A stretch of DNA of 64,000 bases, from positions 1-64,000 of the forward strand of contig JAAEPF010000025.1 of assembly GCA_024222295.1 (NCBI GenBank), read 5' to 3'. Source of the DNA: Actinomycetes bacterium. Its GTDB lineage: Bacteria; Actinomycetota; Acidimicrobiia; Acidimicrobiales; Microtrichaceae. Both the position numbers and the translations under genes were made by a program. The notes under the pieces are model-generated. The model had not been told where the DNA came from. It saw nothing but the letters and a program-made list of their open reading frames with translations, and ran no database searches. Shown here piece by piece: positions 1 through 64,000 of the stretch (position 1 is the stretch's first letter; the number at the start of each line of letters is the position of its first letter).

Positions 1-1
1 C

Positions 2-46
2 GACGATGCCCCCGGCGACGATGACCCCGGCGACGATGACCCCGGC
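2..46 (+). repeat. 15-bp tandem repeat (three units) inside murJ
   Basis: Three in-frame 15-bp units of the form GACGATGMCCCCGGC encode an acidic Asp-Asp-(Ala/Asp)-Pro-Gly repeat. More copies may lie left of the window. Confidence 0.8.
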
Positions 47-1402
47 GACACAGCCTCTGCGCTGATGACCGTGTCGTTCGTTGCCGTCACCGTGCTGTCG
101 GTGCTGGCGGTGCTGGCATCGCCGCTGATCAACCGGCTGTTCGCACTTCCGCTGGACGGTGCCGAGCGTGCCCAGCAGCTGGCGATCGGTGACGACCTGC
201 TGGCGCTGCTGCTGCCACAGATCCTGTTCTACGGGATCACCACGCTTGTGACCGCCCAGTTGCACGCCCGGCGGCGGTTCGTCGCCCCGGCCTTCGCGCC
301 GGTGCTCACCAACGTGGTCACATCTGCAGCCGCACTGGCAGTGTGGTGGCTGATCTCCACGGGACGGACCGACACCGACTCCACGATGACCGTGTACCTG
401 CTCGGCCTGGGCACGACGGCCGGCGTTGCGTCGATGGCAGTGGCGCTGCTCCCCTCCTTGCGCCGGGCCGGGGTACACCTGCGCTGGAGGTTCCAACCCC
501 GCCATCCAGCGGTGAAGAAGCTGGTACGGCTCTCCGGCTGGACGGTCGGGTTCGCCGCGGCCAACCAGATCGCCCTGCTCGTCGTGCTGACCATTGCCCG
601 CGGCGCCGGCGAAGGTGCGGTGTCCGCCTACCAGTACGCATTCATCTTCTTCCAGCTCCCCTACGGCCTCATCGCCGTGTCGATCATGACCGTGATCCTG
701 CCCGACCTGTCCGAGGCAGCCAGCGCCCATGACGTGCCTGCGTTTCGGGAACGGTTCCGCGAGGGCCTGGCGGTGCTGCTCACCTTCCTGCTGCCCGTTG
801 CCGGCGCCTACCTCTTCCTCGGGGCACCGCTGATCGAGATCCTGCTACAGCGCGGCGAGTTCACCGCGGCTGACACGGCCCAGACGGCCGAGATGCTGGC
901 CGGGTTCAGCATCGGTCTGCCCTTCTTCGCAATCTTCCTGTATTGCATCCGCGCGTTCCACGCCCGCCGCAACACCAGGACCCCTTTCTGGCTGAGTGTG
1001 TTCCAGAACGGCCTCAACGTGGCCCTCGTGGTCCCCTTCGTGGCCGTACTGGACCAGCCAGGGCTCTCGCTTGCGTACTCGGCCTCGTATCTCGTGGCAG
1101 CCATCACAGCGGTGGTGATACTCAACCGCCACGTCAAGGGAACGCTCACCTGGCAGGGCCTGGCGGCCTTCGGCAGGGGCCTCCTGGTCGCCTTGATGGT
1201 GCTGCTAGCGGTGGGCATGACCATCTGGTGGGTGCGCACCAACACCGACGCCGGGCCGGTTATGGAGATAGTGATGGCCGTCCTGGTGGCGGCTGTGGTG
1301 TTCTCGGGTGGCACCTTCCTGCTGCGCCCGCACGGGTTCGAGGACACCATCGACACCCTGCGTCGGGGACTGCGGGGACGGTGGAGCCGGATGCGCCGCT
1401 AG
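2..1402 (+). CDS. murJ: Lipid II flippase MurJ (MviN), 5' end outside the window
   Basis: The reading frame is open to the left edge, so the start and the first two membrane helices are missing; 466 codons remain. The protein is almost entirely hydrophobic helices and matches the MOP/MviN pattern: a helix ending LASPLINRLF, then LLLPQILFYG, then RRRFVAPAFAPVLTN, the typical MurJ loop and helix 4-5 region. MurJ moves lipid II across the cytoplasmic membrane for peptidoglycan synthesis. The first visible residues are three copies of an Asp-Asp-x-Pro-Gly repeat in the loop expected between helices 2 and 3. pspA follows 10 nt downstream on the same strand. Family assignment is firm; whether it is the main flippase or a paralogue is not shown. 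Confidence 0.88.
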   Translation, partial: DDAPGDDDPGDDDPGDTASALMTVSFVAVTVLSVLAVLASPLINRLFALPLDGAERAQQLAIGDDLLALLLPQILFYGITTLVTAQLHARRRFVAPAFAPVLTNVVTSAAALAVWWLISTGRTDTDSTMTVYLLGLGTTAGVASMAVALLPSLRRAGVHLRWRFQPRHPAVKKLVRLSGWTVGFAAANQIALLVVLTIARGAGEGAVSAYQYAFIFFQLPYGLIAVSIMTVILPDLSEAASAHDVPAFRERFREGLAVLLTFLLPVAGAYLFLGAPLIEILLQRGEFTAADTAQTAEMLAGFSIGLPFFAIFLYCIRAFHARRNTRTPFWLSVFQNGLNVALVVPFVAVLDQPGLSLAYSASYLVAAITAVVILNRHVKGTLTWQGLAAFGRGLLVALMVLLAVGMTIWWVRTNTDAGPVMEIVMAVLVAAVVFSGGTFLLRPHGFEDTIDTLRRGLRGRWSRMRR

Positions 1403-1412
1403 TCTTCGCACC

Positions 1413-2195
1413 ATGTGGAAGTCGATGAAGAAGTGGTGGAAGTACATGGGCGCGAAGGTGTCGTCCGTCTTCAACGAGAAGGCCGACCCCAAGGTCCAGC
1501 TCGAACAGGCGATAACCGAGGCGCGCGAGCAGCACAGGCGCCTGAAGGAGCAGGCGGCCAACGTCATCGCCAACCAGAAGCAGAACGAGATGCGGCTCAA
1601 CGCGTCACTCGAGGAACTCGAAAAGCTCAACCGCAACGCCAGCCAGGCAGTTCTCATGGCCGAGGAGGCGGGCAAGACCGGCGACTCGGCGAAGATGGAC
1701 GAGTTCACCGCTGCCGCCGAGGCCTTCGCCAACCAGCTGATCGCCAAGGAGCGCGAGGTCGACAACCTCAAGGCGATGTCGCTTCAGGCCACCGAGGCCG
1801 CAGCCAAGGCGAAGGGGGCAGTCCAGCAGAACTCCCGACTGCTCCAGCAGAAGCTCGCCGAGAAGCAGCGCCTCCTCAGCCAGCTCGACCAGGCGAAGAT
1901 GCAGGAGCAGATGAACTCGGCGATGGACACCCTCACCGAGGAAGTCGGCCAGGACGTGCCCACCCTCGCCGAGGTGCAGGAGAAGATCGAGAGCCGCTAT
2001 GCCAAGGCGATGGGCTCCTCGGAGCTACGCGAGATGGGCGTCGAGTCCAAGATGCTCGAGGTGGAGCAGGCTTCGATGCACACCGAGGCACAGGCCCGCC
2101 TTTCCGAGATCCGCTCCAAGCTTGGCCTCGAGGGCGGCACCGCTGATGCGGCCGACCCGGGTGAAGCCGCGGGCGAGACCGCTACCGGTGAGTAG
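1413..2195 (+). CDS. pspA: PspA/IM30 family membrane-stress protein
   Basis: The 260-residue product is an almost continuous coiled coil rich in Glu, Gln, Ala and Lys. It has the PspA hallmark near residue 24 (DPKVQLEQAI) after a short amphipathic, Lys/Trp-rich N-terminus suited to membrane binding. PspA/Vipp1 proteins form ESCRT-III-like assemblies on stressed membranes. The ATG at 1413 lies 10 nt after the murJ stop; an in-frame ATG farther upstream would overlap murJ and add unrelated residues. The C-terminus is a short Ala/Gly/Glu tail. The gene ends at the base before the proB stop codon, tail to tail. Pairing with murJ suggests shared expression with envelope maintenance, which is inference. 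Confidence 0.88.
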   Translation: MWKSMKKWWKYMGAKVSSVFNEKADPKVQLEQAITEAREQHRRLKEQAANVIANQKQNEMRLNASLEELEKLNRNASQAVLMAEEAGKTGDSAKMDEFTAAAEAFANQLIAKEREVDNLKAMSLQATEAAAKAKGAVQQNSRLLQQKLAEKQRLLSQLDQAKMQEQMNSAMDTLTEEVGQDVPTLAEVQEKIESRYAKAMGSSELREMGVESKMLEVEQASMHTEAQARLSEIRSKLGLEGGTADAADPGEAAGETATGE

Positions 2196-3286
2196 CTAGT
2201 CGGCCACGACGACGAGGGCGTCCGCGTGGATGAGCTCGTCGACGTCGTCGGGCAACTCGCGGGAGTGCTTTCCCGCAGCAGCTGACGCCGTTTCGGAATC
2301 AGTGCGTGCAAGTCCCTTGGCGATCACCAGGCCGCTCTTGGTGACGACTTCGACCGCGTCCTCGGGTTGGAAGGACCCTTCGACGCTGGTCACCCCTGCT
2401 GCGAGCAGCGATCGACCGCCGCCTGTGACGGCCTTGGCTGCACCGTCATCGACGACCAGGCGACCCTTCGGCGGCAGGGCAAAGGCTATCCAGAGCTTGC
2501 GTGCGTTGAGCTTGCGGCTGTGGGCGGGTACCCATGTACCCACACCGCTGGCACCGGCCACGGCTTCCTGGAGCACCTGTGGGCGCCTCGCGTGGGCGAT
2601 CAGGCAACGCACACCCGACCACGAGGCCATCTTGGCGGCAGCCAGCTTGGAGGCCATGCCGCCACTACCGCGGGCGGTACCGGCCCCGGTGCCGACCCGT
2701 TCGAGTTCATGGTCGATCTCGGCGATCTCCTCGATGAGCGATGCCTCGGGCTTCAGGCGGGGGTCCGCGTCCATGAGGCCCGCGGTGTCGGTGAGAAGCA
2801 CCAGCAGCCCGGCGCCCACCAGCTGGGCCACCAGGGCGGCGATGCGGTCGTTGTCACCGAAGCGGATCTCGTCATCCGCGATGGCGTCGTTCTCGTTGAC
2901 CACCGGCACGACACCCAGCTCGGCCAGCCTCTCGAGCGTGGAACGGGCCTGCAGGTACTGGGCGCGGTTGCCGAAGTCGAGGGGCGCAAGCAGCACCTGA
3001 CCTGTGGTGAGGCCGTGGGTGGCGAAGGCGTCGTTCCACTCCCCCAGCAGGTGGGCCTGGCCCACCGCCGACACTGCCTGCAGGGTACGGGTGTCACCCG
3101 GGCGGTCCTCGGCCTTCCAGCCGAGCGCGGGCAGGCCCGCTGCGATGGCACCGGAGGACACCACGATCGCTTCGTGGCCCGATGCGCGGATCGCAGCCAC
3201 CTCGGATGCGAGGGCGGCGACGCTCGACGAGTCGATGCTCCCGTGTTCGTCGGTGAGGCTGGAGGTGCCCACCTTCACCACGACCT

Positions 3287-3290
<4 letters not shown>
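2196..3290 (-). CDS. proB: Glutamate 5-kinase
   Basis: The 364-residue protein phosphorylates glutamate to gamma-glutamyl phosphate, the first step of proline synthesis. It has the amino-acid-kinase N-terminus (VVKVGTSSLT), the nucleotide site motif NENDAIADDEIRFGDND and GSGGMASKL. The C-terminal third, from about residue 270 (GRLVVDDGA...), is a PUA domain as in full-length ProB. The GTG start shares GTGA with the stop of obgE, so translation is probably coupled. The downstream neighbour pspA abuts on the other strand. Confidence 0.95.
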
Positions 3291-4630
<1,340 letters not shown>

Positions 4631-4636
4631 ACCCGA

Positions 4637-4646
4637 TACCTATTCT
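4637..4646. promoter_or_regulatory. Back-to-back -10 elements between obgE and dgt
   Basis: On + the hexamer TATTCT (4641-4646) would start a transcript near 4653, ahead of dgt. On - the hexamer TAGGTA (4642-4637) ends 6 nt before the obgE GTG at 4630. The two hexamers share one TA step. The minus element lacks the final T of TANNNT, so it is the weaker call. Confidence 0.5.
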
Positions 4647-4670
4647 CTCTTGTGTGGACGGGACCTTGTC

Positions 4671-5780
4671 GTGAACGAGAGAACAGAGCGTTGGGCTTCC
4701 ACCATGGGTGGGCACTCCGGTGGGGAGTTCGCGGCCACTCCGCTGCGCCATGCCCATGAGGGTGGGGCCAACTCGCTTGCCGGCGCACCTTCAGGTCGGG
4801 AGCAGCGCGAGGAACGGGAGGCCGCGACCCTGGCGGCCGGTGCAACCCTTGCGGTGGGAGCAGGTAGACGCGCACGCGACGAGGAACCGGATCCGGACAG
4901 GACCTGCTTCGAGCGTGACCGTGACCGGATCCTGCATGCCAATGCGTTTCGGCGCCTGGCGGGGAAGACCCAGGTGTTCGTGTTCCCCGAGGACCACCAA
5001 CGCACCCGGCTGACCCATGCGCTCGAGGTGGCCCAGGTGGCCACAGCAATCGCTGGTGCCGTCGGAGCCAACGTCACGCTCACCGAGGCGATCGCGCTGG
5101 GCCACGATTGCGGCCACGGCCCGGGTGGACACGCTTCCGAGGACGCGTTCTCGCCATATGTCGACGGCGGCTACGACCATGCGGTGTGGGGTGCCGAGGT
5201 GGTGCTGGAGCCACTGAACCTTTGCGCCGAGACCCTCGACGGCATTGCCAATCATTCCTGGTCACGGCCGCTGCCCTCCACACCGGAGGGCGAGATCGTG
5301 TCCTGGGCGGATCGCATTGCCTACGTGTGCCACGACATGGAAGACGCATCACATGTGGGCATCGTGAGCGACGACATGCTGCCCGAGGTGGTCCGCGAGC
5401 GGTGCGGCACGCGGCGCAGCCGACGTCTGGATGCGTTCATACGCGGCGTGGTCGATGCCATTCGAGACACCTCCACGGTGGGCATGGCCGAGCCGCTCGC
5501 CGAGGCGCTCGCCGCTTTCCGCGCCTTCAACTACGAGCACATCTACATGCGCCCGGCGTCGCTGAGGCAGTCGGAGTCGGTGATCCGGGTGCTGCGGGCA
5601 CTCGTGGAGTACTACGCGGACCGACCCAACGTGCTGGGTGCGACCGGTGTGGAGCCAGGCAGCGACGAAGCCCTGCGCGAGGCAGTCACATGGGTCGGTG
5701 GCATGACAGACCGATATGCCTTCGCCGAAGCGAAGGCGCGGCTCGGGTGGCGCTCGGAGGACCTACCCGTCGGTGTCTGA
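4671..5780 (+). CDS. dgt: dGTP triphosphohydrolase-like HD-domain protein
   Basis: The 369-residue protein has the HD phosphohydrolase metal site: His in [10 protein letters not shown] (about 116) and the HD pair in [11 protein letters not shown] (about 145-146), with a later Asp in SWADRIAY. It also has the family region [11 protein letters not shown]. Such enzymes cleave dNTPs to nucleoside and triphosphate, controlling dNTP pools. The first ~70 residues are low-complexity and not conserved in type. GTG 4671 is preferred over TTG 4650 because the predicted transcript starts near 4653; ATG 4704 is another option. It sits between rpmA and obgE on the opposite strand, and its last 18 nt overlap the 3' end of rpmA. 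Confidence 0.85.
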
Positions 5781-6023
5781 CTGGATGCTGACGACCTTGC
5801 GGTTGCGGCGAGTGCCGTAGCGCACGGTGCCATCAGCGAGCGCGAACAGCGTGTCGTCGCCACCCTTGCCGACGTTGTCGCCGGGGTGGATCCGGGTTCC
5901 GCGCTGGCGAACCAGGATCGACCCGGCGGTCACTGTGCCGCCGTCGTAGACCTTGACGCCGAGGCGCTGTGCGTTTGAGTCGCGCCCGTTGCGTGTTGAG
6001 CCGCCGCCCTTTGTCTTCGACAT
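5763..6023 (-). CDS. rpmA: 50S ribosomal protein L27
   Basis: The 86-residue product has the L27 signature: [20 protein letters not shown] near the N-terminus, then [10 protein letters not shown] and [17 protein letters not shown]27 lies at the peptidyl transferase centre. The N-terminus MSKTKGGG replaces the common MAHKKGGG. A GAGGTAACGAG ribosome binding site precedes the ATG, and the gene is 9 nt after rplU. Confidence 0.97.
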
Positions 6024-6032
6024 CTCGTTACC

Positions 6033-6338
6033 TCAGCCGGCGCTGATGCCGGTGATCTCGATGGTGGAGTACGCCTGGCGGTGACCCCACCGACGGCGCT
6101 GGTTCGACTTGTTCTTGTAGGTGAAGCCCTGGATCTTGCGGCCCCGACCCTCGTCGACGACCCGAGCCGAGACGGTTGCCTTGGCGGCATCGTCGCCTGC
6201 GATCACGTTGTCCCCGTCGACGAGCAGCACTGCGGGCAACTCGACTGTGGAATCGGGCTCACCGACGCGCTCGACGCGCAGACGCTGGCCCTGCTCCACT
6301 CGGTACTGCTTTCCACCGGTCTTCACGACTGCATACAT
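6033..6338 (-). CDS. rplU: 50S ribosomal protein L21
   Basis: The 101-residue product begins MYAVVKTGGKQYRVEQGQ, the L21 N-terminal signature, and ends with the L21 motif FTYKNKSNQRRRWGHRQ and YSTIEITGI. It binds 23S rRNA in the large subunit next to L20. It is 12 nt downstream of rne and 9 nt upstream of rpmA, so the three are probably one transcript. Confidence 0.97.
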   Translation of the reverse strand: MYAVVKTGGKQYRVEQGQRLRVERVGEPDSTVELPAVLLVDGDNVIAGDDAAKATVSARVVDEGRGRKIQGFTYKNKSNQRRRWGHRQAYSTIEITGISAG

Positions 6339-6350
6339 AGCTTGACCATG

Positions 6351-8072
6351 CTACTTGTCGGACTTTCCCGTGAGCAAAGCATCCTCCACGACCAGCCCGC
6401 GACCCCCACAGTCCTCACAGCGGTGGGCAACGGTCTCGAGCAGTCCCTCACCGATGCGCTTGCGGGTCATTTCGACCAGCCCGAGCTCCGAAATCGGGAA
6501 CACCTGGGTGCGGGTCTTGTCGCGGCGCAGTGCTTCTTTGAGCTTGCGAACGACCTGATCGCGGTTCTCGCGAACCTCCATGTCAACGAAGTCGACCACG
6601 ATGATGCCACCGATGTCACGCAGGCGGAGCTGACGGGCGATCTCTTCGGCGGCCTCCAGGTTGTTGTGGAGCACGGTTTCCTCGAGGCTCGAGGAGCCCA
6701 CGTTCTTGCCCGTGTTGACGTCGATGACCGTGAGGGCTTCGGTGGCCTCGATGATCAGCGAGCCACCGGAAGGAAGCCACACCTTGCGGTCGAGTGCCTT
6801 CGCCAGCTGTTCGGACACGTGGTAGCGCTCGAACATCGCAAGCGGGTCCGCGTTGTCATAGAGCTCGACCCGTTCCGCGAGTGCCGGAGCCACGGTCTCG
6901 GCGTAGGAGCGGATCTCCTCGAAGAGCTCGGGATCATCGATCATCACCGAGCGGAAGTCGGCGTTGAACTCCTCGCGGATCATCCTCACCGCCATCGGCG
7001 GCTCGCGGTAGATCAGCCGCGGCGAGTTCTGGCCCTGTGCGATCTTGTTGATCTCCTCCCACTGGGCGGCGAGGTGCCGCACGTCGCGCTGGATCTCCTC
7101 GGCGGTGACGCCCTCGGCGGCGGTGCGCACGATCAGGCCGTGCCCCTCGGGGCGGGCCTTGTCGAGGATCTTGCGCAGGCGTTTGCGTTCCTGGTCCGCA
7201 AGGCGCTTGGAGATGCCGATCGTGTTGGAGTTGGGCACAAACACCACGAATCGGCCCGGAATCGACACTTCCTGGGTGAGCCGGGCGCCCTTGTGGGCAA
7301 TCGGGTTCTTGGTGACCTGGCACAGGATCGTCTGGCGGTCCTTGAGCACCTGCTCGATGCGGGGTTTCTCGCCCTTCTTGACGCCCTCGATCTCCGAGGG
7401 GTCCCAGGTGATGTCGGAGCGGTACAGGACCGCGTTCTTCGGCGTGGCGATGTCCACGAACGCCGCTTCCATGCCCGGAAGCACGTTCTCGACGCGACCC
7501 ACGTAGATGTTGCCGTGGATCTGGGCGACGTCGTCGCTCGGGCGTGCCACGTAGACCTCGGCGAGTGACCGACCCTCGAGCACAGCTATGTACGTCACTC
7601 CGTCGGTGACGTGCACCATCATCTGGTAGCGGCCGAGCGCCTTGCCGTCCTTGTATGCGCCGCGGCGCTTGGCCAGCTGCTCCTCGTCGAGTTCGACCGC
7701 CTCGAGATCGTCGACCTTCACCGACACCGGAGCCGGTGCCTTGCGGCGACGCTTGCGGTTGCGACCGCCGCCCTGCCTGGTCTGGCCGTTCTGGTTGCTG
7801 TTCTGGCCGTTCTGGTTGCTGTTCTGCTTCTGGCCCTGCTTCTGGCCCTGGTTCTGATTGCCCTGGCTCTGATTGCCCTGGCCGGATCCGCCGCGCTTGC
7901 GCCGGCGGCGGTTGCGGGAACCGGAGCCGCCCTTGCCCTCGGGCTTGGCCCTGTCAGGATTGGACCCCTTGTCAGTGTTGGGCTTGTCAGTGTTGGGTGC
8001 CGGCCGGCTGTCGCCGATCTTCGGCTTGCGGGGCTCCGTCTGGGGAGTCTTGTTGCTGTTGTCTTCGGTCAT
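6351..8072 (-). CDS. rne: Ribonuclease E/G
   Basis: The 573-residue endoribonuclease matures and degrades RNA. Residues 1-115 are disordered, with Gln/Asn repeats and Arg/Lys clusters (NRRRRKR, RNRKRRRK) likely to bind RNA. An S1 domain follows (NIYVGRVENVLPGMEAAFVDIA), then the catalytic DNase I-like part with Asp in IDVNTGKNVG and VVDFVDM, and a Zn-link (HRCEDCGGRG) near the C-terminus. The ATG at 8072 has an AAAGGACT binding site. The upstream DUF2344 frame runs 86 nt into this gene. In actinobacteria the non-catalytic arm is often N-terminal, as here. Confidence 0.93.
   Translation of the reverse strand: MTEDNSNKTPQTEPRKPKIGDSRPAPNTDKPNTDKGSNPDRAKPEGKGGSGSRNRRRRKRGGSGQGNQSQGNQNQGQKQGQKQNSNQNGQNSNQNGQTRQGGGRNRKRRRKAPAPVSVKVDDLEAVELDEEQLAKRRGAYKDGKALGRYQMMVHVTDGVTYIAVLEGRSLAEVYVARPSDDVAQIHGNIYVGRVENVLPGMEAAFVDIATPKNAVLYRSDITWDPSEIEGVKKGEKPRIEQVLKDRQTILCQVTKNPIAHKGARLTQEVSIPGRFVVFVPNSNTIGISKRLADQERKRLRKILDKARPEGHGLIVRTAAEGVTAEEIQRDVRHLAAQWEEINKIAQGQNSPRLIYREPPMAVRMIREEFNADFRSVMIDDPELFEEIRSYAETVAPALAERVELYDNADPLAMFERYHVSEQLAKALDRKVWLPSGGSLIIEATEALTVIDVNTGKNVGSSSLEETVLHNNLEAAEEIARQLRLRDIGGIIVVDFVDMEVRENRDQVVRKLKEALRRDKTRTQVFPISELGLVEMTRKRIGEGLLETVAHRCEDCGGRGLVVEDALLTGKSDK
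7780..7885. repeat. Low-complexity repeats in the rne 5' region
   Basis: Repeated blocks of the type TTCTGGCCGTTCTGGTTGCTG (+ strand) and CTGGTTCTGATTGCC encode the Asn/Gln/Gly-rich disordered arm of RNase E. Length change by slippage would stay tolerated if in frame. Confidence 0.65.
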
Positions 8073-8796
8073 TGTTGAGTCCTTTCGACGGCTGGGCGAG
8101 CCCGATTGGCTCGCGGCGCTCGCCGTCGCTGTAAATCCATTGGTGTGTCCGCCTCACGAGGAGCGGCTCGGTCACACCGAGCGTTTCCAGGAGTTCTGCG
8201 GGTCGGACGCTGCGAGGTTTGGTTCCGAGCTCTGCTCTGAGCACAGTTCGTGCCGAGCGACCCGGTGGGATCACCACCAGTTCGCGCAGAAGGGGGCGCA
8301 GGTCCTCGCGTATCTGCTTTCCCTTGCGGACGATCTCGATTCCGTATTCTTCGGCGGCGAGCAGATCCCCCACCCGTTGCGCCAGCACATCGGCCGCAGG
8401 CTCACCCGCGGCCAGGTGGATCTCCCACGTCGTGGACTCCACGGAGTCCTGCAACGAAGGTGATCCGGTCGGCACCGCGGATCCCGCGGTGATGTCCAGT
8501 CCCTTGGGCATGCATTCGGCGAGCGCCGATGCGATTGCCTCCGGGTTGCGGATCCCGACACGATCGGCGTCGAGCTCCACTTCGATGTATTCGCCGTCGG
8601 ACTCATAGCCCGTGGAAAGGGCGAGCCCGTACTGCAGCTTCGGCCGGGGCGAGTAACCCTGGCTGTAGGCAACCGGTACCCCGGCGCGCCTGATGGCACG
8701 CTCGATGACCCGTGCGACGTCACGGTGTGACAGAAAGCGGATCTTTCCACCCACGCGGTAGCGGATCCGCACACGGTCGTTGGGCACGACACTCAC
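7987..8796 (-). CDS. DUF2344 radical-SAM-linked protein
   Basis: The 269-residue product begins VRIRYRVGGKIRFLSHRDVARVIERAIRRAG and continues with YSQGYSPRPKLQYGLALSTGYES, the signature of the DUF2344/TIGR03936 family found next to, or fused to, TIGR03960 radical SAM proteins. Its biochemical role is unknown. GTG 8796 shares GTGA with the stop of the radical SAM gene, indicating translational coupling and a joint function. The last ~28 residues (Gln/Asp/Arg-rich) are encoded inside the start of rne in another frame, an 86-nt overlap. Confidence 0.85.
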   Translation of the reverse strand: MSVVPNDRVRIRYRVGGKIRFLSHRDVARVIERAIRRAGVPVAYSQGYSPRPKLQYGLALSTGYESDGEYIEVELDADRVGIRNPEAIASALAECMPKGLDITAGSAVPTGSPSLQDSVESTTWEIHLAAGEPAADVLAQRVGDLLAAEEYGIEIVRKGKQIREDLRPLLRELVVIPPGRSARTVLRAELGTKPRSVRPAELLETLGVTEPLLVRRTHQWIYSDGERREPIGLAQPSKGLNNDRRQQQQDSPDGAPQAEDRRQPAGTQH

Positions 8797-10724
8797 CGCG
8801 CCGCTCCGATCTGCACCGGCACCGACACCGGCACGGCGTCCAGATCCTGGCCGGTGCCCTGGCTTCCACCGGCGGGCGGCACGGCCGAGGCGACGACATG
8901 CTCGACGCCGTAGCCGGTGCACGCGCCACAGTCGTAGCAGGGCGTCCAGCGGCAATCGGGCAGGCCCACTTCCTCGAGGGCGTCCTGCCAGTCCTGCCAC
9001 AGGAAGTCCTTGTGCAGGCCGGCGTCGAGGTGGTCCCAGGGCAGCGGCTCGTCTTCGGTGCGGTGCCGGTGGGCGAACTGCTCCACGTCGAGACCATGGG
9101 CCCCCAGTGCCTCTGTCCAGGTGTCGAGTTCGAATCGCTCGGACCACTCCTGGAACGTGGCGCCGTTGCGCCAGGCATCTTCGATGACCGGGCCGAGCCG
9201 GCGGTCACCGCGGCTCAACACGCCTTCGATCACGCTGGCACGGGTGTCGTGCCACTTGAGCTGGACGTTGCGGTTCTTGCGCAGGGCGTCGCGCAGCAGG
9301 GACACCTTGCGATGCAACTCGACCTCGGTGTTCTGGCCGAACCACTGGAACGGCGTGAAAGGCTTCGGCACGAAGCCGCCGACGCTCACCGTCACCGAGG
9401 GGCTCTTGAGATGGCGACGCCCGATCTCGATGCAGTTCTCCGCCATGGCTGCGATTCCGAGGGTGTCCTCGTCGGTCTCGCTCGGCAGGCCGATGAGGAA
9501 GTAGAGCTTCACCCGGCGCCAACCCTGTGAGTAGGCGGCATCCACCGCCGAGTACAGGTCTTCCTCGCGGATCAGCTTGTTGATGACCTGCCGCATCCGC
9601 CAGGTGCCCGCCTCTGGTGCGAAGGTGAGCCCGGTTCGGCGGCCTTTCTGTATCTGGGCCGCGATGTCGACGCCGAAGGCATCGACCCGCAACGATGGAA
9701 GCGAGACCGAGATCCGGCCTTCGGTGTCGTTGGCCACCACCTCGCCCACCACGTCGGCAATGCCGGAGAAGTCGGCGGTGCTGAGCGAGGTGAGCGCGAC
9801 TTCGTCGTAGCCGGTGCGCTCGATGCCGTCACGGACCATCTGGGAGACCTGCTCGGCGGGTCGCTCGCGCACCGGTCGCGTGATCATGCCCGCCTGGCAG
9901 AACCTGCATCCCCGGGTGCAGCCGCGGAAGACCTCGACGTTGAGCCGGTCGTGCACGACTTCGGTGACGGGCACCATCTGGCTGGCCGGGTACGGCCATT
10001 CCGCCAGGTCGGTGATCGTGCAGCGCGACACGACTTCGGGGGCCTCGGGCCACACCGGCTCCGTGGTGCCCGCCTCGGTGACCTCGTAGGCGGCCGGCAC
10101 GTACACGCCCTCGATGCCGGCAAGGCTGCGCAGGAGGTCTTCGCGTGTACCGGAACCTGCCTTGTGGGCAGCCACGGCCTCGGTGATGTGGGCGACCACT
10201 TCCTCGCCGTCGCCCAGCACCGCTGCGTCGAGGAAGTCGGCCAGCGGTTCGGGGTTGTAGGTGCAGTGCCCACCCGCAATCACCAGCGGGTGCTCCGGAC
10301 CGCGATCCGCGGCACGCACGGGCGCGCCTGCGAGGTCAACGCAGTTGAGCAGGTTGGTGTAGGTCAGCTCGGCGGACAGATTGAACGCCAATATGTCGAA
10401 GGCACCGGCCGGTCGGTGTGTGTCGACGCTGAACAGCGGCAGGCCTTCGGCGCGCAGCTGTTCCTCGAGGTCGACCCATGGGGCATAGGCCCGCTCGGCC
10501 ACCGCGTCGGGCCGCTCGTTGATGATCTCGAAGAGGATCTGCAGACCCTGGTTGGGCTGGCCGATCTCATAGGTGTCGGGGTAGGTCAGCAGCCACGAGA
10601 CCGCATCGGCTGACCATTCGGGCTCCACTACGCCCATTTCGCAGCCGATGTAGCGCGCGGGCCGCTGCACCCTGTGAAGGAGGGGTTCCAGCCGGTCGAA
10701 AATCGGCTCGGGCGGTCCAGCCAT
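8793..10724 (-). CDS. TIGR03960-type B12-binding-domain radical SAM protein
   Basis: The 643-residue protein has an N-terminal cobalamin-binding-like region (LLTYPDTYEIGQPNQGLQIL, VIAGGHCTYNPEPLADF) and a radical SAM core with the cluster motif CTRGCRFC, Cys269, Cys273 and Cys276. A C-terminal Cys-rich stretch (CRWTPCYDCGACTGYG) may hold a second metal site. The family lies upstream of rne/rplU/rpmA in many bacteria, hinting at a role in RNA or ribosome modification; the reaction is unknown to me. A TAGAGT hexamer 9 nt before the ATG suggests its own near-leaderless promoter, although rodA ends only 31 nt upstream. Confidence 0.85.
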   Translation of the reverse strand: MAGPPEPIFDRLEPLLHRVQRPARYIGCEMGVVEPEWSADAVSWLLTYPDTYEIGQPNQGLQILFEIINERPDAVAERAYAPWVDLEEQLRAEGLPLFSVDTHRPAGAFDILAFNLSAELTYTNLLNCVDLAGAPVRAADRGPEHPLVIAGGHCTYNPEPLADFLDAAVLGDGEEVVAHITEAVAAHKAGSGTREDLLRSLAGIEGVYVPAAYEVTEAGTTEPVWPEAPEVVSRCTITDLAEWPYPASQMVPVTEVVHDRLNVEVFRGCTRGCRFCQAGMITRPVRERPAEQVSQMVRDGIERTGYDEVALTSLSTADFSGIADVVGEVVANDTEGRISVSLPSLRVDAFGVDIAAQIQKGRRTGLTFAPEAGTWRMRQVINKLIREEDLYSAVDAAYSQGWRRVKLYFLIGLPSETDEDTLGIAAMAENCIEIGRRHLKSPSVTVSVGGFVPKPFTPFQWFGQNTEVELHRKVSLLRDALRKNRNVQLKWHDTRASVIEGVLSRGDRRLGPVIEDAWRNGATFQEWSERFELDTWTEALGAHGLDVEQFAHRHRTEDEPLPWDHLDAGLHKDFLWQDWQDALEEVGLPDCRWTPCYDCGACTGYGVEHVVASAVPPAGGSQGTGQDLDAVPVSVPVQIGAAR

Positions 10725-10728
10725 GATC

Positions 10729-10739
10729 GATCTACTCTA
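10729..10739 (-). promoter_or_regulatory. -10 element upstream of the radical SAM gene
   Basis: TAGAGT (10739-10734) lies 9 nt before the ATG at 10724, within the 31-nt gap after rodA, and an overlapping TAGATC is 4 nt from the start. It may add an internal promoter to the long operon. Confidence 0.35.
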
Positions 10740-10755
10740 CCGGTCGGGCGGGTTC

Positions 10756-11880
10756 TCAGGAGAACCGGTGCATGTGCACCGACTGGACCACGCCGACGGC
10801 GACGAAGCTGGCCATGATCGACGATCCGCCGTAGGAAACGAAAGGCAGAGGGATGCCGGTCACGGGCATGATCCCCAGCGTCATACCGATGTTCTCGAAC
10901 ATGTGGAACAGGAACATCGACAGGATCCCGACGCACAGCAGGGTTCCGAGCTTGTCCGGCGCCAGCTGCGCCGCCCGCCAGATCCGCCAGATGATCACAC
11001 CGAGCAGGCCCACGAGCAGCGCCGAGCCGAGGAATCCGAACTCCTCGCCCACCACCGTGAATATGAAGTCCGACTCCTGCACGGGCACGAACCCGCCCCG
11101 CGTCTGGGGCCCGTCACCGAACCCGTACCCGGTCAGCCCGCCAGATGAGATCGCGGTCTGTGCCTGGGTGACGTTGTAGGACTGGCCGTCGGTGGACAGG
11201 AAGTCGCTCAGGCGGTCCTGCTGGTACTCATCGAGCATGCCGGAGCCGAGCAGCAGCGCCACGGCCGCCACACCCACAACGGCCAGGCCGGCCAGGTGGC
11301 GCATCTGTACGCCACCGACCACGAGCATCCCCAGTGCGATCGCAGCGAACACCAGCGCCGAGCCGAGGTCGGGCTGCAGGAGCAGGAGTCCGAGCGGAAC
11401 CGACAGCAACCCGAGTGCCACACCGAGTCGCCGCAGGTCCACTCGGTCGACCGAGCCCAGGTAGGCACCGACGGCCAGGATCGTGGCGAGCTTGGCGAGC
11501 TCGGCCGGCTGGAACGACAGCGGGCCCAGGCGGTACCAGCCGGTGGTGCCGTTGATGGTCGCGCCGAGGGGTGTCAGCACCCCGAGCAGCGCCAGGATCG
11601 AGACGCCGTAGATGATCTGCCACCAGTCGGCGATCCGCCGATAGTCGATCAGCGATGCGGCGGCCATCAGCCCGAAGCCGACCACCACGAAGAAGACGTG
11701 ACGGTAGATCAGCCCTGTGTTGTCCTCGGTGTAGCGCGTGGCACCGAACACCATCACCGCGCCCATGACCGTCACGACCGATACAGCGGCGAGGAGGATC
11801 CCGTCGATGTGGCGCCAGGGTGCCGTCAGGTCACGGGCTGAGAGGCTGGCGCCGGGTGTGCGGGTGGAGGAGCTCAGCAT
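10756..11880 (-). CDS. rodA: SEDS peptidoglycan glycosyltransferase RodA
   Basis: The 374-residue protein has about ten membrane helices and the SEDS motifs WYRLGPLSFQPAELAKL and VQESDFIFTVVGEEFGFLGS, plus GIPLPFVSYGGSSI near the end. RodA polymerises glycan strands in the elongasome with PBP2. The ATG at 11880 overlaps the mrdA stop by one base (TGATG), so an in-frame start farther upstream is unlikely. Membership of the mreBCD-mrdA-rodA cluster separates it from FtsW. Confidence 0.93.
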   Translation of the reverse strand: MLSSSTRTPGASLSARDLTAPWRHIDGILLAAVSVVTVMGAVMVFGATRYTEDNTGLIYRHVFFVVVGFGLMAAASLIDYRRIADWWQIIYGVSILALLGVLTPLGATINGTTGWYRLGPLSFQPAELAKLATILAVGAYLGSVDRVDLRRLGVALGLLSVPLGLLLLQPDLGSALVFAAIALGMLVVGGVQMRHLAGLAVVGVAAVALLLGSGMLDEYQQDRLSDFLSTDGQSYNVTQAQTAISSGGLTGYGFGDGPQTRGGFVPVQESDFIFTVVGEEFGFLGSALLVGLLGVIIWRIWRAAQLAPDKLGTLLCVGILSMFLFHMFENIGMTLGIMPVTGIPLPFVSYGGSSIMASFVAVGVVQSVHMHRFS

Positions 11881-14018
11881 CAGCCGACCTCCTCGCCTGC
11901 CGCGACGGCAGCCGCCTCGGCGTTGTATTCCTCGCACTCCGTGCGCTCGGGTTCGGTCACCGGACAGGCCAGTGGCAGCTCACCGTTCGAGGCGGGCGCG
12001 AGCACCTCGAACGCCAGCGGAGCCGCATAGGTTCCACCGAACCCGGAGTTGGGCAGGATCACCGAGATCGAATGCGTGGGCGCCTGGTCGCCCACGGCCG
12101 GGCCCCAGCCTGCGAACACCGACGTGTCCTCCTGGCCGTTGACCTCGCCGGTGCCCGTCTTGCCGGCGAACGGCCACGCGGTGCGGTTGGCCTGCCATGC
12201 CTCAACAGCGGTGCCCTCGCCGCTCTGGGTGACCCCGAGCAGGCCTTCGAATATCTGGATGTATCGGTCGGGCGCAATCTCGACCCGGCCGGTTTCGACC
12301 GGTTCGATCGTGCGCACCACCTCGTAGTTGCCCTTCGACCCGGGGTCGACGGTGGGGTCGATCGCCCTCGTGGTCTGCAGGCCCACGTGCGGCTGCAGCA
12401 CAGAGCCACCGTTGGCGATCGTCGAGTACACGCTGTTGAGCTGCAGCGGGGTCATCAGCACGTCGCCCTGACCAACCCCGGTGTTGAGGTTGTCGCCCAC
12501 GAACCAGTCGCCGGTGAGAAACAGGTCGGGGTTGGCTTCGTAGGCCTCCTTGCGCCCTTGGGGGGTCGGCACGCGCCCGCCCGCCTCACCCGGCAAGTCG
12601 ATGCCGGTGCGGGTTCCGAGCCCGAAGCCCTTCGCCGCGTCCTGGATCGGCGTCTCGCCGTAGGTGTCGCGACCGCGCCACAGCTGGTCGGAGATCCAGT
12701 AGTAGTAGACGTTGGAGGATACCGTGAGCGAGCGGGCCAGATTGACCCGCCCATTCGCGGCACCACCGGAGTTGCTGAACTCGCACTTGCCGCCCCTGCA
12801 GCCCTCGATCGTGTACACGCCGGCATCGGCGTAGCTGTCGTTGCCGGGGCGCAGGAACCCCGACTGGATCCCCGCCAGCGCGGTTATCGGCTTGAACGTT
12901 GAGCCCGGCGCATACTGGCCCTGGGTGGCCCAGTTGTTCAGTGGCAGCCCGGATGCCGGATCCTGGAACTGGTCCCACAACGCGGTGGGGATGCCGTTGA
13001 CGATCAGCCGCAGGTCATATGTCGGGTAGCTGGCCATGGCCAGCACGCCGGCGGTCGTGGGATCGGTGACGACGACCGCCCCCTGGCGACCCGGCTGGTC
13101 AGGCGACGGATCACGCAGCCCCTCGAGGGTGTTGGCCAGCTCCGCCTCGGCGTGGGCCTGCAAGTCGATGTCGAGGGTCAGCCACAGGTCGTCACCTGCC
13201 TGCGGCGGCGTGTCCGACACCACGTCGAGCAACTCACCCTTGGCGTTCACCTCGATGGTGCGCTCGCCCGGAACGCCGCGCAGGTCGGCCTCGTAGGCGC
13301 GCTCCACGCCGGTCTTGCCGATGCTGTCACCGGCTTCATAGGGCTTGGGCTCGACCCCCGGCACGGTCGTGGTCGTCTCCGCCACTTCGTCCGAGCCCGG
13401 CACCTCGCCGCCGCGGGCCAACAGCTCCTCGTCGCTGATCTCGCCGACGTAGCCGATGATGTGGGCGGCCAGCGGGCCGTACGGGTACTCCCGGACCGTT
13501 CGCCTGTCCACCACCACGCCGGGGTAGTCCTGTGCACGCTCGGTGAGGAACTGCTCCACCTCCACCGACACGTCCTCGGCGACGGGCACCGGCTCCTGGG
13601 GCGAGTACCGCTTGTCCATGAAGCGCTCCCACACGTCGTCGGGTGTGGTGGCCACCCCCAGCGAGGACAGTGCGGAGGCGATCGCCTCGAAATCGGGTGA
13701 CAGTCGCTCACGGATCTCGGGCAGGTCCGATTCCACGGAGTCGTCGAGGCCGCGGATCTTCTCGCGCAACGGCTCGCGGTCGAGGCCGACCACGATCGTC
13801 GTGCGGTTGTCGACCAGCACCTTGCCGTTGCGGTCGAGGATGCGACCCCGCGGACCCTCGGTCTGGATCACGCGCAGGCGGTTGGAGACCGAAGTCGCCT
13901 CGAACTCCTGGCGCTCGATGCCCTGCAGGAACCAGAGGCGCGCGAACAGGGCCAGGAACAGTGAGATCGCCACGATCCCGATGGCTCCCAGGCGCACCTG
14001 GCTCGAATCAGTGTCCAT
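11880..14018 (-). CDS. mrdA: Penicillin-binding protein 2 (elongation transpeptidase)
   Basis: The 712-residue class B PBP has one N-terminal membrane helix (residues 11-32) and a dimerisation region with RGRILDRNGKVL and HIIGYVGEIS. Its transpeptidase domain carries the three active-site motifs STFK (373-376), SSN (434-436) and KTG (620-622). It cross-links peptidoglycan with RodA during cell elongation. Residues 204-226 form a Gly/Thr-rich insert and the C-terminus is a short acidic Ala/Glu tail. The start abuts the mreD stop, and the stop overlaps the rodA start. Confidence 0.94.
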   Translation of the reverse strand: MDTDSSQVRLGAIGIVAISLFLALFARLWFLQGIERQEFEATSVSNRLRVIQTEGPRGRILDRNGKVLVDNRTTIVVGLDREPLREKIRGLDDSVESDLPEIRERLSPDFEAIASALSSLGVATTPDDVWERFMDKRYSPQEPVPVAEDVSVEVEQFLTERAQDYPGVVVDRRTVREYPYGPLAAHIIGYVGEISDEELLARGGEVPGSDEVAETTTTVPGVEPKPYEAGDSIGKTGVERAYEADLRGVPGERTIEVNAKGELLDVVSDTPPQAGDDLWLTLDIDLQAHAEAELANTLEGLRDPSPDQPGRQGAVVVTDPTTAGVLAMASYPTYDLRLIVNGIPTALWDQFQDPASGLPLNNWATQGQYAPGSTFKPITALAGIQSGFLRPGNDSYADAGVYTIEGCRGGKCEFSNSGGAANGRVNLARSLTVSSNVYYYWISDQLWRGRDTYGETPIQDAAKGFGLGTRTGIDLPGEAGGRVPTPQGRKEAYEANPDLFLTGDWFVGDNLNTGVGQGDVLMTPLQLNSVYSTIANGGSVLQPHVGLQTTRAIDPTVDPGSKGNYEVVRTIEPVETGRVEIAPDRYIQIFEGLLGVTQSGEGTAVEAWQANRTAWPFAGKTGTGEVNGQEDTSVFAGWGPAVGDQAPTHSISVILPNSGFGGTYAAPLAFEVLAPASNGELPLACPVTEPERTECEEYNAEAAAVAAGEEVG

Positions 14019-14531
14019 CTACCTGACCGGCCTCAACTCGGGTTCCCGGCCGGCCCAGCGGGCGACGGGCAGCACGATCGGGCTGAGCAGCACGTTCCAT
14101 GCAGTCACGATTCCGATGATGCGCCACAGGTGGTCGTCTCCGAGGGTCGATTCTCCGAACAACGCCGCCACCACCGCATAGAGCATCACTGCGGCGGCAC
14201 TTCCGAGCGCCATGAGTCCGGCGTCGATGAAGTGGCTGCGCCTCGCGACCGCATCCGACAGCCGACCCACCCCGTAGCCCGCGACGCCCCAGGCCAGGGC
14301 GGTCACGCCGAAGCGTCCGGAAAGGATGAGATCGGCCAGCAGTCCAGCTACGAAGCAGACCACGACACCGCGTTCAGGACCCCACGCTACGGCCGTGGCG
14401 ATCCCGACGGCCAGCAGCAACTCGGGGTGAACCGAGAAGACCCTCAGTTCGTCGAACAGGCCCACCTGCAGCACCAGCGCCACGAACAACACCAGCGCGG
14501 TGCGGGCGACCATGCGGATTTCCTCGGTCAC
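14019..14531 (-). CDS. mreD: Rod shape-determining protein MreD
   Basis: The 170-residue integral membrane protein has about five to six helices and the MreD-like run HPELLLAVGIATAVAWGPERG followed by GLLADLILSGRFGVTAL. MreD is the small membrane partner of MreC in the elongasome. The GTG at 14531 is 10 nt after mreC; ATG 14513 is an alternative. Position in the cluster supports the call. Confidence 0.9.
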   Translation of the reverse strand: MTEEIRMVARTALVLFVALVLQVGLFDELRVFSVHPELLLAVGIATAVAWGPERGVVVCFVAGLLADLILSGRFGVTALAWGVAGYGVGRLSDAVARRSHFIDAGLMALGSAAAVMLYAVVAALFGESTLGDDHLWRIIGIVTAWNVLLSPIVLPVARWAGREPELRPVR

Positions 14532-14541
14532 GGCGCAACCC

Positions 14542-15342
14542 TCACGCGGGTGGCACCCACTTCAGCACCTGGACGACGTCGATCTGGCTCAGCTTGGCGG
14601 CCAGCTCCACATCGAGAATCAGGCTCCCCGCCGCCTGGTCGGGCTGCACCTCGGTGACGGTGCCGATCGGCACGTCCGGCGGCATGATGGCGCGCAGAAG
14701 GCCGCTGGTGAGCACTACGTCGCCTTCCTCGACCGGGTCGGTCAGCTCGATGCCCTTGTAGACGATGAACGGCCGGCCTTCGCCGGACCCGTGGCCGATG
14801 CCCAGGTCCTGGGTGTCGGCGATGCGCACCCCCAGCTCGAAACTCGGGTCGGTGATCAGCTGCACGATCGAGCGGTTCGAGGACACGCGCTCGACCCGGC
14901 CGAGCAGCCCCCCACCGGTCATCACCGGCATGCCCACCTCGATGCCCGAGTTGGCTCCCTTGTCGAGCTCGATTCGGTGGTCGGTGAAGTTGTTGCGGGG
15001 GCCCGTTGCCACGCGGGCGATCTCGCTCGGGATGTCACCGATGGAGCCGATGTTGAGCTCCGCTCGAAGCTTCTCCAGCTGTTCGGTCGCGTTGCGGTCG
15101 CGGATCTCCTCTCCGGCGACATCGTCGAGCTGGGCGCGTAGCTCCTCGTTCTCCGCCTCCAGTTCCTCGTAGCCGCTGATGCCCTTCCAGGCGTTGCGGA
15201 GCGGTGTGGTCACCCAGCGCACGGCGCCGGACAGAGGTGACACCACGTCCGAGGTGGCGTTGCGCACGGGGTCGAAGAAGTTCCCCCCGAGAGCGTCGAC
15301 GGTCACGAGCGTGACTGCCAGCAACGTGATGATCAGCAACAC
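14542..15342 (-). CDS. mreC: Rod shape-determining protein MreC
   Basis: The 266-residue product has one N-terminal helix, a coiled coil (about 50-85, ELEAENEELRAQLDD) and the MreC beta-domain with ATGPRNNF, GMPVMTGGGLLGRVERV and LLRAIMPPDVPIGTVTEV. MreC forms a periplasmic scaffold that activates PBP2. With the GTG at 15342 the protein begins directly in the helix, lacking the usual basic N-terminal segment. An in-frame CTG at 15393, preceded by AGGA, would add 17 residues including KRRSRR, and may be the true start. mreD follows 10 nt later. Confidence 0.92.
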   Translation of the reverse strand: MLLIITLLAVTLVTVDALGGNFFDPVRNATSDVVSPLSGAVRWVTTPLRNAWKGISGYEELEAENEELRAQLDDVAGEEIRDRNATEQLEKLRAELNIGSIGDIPSEIARVATGPRNNFTDHRIELDKGANSGIEVGMPVMTGGGLLGRVERVSSNRSIVQLITDPSFELGVRIADTQDLGIGHGSGEGRPFIVYKGIELTDPVEEGDVVLTSGLLRAIMPPDVPIGTVTEVQPDQAAGSLILDVELAAKLSQIDVVQVLKWVPPA

Positions 15343-15398
15343 GCGCCGGGAGCGGCGTTTGGGGCCGGTTTGCGTCGGCCTGACGGGACGCAGGGTTC

Positions 15399-16433
15399 CT
15401 ACTCTCGTTCAGAGGTGGGAAGCAGGCCCTCGAGTGCGTCGAACTCCTCGAGGATCTGGCCCGATCCCAGTGCCACCGCATCGAGCGGACGCGGGGCGAT
15501 CAGGATCGGCATGCCCGTTTCCGCTGCGAGCCGCTCCGGCAGACCCTTGAGCAGGGCGCCGCCACCAGCGAGCATGATTCCGCGTTCCATGATGTCGGCC
15601 GCGAGCTCCGGCGGAGTGCGGTCGAGGGTGACCTTCACGGCATCGATCACTGAGGTGACCGGCTCGGCTATCGCCTCGCGGATCTCGTGGGTCGAGGTCA
15701 CTACCGTCTTGGGCAACCCGGTCACGAGGTCGCGACCGCGCACCTCGGCCTGGAGTTCCTGTTCGAGCTCGCATGCGGAGCCGAGCTCCACCTTCACCAT
15801 CTCGGCGGTCCGCTCGCCCAACGCGAGGCTGAACTCCTTCTTGATGAACTGGATGATCGCCTCGTCGAGCTCGTCGCCACCCACCCTCACCGACTGCGAG
15901 GTGACGCCCCCGCCGAGGGAGATCACTGCAACCTCGGTGGTACCGCCGCCGATGTCGACGATCATCGATCCGGTGGGGTCCTGAACGGGAAGGCCGGATC
16001 CGATCGCGGCAGCCATTGGCTCTTCGATGATGCGCACCGGCTTGCGCGCACCCGCGTACTCTGCTGCGTCCTGCACAGCGCGTTTCTCCACACCGGTCAC
16101 GCCGGACGGCACACAGATCACCATTCGCGGCTTGGAGAACCGACTCTGGTGCACCTGTTGGATGAAGTAGCGCAGCATCGTCTCGCAGATCTCGAAGTCC
16201 GAGATGACACCGTCCTTGAGAGGTCGGACCGCTTCGATGTGCGACGGGGTGCGGCCGATCATCCGCTTGGCATCGGCACCGACTGCCAGGGCGCGACCGT
16301 CGGTGGTGCGAACGGCGACCACTGAGGGCTCGCTGAGCACGATCCCCTCACCGCGCACGTACACGAGGGTGTTGGCAGTGCCCAGATCGACCGCCATGTC
16401 GCGGCCGAGGAGGTTGGAGTTGATCCGAGGCAT
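15399..16433 (-). CDS. mreB: Actin-like cell-shape protein MreB
   Basis: The 344-residue protein has actin-fold phosphate motifs DLGTANTLVYVRG (phosphate 1), VDIGGGTTEVAVISLGG (phosphate 2) and GIMLAGGGALLKGLPERL (adenosine). MreB filaments guide the elongasome. It begins the mreB-mreC-mreD-mrdA-rodA order. The start is the ATG at 16433; a TACTCC element about 12 nt upstream on the minus strand may drive it. Its presence implies a rod-shaped or at least laterally growing cell, in contrast to mycobacteria that lost mreB. Confidence 0.96.
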   Translation of the reverse strand: MPRINSNLLGRDMAVDLGTANTLVYVRGEGIVLSEPSVVAVRTTDGRALAVGADAKRMIGRTPSHIEAVRPLKDGVISDFEICETMLRYFIQQVHQSRFSKPRMVICVPSGVTGVEKRAVQDAAEYAGARKPVRIIEEPMAAAIGSGLPVQDPTGSMIVDIGGGTTEVAVISLGGGVTSQSVRVGGDELDEAIIQFIKKEFSLALGERTAEMVKVELGSACELEQELQAEVRGRDLVTGLPKTVVTSTHEIREAIAEPVTSVIDAVKVTLDRTPPELAADIMERGIMLAGGGALLKGLPERLAAETGMPILIAPRPLDAVALGSGQILEEFDALEGLLPTSERE

Positions 16434-16548
16434 GTGCTGATCCGAGGAGTAGTGACCCAGAGGCTAGTCGCTGCCTGCTGCGCGAACGCGGCGAAACAAT
16501 CGACACCGAACCGTAACATTGTGACTCACCGGGACCCCTGCGGTCCAC
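16434..16548. other. Non-coding gap between ndk and mreB
   Basis: This 115-nt gap is the largest break in the minus-strand core between folC and rpmA. It holds a possible -10 (TACTCC on the minus strand, about 16452-16447) for mreB and no clear terminator hairpin. Confidence 0.4.
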
Positions 16549-16956
16549 TCAGTTGGGGAACCAGAGGCCAATCTCGCGTGCGGCCGAGTCGTGGGCGTCG
16601 GAGCCGTGAACCAGGTTCTCGTTGGTGATCGTTGCGAAGTCGCCACGAATCGAACCCGGCTGGGCATCATCCACGTTCGTCTTGCCGATCATCGTGCGCA
16701 TCAGCGAGAACGTGTTGTCGTCGGGGCCCTCGACCACCATCGCCACCACGGGACCGCGGGTGAGGAAGTCCACCAGGTCACCGAAGAACGGCTTGTCGGC
16801 ATGCTCGTCGTAGTGGGCCTCGGCCAGGGCACGGTCGGGCGTACGCATGTCCATCTGAACGATGCGGAGGCCCTTGCGCTCGATGCGGCTGATGATCTCG
16901 CCCACGAGGCCGCGTTCCACGGCGTCGGGCTTGCACATGATGAATGTCTGGTTCAC
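16549..16956 (-). CDS. ndk: Nucleoside diphosphate kinase
   Basis: The 135-residue enzyme transfers phosphate between nucleoside di- and triphosphates through a phospho-histidine. It starts with the family pattern ([19 protein letters not shown]), and the active-site His117 is in [12 protein letters not shown]. Length is normal. The GTG start is exactly 6 nt after a TAGATT hexamer whose first three bases are the folC stop codon, pointing to a leaderless transcript in addition to read-through from folC. Confidence 0.96.
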
Positions 16957-16962
16957 ACGGTC

Positions 16963-16968
16963 AATCTA
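16963..16968 (-). promoter_or_regulatory. -10 element for leaderless ndk
   Basis: TAGATT (16968-16963) ends 6 nt before the ndk GTG at 16956 and includes the TAG stop of folC. Confidence 0.5.
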
Positions 16969-18273
16969 TGGCTGATCGATGGCAGAACGCACAAGCGCCG
17001 GCAGCCGGAACGAGCCGGTGACCAGCACGAGGTCCTCCTCGCCGGCCGAGGTGAGCGCCCGGGCGAGTGCCGCCGCGGGGTCGGCCACCACCTCCGCCGG
17101 CAACCCTGCGGTCTCGCACGCGGCGGCGAGCACGGCGCCCGGCAGGGCGCGGTCGCCCTGCGCGACGTCGGTGCAGATCACCAGGTCGGGGCGGGCCACC
17201 GAGAGGGCCTCGGCCGCGGCCGCGGGGTCGCGGCCCGCAAGCATGCCGATGACCACGACGCGGCTGCCGACGACCGCGAAGTCCTCGTCGATGGTGGACG
17301 CGACCGCCGACAGCGCATCCGCGTTGTGTGCGGTGTCGAGCACCACGAGCGGCTGGTGGCCGACCACCTCGAGGCGACCGGGCAGCTCGAGCTCGGCGAA
17401 GGCCTGGGTGACGACTTCGTCGTCGAGCCGCCGGCCGAAGAAGGCCTCGGCCGCCGTGAGGGCGATCGCCGCGTTGTCCGCCTGGTGCGCCCCGTGGATA
17501 CCCACCAGCACATCGTGGTGGGACCCCTCGGGCCCGTCCACGTCGATCATCCGGCCACCCACGGCCAGGCGGGCATCGGTGAGCTCGAAGTCACGCGCCT
17601 CGGCGATGAGCGGCTCGGCACCTTCGGCCTCGAACACCGCCAGCAGGTCGGATGCGACCATTCCGAGCACCGCGGGGCGTCCGGGCGTGATTATCCCGGC
17701 CTTCTCCCCCGCCACCCGGGCCTGCCACCCCGGCGAGAAGTCGGTGTGGTCCCCACCCACGTTGGTGATCACTGCCACGTCGGCGGTGACGATGTTGGTG
17801 GCGTCATAGCGACCGAGCAGCCCGACCTCGACAACTGCCACGTCAACGGGCGCCTCGGCGAACCACCGCAGCGCGGCTGCGGTGAGGATCTCGAACCAGG
17901 TCGGCGGCGCAGAGAGCATCGACTCGACCGACGCGATGCCTTCCAGCACCTCGGCGAGCTCGGTATCGGGTATCGGCACGCCATCGCGGGCGATTCGCTC
18001 GTTGACCCGCTCCAGGTGCGGGCTCGTGAACGTGCCGACGGACAGACCGTTGGCCATCAGCAACGACCGCAGCATCGCCACGGTCGAACCCTTGCCGTTG
18101 GTGCCGGTCACGTGGATGACGGGCATGGCGTGCTGCGGATCGCCGAGTACATGCATCAGCTCGGCCATCGGCTCGAGCGAGAGCCCGTCGATCGCTCCAG
18201 CGGCGATGCCCGCTGTGCCCGACTCGTGATCGATGTGCTCCCCGAGCCAGTCGAGGGCCGACGTGATGTCCAA
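16966..18273 (-). CDS. folC: Folylpolyglutamate synthase / dihydrofolate synthase
   Basis: The 435-residue Mur-ligase-family enzyme adds glutamate to folates. It has the ATP loop [15 protein letters not shown], the folate-binding [24 protein letters not shown], and [11 protein letters not shown], with a C-terminal domain carrying [10 protein letters not shown]. Whether it is bifunctional cannot be told from sequence. It starts 5 nt after clpX; valS, commonly found between clpX and folC in actinobacteria, is absent. Confidence 0.94.
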
Positions 18274-18278
18274 CTGGT

Positions 18279-19553
18279 TCAGCTGGCGGCGCGGCGCGGA
18301 CGGTCGCCCGTGGACTTGGCGTCGCGGGGCACCAGCGTGGGATTGACGTTGTCGACGACCACATCGGCATCGACGACCACCCTGCCCACGTCGTCGCGCG
18401 AGGGAAGCTCGTACATGACTCCGAGCAACACCTCTTCGAGGATCGCCCGCAGCCCTCGTGCCCCGGTACCGCGGGCAATCGCCTGGTCGGCGACGGCTTC
18501 GAGGGCATCGTGGGTGAACTCGAGCTCCACGTCCTCCAGTTCGAAGATCTTGGCGTACTGGCGCACGAGGGCGTTCTTCGGCTCCGAAAGGATCTGCACC
18601 AGCGTCTCGCGGTCGAGGTTCTCCACCACGCCGAGCACCGGCAGTCGGCCAACGAACTCGGGGATCAGGCCGAACTTGAGGAGGTCCTCGGGCAACACGT
18701 CGGCGAAGAGCTCGCCTTCGTTGCGCTCCGCCACCGAGCGCACCTCGGCACCGAAGCCCATCCCCTGGCGGCCCACCCGTTGCTCGATGATCTTGTCGAG
18801 GCCTGCGAACGCTCCACCGCAGATGAACAACACGTTGGTTGTGTCGATCTGGATGAACTCCTGGTGGGGATGCTTGCGCCCTCCCTGGGGCGGCACCGCA
18901 GCCTGGGTGCCCTCGAGAATCTTCAGCAACGCCTGCTGCACGCCCTCGCCGGACACGTCGCGGGTGATCGAAGGGTTCTCCGACTTGCGGGCCACCTTGT
19001 CGATCTCGTCGATGTAGATGATCCCCTGCTCGGCCTTCTTCACGTCGAAGTCGGCTGCCTGGATCAGCTTCAGCAGGATGTTCTCCACATCCTCGCCCAC
19101 GTAGCCGGCTTCGGTCAGTGCCGTGGCATCGGCGATCGCAAAGGGCACATTGAGCATGCGGGCCAGTGTCTGGGCCAGCAGCGTCTTGCCCGAGCCGGTG
19201 GGGCCGATGAGCAGGATGTTGCTCTTGGACAGCTCGACCTCGTCGGTGCCACGGGGCTCGTGCTGGATCCGCTTGTAGTGGTTGTAGACCGCTACGGACA
19301 GGATCTTCTTGGCAGTTTCCTGTCCGACGATGTAGTCGTCGAGGAACTCGAAGATCTCCTTGGGCCGCGGCAGGTCGGTGACCTCGAAGTCACTCTGCTC
19401 GGCGAGTTCCTCTTCGATGATCTCATTGCAGAGATCGATGCACTCGTCGCAGATGTAGACGCCGGGGCCGGCGATCAGCTTCTTGACCTGGCGCTGCGTC
19501 TTGCCGCAGAAGGAGCACTTGAGCAGCTCGCCGCCTTCACCGAACTTGGCCAA
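18279..19553 (-). CDS. clpX: ATP-dependent Clp protease ATP-binding subunit ClpX
   Basis: The 424-residue AAA+ unfoldase has the N-terminal zinc finger (Cys13, Cys16, Cys35, Cys38), Walker A GPTGSGKT (117-124), Walker [10 protein letters not shown] and the pore loop in AGYVGED. ClpX unfolds substrates for ClpP, encoded 66 nt upstream. The start is read as TTG 19553, giving the standard [14 protein letters not shown]-terminus, with GGGG about 8 nt upstream. folC follows after 5 nt. Confidence 0.96.
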
Positions 19554-19619
19554 CGGGTTCCCCTATCGCTTGGACCAGGTGTACATGGAACCACACCGCC
19601 GCTGCCTGAGGTGCGATCG

Positions 19620-20255
19620 TTATCGCACCGGGGCGATCGGCCCGGCCGAATCGACCTTGTCTCGGGTGTCGATCACCTCGTCGACGACCCCGTATTCCTT
19701 GGCCTCAGCAGCAGTCATCACGTAGTCACGGTCGGTGTCCTTGGCGATCCGCTCCTGGTCCTGGCCGGTGTGGCGGGCCAGTACTTCCTCGAGGGTCTCC
19801 TTGAGCCGAATGATCTCGTTGGCGGCGATCTCGAGGTCGGAGACCTGCGCATAGCCGGACTGGGCGTAAGGCTGGTGGATCAGGACCCGCGAGTTGGGAA
19901 GCGCCAGGCGCTTGCCCGGCGTGCCCGCGGCCAGCAGAACTGCGGCCGCGGATGCCGCCTGGCCCAGGCAGATCGTGGAGATCTCCGGGCGGATGTACTG
20001 CATCGTGTCGTAGATGGCCATCAGGGCGTTGATGTCGCCACCGGGCGAGTTGATGTAGATGCTGATGTCCTTGTCGGGGTTCTCCGACTCGAGGAAGAGC
20101 ATCTGGGCACAGATCAGGTTGGCGACGGTGTCGTCGATGGGTGTGCCCAGGAAGATGATGTTCTCGCGCAGCAGCCGCGAGTAGAGGTCCGAGTACCGCT
20201 CGCCCCGGCTGGTCGTCTCGATGACGTTGGGGACCATGTAGCTCTGTGGGTTCAC
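19620..20255 (-). CDS. clpP: ATP-dependent Clp protease proteolytic subunit ClpP
   Basis: The 211-residue serine protease has the catalytic triad Ser102 (GQAASAA), His127 (VLIHQPY) and Asp177 (DRDYVM), and the YINSPGGDI oxyanion segment. It forms the proteolytic barrel used by ClpX. The GTG at 20255 follows an AGGAGTCCGA site, 16 nt after trigger factor. Many actinobacteria have two clpP genes in tandem; only one is present here. Confidence 0.95.
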
Positions 20256-20271
20256 TCGGACTCCTGGTTGC

Positions 20272-21633
20272 TCAGTCGTGATCGTGATCTGCGTGATCGT
20301 CGTGGCTGTGATCGTGCGGTTCCGGGGCGGCGAGGAGTTCCTCGGGGATTGCGTTCCCGTCCGGGTCCACCACCTCGGAGCGCTCGACCAGCCACTCCAT
20401 CGCCTTGCGGTTGGCGATCTCCGAGCGTACCGCCGACAACTGGCCTGCGTCGCGCAGCTGGGTCATGCCGTCCTCGATCGAGATGCCGGCACCACCGATC
20501 ATGGAGGCGACCTCCTCCTCGATCTCCTCGTCGGACGCGTCGAGCCCCTCCGCTGCAACAACCGCCCGCAGCGCCAGGTCGACCCTGACGCCTTCCTCGG
20601 CGGCCTCGCGCAGCTCGGCGGTGAAGCTCTCGGGGTCCTTGCCCATGATCCGCAGGTAGTCCTCCATGCCGATGCCCGACTGGGCGAGCTGGCCGGTCAT
20701 CGACTGGATTCGGGCCTGCAGGTCGGCACCGACCATCGACTCGGGCACTTCGTCCTCGACGAGCTTGGCGAGCTCGGCTCCGATGCGGGACCGCACCGAG
20801 GAGCGCGTGGCTTCCTCGCGGCCCGACTCGAGGCGCTCGCGCACATCGGCACGGAAGTCGTCGACGGTGTCGAACTCGGTGGCGTCGCCGACCCACTCGT
20901 CGGTCAACTCGGGCAACTCGCGTTCCTGCACCGCCGAGACCTTGATCTCGAAGTGCACCGGGTCCTCGTCGGGGTCCGGGTGGTCGGCGTCGAAGCTCAA
21001 CTCGTCCCCGGCCGAGGCACCGGTCAGGTTCTCGTCGAACTCTGCGGTGATCGCACCGCTGCCAACGAGGTAGCTGTAGCCCTCGGTCTCGAGGCCCTCG
21101 ACGGGCTCGCCGTCCCGGGTGCCGGAGATGTCGATGGTCACGTAGTCGCTTTCGCCGGCGGCACGCTCGACGTCGGCCAGTTCGCCGTACTGGGAGCGGA
21201 GGCGGTCCACCTGCTCCTCGATCTCGTCGTCGCCCACCTCGGGCGAGGGCACCTCAACGCGCAGTCCGCCGTAGCCGGCGACGTTGATTACCGGGCGGAT
21301 CTCCACGATCGCCTCGAAGGTGATGTCGCCGTCCTCTTCGCCCTCGGTGATGTCCAGCTCCGGAGGAGCCACGACATCGACGTCGTGTTCGATGACGGCC
21401 TTCGTGTAGTGCTCGGGCAGGGCGTTGCGCAGCGCCTCGCTGCGCGCATAACCCGGCTCGATCTGCTTCTCGAGCAGCTTGCGCGGCGCCTTGCCCGGGC
21501 GGAATCCGGGCAGGCGGACCTCCTTGGAGATCTCCTTCCATGCGGCATCGAGGGCCGGTTCGAGCTCGGCTTCCTCGACGTCGACGACCAGCCTGACCTT
21601 GTTGCCCTCAACGGGCTCGACTGTGCTCTTCAC
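20272..21633 (-). CDS. tig: Trigger factor chaperone
   Basis: The 453-residue ribosome-bound chaperone and prolyl isomerase has the ribosome-docking signature [15 protein letters not shown] (43-57), a FKBP-like middle domain (about 150-250) and a helical C-terminal domain. The last 14 residues are His/Asp-rich ([14 protein letters not shown]), a likely metal-binding tail. The GTG is preceded by TAACCT 9 nt upstream, suggesting a near-leaderless mRNA. clpP and clpX follow, giving a folding and degradation operon. Confidence 0.94.
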
Positions 21634-21642
21634 AATCGGAAG

Positions 21643-21648
21643 AGGTTA
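21643..21648 (-). promoter_or_regulatory. -10 element upstream of tig
   Basis: TAACCT (21648-21643) lies 9 nt before the GTG at 21633, predicting a start of transcription about 3 nt before the codon. This would be the head promoter of the minus-strand core operon. Confidence 0.4.
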
Positions 21649-21741
21649 GAGGGTGCTGCAGCGGCGCTCCCCATCGGGTCCACCGGATCGATCCTGTGCA
21701 TCGGATCTGCCGGCGGGTTCTGCCGCATCGGGTAGCACCGG

Positions 21742-21747
21742 TACTGT
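21742..21747 (+). promoter_or_regulatory. -10 element of tRNA-Pro
   Basis: TACTGT ends 8 nt before the mature tRNA 5' end at 21756; a weak -35 (TTCTGC, 21718-21723) is 18 nt upstream. Confidence 0.4.
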
Positions 21748-21755
21748 GGCGCTCA

Positions 21756-21829
21756 CGGGACGTGGCGCAGCCTGGCAGCGCACCTGCTTTGGGAGCAGGG
21801 GGTCGGGAGTTCAAATCTCCCCGTCCCGA
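21756..21829 (+). tRNA. tRNA-Pro (anticodon TGG)
   Basis: The acceptor stem CGGGACG pairs with CGTCCCG, with discriminator A. The anticodon arm CCTGC-TTTGGGA-GCAGG carries TGG, and the T arm GGGAG/CTCCC encloses TTCAAAT. CCA is not encoded. It is divergent from tig. Confidence 0.95.
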
Positions 21830-21848
21830 CTCTGAGGTGGCCTCGCGC

Positions 21849-22671
21849 TCAGACGCCACCGGCGGGCATGACCGTCAAAGCGGTGGCCACACCGTGGGCG
21901 TCGGTGGCCACCTCGACGGGACGGCCGACCAGGTCGGCGAGCGCCAGTGATTCACCGGTGTCGGGATCTACTGCCGTCATGGCATCGGGTGCGGGGATCC
22001 GGTAGCCGTCATCGGGTGCCAGGGCGACCACCACCATGACTCCATCGGCTCCGGGCTCGATCGCTGCAACCACACCCCAGATGGTCTGGGAGGGCGGTGC
22101 CACCAACTCTGCGCCGAGCAGCACATGGGGCGCCCACGAAACCTCGTGGGTGGCCGGCACCTCCTCCTGGCGGTTGCGCTCGGCAACCGTCACCTGAAGG
22201 CCGTCGGCGGTGTGCCGAAGGGAGACCGGACGGGCTCCCGGGGCAACCGAGCCGCCCGACACCGCTGCCAGCGCGGGCGTGTCGGTGTTGGTCCCAGCAA
22301 GGACGCTGCGGGCGTCGAACACGAGTAGGTGCGGCACGTAGCTGTCCGCACCGAGGCAGTCGACCAGCACCGCCACTTCATCGCCCGGCGAACCGTCGAG
22401 GTCCCCGGTGGCGGTGTCGATCACCTCGATGCCGAACACCTCACTGAAAGCGCTCGACTCGCCGAAGCCCGCCTCGACGTCGACCATGTGGAGCCCGCAC
22501 GCCGACGCGTACACGACGTTGTTGGGGTCGATGTCGGCCAGCTGGACCACCGTGGCGGCCGCCTCCTCACCGAGGGCCGGCGCCTGGGTACCCGCGGAGT
22601 CGATGGCGTCGCAGGCCCCCCAGGACCAGCAGTCCTGCTACCACCACGAGGATCGATGCGGCCCGCGCCAT
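21849..22671 (-). pseudogene. Lipoprotein gene split by a one-base frameshift in a C6 run
   Basis: From ATG 22671 the frame encodes a short signal peptide (MARAASILVVVAGLLVLGG) and then stops within 40 codons. The following frame, open from about 22620 to 21849, encodes an acidic secreted-type protein. Removing one base from the six C's at 22616-22621 joins the two and creates a perfect lipobox, LVLGAC, giving a lipoprotein of about 273 residues. Downstream sequence includes TGDLDGSPGDEVAVL, which resembles FG-GAP-type repeats, but I do not recognise the family. The internal GTG at 22550 would give a 233-residue product without signal. A sequencing or assembly error is as likely as a real mutation. 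Confidence 0.65.
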
Positions 22672-22773
22672 GGGGACTACATCGGCACCTCTGGGCCCAT
22701 CCTGAGGGCACTACGTACCGCTCGGGTGCCTTTTTGGGGCAGACTCTCCGGGTTGATCGAAGAAGGGGACCCA

Positions 22774-24246
22774 ATGTCGAAACGGACCATCCGCCTCCTG
22801 CTCGCGGTACTGGCAGCGCTGACTCTCGTGGCTTCGGCCTGCAGCAGCGACGACGACGCAGATTCCGGCGAGGAGTCCTCCGCCGGGGGCGACAGTGAGT
22901 CTTCCTGCAAAGTGGAAGAGACCGACGACGGGCTGGAAGCGCTCCAGGTGCCCCAGAACTGCGCCACCATCCAGGAGGCGGTGGACGCCGCATCCGAGGG
23001 TGACCTCGTGCTCGTGGACGAGGGGACCTACAAGGAAGCGGTCGACGTCACCACGGCCGACATCACGATCCGCGGCACCGACCGCAACAAGGTCATCCTC
23101 GACGGCGGCTTCGAACTCGAGAACGGCATCCGCGTGCTCGACACGGACGGAGTCGTTGTCGAGAACATGACGGCCCACAGCTACGTGTCCAACGGCTTCT
23201 TCTGGACCGGCTCGGACTACTACCGGGGGTCCTACCTGACCGCCTACCGCAACGGTGACTACGGCATCTACAGCTTCGACGCCTACCACGGGCAACTCGA
23301 CAACAGCCTGGGCTGGGGCAGCCCCGACGCCGGCTTCTACATCGGCGAGTGCTTCCCGTGTGACGCCGTGATCGACAACGTCGACTCGCAGTACAACGGA
23401 CTCGGCTACTCGGGCACCAACTCTGGCGGCGACCTGTACATAATCAACTCGAGCTTCTCGAACAACCGGGCCGGCATCGTGCCCAACTCGGGTTCATATG
23501 AGCTCTGCTACCCCGAACGCGACTCGACCCTCGTGGGCAACCTCGTGCACGACAACAACCTCGTCGATGGCCCCGGAATCAGCGTGTCGCTGCTGGCCCA
23601 GGGCAACGGCATACTCCCCGCCGGCGGTGTCAGGAACCTGATCACGAAGAACCTCGTGTACAACCACGACCGCGTGGGGATCGCTCTGGTGCCATTCCCC
23701 GAAGAGGACGCCAACGACCTGGCGCCGGGCAAGGACACCTGGGACACCCCCTGCAACGACGTGCGCGACAACGAGATCCCGCCGATCCCCGATGACCAGT
23801 GCGTCGCCGTCGAGGGACTCCTCGAAGGCTGCGTGGTCATCTGGAACCCCTATGAGAACACGGTGACCGACAACGTCGTGGAGGCTTCCGGCGCCGTGGA
23901 CATCGCCGTTTCCACCGTCGACCTGCTCGGCACCGGTGAGACCACCGACACGCTCGGCAACTGCTTCTCGGGCAACACCTTCAGCACCACTGCCCCCAAC
24001 AACCTCGAGGCCCTTGCGCCCTGTGAGGGTGAGGGCAGCGGCGGCAGCTGGGATGACGGTGCGCTCGACCTGCTCGGCCTGCTCGGCAACCCTGCCGAGG
24101 CGCCGCCGAAGGACTCCTACAAGACCACTCCGGTGCCGCCGGAACAGGACAACATGCCGGACGCCACGACCCAGGCGCCGGAGAAGTTCGAGGGGCCGAC
24201 CAAGCCCGACATCGACAGCATCACGGTGCCCGAAAAACCCGCCTGA
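22774..24246 (+). CDS. Secreted right-handed beta-helix lipoprotein
   Basis: The 490-residue product has a lipoprotein signal (LTLVASAC, Cys23) and an acidic Ser/Asp linker. The next ~380 residues have the repeating short-strand pattern of parallel beta-helix proteins of the NosD/pectate-lyase-like type: ATIQEAVDAASEGDLVLVDEGTYKE, ITIRGTDRNKVILDG, then Asn-rich turns. Such proteins bind or cleave polysaccharide; no catalytic set is identifiable. The C-terminus is Pro/Lys-rich. The ATG at 22774 has AAGGGG 7 nt upstream; in-frame ATGs upstream precede this and lack a signal peptide. The stop overlaps the next start (TGATG), so it is coupled to the DUF1996 gene. Confidence 0.82.
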   Translation: MSKRTIRLLLAVLAALTLVASACSSDDDADSGEESSAGGDSESSCKVEETDDGLEALQVPQNCATIQEAVDAASEGDLVLVDEGTYKEAVDVTTADITIRGTDRNKVILDGGFELENGIRVLDTDGVVVENMTAHSYVSNGFFWTGSDYYRGSYLTAYRNGDYGIYSFDAYHGQLDNSLGWGSPDAGFYIGECFPCDAVIDNVDSQYNGLGYSGTNSGGDLYIINSSFSNNRAGIVPNSGSYELCYPERDSTLVGNLVHDNNLVDGPGISVSLLAQGNGILPAGGVRNLITKNLVYNHDRVGIALVPFPEEDANDLAPGKDTWDTPCNDVRDNEIPPIPDDQCVAVEGLLEGCVVIWNPYENTVTDNVVEASGAVDIAVSTVDLLGTGETTDTLGNCFSGNTFSTTAPNNLEALAPCEGEGSGGSWDDGALDLLGLLGNPAEAPPKDSYKTTPVPPEQDNMPDATTQAPEKFEGPTKPDIDSITVPEKPA

Positions 24247-25199
24247 TGCGGGCGGCTGGCGGGGTCGCGGCGCTGGCGCTGGTTGTGGCTGCGGCCACAG
24301 CCGGCGGCCTGGCCCTTGGCGCGGGCGACGAGCCCGCAACGGGTGGTGCTGTCGACGAACACACCCTCCATGTCCACGAGCCTGCCGACGTCATCGGCAG
24401 CCCGACTCGCCACACCGGCCCGCAGGGCCGCGTCGGCCAGTTCGTCGCCAAATGCGAGTACAGCCATTCGGCCCCCGACGATCCGATAGTCCACCAAGGC
24501 CATCCCGGCCGCTCGCACCTCCACGACTTCTACGGCGCCGAGACCACGGACGCGTTCTCGAGCGCCGAGGAACTCGTCGAGGACGCGACCACCTGCGACA
24601 AGCCCGCCGACAAGGCCGCGTACTGGCAGCCCGCCCTCTACATGGACGGCGAGGTCGTGGTCCCCACCGAGATCCGTGCGTACTACCGGGCGGCGCCCGG
24701 CGTGGATCACACCGAAGTCGTGCCGTACCCGTTCGGCCTGGAGCTGATCGCAGGCGACCCCACGTTCACCGAGGCATCGCAGATGGACGAGGCAGCCGGG
24801 TGGGTGTGCGGCAGCTCGTCACGGATGCACACCGAGCCGCCGAACTGCCCTGTCACCGCTCCGCTGCACATGCTGCTCACCTTCCCGGATTGCTGGGACG
24901 GCGAGCACCTGCGCAGCGACGACTTCCGCTCACACGCCGCCTACTCCACTGACGGAGAGTGCCCGGAGTCCCACCCGGTGAACGTGCCGCAGCTCATGAT
25001 GTCGGTCAAGTACCCGGTCTCGGGGATCGGCCACGAGTTCAGCCTGGCGTCGGGCAACGTCCACTCGGCCCATGGCGACTTCCTGAACTCGTGGGACCCG
25101 GAGGGACTCGAGCGCGAGGTCACCCAGTGCATCAACCGCGACGTGTTGTGCGACCTGGTGTCGAATCGCCAGGAGGACGGTCCGTTCTTCGCCAGCTGA
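24246..25199 (+). CDS. Secreted DUF1996 protein
   Basis: The 317-residue product has an N-terminal hydrophobic segment (residues 4-27) and then the DUF1996 pattern: FVAKCEYSHSAPDDPIVHQGHPGRSHLHDFYG, YWQPALYMDG, and CWDGEHL, ending with HSAHGDFLNSWD. Several conserved His, Asp and Cys residues suggest a metal site and disulfides. DUF1996 proteins are secreted in fungi and actinobacteria; the activity is not known to me. Its ATG overlaps the beta-helix stop by one base, so the two are made together and may act on the same polymer outside the cell. Confidence 0.82.
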   Translation: MRAAGGVAALALVVAAATAGGLALGAGDEPATGGAVDEHTLHVHEPADVIGSPTRHTGPQGRVGQFVAKCEYSHSAPDDPIVHQGHPGRSHLHDFYGAETTDAFSSAEELVEDATTCDKPADKAAYWQPALYMDGEVVVPTEIRAYYRAAPGVDHTEVVPYPFGLELIAGDPTFTEASQMDEAAGWVCGSSSRMHTEPPNCPVTAPLHMLLTFPDCWDGEHLRSDDFRSHAAYSTDGECPESHPVNVPQLMMSVKYPVSGIGHEFSLASGNVHSAHGDFLNSWDPEGLEREVTQCINRDVLCDLVSNRQEDGPFFAS

Positions 25200-25217
25200 C
25201 GAACCCGCCGGGGCGCG

Positions 25218-25667
25218 CTACTCGACGACCCGCACGCCGCCGATCATCCCCTTGGTCTTCGTACCGTGCAGGGAGCAGTAGTACGGGTAGTCACCAACCT
25301 CGTCGAAGGTGATGGTGCCCACGTCGCCCGGGTCGAACTCATCGGCTTCGATCGGCGTGAAGGCGCCCTCTTCGACGGGAAGCACGTTGTGCACGTTGCG
25401 GCCCACGTTGTCGAAGGTGACTGTGGTACCGGCGGTCACCTCGATGTACTTGGGCTTGAACACATTGTCGCGGGAGTCGACGGTGACCTCTGACTCGCCG
25501 GTCTCGTCCTTGATGTCGCCTTCGTCCATCAGTGCGAGGGCCTCGGCGGTCTCCGCTGCGGCGCCATCGTCACCAGAGCTGCTGTCGCCACCAGAGTCGT
25601 CGCTGCTGCAGCCCGCGACGAGGAGCAACGTGGCTGCTACGAATGTGGTCAGAGTTCGGCTGGCCAT
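25218..25667 (-). CDS. Plastocyanin-like cupredoxin lipoprotein
   Basis: The 149-residue product has a lipobox (LLVAGC, Cys20), a Ser/Asp/Gly linker, and a cupredoxin domain from about residue 55. Type 1 copper ligands are visible: His93 (NVHNV), Cys131, His134 (YYCSLHGT) and Met141. It is probably an electron carrier on the outer face of the membrane, or a copper carrier. A TAGCGT hexamer is exactly 6 nt before the ATG, so the mRNA should be leaderless, divergent from tRNA-Gly. Confidence 0.88.
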   Translation of the reverse strand: MASRTLTTFVAATLLLVAGCSSDDSGGDSSSGDDGAAAETAEALALMDEGDIKDETGESEVTVDSRDNVFKPKYIEVTAGTTVTFDNVGRNVHNVLPVEEGAFTPIEADEFDPGDVGTITFDEVGDYPYYCSLHGTKTKGMIGGVRVVE

Positions 25668-25673
25668 GGGTGG

Positions 25674-25683
25674 ACGCTACACT
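25674..25683. promoter_or_regulatory. Shared divergent promoter of the cupredoxin gene and tRNA-Gly
   Basis: On - TAGCGT (25679-25674) precedes the cupredoxin ATG by 6 nt. On + TACACT (25678-25683) precedes the tRNA-Gly 5' end by 11 nt. The two hexamers share the TA step at 25678-25679. Confidence 0.55.
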
Positions 25684-25694
25684 CGCCCGTTCAC

Positions 25695-25768
25695 GCGGCC
25701 ATAGTTCAATGGTAGAACTCCAGGCTTCCATCCTGATGATGCGGGTTCGATTCCCGCTGGCCGCTCCA
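25695..25768 (+). tRNA. tRNA-Gly (anticodon TCC)
   Basis: The acceptor stem GCGGCCA pairs with TGGCCGC, followed by TCCA, so CCA is encoded. The anticodon loop CTTCCAT carries TCC, and the T arm is GCGGG-TTCGATT-CCCGC. The start codon of the acyl-CoA dehydrogenase gene is at 25770, one base after the CCA end. Confidence 0.96.
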
Positions 25769-25769
25769 G

Positions 25770-26984
25770 ATGACTGAGTTTCCGACTGACACAGACGGAC
25801 AGCGGGTCGAAAAGGCCCTCCGGGCCCTGCTCGACGAGCATGACCCGGCTGCGGAATCACCCGCAGAGTTCCGTGGCCACCAGTACGACGCCGGGCTCGC
25901 CTGGGTGTACTTCGACGAAGGCGCGGGCGGCATGGGCGTGCGCCCGGAGTTGCAGGCACCTCTCGAACGCGGGTTGCGCGCTGCCGGTCTTGCGCCCCGC
26001 GAGCCGGTGGAGTTCTTCATCCACCTCGCCGGACCCACGATTGCCACCCACGGCACCCAGGCGCAGAAGGACCGCTTCCTGCGCCCGATGTTCACCGGCG
26101 AGGAACTGTGGTGCCAGCTGTTCAGCGAACCGGGCGCCGGCAGCGACTTCGCCGGTCTCGCGTGCCGGGCCGTCGAGGACGGCGACGAGTGGACGGTGGA
26201 TGGGCAGAAGGTGTGGAACACCCTGGCCCACCTGGCGGACTGGGGCATGCTGGTCACCCGCTCCGACCCGGACGCCCCGAAGCACAAGGGCATGACCTAC
26301 TTCGCGCTGGACATGCACGCGGCCGGCGTGGAAGTACGTCCACTGCGCCAGATCACGGGCGAGGCCGAATTCAACGAGGTCTACCTCACCGACGCCCGCA
26401 TCCCCGACGCCAACCGCATCGGCGAACGTGGCGAAGGCTGGCGGGTGGCACTGACCACACTCGGCAACGAACGCAACGCGATCGGCGGAGTGCAGTCCTC
26501 CGAACCCAAGCGTGGCTCCGGACCGGTCAGCGGCCTGGTGGAGATGTGGAAGGCGCTCCCGGCCGACCAGCGCGACCCCGTGGCGAAGGACCGGATGATG
26601 GACCTGTGGGTGCGGGCCGAGGTACTGCGGCTCACCAACATCCGTGCGGCGTCGGCCCGCAAGGCCGGCAATCCCGGCCCCGAGGGTTCGATCGCCAAGT
26701 TGGCGTTCACGAAGCTCAACCAGCAGATCACCGAGGCCGAAGTCGACCTGCTCGGCCCGGCCGGGCTGATCGACTACGACTTCACCTTTCGCCGCCCGGA
26801 GAGCATGTCGATCACCGGAGAGGGCCACAGCCCGGGCTATGCCTTCCTGCGGTCCCGTGCCAACACGATCGAGGGCGGCTCGAGCGAGGTCATGCGCAAC
26901 ATCCTCGGCGAGCAGGTGCTCGGGCTTCCGGGCGAACCAAGGGTTGACAAGGGAATCCCCTGGAAGGACGTGCCCCGCAGCTAG
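25770..26984 (+). CDS. Acyl-CoA dehydrogenase family protein
   Basis: The 404-residue FAD enzyme has family motifs LWCQLFSEPGAGSDFAGL (flavin and substrate site), WTVDGQKVWNTLAHLADWGMLVTRSD, and the C-terminal EGGSSEVMRNILGEQVLGLP. It oxidises an acyl-CoA thioester; the actinobacterial subtype is often tied to steroid or branched-acid breakdown, which is inference. The ATG lies one base after the tRNA-Gly CCA end, and no ribosome binding site is possible outside the tRNA. The mRNA may thus be released leaderless by tRNA 3' processing. Confidence 0.9.
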   Translation: MTEFPTDTDGQRVEKALRALLDEHDPAAESPAEFRGHQYDAGLAWVYFDEGAGGMGVRPELQAPLERGLRAAGLAPREPVEFFIHLAGPTIATHGTQAQKDRFLRPMFTGEELWCQLFSEPGAGSDFAGLACRAVEDGDEWTVDGQKVWNTLAHLADWGMLVTRSDPDAPKHKGMTYFALDMHAAGVEVRPLRQITGEAEFNEVYLTDARIPDANRIGERGEGWRVALTTLGNERNAIGGVQSSEPKRGSGPVSGLVEMWKALPADQRDPVAKDRMMDLWVRAEVLRLTNIRAASARKAGNPGPEGSIAKLAFTKLNQQITEAEVDLLGPAGLIDYDFTFRRPESMSITGEGHSPGYAFLRSRANTIEGGSSEVMRNILGEQVLGLPGEPRVDKGIPWKDVPRS

Positions 26985-26993
26985 CGCGCAGGC

Positions 26994-27467
26994 TCAGTGG
27001 GCAACGAGGTGGATCCTCACGTCCACTTGGGGATGGACCTTGAGCAGCCCGAGACGGGGCAGCCGCAGTCCCCAGTCGCGCACGTCGAAGCGCTCGGTGC
27101 CGGTGACCTCGACACGGTCGTTGCCAACCGAGGCGACGACTTCGCCTCTGACCGGTCCCACGTGGCCCTTGAATGCGATCTCGCCGTGCACGTCGTAGGT
27201 GTCCTCGTCGTGCCGACGTGAGCCGATCACGGTGCCGATGATCTCCGGATGTTGGTCAGCGGAGATACGGCGCTTGGTCTCGCGGTCGACCAGCGGGTTC
27301 CCGGATCGCAGCAGTGACACGTCGATTCGGACCTCACCATCAATCTCGTCAGCCACCACCTCGACCCAGCCACGCAGCCCGGATGCATGGGCGCGGATCG
27401 GGTACACCGAGGAGCTCCCTTCGATCCAGACCTTCGACTCCTCGGGATCGATCTCGTAGCGCGACAT
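26994..27467 (-). CDS. YceI-like family protein
   Basis: The 157-residue product begins MSRYEIDPEESKVWIEGSSS and continues with RISADQHPEIIGTV and GHVGPVRGEV, the lipocalin-like YceI pattern (isoprenoid or amphiphile binding). No signal peptide is visible, so it is probably cytoplasmic. The ATG at 27467 is chosen over an upstream extension because residues before it are low in conservation type and overlap the preceding gene. It follows the epoxide hydrolase by 13 nt and faces the acyl-CoA dehydrogenase tail to tail. Confidence 0.8.
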   Translation of the reverse strand: MSRYEIDPEESKVWIEGSSSVYPIRAHASGLRGWVEVVADEIDGEVRIDVSLLRSGNPLVDRETKRRISADQHPEIIGTVIGSRRHDEDTYDVHGEIAFKGHVGPVRGEVVASVGNDRVEVTGTERFDVRDWGLRLPRLGLLKVHPQVDVRIHLVAH

Positions 27468-27480
27468 GTGCGGGCCCGAC

Positions 27481-28635
27481 TCAGCCCCGCATGGCGCGGA
27501 ACCCGCTGCGGACCTCTTGCACGAACAGCTCGGGCTGCTCGAAGGCTGCGAAGTGGCCGCCACGCTCCAGGGTGTTGAAGTGGCGCAGGTCGGTGAACCG
27601 CTTCTCGGCCCAACGCCGGGAGGTTCGGAAGATCTCCCGGGGGAACACCGAGATGGCGGAGGGGCAGGTGACCTCGCTCATGTCGACGTCCTTGAAGGAC
27701 TCCCAGTAGAGCCTTGCCGAGCTCGCCGCCGAATTGGTGAGCCAGTACGTCATCACGTTGTCGAGCTGGCGGTCCGCACTGATCACGTCACGGGGGTCGC
27801 CGTCGTGGTCAACCCATGCCCAGAACTTCTCCGCCACCCACGCCATCTGGCCCACAGCCGAGTCCGCGAGGCCGTATCCGACCGTCTGCGGTCGCGTGGA
27901 CTGCTGGGCGGAGTAGCCGTGCTCGTTGGTCATGTAGTTGTCGAGGCCGGCCATGGCCGCCGCCTCGGCCTCGGTCATCGAGTCCATCGTCTCCATGTCC
28001 GGCGCCACGATCGGCATGTTCGTGTGTATCCCCACGAGGTGGGACTGGTGGTGGATCCCGATCATCGTGGTAACCATGGCCCCCCAGTCGCCTCCCTGCG
28101 CCCCGAAGCGGTCATAGCCGAGCCGCAGCATCAGCTGCTCCCACGCGGCCGCGGTGCGCCTCACGCCCCAACCGGGATGCTCGGGCTTGTCCGACCAGCC
28201 GAATCCGGGAAGTGACGGGATCACGAGGTGGAATGCGTCCTGCGCGGAGCCGCCGTGTGCAGTGGGGTTGGTGAGCGGGTCGATGACCTCGAGGAACTCC
28301 ACAACCGATCCGGGCCAGCCATGGGTCATGACGACCGGGAGAGCATCCTCATGTGGCGAACGCACATGCATGAAGTGGATCGCCAGGTCGTCGATGACCG
28401 TGCGGTAGTTGTCGCGGGCATTGAGTCGGGCCTCGGCGCGACGCCAGTCGTAGTCCTCGAGCCAGTGGCGAGCCATCTCCATCGCGTACCGCAGCGGCAT
28501 GCCTTGTGACCACCGCTCGTCGGCACCTGCCACCGTCTCCTGTTCGGGCCACCGGGCATGACGGATTCGGTTGGCGAGGTCCTCCAACTGCTCGTCGGGG
28601 TGACTGATGGTGAAGGGCTGGATCTCGTCGCTCAC
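27481..28635 (-). CDS. Epoxide hydrolase (microsomal type, alpha/beta hydrolase)
   Basis: The 384-residue enzyme has the EHN-type N-terminal domain (IRHARWPEQE) and an alpha/beta hydrolase core: oxyanion motif HGWPG (105-109), nucleophile Asp183 in QGGDWGA, and the C-terminal catalytic His in ERGGHFAAFEQPE. It hydrolyses epoxides to diols. GTG 28635 follows a TAGGCT hexamer by exactly 6 nt, so it is probably leaderless. The promoter is shared with the divergent rhamnosidase gene. YceI follows on the same strand. Confidence 0.9.
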   Translation of the reverse strand: MSDEIQPFTISHPDEQLEDLANRIRHARWPEQETVAGADERWSQGMPLRYAMEMARHWLEDYDWRRAEARLNARDNYRTVIDDLAIHFMHVRSPHEDALPVVMTHGWPGSVVEFLEVIDPLTNPTAHGGSAQDAFHLVIPSLPGFGWSDKPEHPGWGVRRTAAAWEQLMLRLGYDRFGAQGGDWGAMVTTMIGIHHQSHLVGIHTNMPIVAPDMETMDSMTEAEAAAMAGLDNYMTNEHGYSAQQSTRPQTVGYGLADSAVGQMAWVAEKFWAWVDHDGDPRDVISADRQLDNVMTYWLTNSAASSARLYWESFKDVDMSEVTCPSAISVFPREIFRTSRRWAEKRFTDLRHFNTLERGGHFAAFEQPELFVQEVRSGFRAMRG

Positions 28636-28640
28636 GGCGT

Positions 28641-28652
28641 GAGCCTAGGCTC
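28641..28652. promoter_or_regulatory. Palindromic bidirectional -10 element (epoxide hydrolase / rhamnosidase)
   Basis: The perfect 12-bp palindrome GAGCCTAGGCTC reads TAGGCT on both strands. On + the hexamer (28646-28651) is followed by 6 nt and ATG 28658. On - the hexamer (28647-28642) is followed by 6 nt and GTG 28635. The start codons are 22 nt apart, so both mRNAs must be leaderless or nearly so. Confidence 0.65.
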
Positions 28653-28657
28653 CGCCA

Positions 28658-31051
28658 ATGCGCTTGCGACACCATCATCCGTTCACGGCCCGCTGGCATG
28701 GCCGCTGGATTTGGCACCGTCGCCCCGACATCGTGGCGCAGACCGCGACCCGGCCGGTCGTTGCCGACGACACGGAGCAGCTGGCCATGTTTCGCCGTGA
28801 GGTGGACCTGACCCGGGTGCCATCGGCCGTGCCGGCCCGTGTGTTCGCCGACGGGCGATATGTGCTGTGGGTCAACGGCACCGAGGTGGCCCGTGGGCCG
28901 GTTCGCTCCAACCCTCGCCGGAGCCACTACGACGTGGTGGACCTCGCCCCGCACCTGCACGTGGGCACGAACTCACTCGCGATACTGGCGCGCCACTTCG
29001 GCACCGCCCGGTCGTGGTGGATGCCGGTTCCGCCGAGCTATTCGCTCGGGGCCGGTTCAGTGCTGTTCGAGGCGGCCGTCGACGACGACTGGCTGGTCAG
29101 CGACTCGTCGTGGACGTGCACCGACCACACCGGGTGGAGACCCGTGCCGGTACCGGGCGACGTGGCGTCGCTGCCGCTCGAGAGCTTCGATGCGCGTGAC
29201 CACCCGGCCGGCTGGAAGCTGGCGGGCTTCGACGACTCACACTGGGCGGCGGCTGTGGAGGTCACGCCGATGCACACGGGAGCCGACGGTACCGCCGGTG
29301 CACCGAGCGAACCGTTCGCCATGCTGGCGCCACCCGTGCGCGATGCCTTCCCTGCCGGCGACACCCACCACGCAGTGCTGGTCGAGTCGAGCGGGCGGGT
29401 TGGCCCGCAGGCGACCGGCGACCCGGTGGCCACAGTCCTGGCAGACGAGTCGGGCGGGTCGGACCCGTCCGGCGACACGCTGGCCTGGATGCGCTTCGAC
29501 CTCGGCGCCATTGCCGCCGGAACGCTCTCTCTGAGTGTGGAGCATCCGGAGGCCGGCACGACGATCGACATAGCGGCCGCGGAGCACGAGGACGAAGACG
29601 GCCACCTGGTCACCCTCGGCCAGCACACCGGCCTGCGCTATGTGTGCAACGGCGACGACCATGAAGCCCACGAGTCCCTCGAGACAATCGGGGCGCGATA
29701 CCTCCACGCTTCGGTGCGCACTCCATCGGGCGTACCGCCCCCGTCGCTGTCGCTCGCCGTTGCGGACCGGGTGCGGCCGCGGCCCGAAGGTGCATCGTTC
29801 GCCTGCTCTGACCCACAGCTCGAGCGGATACACGCCGTGGGGCTGCGCACCGTCGACCTGTGTGCCACCGACGCCTACCTGGATTGCCCCACCCGCGAGC
29901 AGCGAGCGTGGACCGGGGACTCGGTCGTACACCAGATGGTCGACCTGGTGTCCAACCCGGACTGGTCGATGCCGACGTGGCACCCGCAGCTGGCGGCCGA
30001 GGCCAGAGCCGACGGGATGCTCGTGATGGCTGCCGCATCGGACTTCGCGGCGGATGACCGCACCTACATCCCGGACTGGTCGCTGCACTGGGTGCGATCA
30101 CTGCACAACCTGCACCTCTACACCGGCGACCGGGAACTCGTGGCGGAGTTGCTCCCGGTGGCGGAGCGGACACTTCGGTGGTTCGAGCAGTACCTGGCCG
30201 ACGACGGGCTGCTGCACGACATCGGCGGCTGGACGCTCATCGACTGGGCGAGCGTCTACTCGACCGGCTGCTCGTCGGTCCTCAACGCCCTGTGGGCCCG
30301 CGGTCTCGAGGACTATGCGGACATGGCCCGGTGGCTCGGGAACCACGGCGCTGCGGGCTGGGCGGACAGACGACGCGATGGTGTCGCCGGTGCTTTCGAG
30401 GCGTTCTGGGATGACGGACGCGGCGTGTACGTCGACCACATCGTCGACGGGCAACAGGGACGCCCGGCCGCCCAGCACGGCGGGGCCGCCGCCCTGGCGG
30501 CAGGCATCGTACCGGCCGGGCGGACCGACCGGATCATCGGCCGCCTCACCGACCGAGACCGGTTGGTGAGGCACAGCTTCGTGATGGACACCGTCGAGGT
30601 GGGCGGGGACTCCTCGGGAATGATGCACCTGGTGACCGGCTACCCGGATCCGACGTGGGACGTCGAGGACGAGATGGTGGAAGCGGAGCCGTTCTTCCGC
30701 TACGTGCTGCACGACGGCCTGGCCCGTGCCGGGCGTGCAGACCTGGTGGCGGAGCTCTGCCGCGACTGGCAGGTGTTCCTCGACGCCGGGGAATCCACCT
30801 GGCCAGAGTGCTGGCGCGGCGGCACGAGGTGCCACGGCTGGTCATCCACTCCGACGCGCGACCTCGTGGTGCACACGCTCGGGATCAGGCCGGCCGAGCC
30901 GGGCTATGCGGCGGTGAGCGTGGAGCCTGCGCTCGGCGAACTCGACTGGGCGCGTGCCACGGTGCCGACCCCACACGGTCCGGTCACGGTGGAGGCGCGT
31001 GGCGACGGAAGCCTCGACATCGACAGCCCGGTGCCTGTCACGACCGCTTGA
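28658..31051 (+). CDS. Alpha-L-rhamnosidase (GH78-like)
   Basis: The 797-residue protein has an N-terminal beta-sandwich (VFADGRYVLWVNGTEVARGP) and an (alpha/alpha)6 catalytic domain. The GH78 signature is near residue 408: LDCPTREQRAWTGDS, with the general acid region around D and E; WTLIDW and MDTVEVGGDSSGMMHL follow. It releases terminal rhamnose from glycosides. No signal peptide is seen, so it probably works in the cytoplasm on imported oligosaccharides. The gene is leaderless by its TAGGCT-6 nt-ATG spacing and overlaps the sulfotransferase 3' end by 14 nt. Confidence 0.85.
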   Translation: MRLRHHHPFTARWHGRWIWHRRPDIVAQTATRPVVADDTEQLAMFRREVDLTRVPSAVPARVFADGRYVLWVNGTEVARGPVRSNPRRSHYDVVDLAPHLHVGTNSLAILARHFGTARSWWMPVPPSYSLGAGSVLFEAAVDDDWLVSDSSWTCTDHTGWRPVPVPGDVASLPLESFDARDHPAGWKLAGFDDSHWAAAVEVTPMHTGADGTAGAPSEPFAMLAPPVRDAFPAGDTHHAVLVESSGRVGPQATGDPVATVLADESGGSDPSGDTLAWMRFDLGAIAAGTLSLSVEHPEAGTTIDIAAAEHEDEDGHLVTLGQHTGLRYVCNGDDHEAHESLETIGARYLHASVRTPSGVPPPSLSLAVADRVRPRPEGASFACSDPQLERIHAVGLRTVDLCATDAYLDCPTREQRAWTGDSVVHQMVDLVSNPDWSMPTWHPQLAAEARADGMLVMAAASDFAADDRTYIPDWSLHWVRSLHNLHLYTGDRELVAELLPVAERTLRWFEQYLADDGLLHDIGGWTLIDWASVYSTGCSSVLNALWARGLEDYADMARWLGNHGAAGWADRRRDGVAGAFEAFWDDGRGVYVDHIVDGQQGRPAAQHGGAAALAAGIVPAGRTDRIIGRLTDRDRLVRHSFVMDTVEVGGDSSGMMHLVTGYPDPTWDVEDEMVEAEPFFRYVLHDGLARAGRADLVAELCRDWQVFLDAGESTWPECWRGGTRCHGWSSTPTRDLVVHTLGIRPAEPGYAAVSVEPALGELDWARATVPTPHGPVTVEARGDGSLDIDSPVPVTTA

Positions 31052-32021
31052 GATCGAGGTCCAGCAGGCACTGACGCCCGGGAGCGCACGCCTCCTGAAC
31101 ACGGCTGAGTTCATCGGCTGCGAGGCCAGCGGCGCGCATCGGCGGGATGCCCCTGACCAACGAGGCCGCCCGGTCGACGAATCCGTCATCCGGGGCCAGC
31201 TCGAAGAAGCCTTCCAGTTCCGTCATGACAGTGGCGGGATCGGCGACGAGGTCACTGAACCCGACGGTGAGCAGCTCCTGCTCCGAGAGGGACCCGAGCG
31301 GATCGACTCCATTTGCGATCTGCTCTGACCAGTAGCGACCGAACAGCTCGAGCGGCGGGTCCCCGCCCAGCCAGGCGTCCACGACGGCCTCCTCGTCCTG
31401 CGGGTCGACGCCGTCGGGAATCACCCCGTAGTAGAGCTGCACTGCCAGCCGGTAGAACGCGTGGTTGCGCATCGACAACGCGACCTCTACACCGTCGCGG
31501 TGGATGTGCACGACCTTTCTCGGTGCCGGCGCGAAGCAATCGAGCAAGTCACCGAGGTAGTCGATCGACGAGCCGGAACGCTCCACCCAGCAACTCGCAC
31601 CCTGCAGGTGCGCCAGGTGTTCGAACAATGCGCGGTATTGCTCTGCGATGGGCGCGGGCGGTCTCGCGGCCAGCCAGGAAGACACGTCGTCCCATAGCTC
31701 ATCGGGGTTCCCACTGAGGTGGCCCAGTGTCGAGGTCAGGATCCACGGCAGTTCATCACCACGGGAGTAGCGACCCGTCCCGAAGGGGTAGGTCACCTCC
31801 TCGGCTTCATGGCCGCGGGCGACGACCATGGTTACGACGTCGTTTGGAGTACCGAGGATTTCTGCGACTGTGGCGCCGTCGACCTCGTCGCCGGTGAACC
31901 GGATGCCCCAGTCGAGGCCGGTGAACACCTCGTTGACGCCGACCAGGTCGCGGTGACACGACAGCATGCGGGTGAGCAGGGTCGAGCCGCAACGACCCGT
32001 GCCCACCACGAAGCGGTCCAC
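31038..32021 (-). CDS. PAPS-dependent sulfotransferase family protein
   Basis: The 327-residue product starts with the PAPS-binding loop VVGTGRCGSTLLTRML, followed by the 3'-phosphate-side region where a conserved Arg/Ser is expected (WVERSGSSIDYLGDLLD and HIHRDGVEVALSM). The substrate is unknown. It is the last gene of an operon after msrB, enoyl-CoA hydratase and a DUF1214 protein, with a 16-nt gap. The GTG start has no clear ribosome binding site, and the 3' end overlaps the rhamnosidase gene. Confidence 0.82.
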   Translation of the reverse strand: MDRFVVGTGRCGSTLLTRMLSCHRDLVGVNEVFTGLDWGIRFTGDEVDGATVAEILGTPNDVVTMVVARGHEAEEVTYPFGTGRYSRGDELPWILTSTLGHLSGNPDELWDDVSSWLAARPPAPIAEQYRALFEHLAHLQGASCWVERSGSSIDYLGDLLDCFAPAPRKVVHIHRDGVEVALSMRNHAFYRLAVQLYYGVIPDGVDPQDEEAVVDAWLGGDPPLELFGRYWSEQIANGVDPLGSLSEQELLTVGFSDLVADPATVMTELEGFFELAPDDGFVDRAASLVRGIPPMRAAGLAADELSRVQEACAPGRQCLLDLDLKRS

Positions 32022-32037
32022 CGCTGCGCCGCCGACC

Positions 32038-33177
32038 TCAGCGCCTGTAGCGCCCGACCAGCGCCCGGCGGCGCCTGGCGAGCGTCTCGGCGCGTTGGCG
32101 GGCCGTCACGGTGCCTGCGCCCAGTTCGTCGGCAACCGCTGTCAGCGGAACCGTGCGGTAGCCGACCTCCGGGAGGAAGTCGGCGTCGATGAGCCGGATG
32201 GCGATCGTGCCGCGCTCATGGCCTGCCGCGTCGAGCCAGTTCGCCGTTCCCGGGTCCGGGTGTGCCAGCGCTATCCGCACCACTCCGTCGGCGTCCACAC
32301 TTGCCTGGGTGTGATTGAGCGAGCACTGCCGGTTGGCGATGTCGGCGGACTCCCAGAACCATGTGGCGAGGCTCACCGACCAGTACCGGCACGCCGGCGG
32401 CGTGAACTCGAGGATCACCGCCTCGTCGGCCCCGCACCTGTAGCCGCCAAAGCCATAGGCCTGGCCCCCCATCGCCGTTGCATCCTCGGGCGGCTGGAAC
32501 GGTTGGATCGGGCCCGGCTCCCCCGACGCGAGCGAGCGCCCCAGCTCCGCCCAGCAGCTGGCGCCGGCGGTGAGCCACAGCCCGAGGAGCTCCATCCGGG
32601 CCTTCATGTCCCCCAAGGCCAGCGGCGGGGGTGGCAGCGGCGCATCCATCCGTTCGACGTGCAGCAACGCAGGCTGTTCAGCCTCCCAGTCGCCGAAGTA
32701 CTCCCGCAGGTGCAGGTAGCTGGCATCGGGCGGGGCCGTGAAGGTGACCGACACATCGCCGCTGGCGTCGACGGGCAGCGAACCGTTGCCACGCCTCCAG
32801 CGCTCGAGGCACTTCCAGTCTGTGGTCCGGCCGTCTGCGAGGTGGTCACTGTCGATCTGCATGTCGAGATCCGTGGCGGTTCCCGGATTCCCCGTCACCC
32901 GGTAGGTCGCGCCCGGCTCGACACGCGTGAAGGCGTACTTCGAGTCGGGGCAGTCGAGCCCCCACGAGCGGCGATTCTCGATGAGGACGCCGAACTCGGG
33001 GTGCACCGCGTCGTCGAACTCCACGCACGCGGCGATCCCCGCCGCCAGGTACCGCAACATGTAGCGCAGTCCCTCGGCGTCCTGGCCCGGGGGACGACCC
33101 TCCATGACGCGGCCCCAGAGCCCTTCCACCTGGCCGACGAAGTCCCGCCACATCGCGGTGGGGTCATCGGTTGCCAC
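32038..33177 (-). CDS. DUF1214-domain protein
   Basis: The 379-residue protein has no signal peptide. Its C-terminal part matches the DUF1214 pattern: CRYWSVSLATWFWESADIAN, LNHTQASVDADGVVRIALAHPDPG, NWLDAAGH. The N-terminal half (EFGVLIENRRSWGLDCPDSKYAFTRV) is typical of the versions found beside sulfotransferases in actinobacteria, as here. Function is unknown. The stop of the enoyl-CoA hydratase gene is not overlapped; this gene's start abuts the base before 33178, so the two are directly adjacent. Confidence 0.65.
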   Translation of the reverse strand: MATDDPTAMWRDFVGQVEGLWGRVMEGRPPGQDAEGLRYMLRYLAAGIAACVEFDDAVHPEFGVLIENRRSWGLDCPDSKYAFTRVEPGATYRVTGNPGTATDLDMQIDSDHLADGRTTDWKCLERWRRGNGSLPVDASGDVSVTFTAPPDASYLHLREYFGDWEAEQPALLHVERMDAPLPPPPLALGDMKARMELLGLWLTAGASCWAELGRSLASGEPGPIQPFQPPEDATAMGGQAYGFGGYRCGADEAVILEFTPPACRYWSVSLATWFWESADIANRQCSLNHTQASVDADGVVRIALAHPDPGTANWLDAAGHERGTIAIRLIDADFLPEVGYRTVPLTAVADELGAGTVTARQRAETLARRRRALVGRYRR

Positions 33178-33930
33178 TCAGCGGTCCTCGAATCGAGCGG
33201 GGCGCGACTCGGCAAAGGCCGCAGCGCCCTCCGCAGTGTCTGCCATGGAGATCTGTTCGATGGCCTGGCGATGGCCGAGCTCGAGCGCACGGTCCGGAGG
33301 TGCCCACGAGGCCTGTCGAAGCAGTTCCTTGAAGTTGCGCATGGCCCGCGGCGCCAGGACGGCCAGCCGTTCGGCCCAGGCGAGCGACTCCGACAGCGCG
33401 GTGCCATCCGCCACGGCGCGGTTGAGCCAGCCCATCTCCACGAGGCGATCCGCCCCGAGTCGCTCGTCGGCGAGCAGCGCCAGCTCCATAGCATGTGCGG
33501 CCAGTACCTGGCGGCCGAGCGCTCCGAGCCACTGCGCCGGGTAGTTCCAGCGGCCCTCGGGCAGTCCGAACGACGAGCCCGCCCCGGCGAGGCGCAGGTC
33601 TGCCCCGCAGGCGATCATCATGCCCCCGCCGACGCACACACCCTCGATCGCCGCCAGCACCGGCTTGGCCGCGATCCCCTCAGCCAGCTCCGGGTACGGC
33701 GGATCGTCGAATCCGCCGGCCGCCACTGCGGCCGCATCGGCTCCCGCACAGAAGTTGCCGCCGGCTCCGGTGATCACACCGGCTCGGAGGTCGTCGTTGC
33801 CATCGAGTTCCTCACCGGCGGCGCCGATGGCCTTCAGCGTCGCGCCGTCGTAGGCGTTGAGGCGCTCGGGGTCCGACATCGAGATGACCAGCACGGCCCC
33901 GCGTGCGTCGAGCTCGACGGAGGTGGCCAC
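33178..33930 (-). CDS. Enoyl-CoA hydratase/isomerase family protein
   Basis: The 250-residue crotonase-fold protein has the CoA and oxyanion segments GNFCAGADAAAVAAGG and IEGVCVGGGMMIACGADLRLAG, and GLPEGRWNYP. The second catalytic Glu position reads EGRW, so hydratase versus isomerase is open. It is 4 nt downstream of msrB and directly followed by the DUF1214 gene, so it belongs to the same operon. A role in acyl-CoA breakdown fits the acyl-CoA dehydrogenase and epoxide hydrolase nearby, as inference. Confidence 0.87.
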   Translation of the reverse strand: MATSVELDARGAVLVISMSDPERLNAYDGATLKAIGAAGEELDGNDDLRAGVITGAGGNFCAGADAAAVAAGGFDDPPYPELAEGIAAKPVLAAIEGVCVGGGMMIACGADLRLAGAGSSFGLPEGRWNYPAQWLGALGRQVLAAHAMELALLADERLGADRLVEMGWLNRAVADGTALSESLAWAERLAVLAPRAMRNFKELLRQASWAPPDRALELGHRQAIEQISMADTAEGAAAFAESRPARFEDR

Positions 33931-33934
33931 CTCT

Positions 33935-34330
<396 letters not shown>

Positions 34331-34336
34331 GAGCGC

Positions 34337-34342
34337 AGGATA
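34337..34342 (-). promoter_or_regulatory. -10 element for leaderless msrB
   Basis: TATCCT (34342-34337) ends 6 nt before the msrB ATG at 34330, in the 16-nt gap after the hydantoinase stop. Confidence 0.5.
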
Positions 34343-34346
34343 CCGG

Positions 34347-35819
34347 TCAGTGACGCGGCCGGTACTCGCCCCGGGGTTCGCCCACGACCTTGCCGGCGTC
34401 GAGGATGCGGCCGCCGCGCAGCCACACGTCGGTCACGCGACCGCTCAGCTCGTGGCCTTCGAAGGGTGTGTAGCCCTGGGAGGACGGCGACTCCTCGGCA
34501 CGCACGGTGTAGGTGACCGATGGATCGAGCAGCGCAATGTCGGCATCCGAGCCCACTTCGAGGCTGCCCTTGCCCTCGAGTCCGTAACGTCTCGCGGGGT
34601 TGGTGCTGACGAGGCGGGCCACCGCCGCCGGCGACAGCCCCCGCTTGGTGCCTTCGCTGTAGAGGCCCGACAGCAGGTACTCCGTGCCGCCGAAACCCGA
34701 CTTGGCGAGCCAGATGTCGTCAGGGTTCTCCGCGGACACCTTCTGCTCGGCCTTGCAGCAGGCGTGGTCCGAGACCACCCAGCTGACGTTGCCGGCCAGC
34801 ACGTGCTCCCAGAGCGCCTCGACGTCCTCGCGGGGCCTGATCGGCGGGTTGACCTTGCCGTAGGAACCGTTCGCCGTGTCGATGTCGGCCAGGAGGTGGC
34901 CGATGGTGACCTCGCGGCGGAAGTCCACGTTGGGGAATGCCGCTTCCATGCGCAGCGCCGCGTCCATTGCCTTCGCTCCGGACAGGTGCAACAGGTTGAT
35001 GTTGGTCACCTCGGTCTCGTGTGCGAGGTACGACGCGATGGTGACAGCGAGGCCTTCGGAGTGGGGCGGCCGCGCTGCGCTGTAGGCGGCGAGGCCGGAC
35101 AGCTCGCCCGCCTCCTCCACCATCTTGGTGTAGGCGGCCATGATCTCTGCGGTCTCGCAGTGCAGCGACAGCGATATGTGATCGGCGCGCTCCGGGTACT
35201 GCTCGCGTGCCGCGGCGATGCCACGCATGATGAACTCGAAATGCGCGTAGTCGTAGCGCTCCCCCTCGGGTGTCATCAGGAAGCTCGACTGGTCATCGGA
35301 GCGGCCGTGCAGCCCGTGCGAGCCGTAGAACATGAAGATCTTGAAGCTGCTGACACCGTGGGTGTCGATCAGGTCGGGAATCTCCTCGATGTGACTCGCC
35401 TGCATCGGAGCGAGATGAAACGCATAGTCGACGTGGCTCTGGCCATCGATGAGGTCCAGCACCTCGGGAAAGAAGTCGGCGTAGGGGCCGCCCTTGTTGA
35501 GGTAGTACTGCCCGGTGCGCATGTAGTTGAGGACCGTGGTGGTACCGCCGACCGCCGCCGCCTGGCTCTCACTGGCGGCGTCCTCATCGAGTGGCGAGTA
35601 GATACCCATGTGGGTGTGAGCGTCGACCGAGCCGGGGAAGGCCAGCTTGCCGCCGGCGTCGACCACCTCGGTGCCGGTGGCCCTGGCAGCGTCGGCCAAT
35701 CCTGCGCCGATCGCGGTGACCTTGCCGTCGGTGACCGCCAGGTCGAGTCCGTCGTCCACACGGTCGAGTTCGGGCCGGACGAGCCGGGATCCGGTGAGCA
35801 CCCACGAGCTTGGTTCCAT
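34347..35819 (-). CDS. Dihydropyrimidinase/hydantoinase-type cyclic amidohydrolase
   Basis: The 490-residue amidohydrolase has the metal motif DAHTHMG, the likely carboxylated lysine in SSFKIFMFYGS, SLHCETAE and HLSGAKAMD, and ends with GTKRGLSPAAVARLVSTNPARRYGL. It opens cyclic amides such as dihydropyrimidines, hydantoins or allantoin; the substrate cannot be set from sequence. A TACGAT hexamer is exactly 6 nt before the ATG, so it is probably leaderless. msrB follows 16 nt downstream. Confidence 0.86.
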   Translation of the reverse strand: MEPSSWVLTGSRLVRPELDRVDDGLDLAVTDGKVTAIGAGLADAARATGTEVVDAGGKLAFPGSVDAHTHMGIYSPLDEDAASESQAAAVGGTTTVLNYMRTGQYYLNKGGPYADFFPEVLDLIDGQSHVDYAFHLAPMQASHIEEIPDLIDTHGVSSFKIFMFYGSHGLHGRSDDQSSFLMTPEGERYDYAHFEFIMRGIAAAREQYPERADHISLSLHCETAEIMAAYTKMVEEAGELSGLAAYSAARPPHSEGLAVTIASYLAHETEVTNINLLHLSGAKAMDAALRMEAAFPNVDFRREVTIGHLLADIDTANGSYGKVNPPIRPREDVEALWEHVLAGNVSWVVSDHACCKAEQKVSAENPDDIWLAKSGFGGTEYLLSGLYSEGTKRGLSPAAVARLVSTNPARRYGLEGKGSLEVGSDADIALLDPSVTYTVRAEESPSSQGYTPFEGHELSGRVTDVWLRGGRILDAGKVVGEPRGEYRPRH

Positions 35820-35825
35820 CGGGCG

Positions 35826-35831
35826 ATCGTA
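35826..35831 (-). promoter_or_regulatory. -10 element for the leaderless hydantoinase gene
   Basis: TACGAT (35831-35826) ends 6 nt before the ATG at 35819. Confidence 0.5.
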
Positions 35832-35858
35832 CAGCGGAACAGCGTTCCGCTAAAAGCG

Positions 35859-36944
35859 TCAAACGCCGTCGTCCCCGCTGCCGCCGTCCCCGCCGGAGTC
35901 GAAGTCGAATCCCCCGAGCAGGTCCGAGAGCAGGGAATCGGGGAGCTCCAGCGACGCAGGCTGCTCCACCGGCGCGGGAGCGGGCGGTGGACCGGAAGCA
36001 GGGACAGGGGCGGGTGGCACGGTCGGGGCAGTTGGCACGGTCGGGGCCGGAGCAGGTGGGGGTGCCGTTGGAGGCGCCGGGAACATTGGCGCAACCGGTG
36101 CGGGCGCGGGTGTCGGTGCGGGTGCGGGCACCGACGAACCACCGGAGGGCCAGTCGCCCAGCGCCTCGATCGGAATCAGCAGGAACCACTCCGTTTCCAC
36201 CCCGACCGCCAACTCCGCCGGCAAGGACGACACGTGCAGCACCTTCGGCAGGTGACCATGCGACGCCGGTGGAGCCCAGACGGGCACCTCCGGTTCGGGC
36301 TGCATCACGGGCTCGGGGGCCTTCACGAATTCGGTGGGCGGGGGCTCCTGCGGAGTCACAATCGGGGGCAATGGAGTGGTGAACGTGGTTCCGAACTCCG
36401 GTCGGGCATCGGCTGCCGGGTGCTCGGGTTCGGGTTCGGGCAGCGGTACGGGCACGGGTTCGGGTTCGGGTTCGGACAGCAGCATGGAATCGGGCGCCGG
36501 GTGGGGCTCGTGCGGGGTGTCGAACACCACGTCGGGATCGAACAGAGGCTTTCGTTCGCGCTCGACCTCTGCTGCATCCGCTGCCGGCTCGTCTATCGGG
36601 AAGTCCGCCGGCGGCATCGGCGGCGATGGAGCCTGTGACTCCGACGGTGATGCCCACACCGGCGCGTCACGAAGCACTGCGGTGCTGCCGTTCGGCGCGA
36701 TCAGCTCCGAAGCCTCGACGTGCTCGGGCTCGACCGGCCCTGGTTCGAACGGCCCTGGTTCGACCGGCGAAGGGTCCGGCCCTCCGAACGGGGACACCTG
36801 CACCTCCGCGAGCCGGCTCGCAGAGCTCACGAGTTCGTCCTGGGGACGAGGCTTGCGCGACTTCCGCACGAGCATGACGCCGACCGCAGCGACGAGCACG
36901 GCAACGGCCGCGGCAGCTACGAGGGCGATGATGGTCGGACTCAC
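35859..36944 (-). CDS. Single-pass membrane protein with long Pro/Glu-rich tail
   Basis: The 361-residue product has one N-terminal helix (residues 4-26) ending in RKSRKPRP, then a very long disordered region rich in Pro, Glu, Ala and Val with repeats such as EPGPFEPGPVEPE and PEPEPEPVPVPLPEPEPE. A short ordered part (about residues 225-265, LPKVLHVSSLPAELAVGVETEWFLLIP) interrupts it, and the C-terminus is Gly/Asp-rich. The basic flank after the helix predicts a cytoplasmic tail. I do not recognise it. The GTG start is divergent from the DprE2-like gene, with 61 nt between them. Confidence 0.65.
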   Translation of the reverse strand: MSPTIIALVAAAAVAVLVAAVGVMLVRKSRKPRPQDELVSSASRLAEVQVSPFGGPDPSPVEPGPFEPGPVEPEHVEASELIAPNGSTAVLRDAPVWASPSESQAPSPPMPPADFPIDEPAADAAEVERERKPLFDPDVVFDTPHEPHPAPDSMLLSEPEPEPVPVPLPEPEPEHPAADARPEFGTTFTTPLPPIVTPQEPPPTEFVKAPEPVMQPEPEVPVWAPPASHGHLPKVLHVSSLPAELAVGVETEWFLLIPIEALGDWPSGGSSVPAPAPTPAPAPVAPMFPAPPTAPPPAPAPTVPTAPTVPPAPVPASGPPPAPAPVEQPASLELPDSLLSDLLGGFDFDSGGDGGSGDDGV

Positions 36945-37005
36945 CGTTGCCGATTCTGGTTCGCCCGGGATGGCAGTTGGTGCATATCCGGGCGAGACTC
37001 ACCTG

Positions 37006-37779
37006 ATGGCTGCACGAAATGCCGATTCGTCTCACCCCTCCACGGTGCTGGTCCTCGGCGGGGGAAGCGAGATCGCTGCGGCAACTGTCAGCGAGTTGGC
37101 CCGGCGCGGCCTCGATGCCGCCTACCTGGCGGCCCGCTCCCCCGCGGCCGCAGAGGAACTGCTCGCCGGCCGGGTGGGCCAGGATCTTGAGGTGTATTCC
37201 ACCCGTTGGGATGCCACGGACGTGGAGTCACATGACCGGATGCTCGATGGCGCGTTCGCCGAACTCGGCCGGGTCGACGTGGTGCTCTGCGCGGTGGGCA
37301 TGCTCGGCCACCACGCCGGGCTCTGCATGCCACCGTCCGGGGTCGACGACATGGTCCGCGCCAACTTCGCCGGCCCGGCCTCGGTATTGGCCGCCGCAGC
37401 CCAACGGCTGCGCGACCAGGGGTCGGGAACCATCGTCGTGCTGTCCTCGGTCGCCGGCCAGCGCGCCCGCCGCTCCAACTACGTGTACGGATCCTCGAAG
37501 GCCGGCCTCGACGTGTTCGCCCAGGGCCTCGGCGATGCGCTGGTCGGCTCCGGCGTGAAGGTCTGCGTGGTGAGGCCCGGCTTCGTCACCTCGAAGATGA
37601 CCGAAGGACTCGACCCCGCTCCCCTGGCCACGGACCCGGCCACGGTTGCGACTGCAGTCGCGGACGGCATCGCTGCGGGCCGCGAGGTCGTGTCGGTGCC
37701 GCGGTCGCTGGGGCCGGCCTTCGCGCTGCTCCGAAACGCGCCGCGCGGCCTCTGGCGCCGGATCGCCGGCGACCGCTGA
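37006..37779 (+). CDS. SDR oxidoreductase, DprE2-like
   Basis: The 257-residue short-chain dehydrogenase has a Rossmann start (VLVLGGGSEIAAATVSELARRG), active-site Ser and Tyr/Lys in LSSVAGQRARRSNYVYGSSKAGLD, and VVRPGFVTSKMT. The stretch SVAGxRxRRSNxVYGSxKAGLD and the C-terminal LRNAPRGLWRR resemble DprE2, the reductase step of decaprenylphospho-ribose to arabinose epimerisation. DprE1 is not in the window, so the subfamily call rests on memory of the motif. ATG 37006 is chosen because it gives the usual distance to the GxxxG loop; ATG 36970 is an alternative. Confidence 0.8.
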   Translation: MAARNADSSHPSTVLVLGGGSEIAAATVSELARRGLDAAYLAARSPAAAEELLAGRVGQDLEVYSTRWDATDVESHDRMLDGAFAELGRVDVVLCAVGMLGHHAGLCMPPSGVDDMVRANFAGPASVLAAAAQRLRDQGSGTIVVLSSVAGQRARRSNYVYGSSKAGLDVFAQGLGDALVGSGVKVCVVRPGFVTSKMTEGLDPAPLATDPATVATAVADGIAAGREVVSVPRSLGPAFALLRNAPRGLWRRIAGDR

Positions 37780-37792
37780 GTAAGCCCGCCAG

Positions 37793-38995
37793 TCAGCCCT
37801 GGGTGGGCGGCTGCCAGTGTTGCGAGGGCGTCTCGCCCGGCGGTGGCGGCGGGCCCGCCATTGTGCGTGACCCGGTGCGCCGGGCACGTGCGAGCTCCAC
37901 CGAACGTTGCACCTCGGCGGGGCCGATCATACCGAGCAGACGGTCCCCATCGAGCACGAGTGCGTAGCCCCATGGGCCCATACGGCCGATCACCTCGTTC
38001 ATGGGCTCGGTGGGGTCGAGCAGGGCCATGGAACCGACCGGCTGCATCAACTCGGCCGCCTGCACCTGGGCCCAGCGTTGGGCAGGCAGACGCTTGATGT
38101 GCTCCATCAGCAGCAGGCCGCGCACCTGGCCGGCCGCGTCGACCACCGGCAGGGCGGTCTGCGATGTGTGCGAGAACGGACCCTCGACCGCCTTCGCGAC
38201 GGTCGTCCAGGTGGTGGTCACCTGGACCGGGCTGAGCATCGCCCCCGCGGCGGTGAGCCCGGAAAGGGCGCGTTCGGCGCCGTAGTAGGCCGCCTCGGAC
38301 CGGGCCGCGTTGAACAGGAAGAAGCCGATCATGATGGTCCAGAGTCCACCGATGGACTCGAGGCGCCACATCTCGAGCACGCCGACGCCCATGAGCAGCA
38401 CGGCGATGCCCTTGCCGACCTGGGCGGCACCCTCAAGGCCCGTCGCGCGGTCGCCGCGCACCTTCCAGAGGATCGATCCGAGGATGCGCCCGCCGTCGAG
38501 CGGAGCGCCCGGCAGCAGATTGAAAGCTGCGAGGAATACGTTGATGAAGGCGAGCCAACCGAGCATCACGACCCACGGCTCGGGTCCGCCCACCGCGGAG
38601 AGGCCGACAGATGCTCCCCACATGAAGATGCCGATCACGACGCTGGCGACGGGGCCGGCCGCAGCGATGCGGAACTCCGCTCCCGGGCCCGGCGGATCGC
38701 CCTCGAGTTCGGCGACACCGCCGAACAACCAAAGTGTGATGCCCTTCACGCCCACGTCGTTGCGACGGGCGACGATCGAGTGGGCGAGCTCGTGGCCGAG
38801 AAGCGACGCGAGGAACACGAGCGCGCCGACGATGCCGATGCTCCAGTAGACGGCGGGCACGAGTCCGGGCACGACGCTCGGGAGCAGGCTCGACGAGAAC
38901 GACCACGCCAGCAGCCCACCGATGATCAGCACCGTCAGGTCGGCTGACACGTCGACCCCGAACATCCGGCCGAGTGAGATCCCACGCCCTCGCAT
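37793..38995 (-). CDS. Site-2 protease family zinc metalloprotease with CBS domains
   Basis: The 400-residue M50B-type membrane protease has the zinc motif HELAH (about 68-72) in the second helix and NLLPGAPLDGG as the third ligand region. Two CBS motifs follow the membrane core (residues about 240-360, VVDAAGQVRGLL and LVLDGDRLLGMI), which usually bind adenylates. Family members cut transmembrane anchors during regulated proteolysis. The C-terminus is Pro-rich. The ATG has GGAGAC just upstream. It lies 44 nt downstream of yaaA. Confidence 0.9.
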   Translation of the reverse strand: MRGRGISLGRMFGVDVSADLTVLIIGGLLAWSFSSSLLPSVVPGLVPAVYWSIGIVGALVFLASLLGHELAHSIVARRNDVGVKGITLWLFGGVAELEGDPPGPGAEFRIAAAGPVASVVIGIFMWGASVGLSAVGGPEPWVVMLGWLAFINVFLAAFNLLPGAPLDGGRILGSILWKVRGDRATGLEGAAQVGKGIAVLLMGVGVLEMWRLESIGGLWTIMIGFFLFNAARSEAAYYGAERALSGLTAAGAMLSPVQVTTTWTTVAKAVEGPFSHTSQTALPVVDAAGQVRGLLLMEHIKRLPAQRWAQVQAAELMQPVGSMALLDPTEPMNEVIGRMGPWGYALVLDGDRLLGMIGPAEVQRSVELARARRTGSRTMAGPPPPPGETPSQHWQPPTQG

Positions 38996-39039
38996 GTCTC
39001 CATGATCCCACGGCGGCCCGACTGGCCGCGGCGGATCAC

Positions 39040-39837
39040 CTAGTCAGCTGAGAGGAAGCGCAGCTGCATACGACCGTCGGCCTCGACCAGCGACTTCGGG
39101 TCGAGCCGGTAGCCGGCCGGGTGTTGCCAGCCTACGAGGTCGCCGGGCTCGGCCGACGGGTTGCGAACCAGGTGTGCCACCAGTGCCCCCTTGAGCGCCT
39201 TGTTCCAGTGGCTCACCGCCACCGGTTCGCCGCCGCGGCCGGGCTTCAGGAAGGTCGCCGTGCACTCAACCGACCCGAGGGGCGCGCGGAAGGCTGCCGC
39301 GTGCTCCTGTGGCAGGAGGTTCCAGAGCTCCGCGCCCTTCAGGTCGCGCGCCAGCGCTTCGGCGATGGAATCGCGCCACCAGGTGGACAGCTTGCCCAGC
39401 CCGCGCAGCGACGCCGACATCTTGAGCCGGTAGTCGGGGATGGCCTCGTCGGGTGCCACGACCCCCCACAGCCCGGAGAAGATCCGCACCGAACGCACCA
39501 GACGCCTGCGCGACCTCGCGTCCAGCGACGCGGCGTCGAGGTGCTGGTAGAGAACGCCGTCGTAGCGCTCGATGGCGGGCAGCGTAGCGGCTTCATCGAT
39601 GTCGAGGTCTGCGCCGATGGCGCGTTGCAGCGCGTCCCCCTTCACGCCGAGAAGCTTCGCCGCCGCCGCTCGGGTCATGGAGCGTGCGGCCAGCGTGGAG
39701 TCGAGCGCGTCGATCACTTCGCGCCGGCTTGCGTGCAGCGGATGATCACGTGCCCCTGGCAACGACTCCCATGGCGGACCCTCCCCGCCGAACGCCTTGC
39801 CTTCCGACGGCGGGATCAGGATCAGCCTTCGGCTCAT
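39040..39837 (-). CDS. yaaA: YaaA/UPF0246 peroxide-stress protein
   Basis: The 265-residue product starts LILIPPSEGKAFGGEGPPW, the UPF0246 signature, and has YDGVLYQHLD, RIFSGLWGVVAPDEAIPDYRLKM and NKALKGALVAHLV. In E. coli YaaA lowers intracellular iron during peroxide stress. Length is normal. ATG 39837 is used because it gives the conserved N-terminus; an upstream in-frame ATG lies in the preceding gene. The gap to the preceding gene is 7 nt. Confidence 0.85.
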   Translation of the reverse strand: MSRRLILIPPSEGKAFGGEGPPWESLPGARDHPLHASRREVIDALDSTLAARSMTRAAAAKLLGVKGDALQRAIGADLDIDEAATLPAIERYDGVLYQHLDAASLDARSRRRLVRSVRIFSGLWGVVAPDEAIPDYRLKMSASLRGLGKLSTWWRDSIAEALARDLKGAELWNLLPQEHAAAFRAPLGSVECTATFLKPGRGGEPVAVSHWNKALKGALVAHLVRNPSAEPGDLVGWQHPAGYRLDPKSLVEADGRMQLRFLSAD

Positions 39838-39844
39838 GGTCGGC

Positions 39845-40963
39845 TCACGGCTGGACCGCCTCCATCGAGCCCTCGCGCACCATGAGCCTGGAGGTGTCGA
39901 CCACCTCCAGGTCATCGGTTGTCAGGGTCTTGAGTGTGGCCAGGTCGTCGTCGTCCCAACGCGCGTCGGGGGTGCCGGACAGCGAGAAGGATCCTCCGGT
40001 GTCTCCGAGGATCACACCGTGGGTCTGCATGGCCCGGGCGACAACCTGCGCCTGTGGTCCGAGCGCGGACAGATCGACGTCCTTGCGCAACCGGAACCAG
40101 GTGCCCATCGGCGGCGCATCGGGGTCCTCGCTGGGTCCGTCGGACGCCCGGGCAGGCCAGACGTGCGCCCCGCCGACGACCGGGCTGCCCACGAAGATCG
40201 CATGGTCCACCGATCCTGCGGCCACCTGCTCGTAGGTGATGGTCATCGGCTGCATCGGGAATCCCGAAGCCGTGGTGCGGCCCTTGGGGTACTGCAGGGA
40301 ATCGAGATTCCAGATGGCACCCGAACCGGCGCGCCACGAGCCGAACCACTTGCGCGTCGCCCACATCTCCCACATGCGACGCTGCTCGAGGTCGATTCCG
40401 ATGTAGTGCTCGTCGATCCCGTACCAGGGCATCGACTGGATGTAGGCCGGGTCGGTGATCGGGTAGCTGCCCTCATCGCTGCCGGCAGGAAGTGTGAAGC
40501 GGACCTCATGGGTCGGCGTGTCGGCCGACACGAGGTTGAATGGCTTGCCGGCAACCCGGCCGTTACTCACCTTCGAAGCGGCGTAGGGCTGCAGGGGCAG
40601 AGAGCCGAGCGCGTCGATGTTGGCGTTGGACTCCGCAGCCACGGGCAGGTCCCCCACGGTGCGGTAGAAGAACGCCTCATCCGCGAACAGCCGGGGCAAC
40701 GGCGGGAACTCCGGCACGGTGAACTGTGGCGGCCAGTTCACCCAGCCGACGAGCAGGGCCACCACGATGAGCACCGCACTGGCGAGCAACCCGACCGGTC
40801 GACGGCGCGGCTTGTCGCGACGGCGTCGCCGGACCCTCAGCACGACCGACACGACCAGGATCGTGACCGCGAGAGCGCCCAGGAGCACCGCCATGCCCAA
40901 CAGGAACTGCTGGGAGCCGGGCAACATGACCTCCGCCGGGCCGGTGATGTCGTTCTGGTCCAC
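39845..40963 (-). CDS. Membrane-anchored protein of unknown function
   Basis: The 372-residue product has two predicted membrane helices (residues 20-42 and 57-76) separated by a very basic loop (RVRRRRRDKPRRR), then a long outside domain. The domain has YIQSMPWYGIDEHYIGID, HAIFVGSPVVGGAHVWPARASDGP and, near the end, a pattern of long Arg/Asp segments with MQTHGVILGDTGGSFSLSGTPDARWDDDDL. That last part recalls a domain seen in plant and bacterial secreted proteins with no named activity. GTG 40963 starts one base after the tRNA-Arg 3' end. ATG 40927, with GGAGG very close, is an alternative start. Confidence 0.7.
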   Translation of the reverse strand: MDQNDITGPAEVMLPGSQQFLLGMAVLLGALAVTILVVSVVLRVRRRRRDKPRRRPVGLLASAVLIVVALLVGWVNWPPQFTVPEFPPLPRLFADEAFFYRTVGDLPVAAESNANIDALGSLPLQPYAASKVSNGRVAGKPFNLVSADTPTHEVRFTLPAGSDEGSYPITDPAYIQSMPWYGIDEHYIGIDLEQRRMWEMWATRKWFGSWRAGSGAIWNLDSLQYPKGRTTASGFPMQPMTITYEQVAAGSVDHAIFVGSPVVGGAHVWPARASDGPSEDPDAPPMGTWFRLRKDVDLSALGPQAQVVARAMQTHGVILGDTGGSFSLSGTPDARWDDDDLATLKTLTTDDLEVVDTSRLMVREGSMEAVQP

Positions 40964-40964
40964 G

Positions 40965-41038
40965 CGCCCCCGGCAGGATTCGAACCTGCGACCGTCGGAT
41001 TAGAAGTCCGATGCTCTGTCCAGCTGAGCTACGGGGGC
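40965..41038 (-). tRNA. tRNA-Arg (anticodon TCT)
   Basis: The acceptor stem GCCCCCG pairs with CGGGGGC, with discriminator G. The anticodon arm CGGA-CTTCTAA-TCCG carries TCT, and the T arm is GCAGG-TTCGAAT-CCTGC. CCA is not encoded. The downstream gene starts at 40963, one base after the mature 3' end. Confidence 0.96.
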
Positions 41039-41047
41039 GAGCAGCGC

Positions 41048-41059
41048 ACGGTATATGAT
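41048..41059. promoter_or_regulatory. Back-to-back -10 elements of tRNA-Arg and tRNA-His
   Basis: TACCGT on - (41053-41048) predicts a start near 41041, next to tRNA-Arg. TATGAT on + (41054-41059) predicts a start near 41066 for tRNA-His. The hexamers are adjacent, giving the symmetric ACGGTATATGAT. Confidence 0.5.
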
Positions 41060-41074
41060 TTCCGACCTTGTCAT

Positions 41075-41153
41075 GGTGGCCGTAGCTCAGTCCGGTTAGA
41101 GCGCCAGGTTGTGGCCCTGGAGGTCGGGGGTTCAAGTCCCCTCGGTCACCCCA
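41075..41153 (+). tRNA. tRNA-His (anticodon GTG)
   Basis: GTGGCCG pairs with CGGTCAC. An extra G(-1) faces C73, typical of tRNA-His, and CCA is encoded. The anticodon arm CAGG-TTGTGGC-CCTG carries GTG, and the T arm is GGGGG-TTCAAGT-CCCCT. Confidence 0.95.
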
Positions 41154-41196
41154 TGCGAGCGGCGGAACCGCTTGGGTCGGTCCTCCGCCGCGTCGC

Positions 41197-41202
41197 TACA
41201 AT
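41197..41202 (+). promoter_or_regulatory. -10 element of tRNA-Lys
   Basis: TACAAT (41197-41202) lies 21 nt before the tRNA; a possible -35 TTGGGT is at 41172-41177. Confidence 0.5.
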
Positions 41203-41223
41203 CCAACTGCAATTCATCATCCT

Positions 41224-41296
41224 GCGCCTCTAGCTCAATTGGCAGAGCATCGGACTCTTAATCCGCAGGTTCTGGGCTCAAGTCCCAGGGGGCGTA
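41224..41296 (+). tRNA. tRNA-Lys (anticodon CTT)
   Basis: GCGCCTC pairs with GGGGCGT through two wobble pairs, with discriminator A. The anticodon arm CGGA-CTCTTAA-TCCG carries CTT, and the T arm is CTGGG-CTCAAGT-CCCAG. CCA is not encoded. Confidence 0.95.
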
Positions 41297-41302
41297 CAAC
41301 AC

Positions 41303-41342
41303 AAGAGCCAGATCCCAGCAACACCAAGGGGTCTGGCTCTTT
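41303..41342 (+). terminator. Rho-independent terminator after tRNA-Lys
   Basis: The arms AAGAGCCAGATCCC and GGGGTCTGGCTCTT form a stem of about 14 bp with one mismatch around an 11-nt loop, followed by TT. It is the clearest terminator in the window. Confidence 0.8.
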
Positions 41343-41437
41343 GCTGTCTCCGGGCAGGTGACAATGCCATCGCTGGTGGCGCGGCCGCCGTTAACGACCG
41401 AGGCGAGCACGAGTGAATACCGGCGTGCCGGTGGTGC

Positions 41438-42034
41438 TCAGGGCTGGATCGGAGGCCGCACCTGCAGGTGCTCGGGCAGCGCATCGTTGACGCAGTTGGC
41501 GAACCACTGATTGGCCGTCTTGGTCATGTGCACGCCGTCGCGGAAACCCACCGCCTGGCCGCGGCAGTCGATCGTGTCGGGGCGGTTCGCCAACAGCCAG
41601 TCGCTCAACGGATCGATCAGGTGTGCCCAGCCCTGGGCGGGGTTGGCAACCCAGCGCACCGGGATACCGCGCGACTGCACGGCCGTTTCGAACTCGAGCA
41701 TGCCGTTGATCTGGTCGGCCACGGTGGTGTGTACAGCGCCGTTGGTGCCGCCCATCACGATCATGAGCTCGGGCGTCCATGGGCCGCCGTCGTCGAGCTG
41801 GTCGATCACGAAGTCGACCGTCTTGCCCAGCGGTGCGTAGTCGTTGAAGCCGGTACCGCCACCACCGCAGGTGTACGGCTTGGAAGCCATGGCAACAGCC
41901 ATCTCGAACGCGACGGAGTCGCCACAGGCCCACAGCGGATGGTCGGGCGTGGGCGGTGTGCCCCCCGGCGTGGTGACACAGGACGCGGCGATCACACCAC
42001 AAAACGCAACTACTGCCAACATCCACTTGAACAC
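41438..42034 (-). CDS. SGNH/GDSL-type hydrolase lipoprotein
   Basis: The 198-residue product has a lipobox (VIAASC, Cys19). The hydrolase core shows block I GDS with Ser40, GGTNGA as block III (about 95-100), and block V DGVH with Asp166 and His169. Such enzymes are esterases or acyl-transfer enzymes, here probably outside the membrane and possibly acting on glycan acyl groups. The GTG follows a GGAGGGGG site. It is the leftmost gene of the surface-glycan region. Confidence 0.8.
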   Translation of the reverse strand: MFKWMLAVVAFCGVIAASCVTTPGGTPPTPDHPLWACGDSVAFEMAVAMASKPYTCGGGGTGFNDYAPLGKTVDFVIDQLDDGGPWTPELMIVMGGTNGAVHTTVADQINGMLEFETAVQSRGIPVRWVANPAQGWAHLIDPLSDWLLANRPDTIDCRGQAVGFRDGVHMTKTANQWFANCVNDALPEHLQVRPPIQP

Positions 42035-42133
42035 GGCGGATCCCCCTCCAAGACGATCAACACGCGGGCCATGGCCCTTAACTCAGCAGCGGACTTTGTA
42101 GCACGGTGTCGGCAGAGGTGCCGAGTCGCGCCA

Positions 42134-42163
42134 GGTCCGGGGGGTCTACCCCTACCCCGGACC
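42134..42163 (-). terminator. GC-rich hairpin across the glycosyltransferase stop codon
   Basis: The perfect 9-bp arms GGTCCGGGG (42134-42142) and CCCCGGACC (42155-42163) enclose 12 nt, and the TAG stop of the gene lies at 42154-42152 at the edge of the loop. There is no T run, so termination is possible but unproven. Confidence 0.4.
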
Positions 42164-43345
42164 CCGGCCGATGGCCTCGAGGTAGACGTCCTCAAGGCGG
42201 GCGGCCGCGGCGGCCCACGTGAGCTGGTCGCGATGGGCGATCACCGCGTGGCGCATCCCGGCCAACCCCACGGGGTCACCTGCCAGTTCCGAGAGCTGAG
42301 CGGTGAGGGTGTCGGTATCGCCGACGGCATGGACGAAGCCGTGGGTGTCGTCGGCCATCAGCGCGCCGGCGGCATCGGACACGAGCAGAACGCAGCCGCA
42401 CGCTTGCGCCTCGTAGGTGACGAGCGCCGAGCCCTCCTCGATCGATGGCAGCACGAAGGCGTCGGCGCTTCGCATCAATGCCCCCGGGTCGTCGGTGAAC
42501 TCACACAGTTCGACTCCCGGCAGGGAGAGCATCGGGGCCAGAAGCTTCCGGTAAGCCGACTCCCACCGGCCCGCTATGACGAAGGTGGCTCCTCTCTCGC
42601 CGAGTCCGGACGCCTTCCAGGCCTCGAGTGCGTAGTGCACTCCCTTGCGTGGGTCGCAGCTGCCCACGAACAAGAGCCGGAAGGGCCCATCGGAGCGCTC
42701 CTGCGCGGGCAACTCGAACCGCTTCGGATCGAATCCGTAGCGATGCCGCAGGATCGGTGGCGGACCCGATTCACGTTCCATGTACGACTCGGCCACGGCG
42801 TGCGACGGCGCCAGCACGAAGGAGCACAGATCGTACTCCCGCTCCTCGCGGGCAAGCCGCTCGGAGTTGTGCTGGTGAGATGCTCCGGCCGGGAGCTCGA
42901 GACCGAGGCGTGCCACCTCCTCAGCCACCCGACGGTAGGCAACCCTCGTGTACGTGTTGGGCGACTCGCGCAGCCCCGCCACCCCGGCCGAGCGGGCCGC
43001 CTCGAACGTGCGAACCGAGGCGATTGGCCAGCCGTGGACCACCTCGAAGCCCTCACTGAGCAGCCGGCTCGCGCGCCAGTCGTGGTAGCGCAGCGCCCTG
43101 TCGCCCCCAAGTGCTCGGTGCGGAATGCGCCGGCCCGCCACGCTCAGGGTCTCGATCACGTCGCCCCCCAGGCCGTCGCGGGAACCGGCCACGCTGGCGG
43201 TGCAAACGGTCACCTCCAGCCCGCGATTTACGAGCCCCCTGACCTGGTTGGCCGCTGTGGTCCCTATCCCGGGCGCGCCCAACACGTGGGGAAAGCTGTA
43301 CAGCACGCGCGGCCTGGGCGGGCCGACGGAGTCAGACAACCGCAA
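42152..43345 (-). CDS. GT4-family glycosyltransferase
   Basis: The 397-residue GT-B enzyme has the retaining GT4 pattern: RVLYSFPHVLGAPGIGTTAANQVRGL near the N-terminus, then LLFVGSCDPRKGVHYALEAW and the Glu-x7-Glu motif in SIEEGSALVTYEAQACG. It transfers a sugar from a nucleotide donor to a growing glycan at the inner membrane face. TTG 43345 overlaps the methyltransferase stop by 14 nt; TTG 43339 or GTG 43306 could also start it. The two genes form an operon on the minus strand. Confidence 0.87.
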   Translation of the reverse strand: MRLSDSVGPPRPRVLYSFPHVLGAPGIGTTAANQVRGLVNRGLEVTVCTASVAGSRDGLGGDVIETLSVAGRRIPHRALGGDRALRYHDWRASRLLSEGFEVVHGWPIASVRTFEAARSAGVAGLRESPNTYTRVAYRRVAEEVARLGLELPAGASHQHNSERLAREEREYDLCSFVLAPSHAVAESYMERESGPPPILRHRYGFDPKRFELPAQERSDGPFRLLFVGSCDPRKGVHYALEAWKASGLGERGATFVIAGRWESAYRKLLAPMLSLPGVELCEFTDDPGALMRSADAFVLPSIEEGSALVTYEAQACGCVLLVSDAAGALMADDTHGFVHAVGDTDTLTAQLSELAGDPVGLAGMRHAVIAHRDQLTWAAAAARLEDVYLEAIGRGPG

Positions 43346-44591
43346 CCTCGGGCTCGAGACCCATTTCCTTCAGGTCGGCCCGGATCTCCGACTCATAGGC
43401 GCCGTTCATGATCACGACCACGTCGACGCCCGCCTCGGCAAGGCTCTCAGCCGGGGCGACCTCGTGACCCGTTCCCGGCAGGAACCGGCCGTGCTTTCGC
43501 GGGTTCACGTCGATCACGGTGTCGACCCCCTGCCCTGCCAGGGTGAGGAAGGTCACGCCCTTGGCTCCGCCGCCCCACAGCGCGATTCTCTTGCCCGATC
43601 CTTTCCACGAGGCGATCCTGTCCCGCCACCCCTCAATGATCGACCCGTAGCCGGGCACGAACCGCGCCAACTCCGCCGCGGTCGAGTCAGCCCTGTCCTT
43701 CAGATCTTCGGGGGTGCCGGTCTCCCCGTCGGCGATGGCCTCGAGCGACAGGAACTGGCCGCCGAAGCTCGGTTCGACCGATGTGACCCGGAACCCGGCC
43801 GCGCGGGCCGCCCATTCGAGTGACACCGACGAGAAGTAGGTGCAGTGCTGATAGATCACGTCCCAAACGCCTGACTCGGTGAAGGTGAACGCCGAGTTGG
43901 GCACCTCCACGTAGAGCGCACACCGCGGGCTGGTGTCGACCGCGGAGCGGATGCCCGAAAGCATCTCCACCGGGTCCACGAGGTGTTCGAGCACGTGACG
44001 GGAGCACACGAGCCCCACGTCGCCAGTCACCGTGGAGCTGTCGAACATGGTTCGCACGAGGTGCACATCGAGGCCGTCGAGGTGGTCTATCTCGCCTTCG
44101 TAGGTGGGGTCGTAGCCGGTCGCCCTGCCCGCACCCGCCTCGGCGAGCATGGCCAGGAACTCCCCTTTTCCACTTCCGACCTCAACAACCGGGCTCCCGG
44201 CCAGGCCATGATCCTTGACCAGTCGTTGCGCCAAGTCACTTGCCCACGCCCGGAACGACCCCGAGAACAGCTGCGAGTTCTCGTAGTCCCCTTCGTAGGG
44301 CACGAGTTCGGGGTCGAACCCTGAGTTCGTGACCGCCGAGCAGCGCCTGCACAACACGAGTCGCATCTCCCCGACGGGAGCGGCCCGGGCTGCCTCGCGG
44401 GTCGCGAACATCTCGGTGCACTGCACAGGCACCGAGTCGGCGTCCAAGAACGCCACTGTGTCGTTCTCTGCACACACCAGGCAGGGGGCCATCCGGGGCA
44501 CGGTACCGGGATTGAACGCATTTGCCGGACCTCCCCGGTGTTCTGAGAGACAGGGCAGGTCTGACATGAATGCCGCACGCGCCATCTCCAC
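43332..44591 (-). CDS. C-methyltransferase-type SAM protein (zinc finger + methyltransferase + C-terminal domain)
   Basis: The protein of up to 419 residues has N-terminal Cys pairs (CLVC and CRRC, a zinc-binding domain), a class I SAM fold (VVEVGSGKGEFLAMLAEAG) with SRHVLEHLVDP, and a C-terminal domain with ALWGGGAKGVTFL and VIDVNPRKHGRFLPGTG. This order is that of NDP-sugar C-methyltransferases. It is a clear paralogue of the gene at 61590-62783. GTG 44591, ATG 44567 and ATG 44492 are possible starts; none has a good binding site. Confidence 0.8.
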   Translation of the reverse strand: MEMARAAFMSDLPCLSEHRGGPANAFNPGTVPRMAPCLVCAENDTVAFLDADSVPVQCTEMFATREAARAAPVGEMRLVLCRRCSAVTNSGFDPELVPYEGDYENSQLFSGSFRAWASDLAQRLVKDHGLAGSPVVEVGSGKGEFLAMLAEAGAGRATGYDPTYEGEIDHLDGLDVHLVRTMFDSSTVTGDVGLVCSRHVLEHLVDPVEMLSGIRSAVDTSPRCALYVEVPNSAFTFTESGVWDVIYQHCTYFSSVSLEWAARAAGFRVTSVEPSFGGQFLSLEAIADGETGTPEDLKDRADSTAAELARFVPGYGSIIEGWRDRIASWKGSGKRIALWGGGAKGVTFLTLAGQGVDTVIDVNPRKHGRFLPGTGHEVAPAESLAEAGVDVVVIMNGAYESEIRADLKEMGLEPEVAVV

Positions 44592-44622
44592 CCGCAGTCA
44601 TTCATTTCCGATTACCTGATGA

Positions 44623-44636
44623 CATACCTGTATGAT
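44623..44636. promoter_or_regulatory. Short palindrome and -10 between divergent methyltransferase genes
   Basis: CATACCTGTATG (44623-44634) is an inverted repeat, and TATGAT (44631-44636) overlaps its right half. The hexamer predicts a start near 44643, 3 nt before ATG 44646. The palindrome could be an operator. Confidence 0.4.
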
Positions 44637-44645
44637 TGCAGTGCC

Positions 44646-45401
44646 ATGACCACGGCAGGAGTATCGCCAACTCACTGGATGGCATCAACTGATGACCCGA
44701 TGGACCCCGCTGCTATTCAGGCGCGGTCCCAGCACCTCGGCCGAACTCGCCGGGCCCCGGTCGCCAGCCGCGTCGAGTACCTCCGCGACCTCGCCCGCGA
44801 CAAGAGAGTCCTCGACATCGGCGTGGTCGACCACAGCTCCGACACCGACCGCCGCGACAATTGGCTGCACGGCGCCCTTGCAGGCACGGCCAGTGAGCTC
44901 CTGGGTGTCGACATCGTCGCTGGGGAGATCGAGCGCCTGAAGGAACAGGGCTACAACGTCGAGTGCATGGACGTCACAGCAGGCGAGCTGCCGCCCGGCC
45001 AGTGGGACCTGATCGTGGCTGGCGAGCTGCTCGAGCACCTCTCCAGCCCCGGCGGCCTCTTCGATGCCGCAGCGAAGCTCCTCGCACCCGCCGGCACTTT
45101 GGTGCTCACGACCCCGAACCCCTACGCGCTGTGGCGCGTGGCCCAGAATCTCAGCGACCGCACCTCTGAGAACCTCGACCATGCGCTGCTGATCAACCCC
45201 TGGGGCATGACCGAACTCGCAGACCGCGCGGGACTGGGGCTGCTCTCCTTCCGGGGCATCGGCCCCAACCCGGTCGGCTGGAAGGCGCAGCTCGCTTACA
45301 AGGCCTCCGGCCTGGGACTCGTGAAGATGACACCCGAAGCGTTCTGCGAGTCGATCCTCTACGAGGTCGGTCACAACTCGGCGGACCCGGCGTTCTCCTG
45401 A
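44646..45401 (+). CDS. Class I SAM-dependent methyltransferase
   Basis: The 251-residue protein has a SAM-binding start (RVLDIGVVDHSSD), ELLGVDIVAGEIERL, and LIVAGELLEHLSSPGG, the ubiquinone-biosynthesis-type fold. LTTPNPYALWRVAQNL is typical of glycan-cluster methyltransferases. It probably methylates a sugar or lipid-linked glycan; the acceptor is unknown. ATG 44646 is preferred over 44619 because TATGAT lies just upstream and would place the first ATG before the transcript start. Confidence 0.78.
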   Translation: MTTAGVSPTHWMASTDDPMDPAAIQARSQHLGRTRRAPVASRVEYLRDLARDKRVLDIGVVDHSSDTDRRDNWLHGALAGTASELLGVDIVAGEIERLKEQGYNVECMDVTAGELPPGQWDLIVAGELLEHLSSPGGLFDAAAKLLAPAGTLVLTTPNPYALWRVAQNLSDRTSENLDHALLINPWGMTELADRAGLGLLSFRGIGPNPVGWKAQLAYKASGLGLVKMTPEAFCESILYEVGHNSADPAFS

Positions 45402-45414
45402 CGCCGGGCCCCGG

Positions 45415-45420
45415 TACCTT
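45415..45420 (+). promoter_or_regulatory. -10 element before the GT2 gene at 45428
   Basis: TACCTT (45415-45420) ends 7 nt before TTG 45428, fitting a leaderless start on a TTG codon. Confidence 0.4.
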
Positions 45421-45427
45421 CTGAACC

Positions 45428-46300
45428 TTGGAACGCGCGCCGACGCCAGCCGCCAGCCTGGTCATTCCCGCCCACAACGAGTCGACGGTGCTGTCGCGCA
45501 CGCTCGACGGTGTTCTGGCCCAGGACGTGGTCGCCCCTCTCGACGTGATCGTCGTGCCCAACGGGTGCAGCGACGACACGGCCGCGGTAGCCGCCCACTT
45601 CGTCGAGCGGGCCCGGGAGCAGGGCTGGGAGCTCCGCGTTTCGGAGTTGTCCGAAGGCAGCAAGACGGCAGCACTGAACCACGGCGACTCACTGGCGCAT
45701 TCCGACACACGCATCTACATGGACGCCGACGTGTCGATCTCTGCCAACACGGTGTCCGCCGTCCTCGACGCGCTTGACCGCGAAGGAATCCATTTCGCGG
45801 CTCCGGCGATGGTGCCGGTGCCCCCGGAGTCCCCGCTGGTCCGTGCATACATAGACGTCTGGTCGCAGATGCCCTACGTGAAGCAGGGCGGACCGGGCCG
45901 GGGGCTGTATGCGGTGAGCCCCGAAGGCCGGAGCCGCTGGACGGAGTTCCCGCACATCACCGCAGACGACACGTTCGTCCGACTGCACTTCGACCGCTCC
46001 GAGGCCCTCATCGCCGAGGAGGCAGAGGTCGAAGTCCGCTTCGCATCGTCCATCTCGGAGCTGATTGCGGTCAGGGGCAGGAAGTTCAGGGGGCTCGACG
46101 AACTGAGGGCCCGCTACCCGTCACTAATGGAACAGGACGAACCGCGCGGACGCGTCGCGGTGCGGACGATCGTCGACAACCCCGAGCTATGGCTTCGCGC
46201 ACCCGTGTTCATCGCGGTCTACGCGCTGGGGAAGCTGCAGCTGAGACGGGCCAGGCGACGCGGCGACGACTCGTGGGCGCGTGCCGACTCATCCCGCTAG
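45428..46300 (+). CDS. GT2-family glycosyltransferase
   Basis: The 290-residue GT-A enzyme has ASLVIPAHNESTVLSRTLDGVLAQ at the N-terminus, NGCSDDTA, and the metal-binding YMDADV (Asp-x-Asp) near residue 99. No membrane helix is obvious except a weak hydrophobic segment near the end. TTG 45428 is the only start before the conserved N-terminus, with TACCTT 7 nt upstream. It faces the GT at 46302 tail to tail. Confidence 0.85.
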   Translation: MERAPTPAASLVIPAHNESTVLSRTLDGVLAQDVVAPLDVIVVPNGCSDDTAAVAAHFVERAREQGWELRVSELSEGSKTAALNHGDSLAHSDTRIYMDADVSISANTVSAVLDALDREGIHFAAPAMVPVPPESPLVRAYIDVWSQMPYVKQGGPGRGLYAVSPEGRSRWTEFPHITADDTFVRLHFDRSEALIAEEAEVEVRFASSISELIAVRGRKFRGLDELRARYPSLMEQDEPRGRVAVRTIVDNPELWLRAPVFIAVYALGKLQLRRARRRGDDSWARADSSR

Positions 46301-46301
46301 G

Positions 46302-47480
46302 TCAGCGCTCGCGCGCAGCGGTAGCCGCAAAGCCCAGGAGCACTTCGTGGCGCTGATCCCAACTGTTGGCGAGCACGAACTCCTCGCGTGACTCCTCGGT
46401 GGCCTTACCCATCTCGATCGCTGCACGTGTGACCTGCGGGGCGTCCGCCGGGTCGCCGACCAGTAGAACCCGGTCCGAGATCCCGCGCACGGGCTCCAGG
46501 TCGGTCGCCACCACCGGGCAGCCACCAGCGAGGTACTCGTACAACTTCAGCGGGCTCATGGCCTCCGTCAACGGCGAGCGCCGGTGGAGCAACAGACACA
46601 CATCCGCCGCGCACGTCGCGGCCACCACCGCCTCGCGCTGCTGGTGTGGAACACGGTGCACGTTAGGGGCCTCGAGCGATGTCACCGGCGAGCCGTCGGG
46701 TGTTGGCCCAACGAGGACGACCGAACCCTCCGGAACCGCCGCGGCGACCGACTCGAGCGCCTCGGTGTCGAGTCGGTCATCCAGCGTGCCAAGGTAGAGG
46801 AGCCTGGGGCGCGGCAGGCTCTCGAACCACTCGGGTGGCTGAGTTGGCTCGAGCCACTCGGAGGCATCCACCCCGTTCGGCAGCACCAGGCCTGGGCCGG
46901 TGGGAGCCAGCCGGTCGAGCAGCACCTGCGAAACGGCCACCGTCGGACGTGCCCGGTCGCGCATGCGGACGTATGCCTCCTCCAGGGCCTCCCACCGCTG
47001 CTGCAACGAAGGGTGGCTCGCCCAGTCGTCCCTGCCGTAGTACACCGAGGACTTGGTCCAGTCGGAAGACGCGAATCCGCTGTACAGCGGATTGAAGCTG
47101 ATCAGTGTGGGATCGGCAAGGCCCAGGCGCCGGGCTGCGGCCTCGATCATCCGGTCATAACGCTGGTATCCCCGCACGAGCGACCGGCTGTCCTTCGGGT
47201 CGTGGCGGGCGAGCCGCCGGGGGCTCAGCCGCGCAAAGTCAACCCCGGCAGGCAGCCTGGCCGGTGGTCGACCCCTGAGCCGCCGAACCACCGCGCCGGC
47301 ATAGCTGCGCAGCGGGTCGACGACCATCAACTTGGCCGTGGCCGGGTCGGCCGCGAGTGCCCGGATCAGTCGGTCGGGCGGACGGAAGAAGCCGCGCTCC
47401 ACGATGTCATCGACCGTCTCGAAGGAGAGCACGACCACCAGCTCGCTCGGTTTCGCCAACTCCGAAACCGAGCTGCTCAC
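46302..47480 (-). CDS. GT4-like glycosyltransferase
   Basis: The 392-residue GT-B protein has VVVLSFETVDDIVERGFFRPPDRLIRAL at the N-terminus and, in the C-terminal half, LLYLGTLDDRLD, VLVGPTPDG and LTEAMSPLKLYEYLAGGCPVVA, the donor-binding region. The GTG at 47480 is used because TAGCGT lies 7 nt before it, as before the flippase gene; GTG 47489 is inside that distance. It lies between two plus-strand GT2 genes. Confidence 0.83.
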   Translation of the reverse strand: MSSSVSELAKPSELVVVLSFETVDDIVERGFFRPPDRLIRALAADPATAKLMVVDPLRSYAGAVVRRLRGRPPARLPAGVDFARLSPRRLARHDPKDSRSLVRGYQRYDRMIEAAARRLGLADPTLISFNPLYSGFASSDWTKSSVYYGRDDWASHPSLQQRWEALEEAYVRMRDRARPTVAVSQVLLDRLAPTGPGLVLPNGVDASEWLEPTQPPEWFESLPRPRLLYLGTLDDRLDTEALESVAAAVPEGSVVLVGPTPDGSPVTSLEAPNVHRVPHQQREAVVAATCAADVCLLLHRRSPLTEAMSPLKLYEYLAGGCPVVATDLEPVRGISDRVLLVGDPADAPQVTRAAIEMGKATEESREEFVLANSWDQRHEVLLGFAATAARER

Positions 47481-47487
47481 GGAGCGC

Positions 47488-47493
47488 ACGCTA
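47488..47493 (-). promoter_or_regulatory. -10 element for the leaderless GT gene
   Basis: TAGCGT (47493-47488) is 7 nt before GTG 47480. The context TAGCGTGCG...GTGAGC is nearly the same as upstream of the flippase gene. Confidence 0.45.
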
Positions 47494-47585
47494 CCAGACG
47501 CATTCCGCGTTGCGGCCCCTGCGCCGGGCAGTAGGGTCGCCTTGGACCACCCTGCACAGCAATCGGAGAGTCACCCCGGCCGAGC

Positions 47586-48533
47586 ATGTCTGACCCAACC
47601 GAAGTGCAGGGCAACGGCCCGACCATCGGTGTTGTGATCCCTGCCTTCAACAGGCAGGAGACCATCGAACGCGCACTCGCCAGCGTCCTCGGCCAGTCCA
47701 GGCGGCCGAACCAGGTGGTGGTGGTGGACGACGGCTCCACCGACCGCACCGCCGACGTCGTCGGGCAGTTCACCCCGCAGGTCGAACTGGTCGAACAGGC
47801 CAACCAGGGCGCGGCGGTGGCCCGCAACATGGGCGTGGCCGCGCTCGGAACCGAATGGGTCGCATTCCTCGACTCAGACGACCACTGGAGGACAGCCCAC
47901 CTCGAGAACATGGAGGCAGCCATCCGGGGCACCGATGCCGCCGCCGACCTGTACTTCTGCGACTCGTCGTCGGCGGAGCTGCCGCAGGGAACGACCTGGT
48001 GGGATAGGTGCGGGTTCGGAATCGAGGGGCCGTACAAGCTGGAACCCGACGCCACCGACTGGGTGATGAAGCCGCTTCACCCGTTCCGGCTGCCGGCCAC
48101 CGTGATGCGGCGCAGCCGCTATCTGGGTGTCGGAGGCATGTGGCCGGAGCTGCGCGGGCGCGAGGACACCCACCTCTTCTTCGAACTCGGGCTGGGCGGA
48201 CCGTTCTGCGCGGTGGCCGGCGTCGGGCTAGAAGTGACCGCCGACGACGACTCGGGCCAGCGCCTCACCGAGTCGGAGGGCGCGGCCACGAGCTCGTATG
48301 CCAACTACACGGTCCTGCTCTACCGCGACCTGCTCGAGCGCAACCCCGACCTCACCTCACAGCACCGCCGGGAGCTGGAGTCGCGGTTGCTCGACGGCTA
48401 CCTGGCCTCGGCCTCAGTCGCCCTCCGCCGCCGGGACCCGGCGGGCCTGCGGCCCCTGGCGAGGGCGCTGAGGCTCTCGCCGGCCACGACCATGCGCAGA
48501 CTGTCAGCGGCCGTGCGAGGCCCTAAACGTTGA
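47586..48533 (+). CDS. GT2-family glycosyltransferase
   Basis: The 315-residue GT-A protein has IGVVIPAFNRQETIERALASVLGQ, VVDDGSTDRTADVV, and the Asp-x-Asp motif in VAFLDSDDHW. The C-terminal part is basic and helical. It is the first of two tandem plus-strand GT2 genes, with a 40-nt gap, so it probably adds one residue of the surface glycan. Confidence 0.87.
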   Translation: MSDPTEVQGNGPTIGVVIPAFNRQETIERALASVLGQSRRPNQVVVVDDGSTDRTADVVGQFTPQVELVEQANQGAAVARNMGVAALGTEWVAFLDSDDHWRTAHLENMEAAIRGTDAAADLYFCDSSSAELPQGTTWWDRCGFGIEGPYKLEPDATDWVMKPLHPFRLPATVMRRSRYLGVGGMWPELRGREDTHLFFELGLGGPFCAVAGVGLEVTADDDSGQRLTESEGAATSSYANYTVLLYRDLLERNPDLTSQHRRELESRLLDGYLASASVALRRRDPAGLRPLARALRLSPATTMRRLSAAVRGPKR

Positions 48534-48573
48534 TCCCGGTACAGTGGCGCCCCGAAGAGAGCGGGGGTGACCG

Positions 48574-49485
48574 GTGACCCAATCGATCGGGATCGGAGTT
48601 CCGGTCTTCAACGGCGAGGACTACCTCGCCGAGTGCCTCGATTCCATCGCCGCACAGGACTACGAGCCCCTCGACGTCCTCATCTCCGACAATGCGTCAT
48701 CGGATGCAACGCGAGACATCTCGATGGAGTTCGTGGAGCGCGACACGCGGTTCCGCTACGTGTGCCAGCCGCAGAACCTCGGCGCGGCCGGCAACTACAA
48801 CTACGTGATGACCCACAGCAATGGGTCGCTCTACAAGGTCGCGGCCCACGACGACGTCGTCGGTCAGGGCTTCCTGCGGCTGTGCGCCGACGCGCTCGAG
48901 GCGCACCCCGAGGCCGTGCTGTCGTTCCCCCGCACCCGCTACATAGACGCCGAGGGCAAGCCCACCGACGACTACGAGCATCCCATCGTGTGGACACACG
49001 CCACCTCGCCATCGGGCCGCCTTCACGACCTCCTCGTGGACGACCACTGGAGCTACCTGCACCTCTGCTACCCGGTGATGGGGGTGATGCGCCGGCAGGC
49101 CGCCGTAGGGACCCGAGGCATCCAGGCCTTCAAGGGGTCCGACAAGGCGATGCTCATGGAATTGGCACTCATGGGCGACTTCATCGAGGTGCCCGAACCG
49201 CTCTACCTGAAGCGACTCCACGACAACACCAGCATGCGGGCCCACACCACGGGTGAGGAGTTCGACCTCTGGTACGACCCGGACAACGCCGGCCGCGACC
49301 CCATGCCGGTCAGCAGGCTCACGCGGTCGCACCTGAGCGCCGTCTGGCGGGACGACCTGACCGCAGCCGAGCGGGCAAGGTGCACCTTCGAGGTGACGAG
49401 ATGGTTGTTCAGGCAGCGGCGCTGGCGCGTGGCGGGTTCCGAACTCCGCAACGCGGCGCGAAAGCGTGTCAGTCCCGCGTCCTGA
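48574..49485 (+). CDS. GT2-family glycosyltransferase
   Basis: The 303-residue GT-A protein has IGIGVPVFNGEDYLAECLDSIAAQ, ISDNASSDATRDI and, at the metal site, KVAAHDDVVG in place of a plain Asp-x-Asp. The GTG start follows a GAGAGCGGGGG site, with a TACAGT element (48540-48545) upstream, so it has both a leader and possible read-through from the preceding gene. It ends 9 nt before the minus-strand lipoprotein. Confidence 0.87.
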   Translation: MTQSIGIGVPVFNGEDYLAECLDSIAAQDYEPLDVLISDNASSDATRDISMEFVERDTRFRYVCQPQNLGAAGNYNYVMTHSNGSLYKVAAHDDVVGQGFLRLCADALEAHPEAVLSFPRTRYIDAEGKPTDDYEHPIVWTHATSPSGRLHDLLVDDHWSYLHLCYPVMGVMRRQAAVGTRGIQAFKGSDKAMLMELALMGDFIEVPEPLYLKRLHDNTSMRAHTTGEEFDLWYDPDNAGRDPMPVSRLTRSHLSAVWRDDLTAAERARCTFEVTRWLFRQRRWRVAGSELRNAARKRVSPAS

Positions 49486-49494
49486 CCAGGCTGC

Positions 49495-50964
49495 TCAGCA
49501 CCCCTTGACAACCGGATTGCCGGTGCTCGGGTAGAACACGGCCCCCGTCAGGCCCGGCGTGGCCGTCATGCAGCTGTAGACGTTGTTCGTGCCGTCCTCG
49601 TAGATCGAGTAATAGGAGGCGGCGGAATTGCCAGGCAGGAACCCGACCCAGATCTCGTTGAAGGAGGTGTTCTTGCCCTTCCAGTTCAGAGGTGCGGTCT
49701 GGGTGCCGTTGTAGGGGCCACCCATCGCGAAGCCGACCCGGTTGAACACCACGCCGGTCGGCCAGCCCAGCGACTGGAAAGCATCCATGTGCTGCGGCTT
49801 GACGCCGGCGGGCGAGTAGAAGAACGAGTCGTTGACGACCATGTCCATCCGGTAGTCGACGTCGTATCGGGGCGAGCGGCCGATCTGCAGCCGCGACTCC
49901 GACATGAACGCCGAGTTGTTGATGCGGATCTTCGCGGGCGGCTCGCCGGGGGTCTGGTAGATCCAGATGCCGCCGTTGACCACAACGTTGTCGAGTGTCA
50001 CGTCGGCCCCGGAGCGCACGTAGAGGATCCGCACGGTGGTGTCCCGCAAGACCTTGGTCTCCCCCGCGCCCACGTCAGTCCAGTCGACGTAGCCGGACAG
50101 CCTCGACATGTCGACTGCCTGCTCCTTCGTGCGGGGGGCGGCCGATGAGTCTGCGGGGGTCGTGGTCGGCGCGGAGCTGGTAGGCGGCGACATATCGGTG
50201 GGCGACGTTGCGGTGGGCGGCGGTGCGGCGGTCGTTGTCGGCACGGCAGTCGTGGTCGGAGCCGGACCGGTAGTCGTGGGGGGCTCGGTGGTCGAGGGTG
50301 ATGCCGGGCCAATGGCCGGAGTCGGGCTCGCAGATGCTGCATCGAGCGCGGCGCGGATCTCTTCTATGTCGACGAGGATCGCATCGTCGACATAGAACAC
50401 ATCACCTGGGCCGACACCGGAAGCATGGACACGCAGCGCCGCAGTCACAGCTCCCGCCGGGGCCGCACCGAAGCATGCGGGCATGACCCACTCCCCCGGC
50501 TCGGTGTCCTTCTGGGGGCCCGGGACGGTCTCGACGATCCGGCCGTCGGAGCCGTAGAAGCGGATCTCGCATCGCACCGGCACCGCCCGGTCGTCCATGA
50601 GTACATGAGCGCCACCGCCGTACATGCGGCCCTCGCGCACCGACACACCCGGCACAGTGGCGACGCGGATGGTGTCCTCACCGTCGACCCACACCGGGTC
50701 CGACGTGGAGCCCACGACCCTCAGTGAACGATCGCCGACAGATGCGTGCTCCGAGGTGACCTTGATTGCCGCGTTGCCCTGCGTGATCCAGCCACTGGTG
50801 GTGGCATCGGGCGCAGGCTTCTCGACGATCAGCTCCATCGAGCGCTGTTGGGGTTCCAGGAGGTTGAACGATCGGATGAACTCGAGGTTGGCCGGTGAGG
50901 CCGAGCAGGCCGTGACCACCAACGACCACACAAGCAGCGCAATTAGCGCGAGCCCGTTCCTCAT
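49495..50964 (-). CDS. Modular lipoprotein with C-terminal beta-helix-like domain (copy A)
   Basis: The 489-residue product has a lipobox (LVVTAC, Cys20). A beta-rich module (about 35-205) resembling a carbohydrate-binding fold is followed by a Thr/Pro linker with TTT runs (about 220-285) and a C-terminal domain of about 205 residues starting KEQAVDM. The domain has beta-helix-like rungs (ILYVRSGADVTLDNVVVNGG, IRINNSAFMSESRLQIG), the motif HMDAFQSLGWPTGVVFNRVGF and ends in Gly-Cys-COOH, with a second Cys in YSCMTA that could pair with it. The same domain ends copy B at 56946. Function is unknown; surface glycan binding or cleavage is a reasonable guess. ATG 50964 places the signal peptide first. 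Confidence 0.8.
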   Translation of the reverse strand: MRNGLALIALLVWSLVVTACSASPANLEFIRSFNLLEPQQRSMELIVEKPAPDATTSGWITQGNAAIKVTSEHASVGDRSLRVVGSTSDPVWVDGEDTIRVATVPGVSVREGRMYGGGAHVLMDDRAVPVRCEIRFYGSDGRIVETVPGPQKDTEPGEWVMPACFGAAPAGAVTAALRVHASGVGPGDVFYVDDAILVDIEEIRAALDAASASPTPAIGPASPSTTEPPTTTGPAPTTTAVPTTTAAPPPTATSPTDMSPPTSSAPTTTPADSSAAPRTKEQAVDMSRLSGYVDWTDVGAGETKVLRDTTVRILYVRSGADVTLDNVVVNGGIWIYQTPGEPPAKIRINNSAFMSESRLQIGRSPRYDVDYRMDMVVNDSFFYSPAGVKPQHMDAFQSLGWPTGVVFNRVGFAMGGPYNGTQTAPLNWKGKNTSFNEIWVGFLPGNSAASYYSIYEDGTNNVYSCMTATPGLTGAVFYPSTGNPVVKGC

Positions 50965-51127
50965 CCGGTTGCCCTTCGTCGTCAAAGGAGCATCAGCCGG
51001 CATTCTCCACACCACCTTCAGCCCGGAGACCGATCCACGCGCGGGTAGCCATCCCGCCTATTCAGCGCTCAAGTTATCACCGCCTCTCGGACACAAGGCC
51101 ATCACGCCTGCTCGACGAGTCGATTTC
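50965..51127. other. Non-coding gap between flippase and lipoprotein A
   Basis: The 163-nt minus-strand leader of lipoprotein A includes GGCGGGATGGCTACCCGC, a short hairpin, and AT-richer sequence near 51068-51080. No TANNNT lies close to the start, so the mRNA has an ordinary leader. Confidence 0.35.
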
Positions 51128-52636
51128 TCATTCGCTGCCGAGCTTGCGCTTCACCATGAGGCGGGCGAAGTCGATCTGGTCCGCGAGCACCTTCGGCCAC
51201 ACGAACCGGAGCATCGCAGCGTAGAGCCCCAGGGCCAGCAAGGAAGCTGTCACGAGAAGCCAGAAGTCCCCGAGGGTGCCCTCCAGCAAGCGCTCGGTTG
51301 CCAGCCAGAGAACGACCATCGCGGCACCGCCGATTCCAGCCGGCCGGATGGCCTTCAGGTAGCCGCCCCAGCTGTAGGGGATCAGGTACTGCACGAACCC
51401 GATCTGGATCACCGCAAGTGGCGTGCCCACGATCAGGTACGACCAGGCAACACCGTCAATGCCCCACTGGAGCCCGACCACGAAACCGCCGATGAGCGCC
51501 GTGGTCGTCACAATGCCCCACCGCAGTGACCAGTCGGCGCGACCCTTCGCGAGCATCACTCCTCCGGCAACGCCCACCACGGCGCTCATGATCGACACGA
51601 CCGCGAGGATCTGCATGGGACGCACAGCCGCGTCCCAGTCGTCACCGAACACGATCGGCACCCCGCGCGGCGCGCAGAGCGCAACCAGGAACATGGGCGG
51701 GGTGACCACCAGCGCGAGGGTCGCACTCACGCGCAGGAAGAGGTCGGCCTGTCGCTCGGGCTCGTCGTTGAGACGCGAGAAGATGGGAAACACCAGTCGG
51801 TTGGCGGTCTGGGACAGGATCTGCACCGGCAGCAGTAGGACCCGGTAGCTCAGCGCGTAGTTGGCCAGCGCCGTTGGGCCGAGCCGGAGCGCAATCAGCG
51901 TGTTGTCAGCGTTCTGGCTGAGGAAGCGCATCACCTCGCTTCCGAACACCCGGGCGCTGAACCCCAGGATCGCCCTGAGGGCGGTGCGGGACCAAGAAAG
52001 CACCACCCGGCCCACCGCTGCGATGACGAAGATCGCGTAGACCAGATCGGTCAGCAGCCTTTGCACCACGAGGGCCCAGTACTCGGCACCCATCCAGGCG
52101 GCGGCCACACCGGCGGCGCCACCGACGAACACACCTGCCACCTCGGCCATGGCCAGCATGCGGAAGTTGAGCCGCCGTGTCAGCAGGGCAGTCGGGATGA
52201 CTGCGAACCCGATCAGCACGAAGTCGATTGACAGAACCCTGAGCACGTTCTCGAGTTCGGGCGTGTCGAACAACCTCGCCCATGGCCCGGCCACGACCTG
52301 GGTGACCGCGACCAGCAGGCCCACTGCACCGAGGTTCAGCCAGGTTGCCGTGCCGATCGTCTCGTCGTCGATCTCCTTTCGCTGGATGAGCGCCGAGGCC
52401 AGCCCCATGTCGAGGAAGACGGTGCTGAACGCGAGGTAGATCGTGGCCTGGCCAACGATGCCGAAGTTGGTGGGCCCCAGGATCCGAGCCAGAAGGATGC
52501 TGAACCCGATGCGGGCGGCCTGCTTGCTGACAAGGCCGACCAGGCTCCAGCGAGCGCTCACCGCGACGGTTGTCCGGCGGATGGTCGGGTCCCGTGGCTC
52601 GGCGCGGCCCTCGTCGGGATCGGGGGCTTCGCTCAC
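51128..52636 (-). CDS. Wzx-type polysaccharide flippase (MOP superfamily)
   Basis: The 502-residue protein has about 14 membrane helices and the RfbX/WzxC pattern: ARWSLVGLVSKQAARIGFSILLARILGPTNFGIVGQATIYL near the N-terminus, LRRLNF, and SYRVLLLPVQILSQTANRLVFPIFSRL. It should flip lipid-linked glycan units across the membrane. GTG 52636 is used because TAGCGT is 7 nt upstream; longer in-frame starts lie upstream of that promoter. It sits between the two paralogous lipoproteins. Confidence 0.87.
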   Translation of the reverse strand: MSEAPDPDEGRAEPRDPTIRRTTVAVSARWSLVGLVSKQAARIGFSILLARILGPTNFGIVGQATIYLAFSTVFLDMGLASALIQRKEIDDETIGTATWLNLGAVGLLVAVTQVVAGPWARLFDTPELENVLRVLSIDFVLIGFAVIPTALLTRRLNFRMLAMAEVAGVFVGGAAGVAAAWMGAEYWALVVQRLLTDLVYAIFVIAAVGRVVLSWSRTALRAILGFSARVFGSEVMRFLSQNADNTLIALRLGPTALANYALSYRVLLLPVQILSQTANRLVFPIFSRLNDEPERQADLFLRVSATLALVVTPPMFLVALCAPRGVPIVFGDDWDAAVRPMQILAVVSIMSAVVGVAGGVMLAKGRADWSLRWGIVTTTALIGGFVVGLQWGIDGVAWSYLIVGTPLAVIQIGFVQYLIPYSWGGYLKAIRPAGIGGAAMVVLWLATERLLEGTLGDFWLLVTASLLALGLYAAMLRFVWPKVLADQIDFARLMVKRKLGSE

Positions 52637-52643
52637 CAGTCGC

Positions 52644-52649
52644 ACGCTA
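52644..52649 (-). promoter_or_regulatory. -10 element for the leaderless flippase gene
   Basis: TAGCGT (52649-52644) is 7 nt before GTG 52636. Confidence 0.45.
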
Positions 52650-52817
52650 CAAGCTGGTTCGCCTGACTCCGACGATTCGGGCCCCGTGACTCCCCATTGC
52701 GGGGATCCTGGCAGCAACGCCGGGAACTGGACTGAGCTGGCTCACCAGCCGGTCACTCAACGTGGCCTAAACATGATTCACATTGAGATCTGCCACAAGA
52801 TGACGGGCAGCTCTGCA

Positions 52818-52857
52818 ACCCTTGCGTTAGATGGTGAGTACGGCGGCACGCAAGGGT
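52818..52857. promoter_or_regulatory. 10-bp perfect inverted repeat, possible operator
   Basis: ACCCTTGCGT (52818-52827) and ACGCAAGGGT (52848-52857) are separated by 20 nt. The right arm falls at the -35 position of the TAGTAT promoter at 52877. A two-site repressor or an RNA hairpin on the flippase side are both possible. Confidence 0.5.
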
Positions 52858-52876
52858 CCGAAGTTCCCACTCAGAG

Positions 52877-52882
52877 TAGTAT
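52877..52882 (+). promoter_or_regulatory. -10 element for the 991-residue protein gene
   Basis: TAGTAT (52877-52882) predicts a start near 52889 and a leader of about 113 nt. There is no clear -35. Confidence 0.35.
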
Positions 52883-53001
52883 TGCCCACTGGACAGTGCG
52901 GCCTCCGCGCACGAGAATGACCCCACGCGACAGGGGAGTCAATGGCACGAGGTGTCATGACGCCCCCTACCACGCGTACCCCACCGGAACCGGGAGAAGG
53001 A

Positions 53002-55977
53002 ATGCCGAAGAGGACACGACGCAGCATCGGTCTCGTGGCCGTGTTGTCGGTCGTCGCGTCCTTCGGGGCGATCACGGCGTCGCCGGCCTCGGCCGACCCC
53101 GGTGATGCAGGCTTCGCCTCCGATGACTTCTCGGCGGGGTCTCTGGCGGGGGTTTGGAGCGTGGACGATCCCCGCGGTGACGGCACCGTGGAACTGTCCG
53201 GCACCGGCACCTCAGACGCCGTGCTCTCCCTGTCGGTACCCGGCGGTGTCGGCCACGACGCATGGACCACCAACGACTCACTGGCAGTCACCCAGGCCAT
53301 CTCCAACGGCGACTTCTCCACCGAAGCCAAGTTCGACACAGCGCCCACCGCCAAGTACCAGATGCAGGGCCTCACAGCGCGCGAAGACGACTCCAACTGG
53401 ATCCGCGCCGACTACTACCACGACGGCTCCAACCTGCGGTTCTTCGTAGCCACCTTCACGAACGGCTCCCCCACAGTGCGCGCCAACGTCGTGGTACCCA
53501 ACGGCTCCTCGCTTTGGATCCGCCTCGCACGCAGCGGCAACAACTGGACCGCATCCACCTCCACCGACGGCTCCGGCTTCACCGGCCGCGCCGCGTTCAG
53601 CTGGAACCTCAACGCGAACGAGATGGGCGTGTTCGCCGGCAACGCACTCGGTTCCAGCTCCCCCGCCTTCACCGCCGAAGTCGACTACATCTTCAACACC
53701 AACAGCCCCATCAACCCCGAAGACCCCGAAGGCACCACTCCAACCACCACAACCACCACAGAGCCCACCGGCACCACAACGACCACCCCAGGCTCGACCA
53801 CCACAACCACCGCGCCAACCACCACAACCACGACGGTTCCGGCGACACTCGCGGTGGACGTCTGGTACGGCAGCCAGCAGTCGGTCGGGGCGTTCGGCAT
53901 CACCCAGCGTTGGGCCAACGTGCTCGGCCGGGCCAACGGCCCCAACCCGGTCACCTCGCTGACCTACAGCCTCAACGGCGGCTCGGCACGCCCGCTCTCG
54001 ATGGGCCCCAACCTCCGCCGGCTCGTCATGCCCGGCGACTTCAACATCGACATCCTGGTCACCGACCTGCTGCCGGGACCCAACACGGTCGACATCACCG
54101 CTGTTGACTCGACCGGGGCCCAGGTGACCGAAGAGGTCACAATCACCAACCACGTGGGCTTCAGCGACCCGACCTGGTGGGACCAGGCCTGGAGCTGGCG
54201 CACAGCCGTGACCCTCTCCGCCGGCTCCGTCGATCGCACCGACGCCGTGGTCGAGGCGCCAGTCGACTTCACCGCCCAGCTCGCATCCGCTGGCGAAACC
54301 GCCAACATAGACACCAACTCCATCCGGGTGATCGAGACCGCTCCCGACGGTTCCGTGCTCGACGCCTCGGTGCCGTTCCAGTTCGATCCGGACGACGGGT
54401 TCGACGGCTCCACCAACGCGGCCGGCACGGTCATGGTCCTGATGGGAGGCAACACCCCCGCAGGCACCGAGCGCACCTTCGACATCTACTTCGACGACGT
54501 CGCAGCCGGCCACACTGTCGTGTCGTTCGCAGACCAGGTCACCGTCACCGACAACGTTGCCGACGCGGGCGAGAACACGCTCCAGGTCGCAACCGCCTCG
54601 ACGACATGGTTCTTCGACAAGGACGGCGGCGGGTTCACCAGCGTCCTCGACGCCGACGGCAACGACTGGGTGAGCTACGGCCCGGCGGCAGGCTCTGCCG
54701 GCCAGTACCGAGGCATCCCCAACATGGTGTTCCCCGAGGGGATCATGCACCCGGGCGCCGAGGGCATCACGACCACGCTGCTCGCCGACGGCCCGCTGCG
54801 CACCAGCTTCCGCTCGGCCAGCGCCGGCGAGGGTTGGGTCACGCGTTGGGACATCTTGCCCGACCGGGCCCGCATGACCATCGAGGCGGCGGCACACGAC
54901 TACTGGTTCCTCTACGAGGGCACGCCCGGCGGGACTCTCGACACCGCCACGGACCTGGTTGTGCGCTCCGACGGGACGCAGGGCGCCGCAGGTGCATCGT
55001 GGAACGGCGACCTGGCGGGTGACGAGTGGGTCTACTTCGCCGACCCCGGCGTCGACCGGTCCCTGTTCGTTGTCAACCACAACGACGACACTGCGGTCGA
55101 CTCTTACTCGTCGCTCAACTCCGAGATGACCGTGCTCGGCTTCGGCCGCGATGGCATCAACCCGTTCCTCGACGCGGTACCTGCATCCTTCACCGTGGGT
55201 CTCACCGACGGCGTGGGCTTCGGCGATGTCTCGCCGCTGGCCGGCGGAGCGATCGATCCGGTCGCCGTGACTGTGGGTACCCTCGAGGAGCCGGTTGCAG
55301 GCGCTGCGAGCTGGCCGCTGCCCGCAACCGTGGACTGGAGCGGTGCCTCCTCACCGACGGACCGTGCAGTCGTTGTCGACGGCAAGTGGCACATCGAGGG
55401 CGACGAGGTGCGCACCACCGACATGGGCTACGACCGGCTCATCAACATCGGCAACCAGACGTGGACCGACTACGAGGTCAGCGCCCCCGTCACCGTGCAC
55501 TCGCTCGACTTCGACAACGGGTTCCAGAGCGGCCCGCCGCTGATCGGCTACATCCTGCGCTGGAACGGCCACAACGACACGATCGAGACCGGCCGCCAGC
55601 CACAGCAGGGCTGGCTGCCAGATACGGTCAACCCCACCCCGTTGGGGGCGATGGCACTCGTGCGCTGGCACTCCGACGGTTCAACCCCGATCCACGTGTG
55701 GAACCACCGCACCGCCAACATGGACACCAACCCGGGCCTGCAGCTCCAGGTCGGGTCCACCTACATGTTCAAGGCCAGCGTGAAGACGCTGCCCGGCGGC
55801 GACACCGAGTACAAGTTCCGTGTGTGGCCACAGGGCACTCCGGAGCCCGGCGTCTGGTCCGTCGAGTTCGTGGCGGGCACCGACGACCATCAGCCGGCCA
55901 ACGGGTCGCTCCAGCTGGTGGCGCACGAAGCCGACGTGAGCTTCGGCACCGTCGAGGTCACGCCGGTCACACCCTGA
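53002..55977 (+). CDS. Large secreted multidomain protein (two laminin-G/DUF1349-like ends, Thr-rich linker)
   Basis: The 991-residue product has a Sec signal peptide cut after ASPASA (about residue 31). Residues about 35-235 form a beta-sandwich of the DUF1349/concanavalin type (WIRADYYHDGSNLRFFVATF). A Thr/Pro linker (about 243-280) follows, then a module with WWDQAWSWRTAVTL and ERTFDIYFDD (about 390-500) resembling DUF2341. A long middle part has WFFDKDGGGFTSVLDADGNDW, and the end (about 810-991) is another sandwich domain. It probably binds or trims polysaccharide outside the cell. ATG 53002 has a strong GGGAGAAGGA site. It overlaps the next gene's 3' end by 11 nt. Confidence 0.8.
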   Translation: MPKRTRRSIGLVAVLSVVASFGAITASPASADPGDAGFASDDFSAGSLAGVWSVDDPRGDGTVELSGTGTSDAVLSLSVPGGVGHDAWTTNDSLAVTQAISNGDFSTEAKFDTAPTAKYQMQGLTAREDDSNWIRADYYHDGSNLRFFVATFTNGSPTVRANVVVPNGSSLWIRLARSGNNWTASTSTDGSGFTGRAAFSWNLNANEMGVFAGNALGSSSPAFTAEVDYIFNTNSPINPEDPEGTTPTTTTTTEPTGTTTTTPGSTTTTTAPTTTTTTVPATLAVDVWYGSQQSVGAFGITQRWANVLGRANGPNPVTSLTYSLNGGSARPLSMGPNLRRLVMPGDFNIDILVTDLLPGPNTVDITAVDSTGAQVTEEVTITNHVGFSDPTWWDQAWSWRTAVTLSAGSVDRTDAVVEAPVDFTAQLASAGETANIDTNSIRVIETAPDGSVLDASVPFQFDPDDGFDGSTNAAGTVMVLMGGNTPAGTERTFDIYFDDVAAGHTVVSFADQVTVTDNVADAGENTLQVATASTTWFFDKDGGGFTSVLDADGNDWVSYGPAAGSAGQYRGIPNMVFPEGIMHPGAEGITTTLLADGPLRTSFRSASAGEGWVTRWDILPDRARMTIEAAAHDYWFLYEGTPGGTLDTATDLVVRSDGTQGAAGASWNGDLAGDEWVYFADPGVDRSLFVVNHNDDTAVDSYSSLNSEMTVLGFGRDGINPFLDAVPASFTVGLTDGVGFGDVSPLAGGAIDPVAVTVGTLEEPVAGAASWPLPATVDWSGASSPTDRAVVVDGKWHIEGDEVRTTDMGYDRLINIGNQTWTDYEVSAPVTVHSLDFDNGFQSGPPLIGYILRWNGHNDTIETGRQPQQGWLPDTVNPTPLGAMALVRWHSDGSTPIHVWNHRTANMDTNPGLQLQVGSTYMFKASVKTLPGGDTEYKFRVWPQGTPEPGVWSVEFVAGTDDHQPANGSLQLVAHEADVSFGTVEVTPVTP

Positions 55978-56887
55978 TCACCGGGCGCCCGCACAGGGCG
56001 GCCACGGCTGCCCGGTGGCGGGGCGATCCGCCCACCGAGCGAAGGAGCTCGCCCAGAAGCAGGGCAAGCCGGAACAGCAGGGTCGCCACCCTGCCATGGC
56101 GCTTGCGGTAGGCGAGCACCCGGTTGGAGGCCACGAGGCTCCACAGGTACGGCGAGACGGTCGAGTCGCCACCGATGTGCACCGATGCACCCTCGGGTGT
56201 GAACCAGGTCGCGTAGCCGTGGTCGGAGGCCCGCAGGCAGAAGTCGGTCTCCTCGGAGTAGAGGAAGAACGACTCGTCCCAATCGCCCACCTCATCGAGA
56301 CAGCGCCGCGACACCATCATCAGGGCGCCCGTGGCCCAGTCCACGGGTCTACGCGCCTCGTACTGGGCGGCGTCGCCAACGATCTCGCCAAGCGTGCCCA
56401 CGCCCGACACACGCGTCGCTCCGATGAGCGACTCCGCAAGCGCACGGACCACGGTCGGCCGTCTCCGTTGTGACATGGACAGCGAGCCGTCCGCATCGAG
56501 CAGTGGTGGAACCGCGATCCCCACGCCCGGCGGCTCCAGGACATCGAGCAGCGCCACTGCGCAGCCGGCGCCGAGCTGCACATCGGGGTTGAGGATGAGC
56601 ACCGCGGATGAGTCGGCGCAATGGGCAGTCCCCATGTTGATGGCGGCTGCGTAGCCGGCATTGCGTCCCGTCTGCACCACTTCTACATCCGTCCGGGCTT
56701 CCCGGGTGACGTTGAGGGTGTCATCGGATGAGTTGTTGTCGACGACGACGACCTTCCAGCCGGCGATCCCCTTCATGCCCTCATCCAGCGAGTCGAGGCA
56801 CGCACCGATGGTGTCTCTGCTGTTGTGGGTCACGATCACGACAGCCACTTCGCATGCCGTGGCTGATTCGACGTCTTCGCTCATCAC
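55967..56887 (-). CDS. GT2-family glycosyltransferase (rhamnosyltransferase-like)
   Basis: The 306-residue GT-A protein has VAVVIVTHNSRDTIGACLDSL, VVVDNNSSDDTLNV, GRNAGYAAAINMG and ILNPDVQLG, the pattern of WcaA/RfbF-like rhamnosyltransferases, with WATGALMMVSRRCLDEVGDWDESFFLYSEETDFCLRA later. Rhamnose is a fair guess for the donor, and a rhamnosidase lies elsewhere in the window. GTG 56887 or ATG 56884 may start it. Its 3' end overlaps the large secreted protein gene by 11 nt. Confidence 0.85.
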   Translation of the reverse strand: MMSEDVESATACEVAVVIVTHNSRDTIGACLDSLDEGMKGIAGWKVVVVDNNSSDDTLNVTREARTDVEVVQTGRNAGYAAAINMGTAHCADSSAVLILNPDVQLGAGCAVALLDVLEPPGVGIAVPPLLDADGSLSMSQRRRPTVVRALAESLIGATRVSGVGTLGEIVGDAAQYEARRPVDWATGALMMVSRRCLDEVGDWDESFFLYSEETDFCLRASDHGYATWFTPEGASVHIGGDSTVSPYLWSLVASNRVLAYRKRHGRVATLLFRLALLLGELLRSVGGSPRHRAAVAALCGRPVIRV

Positions 56888-56945
56888 CGCCCTCGGGACT
56901 CGGGGATCCCCTAGAACTTAGGCAGTGACGAGCGCTCGTCCCAGA

Positions 56946-58262
56946 TCAGCAACCCTCGATGACCGGATTGCCGTGGCTCGGGTAGAACACACCTGACATG
57001 CCGGGGTTGGCCGTCATGCAGCGGTAGACGTTGTTCGTGCCATCCTCGTAGATGGCGTAGTAGGAGCCCCGGGTGCCTGCGGGCAGGAAGCCGACCCAGA
57101 TCTCGTTGAAGGTGGTGTCGCGGCCCTTCCAGTTGAGCGGGGCGGTGCCCGCACCGTTGTAGGGGCCACCGAGTCCGAAGCCGACACGGTTGAACACGAC
57201 ACCCGTGGGCCAGCCGAGCGACTGGAAGGCATCGGTGTGTGCCGGCGGCTCACCCTGCGGCGAGTAGAAGAAGGAGTCGTTGACAACCATGTCCATCGGG
57301 TAGTCGAGGTCGTAGCGGGGGGTGCTGCCGATCTGGAGTCGTGATTCCGACATGAACGCAGAGTTGTTGATGCGAATCCTTGCCGAGGGCTGGCCGGGCG
57401 TCTGGTAGATCCAGATGCCACCGTTGACCACGACGTTGTCGAGCGTCACGTCGGCTCCGGAGCGCACGTAGAGGATCCGGATGGTGGTGTCCTTGAAGAC
57501 CCGTGTCTGGCCTGACTTCACGTCGGTCCAGTCGACGTAGCCGGACAGCTTCGACATGTCGACCGCTTCCTCCTTCGACCGCGGGGCCGAGCCCGAGCCG
57601 GGAAGCAGGGTGGTGGTCGGACCAGGCGTTGTGGTCGGCGCAGCCGTGGTGGGCGGCGCAGTGGTCGTTGGTGATGAACCACCCTGCACCGTGTGTGTCA
57701 CCTCGTGGGTGTCGCCGTCGGCGTCGGTCCAGCGGGCGGCGAGCTCGTCGCCCGCCGACAGCATGATGTCTGGGTAGATATGGAACACCGAGCCGTCGTG
57801 GATGCCGGTCGGGTCAAAGCCGTTGGGCCGACAGCTGCAGCGGTCATCGGGGTTGCCGTTGACCAGGAACTGCACTCCCTGGTGGTTCGGGTACGGCGTG
57901 ACACTGTCGAGGCGGGGCTGGCCGGTGCCGGCACCCGCGTTGGCCCATACCGCCGAGGTCGACTGCACCGGAGGCACCGTCGTCGTGGTCGTATTCGTTG
58001 GCACAGCGGTAGTCGGCACAACAGTTGTGGGCGGGGCGGTCGTGGTGGTCACGACACCTTCCCAGCGCACCGGTGCGGGAACACTCGGGGGCGTGGTGGC
58101 GGGCGTCCGCAGGGCCGCGGGCTGGGTGGTTGGCGGAGCGGTGATGGGGGGCGGCGGCTGGCATGCAAGCGCGAACATGGCCATCCCAGCCACAATCGAG
58201 GCTCCCAGAACCCGCCTCCGGCGCTGCGATAGCGCGACAAACGAGGGAGAATGAGAAAACAT
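56946..58262 (-). CDS. Modular lipoprotein with C-terminal beta-helix-like domain (copy B)
   Basis: The 438-residue product has a signal peptide with basic RRRR before the helix and a probable lipid Cys34 (ALAC). Pro/Thr-rich sequence is followed by a different beta-rich module (about 110-210, VWANAGAGTGQPRLDSVTPYP with CSC) and a second Thr linker. The C-terminal ~205 residues match copy A at about four in five positions by eye, including HTDAFQSLGWPTGVVFNRVGF and the final Gly-Cys. So the same domain is carried on two unlike N-terminal modules. ATG 58262 has an ACGGAGGTCG site. Confidence 0.8.
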   Translation of the reverse strand: MFSHSPSFVALSQRRRRVLGASIVAGMAMFALACQPPPPITAPPTTQPAALRTPATTPPSVPAPVRWEGVVTTTTAPPTTVVPTTAVPTNTTTTTVPPVQSTSAVWANAGAGTGQPRLDSVTPYPNHQGVQFLVNGNPDDRCSCRPNGFDPTGIHDGSVFHIYPDIMLSAGDELAARWTDADGDTHEVTHTVQGGSSPTTTAPPTTAAPTTTPGPTTTLLPGSGSAPRSKEEAVDMSKLSGYVDWTDVKSGQTRVFKDTTIRILYVRSGADVTLDNVVVNGGIWIYQTPGQPSARIRINNSAFMSESRLQIGSTPRYDLDYPMDMVVNDSFFYSPQGEPPAHTDAFQSLGWPTGVVFNRVGFGLGGPYNGAGTAPLNWKGRDTTFNEIWVGFLPAGTRGSYYAIYEDGTNNVYRCMTANPGMSGVFYPSHGNPVIEGC

Positions 58263-58514
58263 GAGCGCGACCTCCGTGGGTGAATGGCTTCATCACGGGG
58301 ATCGGACGCTCGCCGAAGAACCTTGAGACGAATACGGGAAAGTATCAGCGAAGGCCGGTCAGGTTCGTAGGACCTCCTGCCCAGGTACGTATTTCAAACA
58401 CCTTCCGACTCATCTTGCGCCGGCCTGCGGGAGTGTCCAACATGAAGTCTCGCCGCCGAACCTACAGAAGTGGCTTCCGCGACCGATCACGGAACGAGGA
58501 CGAACGGAGGACCA
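58263..58514. other. Divergent gap between lipoprotein B and the CDP-sugar operon
   Basis: The 252-nt gap contains the ribosome sites of both genes (GGAGG on each strand) and GGCCGG/CCGGCC segments that could pair. I see no TANNNT at leaderless distance, so both mRNAs carry leaders. Confidence 0.35.
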
Positions 58515-59285
58515 ATGAAAGTAGGCATCCTTGCCGGTGGACTAGGCACACGGCTCGCCGAGGAGACGGTCAGCAAACCGAAGCCAATGGTGGAGATCGG
58601 CAACCAGCCGATCCTCTGGCACATCATGAAGCACTACCACCAGCACGGCCACGACGACTTCGTGGTCGCGCTCGGGTACAAGGGTGAGTACATCAAGCGC
58701 TGGATGGTCGACTACGCGTCGCTGGCCCACGACATCATCGTTCATGCCGACGGCTCGATCGAGAGCAACGGCAGCGCCCGCGAGGAGTGGACGGTGTCCC
58801 TCGTCGAGACGGGGCTCCCGACCGCGACCGGCGGTCGCATCAAGCGGCTCCGTGACCACCTGGGCCACGACGGCACCTTCATGCTCACCTGGGGCGACGG
58901 CGTCTCCGACATCGACCTGCACGCGCTGGTCGAGTTCCACCGCTCCCACGGCAAGCTGGCGACTATGACCGCGGTACGGCCACCGGCGCGCTTCGGACAC
59001 CTCGAGATCGACGGAGACCAGATCACCGAGTTCTCCGAGAAGCCACAGACCGGTGAAGGCTGGATCAACGGCGCGTTCTTCGTTCTCGAACCGGCGATCT
59101 TCGACTACATCGAGGGCGACGACACACAGTTCGAAAAGCAGCCACTCGAGCACCTCGCCAAGGACGGCGAGCTGATGGCTTACCGCCACAGTGGCTTCTG
59201 GCAGTGCATGGACACCATCCGCGACAAGAAGCTCCTCGAGCAGCTGTGGGACGAGGGCGACGCCCCCTGGAAGAGCTGGGACTGA
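58515..59285 (+). CDS. rfbF: Glucose-1-phosphate cytidylyltransferase
   Basis: The 256-residue nucleotidyltransferase has the signature LAGGLGTRLAEETVSKPKPMVEIGNQPILWHIMKHY, DFVVALGYKG, and WGDGVSDIDL as the metal site, followed by GFWQCMDTIRDK. It makes CDP-glucose from CTP and glucose-1-phosphate, the entry to CDP-deoxysugars. ATG 58515 has an ideal ACGGAGGACCA site. It heads a four-gene plus-strand operon with an SDR enzyme and two methyltransferases. Confidence 0.9.
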   Translation: MKVGILAGGLGTRLAEETVSKPKPMVEIGNQPILWHIMKHYHQHGHDDFVVALGYKGEYIKRWMVDYASLAHDIIVHADGSIESNGSAREEWTVSLVETGLPTATGGRIKRLRDHLGHDGTFMLTWGDGVSDIDLHALVEFHRSHGKLATMTAVRPPARFGHLEIDGDQITEFSEKPQTGEGWINGAFFVLEPAIFDYIEGDDTQFEKQPLEHLAKDGELMAYRHSGFWQCMDTIRDKKLLEQLWDEGDAPWKSWD

Positions 59286-59298
59286 GGACGGGACTGAA

Positions 59299-60336
59299 AT
59301 GCGCATTCTCGTAACCGGCAGCGAGGGATACATCGGCGCGTTGCTGGTGCCGATGCTGACCAACGCGGGCCACGAGGTCGTCGGCCTCGATTCCGGGCTG
59401 TTCGAGTCCTGCACGATCGGCCCCGGTGGCGATGCCGTGCAGACGATCCGACTCGATATCCGCGACGTGGAGCCGGAGCACCTGGACGGGTTCGACGGCG
59501 TCGCGCACCTGGCCGGGATCTCCAACGACCCGCTCGGTGACCTCAACCCCGACACGACCTACGAGATCAACCACAGGGCAACCACCCGGCTGGCCGAGGC
59601 AGCCAAGGCAGCCGGCGTCGAGCGGTTGGTGTTCTCCTCTTCCTGCTCGCTCTACGGAGCGCACGGGAATGACCTCATAGACGAATCGGCGGACTTCCTG
59701 CCCGTTACGCCCTATGGCGAGTCGAAGGTGCTGGCGGAGGCCGACCTCAACAAGCTGGCGGACGACGACTTCAGCCCGGTGTTCCTGCGCAACGCCACCG
59801 CCTACGGCTTCTCGCACCGCCTTCGCGGCGACCTCGTGGTCAACAACCTCGTCGGCTACGCGGTCGCCCAAGGCGAGGTGCTCATGAAGAGCGACGGCTC
59901 GCCGTGGCGTCCGCTGGTGCACATCGAGGACATCTCGCTCGCGTTTCTGGCCGCACTCGAGGCCCCCCGAGATGCAGTCCACACCGAGGCGTTCAACATC
60001 GGCCGCACCGAGGAGAACTACCGCGTCCGCGAGGTGGCCGAGATCGTCGCCGGCGTCGTCAGCGGCACCCGGCTCGCCTTCGCCGAGGAAGCCGGGCCCG
60101 ACAAGCGCAACTACCGCGTCGACTGCACCAAGGCCGAGACGTCCCTGCCCGGCTACGAGCCGACATGGACCGTTCGCCGTGGCGTCGAGGAGTTGTACGA
60201 CGCGTACAAGCGCTACGACATGGACATCGACTCGCTTACAGGACCCCGCCTTCAGCGCATCAAGAGGATCCAGAGCCTGGTGTCCGATGGCCGACTCGGC
60301 CAGGACCTGCGCTGGAACTCCGCGATCAGCGGTTGA
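59299..60336 (+). CDS. NAD-dependent sugar epimerase/dehydratase (extended SDR)
   Basis: The 345-residue SDR starts with the Rossmann motif RILVTGSEGYIGALLVP. It has FSSSCSLYGAHG with Ser, and the catalytic Tyr/Lys in TPYGESKVLAEADL; NATAYGFSHRLRGDLVVNNLVGYA follows. It acts on a nucleotide sugar, presumably CDP-linked, but whether as dehydratase, epimerase or reductase is not clear. The gap from the cytidylyltransferase stop is 13 nt. No separate CDP-glucose 4,6-dehydratase is visible nearby. Confidence 0.83.
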   Translation: MRILVTGSEGYIGALLVPMLTNAGHEVVGLDSGLFESCTIGPGGDAVQTIRLDIRDVEPEHLDGFDGVAHLAGISNDPLGDLNPDTTYEINHRATTRLAEAAKAAGVERLVFSSSCSLYGAHGNDLIDESADFLPVTPYGESKVLAEADLNKLADDDFSPVFLRNATAYGFSHRLRGDLVVNNLVGYAVAQGEVLMKSDGSPWRPLVHIEDISLAFLAALEAPRDAVHTEAFNIGRTEENYRVREVAEIVAGVVSGTRLAFAEEAGPDKRNYRVDCTKAETSLPGYEPTWTVRRGVEELYDAYKRYDMDIDSLTGPRLQRIKRIQSLVSDGRLGQDLRWNSAISG

Positions 60337-60363
60337 GCCCCACCCCCCTGAGGAGCCGGAACA

Positions 60364-61593
60364 ATGACCGAACTACCCCCCTGCCGCTCCTGCGGCGCCA
60401 ACGACCTCGAGCTGTTCCTGTCCCTCGGCGACACGCCGCTCGCTGATGCCTTGGTGAAGCCGGAGGATGTCGATCGCCCCGAGGGCCAGTACCCGCTCGA
60501 GGTGGCGTTCTGCCCCGCCTGCTCGCTTGTCCAGATCACAGAGGAGGTGCCCGCCGATGTCCTCTTCGTCGACAACTACCTCTACTTCTCGTCGTTCTCC
60601 GACGCGTTGCTGCAGCACTCACGGGACCATGCTCTCGGCCTCGTGAAGAGCCGCGAACTGGGCTCGGACAGCCTGGTGGTGGAGCTGGCGAGCAACGACG
60701 GCTACCTGCTGCGCAACTTCGTCGAGGAGGGAATTCCTGTCCTCGGCGTCGACCCGGCCCCCGATCAGGCCCGCGCCGCCAATGAAGCCGGCGTGCCAAC
60801 GGTCGCCGAGTTCTTCGGACCGGAGCTGGCAGAACGCATCCGCTCCCAGCACGGACCGGCGGATATCATCATCGCCAACAACGTGATGGCCCACGTGCCC
60901 GACCTCAACGGGTTCGTCGGGGGCATGGCGAAGCTCCTCGCCGACGACGGCATCATCACCGTAGAGAACCCATACGTGCGCGACCTCATCGAGCACTGCG
61001 AGTTCGACACGATCTACCACGAGCACTTCTGCTACTACTCCTGCAGTTCCGTCGACGCACTCGTGCGGCGTCACAGCATGTTCCTCAACCACGTCGAGTA
61101 CTTCCCTGACATGCACGGAGGCACTCTCCGCTGGCACATCGGCAAGACCGAGGACGTGAGCCCCACAGCCCGCGAGTACCTGGACCGCGAGGCCCGAGAA
61201 GGACTGACCGCGTTCGATGCGTATGCCCGGTTTGGCGACAGGGTGCAAGCGATTCGCTCGGGCCTGCTCGAACTCTTGCGGGACCTCAAGGCCGACGGAG
61301 CGTCGATCGCTGCATACGGCGCCGCGGCAAAGGGCAGCACGCTCGTCAACTACGTGGGCATCGACACCCAGCTGATCGACTTCGTGGTCGACCGCAACGT
61401 GCACAAGCAGGGCCTGCTCATGCCTGGAGTGCACATCCCGATCGAAGACCCGGAAGCGCTGGTCAGGAAGAAGCCCGACTACGTGCTTCTCCTGGCATGG
61501 AACTTCCGCAACGAGATCGCCGCGCAGCAGGCGGAGTACCTCGACAACGGCGGGCGCTTCATCGTCCCAATCCCCAGCCCGGAGATCCTGTGA
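60364..61593 (+). CDS. NDP-hexose C-methyltransferase-type protein
   Basis: The 409-residue protein has the three-part layout of TylC3-like sugar C-methyltransferases. There is an N-terminal zinc domain (CRSCG, CPACSLVQ), a class I SAM fold (VVELASNDGYLLRNF, NNVMAHVPDL, VENPYVRDLIEHCEFDTIYHEHFCYYS) and a C-terminal domain (AAYGAAAKGSTLVNY, FVVDRNVHKQGLLMPG). It should add a methyl branch to a keto-sugar. ATG follows GAGGAGCCGGAAC. It shares GTGA with the next gene. Confidence 0.87.
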   Translation: MTELPPCRSCGANDLELFLSLGDTPLADALVKPEDVDRPEGQYPLEVAFCPACSLVQITEEVPADVLFVDNYLYFSSFSDALLQHSRDHALGLVKSRELGSDSLVVELASNDGYLLRNFVEEGIPVLGVDPAPDQARAANEAGVPTVAEFFGPELAERIRSQHGPADIIIANNVMAHVPDLNGFVGGMAKLLADDGIITVENPYVRDLIEHCEFDTIYHEHFCYYSCSSVDALVRRHSMFLNHVEYFPDMHGGTLRWHIGKTEDVSPTAREYLDREAREGLTAFDAYARFGDRVQAIRSGLLELLRDLKADGASIAAYGAAAKGSTLVNYVGIDTQLIDFVVDRNVHKQGLLMPGVHIPIEDPEALVRKKPDYVLLLAWNFRNEIAAQQAEYLDNGGRFIVPIPSPEIL

Positions 61594-62783
61594 TCACTTC
61601 CAACGACCAGACAGCCGCACAGCCAGCGTGCCCCGCCTGCCTCGGCACCGATACCGTCGCGTTCCACCACGAGCGGTCAATTCCGACCAATAGCTGCCTA
61701 CTGCTGGAGGACCGCAGCGCCGCCGAGGGCTACCCCACCGGTGACATGGACCTGTGCTTCTGTCGCACCTGCGGGTTCGTATTCAACGCGGCGTTCGACG
61801 TGGCGTTGTCGGAGTATTCGGCCCGCTACGAGGAAACCCAAGGGTTCAGCGAGAAGTTCAACGAGTTCGCCCGCGAGCTGGCACAACGTTGGGTCGACCA
61901 GTACGACCTCGAAGGCCGCACCGTGCTCGAGATCGGCTGCGGCAAGGGCGAGTTCTTGGAGATGATGTGCGAGGCCGGCGTCGGCCGGGGCATCGGGATC
62001 GACCCGAGCGCACACCCAGAGCGCCGCACCACCGCGGCTGCGCAGCGCATCGAGTGGATCACCGACTTCTACTCCGAGGAGTACTCGCACCTGCAGGCCG
62101 ATGCTGTGGTCTGCCGCCACACGCTGGAACACATCGCACCCGTGCGCGAGTTCATGGAGATGGTGCGCCGCAGCATCGGCGACCGGCTCGACACCATCGT
62201 GCTGTTCGAGCTACCCGACGTGCGCCGAGTGCTCGAGGAAGTCGCGTTCTGGGACGTGTATTACGAGCACTGCTCTTACTTCAGCGCCGGGTCGCTTGTA
62301 CGACTCTTCCGCTCCACAGGCTTCGAGGTGCTCAACGCGTCGCTGGACTACGAAGACCAGTACCTGCTGATCGAAGCCAGGCCCTCGGCGGACACGCCGG
62401 CTCCAGGTGACCCGTTGCCGATCGAGGACGACATGGGCCCCATGACAGCCGCAGTCGAGCACTTCTCGAAGGCATACACCGAGCAGATCGACCACTGGCG
62501 GACCGAACTGGGAGAGCGAGACCGCAGCGTCATATGGGGCGGCGGGTCCAAAGGTGTCGCTTTTCTTACAGCGCTGGCGGACGGGCGTATCGAGTACGCG
62601 GTGGATATCAACCCCCACAAGCACGGCATGTTCATGGCCGGCACGGGCCAGGAGATCGTGGATCCGGATCTACTCAGGGAGTACGACCCCGAGCTGGTGA
62701 TCGTGATGAACCCCGTCTACGTGGACGAGATCAGGGTCAGACTGAATGCCCTCGGGCTGTCACCTGAGGTAGCGGCCGTCTGA
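61590..62783 (+). CDS. C-methyltransferase-type SAM protein (paralogue of the 43332-44591 gene)
   Basis: The 397-residue protein has N-terminal Cys pairs (CPAC, CRTC), a SAM fold (VLEIGCGKGEFLEMM) with CRHTLEHIAPV, and the C-terminal VIWGGGSKGVAFLTAL and VDINPHKHGMFMAGTGQEI. It shares all three parts and its last residues (PEVAAV) with the copy at 43332. GTG 61590 overlaps the preceding TGA (GTGA), so translation is coupled. It may form a complex with, or act after, the 60364 enzyme. Confidence 0.83.
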   Translation: MITSNDQTAAQPACPACLGTDTVAFHHERSIPTNSCLLLEDRSAAEGYPTGDMDLCFCRTCGFVFNAAFDVALSEYSARYEETQGFSEKFNEFARELAQRWVDQYDLEGRTVLEIGCGKGEFLEMMCEAGVGRGIGIDPSAHPERRTTAAAQRIEWITDFYSEEYSHLQADAVVCRHTLEHIAPVREFMEMVRRSIGDRLDTIVLFELPDVRRVLEEVAFWDVYYEHCSYFSAGSLVRLFRSTGFEVLNASLDYEDQYLLIEARPSADTPAPGDPLPIEDDMGPMTAAVEHFSKAYTEQIDHWRTELGERDRSVIWGGGSKGVAFLTALADGRIEYAVDINPHKHGMFMAGTGQEIVDPDLLREYDPELVIVMNPVYVDEIRVRLNALGLSPEVAAV

Positions 62784-62801
62784 GTTCGGTTCGATTCCGC
62801 T

Positions 62802-63110
62802 TCAGGCCACAGCGTGCGGACGCCGCCGGACGTTCAGCAGCAACGCTCCGCCACCCAGGAGCACCGCGCCCAGAACTGCGACCGCAGCCACATCACCGCC
62901 GGTGAAGGCCAAGGTCTCACCCTGGACCTGAGCCTGCGCAGCAGCTGCTGCCGGCTCCGACGGCACCAGGACGGTCGTCTGGGGAGCCACCGAAGGTGTC
63001 GGCCCGACGTAGGGGTCAATTGAATCCTGGGCACCCGCTATGCCCGCAGTGCAAAGCACCACAACGGTCGCCACGACGGCCCCAACTGAGTATCTCGCTC
63101 GCCTGCTCAT
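62802..63110 (-). CDS. Small secreted protein with LAFTG sortase-type anchor
   Basis: The 102-residue product has a signal peptide (cut after AGIAGA, about 27), a short Pro/Thr/Ala mature part, then LAFTG (67-71), a hydrophobic segment and a basic tail (RRRPHAVA). This is the class E sortase layout (LAxTG). No sortase gene is in the window. ATG 63110 is preceded by TACTCT exactly 6 nt upstream, with TTGATG 16 nt farther, so it should be a strong leaderless promoter. Confidence 0.8.
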   Translation of the reverse strand: MSRRARYSVGAVVATVVVLCTAGIAGAQDSIDPYVGPTPSVAPQTTVLVPSEPAAAAAQAQVQGETLAFTGGDVAAVAVLGAVLLGGGALLLNVRRRPHAVA

Positions 63111-63116
63111 GACCGA

Positions 63117-63144
63117 AGAGTAGCACCAGTGCAAATCACATCAA
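63117..63144 (-). promoter_or_regulatory. Promoter of the LAFTG protein gene
   Basis: -35 TTGATG (63144-63139), 16-nt spacer and -10 TACTCT (63122-63117), then 6 nt to ATG 63110. It is the best two-part promoter in the window. Confidence 0.6.
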
Positions 63145-63194
63145 ATAGGAGAAAAACCTACCTGGTGCGCCCGAGTGACCCCTGAGGGTGGCCC

Positions 63195-64000
63195 CTATTC
63201 CCGGCCGAAGTCCAGTTCGACCGCCAATTCGTCGCTGAACCGGCCCCATGGCGTAATCCACTCACTGGCGGGCACCCGCGCTGATGGCTGCACGCTCATG
63301 CCCTCCCAGCCGGCAGGCAGGTCGAACGACACTGTCACAGTGGCCGACTCGCCCCGCAGCACGCGCGCCTCCCCCGCCGCGACCCGGGTTGGCCCGTCGT
63401 CTCCGAGGGCCACCGGGACCGCTCCCCCGATCGTGACATTGCCGGCACCCGATGGCATGGTCAGCGAGACGATCCCCCGATACTCGGCAGTGCTCAGCTC
63501 TGAGCCTGGGTGCGGCCCGGCGACGTAGAAGGGAAGACCCTGCGGCGCGTTGTTGGCGAGGTGGACCTGCACGGTGAAGCGGGCGGGCTCGACGCTGTCG
63601 TCGACGCTCACTTGCGCTTCCACATCGAGGTAGGGATCGAGCTTGTTGCCGCCCCGGTTGAGCACCGACAGCAGCAGCGAGTCGCTGGGCGGAACTCCTG
63701 CGGTGCCGAGCTCCTCCCAAGCCTCCTGCTGGAGCGGGTCGGAAGACCACATCATCATGTGGCGTCCGGCGCCCATCTCGCGCAGCACCGAGAGCAATTC
63801 TGAAGCTGAGATCTCGCCGCTGTTGAGCGCGTTGAACACCTCGGCTGCGACACGGCCGAGCCGTTCGCGGCGCACGTCGCGGTCGTCGAACGCCGTGTAC
63901 TGGTCGATCAGCAGGTCCTGGGCCACGGTGTCGGCGCTCACGACCTCACCCGAGTCGAGCGTGACAGGACCGGTGACCTCGAGGAGGGCCTCGATGGCAG
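63195..64000 (-). CDS. DUF4012-family protein, 5' end outside the window
   Basis: The frame is open to the right edge; 268 codons are visible. The visible part starts AIEALLEVTGPVTLDSGEVV and continues with LLIDQYTAFDDRDVRRERLGRVA and LLSVLNRGGNKLDPYLDVEAQV, the C-terminal region of DUF4012 proteins. These are membrane-anchored and common in actinobacterial polysaccharide clusters; their function is not known. No stop or start is seen at the edge, so the N-terminal membrane segment should lie to the right. Confidence 0.8.
   Translation of the reverse strand, partial: AIEALLEVTGPVTLDSGEVVSADTVAQDLLIDQYTAFDDRDVRRERLGRVAAEVFNALNSGEISASELLSVLREMGAGRHMMMWSSDPLQQEAWEELGTAGVPPSDSLLLSVLNRGGNKLDPYLDVEAQVSVDDSVEPARFTVQVHLANNAPQGLPFYVAGPHPGSELSTAEYRGIVSLTMPSGAGNVTIGGAVPVALGDDGPTRVAAGEARVLRGESATVTVSFDLPAGWEGMSVQPSARVPASEWITPWGRFSDELAVELDFGRE

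Follow-up and report, generated by a model that had tools for sequence, protein, structure and literature searches.

In mitochondria, tRNAs adjoin the start codons of protein genes, their excision sets the 5' ends of the mRNAs and the resulting messages are leaderless, an arrangement described as tRNA punctuation. The locus presented here lies in a window of 64,000 nucleotides (the whole stretch of DNA that was analysed) from a member of the Acidimicrobiales. As in mitochondria, a tRNA abuts a start codon on the same strand and leaves no room for a leader; excision of the tRNA would define the 5' end of the mRNA, which would then be leaderless. Unlike in mitochondria, the layout concerns a minority of the tRNAs (five of 45-46), each with a short transcription unit of its own, the organism is a bacterium, and many of its other genes appear to be leaderless by way of their own promoter.

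Leaderless mRNAs occur in actinobacteria, and a study of C. glutamicum gives their share as 33% (PMC3890552). The present junctions resemble the leaderless mRNAs treated in passages on C. glutamicum, P. acnes and S. coelicolor (PMC3890552, PMC3848588, PMC4681348) in that AUG or GUG lies at or near the predicted 5' end, a Shine-Dalgarno (SD) sequence is absent and relatives of the genes often show a -10 box beside the start. They differ in that the 5' end would arise by RNA cutting, with a monophosphate, and not by transcription initiation. According to a review, leaderless translation needs a 5' phosphate and drops with the distance of the AUG from the 5' end (PMC9031893), which fits a predicted monophosphate end located 0-4 nt from the AUG.

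RNA ends made by cutting are also described. In the dicistronic tRNA-snoRNA and tRNA-sRNA genes of plants and archaea (N. equitans, T. kodakarensis), which are cut by RNase Z according to passages of PMC3491384 and PMC4247193, cutting at the tRNA 3' end also forms the start of the RNA that follows, as proposed here, but the downstream RNA in our case is an mRNA beginning at its start codon. The MazF-made leaderless mRNAs of E. coli (passages in PMC3848588 and PMC9031893), disputed according to the latter review, are likewise produced by cutting; there a toxin acts under stress, whereas a housekeeping maturation step would act here. Also comparable are the tRNA 3' cuts mapped between the two Cs of CCA in P. 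acnes (PMC3848588) and, for S. coelicolor, between the Cs in the majority of 12 tRNAs that encode CCA (PMC4681348). The same site would leave AUG or GUG exactly at the 5' end wherever the start codon directly follows the first C. The passages in question concern tRNA maturation only, not mRNA starts, and name no nuclease for the cut. No bacterial precedent for mRNA starts made at tRNA ends was recognised in searches of an open-access library.

On the strength of the comparisons given below, we consider it fairly probable that in this lineage the 3' cut of a tRNA makes a near-leaderless mRNA and has taken the place of the leaderless promoter, a -10 box located 5-9 nt ahead of the start codon, which is often found in unfused relatives of the same genes. 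The tRNA and the downstream gene would form one transcription unit, and the endonuclease that forms tRNA 3' ends would cut at the discriminator/CCA, most likely between nucleotides 74 and 75. This cut would free an mRNA with a leader of 0-4 nt and a 5'-monophosphate, to be translated as a leaderless mRNA.

The tRNA-Gly(TCC)/acyl-CoA dehydrogenase junction

The preliminary description of this DNA placed the end of a tRNA-Gly with encoded CCA at 25768 and the ATG of an acyl-CoA dehydrogenase (ACAD) gene one base further, at 25770, and both were borne out by ARAGORN, Rfam and the sequence. The tRNA-Gly(TCC) gene occupies 25695-25768 on the forward strand; the Rfam tRNA model scored 70.6 bits over 25695-25765 and ends at the discriminator (25765), which is followed by C74 (25766), C75 (25767) and A76 (25768). 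A single G (25769) separates the CCA end from the ATG (25770-25772), so that the junction reads CCAG (25766-25769). Throughout, d stands for the number of nucleotides between the discriminator and the earliest start of a coding-like open reading frame (ORF), with pairs scored within 200 nt; for the ACAD gene d=4. The gene (25770-26984, forward strand) encodes 404 amino acids, beginning MTEFPTDTDG, and has no leader outside the tRNA. Its N-terminal, middle and C-terminal domains (PF02771, PF02770, PF00441) all score above the Pfam cut-off, and no equivalog cut-off was reached against NCBIfam.

The earlier statement that no leader or ribosome site fits outside the tRNA also holds, as no SD-like or TAnnnT sequence was seen between the T arm and the ATG when the sequence was read by eye. 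The leaderless-type -10 box expected about 6-7 nt before a start is absent at the fused junction, and a search for sigma-70-type two-box promoters over 25500-25900 gave no promoter-like site (0.1 expected). A putative -10 element of the tRNA-Gly transcription unit (TACACT, 25678-25683, forward strand) lies 11 nt 5' of the tRNA and is proposed from consensus resemblance only. In the predicted fold of a joint tRNA-Gly/ACAD transcript, the cloverleaf and the full acceptor stem are kept, with the AUG just outside. In the assembly, whose stated completeness is 97%, no tRNA-Gly(TCC) was seen besides the copy at 25695.

The ATG at 25770 is the first start of the ORF, whose frame is closed by an in-frame TGA at 25737 within the tRNA. 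A later start, which would speak against the proposal, was looked for, and the next in-frame ATG or GTG is found only at codon 46, within the conserved EFRGHQYDAGLAWV region common to relatives. Taken together, the TGA in the tRNA and the position of the next start leave the ATG at 25770 as the sole common start that retains the conserved N-terminal part of the enzyme. These data bear on the explanation that ACAD is made from a separate internal promoter and start, or hardly at all, and that the tRNA-adjacent ATG is unused. Such an explanation could draw on the lack of a promoter-like site 5' of the ATG once the tRNA region is set aside and on some relatives whose matches begin only at query residue 11-18. 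We regard it as quite improbable: the homology of relatives reaches residues 3-6, codon 46 lies inside conserved sequence with no TAnnnT 5-9 nt before it, and the 372-aa protein at the other junction of the window is conserved from residue 1.

Two points about this junction weigh against the proposal: the ACAD fusion was found only in the genome of the window (G000), and its d=4 differs from the most frequent value, d=1. The nearest relative with the tRNA (G001, protein 75% identical) has tRNA-Gly(TCC) 132 nt upstream of its ACAD gene and, despite this tRNA, a TAGGTT box 7 nt before the ATG.

Upstream of the tRNA, a divergent cupredoxin-type gene (25218-25667, reverse strand) has TAGCGT six nt before its ATG. 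This box overlaps the putative tRNA -10 element on the opposite strand by 2 bp (region 25668-25683), and the start regions of both genes are squeezed into a common 27 bp.

Fusions at glmU and at the second junction of the window

The preliminary description had proposed a search of related genomes for a tRNA followed closely by a start codon, and this search showed that fusions recur at two other genes, glmU and a gene for a 372-aa protein. The tRNA-Gln(TTG)/glmU pair is the strongest and most informative case. In all 30 loci fetched from G000 and its relatives, tRNA-Gln(TTG) lies upstream of glmU. The glmU ATG is at d=1 in 13 of the 30 (CATG directly after the discriminator) and at d=2 in two (CCATG). 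Seven further loci, which fall in two separate lineages, have a mini-ORF with its ATG at d=2, 5 or 12 codons long, whose TGA overlaps the glmU ATG (ATGA). Among the remaining loci, seven are unfused and one (L113) has a d=2 ATG leading elsewhere than glmU. Where d=1, the conserved AIVLAAG-like motif lies anywhere from 31 to 70 nt from the discriminator; since d is fixed while this spacing varies, the glmU start follows the tRNA and not the protein.

A set of 36 publicly named glmU loci of Acidimicrobiia type, several of whose genomes are shared with the 30-locus set, contained 25 with the tRNA: 11 were fused in frame (six at d=1, three at d=2, two at d=4), six had a mini-ORF and eight were unfused. 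The Ilumatobacteraceae-type loci L171, L176, L178 and L358 are at d=2 or d=4. Beyond the order, 25 glmU loci were examined; tRNA-Gln precedes the gene in 14 of them, without a single fusion at d <= 4 among the 14, which indicates that the neighbourhood is old and the fusion younger. In a GlmU tree made by a quick method, for which five of 116 loci yielded no motif, the fused rows form a Microthrixaceae group and a separate group of Ilumatobacteraceae-labelled records and G038.

Some assignments were made by judgement. L105 (GTG at d=4) and L108 (GTG at d=3) were labelled fused by the script and counted as unfused, L108 for a TAGAAA box before a later ATG and L105 for a later GTG. L165-L167 were counted as unfused as well: the 11-codon frame that begins at their d=2 ATG stops at the TAG belonging to a -10-like box.

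Two observations concern the records themselves. The GlmU of G000 (L083, 1384-2475), with its 364 aa, covers TIGR01173 no further than position 344 of 452 and lacks the C-terminal part of the bifunctional enzyme. L147 and L150, from MAG records titled Bifidobacterium breve, have a glmU junction nearly identical to that of the isolate IMCC26207 (L151), which is of the mini-ORF type, and the titles look wrong.

The glmU loci also weigh on genome compaction as the only cause. By this account tRNA and gene share a transcript, ribosomes start on uncut or otherwise cut RNA without a defined 5' end, and the distance has no function. Tight packing is indeed usual here, the divergent cupredoxin start lying 27 bp from the tRNA, and an excess of d=1 across the order is absent. 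Against this, glmU keeps its start 1, 2 or 4 nt from the tRNA across loci in which the distance to the protein motif varies, the mini-ORFs begin at the same spot, and the ATG adjoins a folded tRNA. Furthermore, an SD-like string precedes the script-chosen start in none of the 24 fused glmU loci, some of which were scored at a start later than the junction ATG. We consider compaction alone rather unlikely.

At the second junction of the window, the preliminary description had seen the same layout at 40963. The abutting tRNA was found, a tRNA-Arg(TCT) on the reverse strand (40965-41038, discriminator at 40965, C74 at 40964), but its CCA is not encoded and the start codon is GTG. This GTG, at 40963, directly follows C74 (d=1) and opens a gene for a 372-aa protein (39845-40963, reverse strand), for which no Pfam or NCBIfam family was found, the Pfam search having used the first 251 aa only. 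The N-terminus MDQNDITGPAEVMLPG aligns from residue 1 with the orthologues in G016 and G001 (VDQNDITGP in G000, MDQSDILGP in G016, MDHGEIIGP in G001), and this alignment from the first residue supports GTG 40963 as the start. The gene is fused to tRNA-Arg(TCT) in G000 (GTG, d=1), G016 (ATG, d=3) and G015 (ATG, d=1); in the remaining loci examined the upstream tRNA is absent or more distant. In G001, where the gene is unfused, TATGGT stands 8 nt before the ATG and the first residue is homologous.

Frequency of the layout and -10 boxes in unfused relatives

A coding-like ORF begins no more than 200 nt beyond the discriminator at 23 of the 46 tRNAs in G000, the d values being 1, 1, 1, 2, 4, 6, 8, 11 and more. 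Five of these 23 pairs are at d <= 4, where a uniform distribution predicts 0.57 (binomial P 2.2e-4). They are Arg-CCT with a 153-aa protein (weak F420-reductase match), Gln-TTG with glmU, Arg-TCT with the 372-aa protein, Lys-TTT with a 747-aa protein (glycosyl hydrolase 31 domains) and Gly-TCC with ACAD. G016 has three of 20 pairs at d <= 4 (P 0.013), and in G010 glmU is the sole case. Six genomes pooled gave 9 of 83 pairs at d <= 4 (2.06 expected, P 2.3e-4), the nine representing just six distinct tRNA-gene pairs. G008 was excluded from the distance statistics since the GC3 coding filter fails there. With the ORF filter, no start at d <= 4 came from G004, G034 and G038, whose tRNA sets are partial. 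G000 does not show genome-wide polycistrons in which most tRNAs act as punctuation; five of its 46 tRNAs have a start at d <= 4.

A tRNA-like pattern was further applied to 198 genomes of the order. An ATG after a single C, at d=1, gave 29 matches versus 51 for ATG at d=5; there is no raw excess, and a general rule for the order was rejected on these counts. The check covered all 29 loci at d=1 and 30 of the 51 at d=5; a coding-like ORF began at the ATG for 8 of 22 tRNAs (d=1) versus 3 of 21 (d=5), a weak difference. Because the pattern covers a single T-loop spelling (GGTTCGANTCC), the majority of the family's glmU fusions escape it. Within the order the layout is not widespread but clusters at glmU and in a small number of genomes, G000 foremost among those fully sampled.

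These figures bear on coincidence, the explanation that a few chance abutments are expected among about 45 tRNAs and that two of them were noticed. The raw order-wide counts agree with it, as do G010 with its glmU case only and the empty partial sets of G004, G034 and G038. Against it stand the probabilities obtained in G000 and G016, together with the glmU and 372-aa gene fusions that different genera share, and chance seems very improbable.

Several further tRNA ends with a long coding-like ORF at d=1-3 were observed at L288 (G016), L499, L503 and L512; the tRNAs are Pro-CGG (GTG start, 219 codons within the part fetched), Arg-CCT (296), Arg-TCT (223) and Leu-TAG (501, open). In G038, which also carries the fused tRNA-Gln/glmU, a tRNA-Leu(CAA) at C1:2488831-2488856 (L490) is followed by a 95-codon coding-like ORF at d=1.

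The unfused relatives show what the fused genes may have lost. A -10-like box (e.g. TAGAAC) stands 5-7 nt before the start in 32 of 44 unfused Acidimicrobiales glmU loci (2, 0, 0, 1 and 0 in shifted windows); the expression TA[AG][AG][AC]N was chosen after inspection of the sequences, with several candidate starts tried, and the same expression served in the shifted windows as control. With TAnnnT and a nearest-start rule the count was 0 of 44, in part since GTG codons within the protein were picked as starts by this rule and since the box has the form TAGAA(A/C). The corresponding count in fused glmU loci, 0 of 24, is near-trivial because the box position there is the tRNA. For ACAD, TAnnnT occurs 4-9 nt before the start in 12 of 28 loci (controls 0, 0, 1, 2, 0, 2); for the 372-aa gene the figure is 5 of 11 (controls 0, 1, 0, 0, 0, 1). 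Within the window, TAnnnT precedes a start by 6-7 nt in 11 of 52 gene-like ORFs (shifted controls 0-4), and this proportion of about one fifth is as would be expected for promoter-made leaderless mRNAs. Genes that look promoter-leaderless elsewhere thus now sit at tRNA ends, where there is no room for a promoter, and the boxes in unfused relatives of the three fused genes make leaderless translation of these genes plausible.

Predicted cut site and possible biological meaning

All 208 scored tRNA genes (G000, G016, G010, G008, G004, G034, G038) have C at nucleotide 74, two of 210 tRNA rows having been dropped for poor acceptor pairing or a short tail. CCA is encoded by 85 of the 208, and in the other 123 nucleotides 75, 76 and 77 are mixed. 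That C74 is constant when nucleotides 75 and 76 are not suggests a tRNA that retains C74, with the cut falling between 74 and 75. The idea that tRNA maturation creates a leaderless message is made plausible by the recurrence of the layout, the anchoring of glmU and the -10 boxes of relatives, although the cut is more likely to fall inside the CCA (between C74 and C75) than 3' of it, as the preliminary description had it. A cut between 74 and 75 would give 5'-AUG or 5'-GUG exactly at d=1 junctions and C-AUG at CCATG junctions. For ACAD, the conservation of C74 and the cuts mapped in P. acnes and S. coelicolor point to a site between 25766 and 25767, with 25765/25766 as the alternative; the mRNA is accordingly predicted to begin with CAG-AUG, or with CCAG-AUG if the cut follows the discriminator.

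C74 alone does not fix the cut, since it is also constant in G003 (23/23 non-CCA tRNAs), which has a canonical RNase Z, and is frequent in a Bacillus relative (16/23 non-CCA); in another actinobacterial class the count was 17/25. The constant C74 may bear on the actinobacterial 3' nuclease.

A genome scan of G000 for canonical RNase Z found no full-length TIGR02651 match, the best piece scoring 83.6 bits. A candidate protein scores 111.7 bits to TIGR02651 (cut-off 292.95) and 330.8 bits to NF000806 'ribonuclease Z' (cut-off 363). Six of 31 genomes contain a strong match to TIGR02651 (256-286 bits, in each case short of 292.95). Among the 16 family members for which both kinds of data exist, a fused glmU (mini-ORFs included) occurs in 11 of 12 without versus 0 of 4 with a strong match (Fisher 0.0027). 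This association was not built on: three of the four enzyme-bearers belong to one clade, and L105 is unfused by judgement only. It is further weakened by several members of the order that are unfused without the enzyme, by the NF000806-named protein of G000 and by the constant C74 of G003.

A wider reading is held tentatively, with a confidence somewhat short of even. By it, an Acidimicrobiales nuclease cutting between nucleotides 74 and 75 would double as the 5'-end former of exactly or almost exactly leaderless mRNAs for a set of genes that includes the essential glmU and a fatty-acid enzyme. The promoters and maturation of tRNAs would set the expression of these genes, and a promoter would repeatedly have been swapped for a tRNA end, as a bacterial counterpart of mitochondrial tRNA punctuation.

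The model predicts exact mRNA 5' ends. If it is true, housekeeping tRNA cutting would be a third bacterial route to leaderless mRNAs, besides promoters and toxin nucleases, and the supply of the proteins would be tied to the transcription and maturation of tRNAs. There would be a simple evolutionary path between promoter-made and cut-made messages, and the mitochondrial layout would look independently reachable by bacteria. The actinobacterial nuclease that cuts inside the CCA would in this case become a factor of gene expression.
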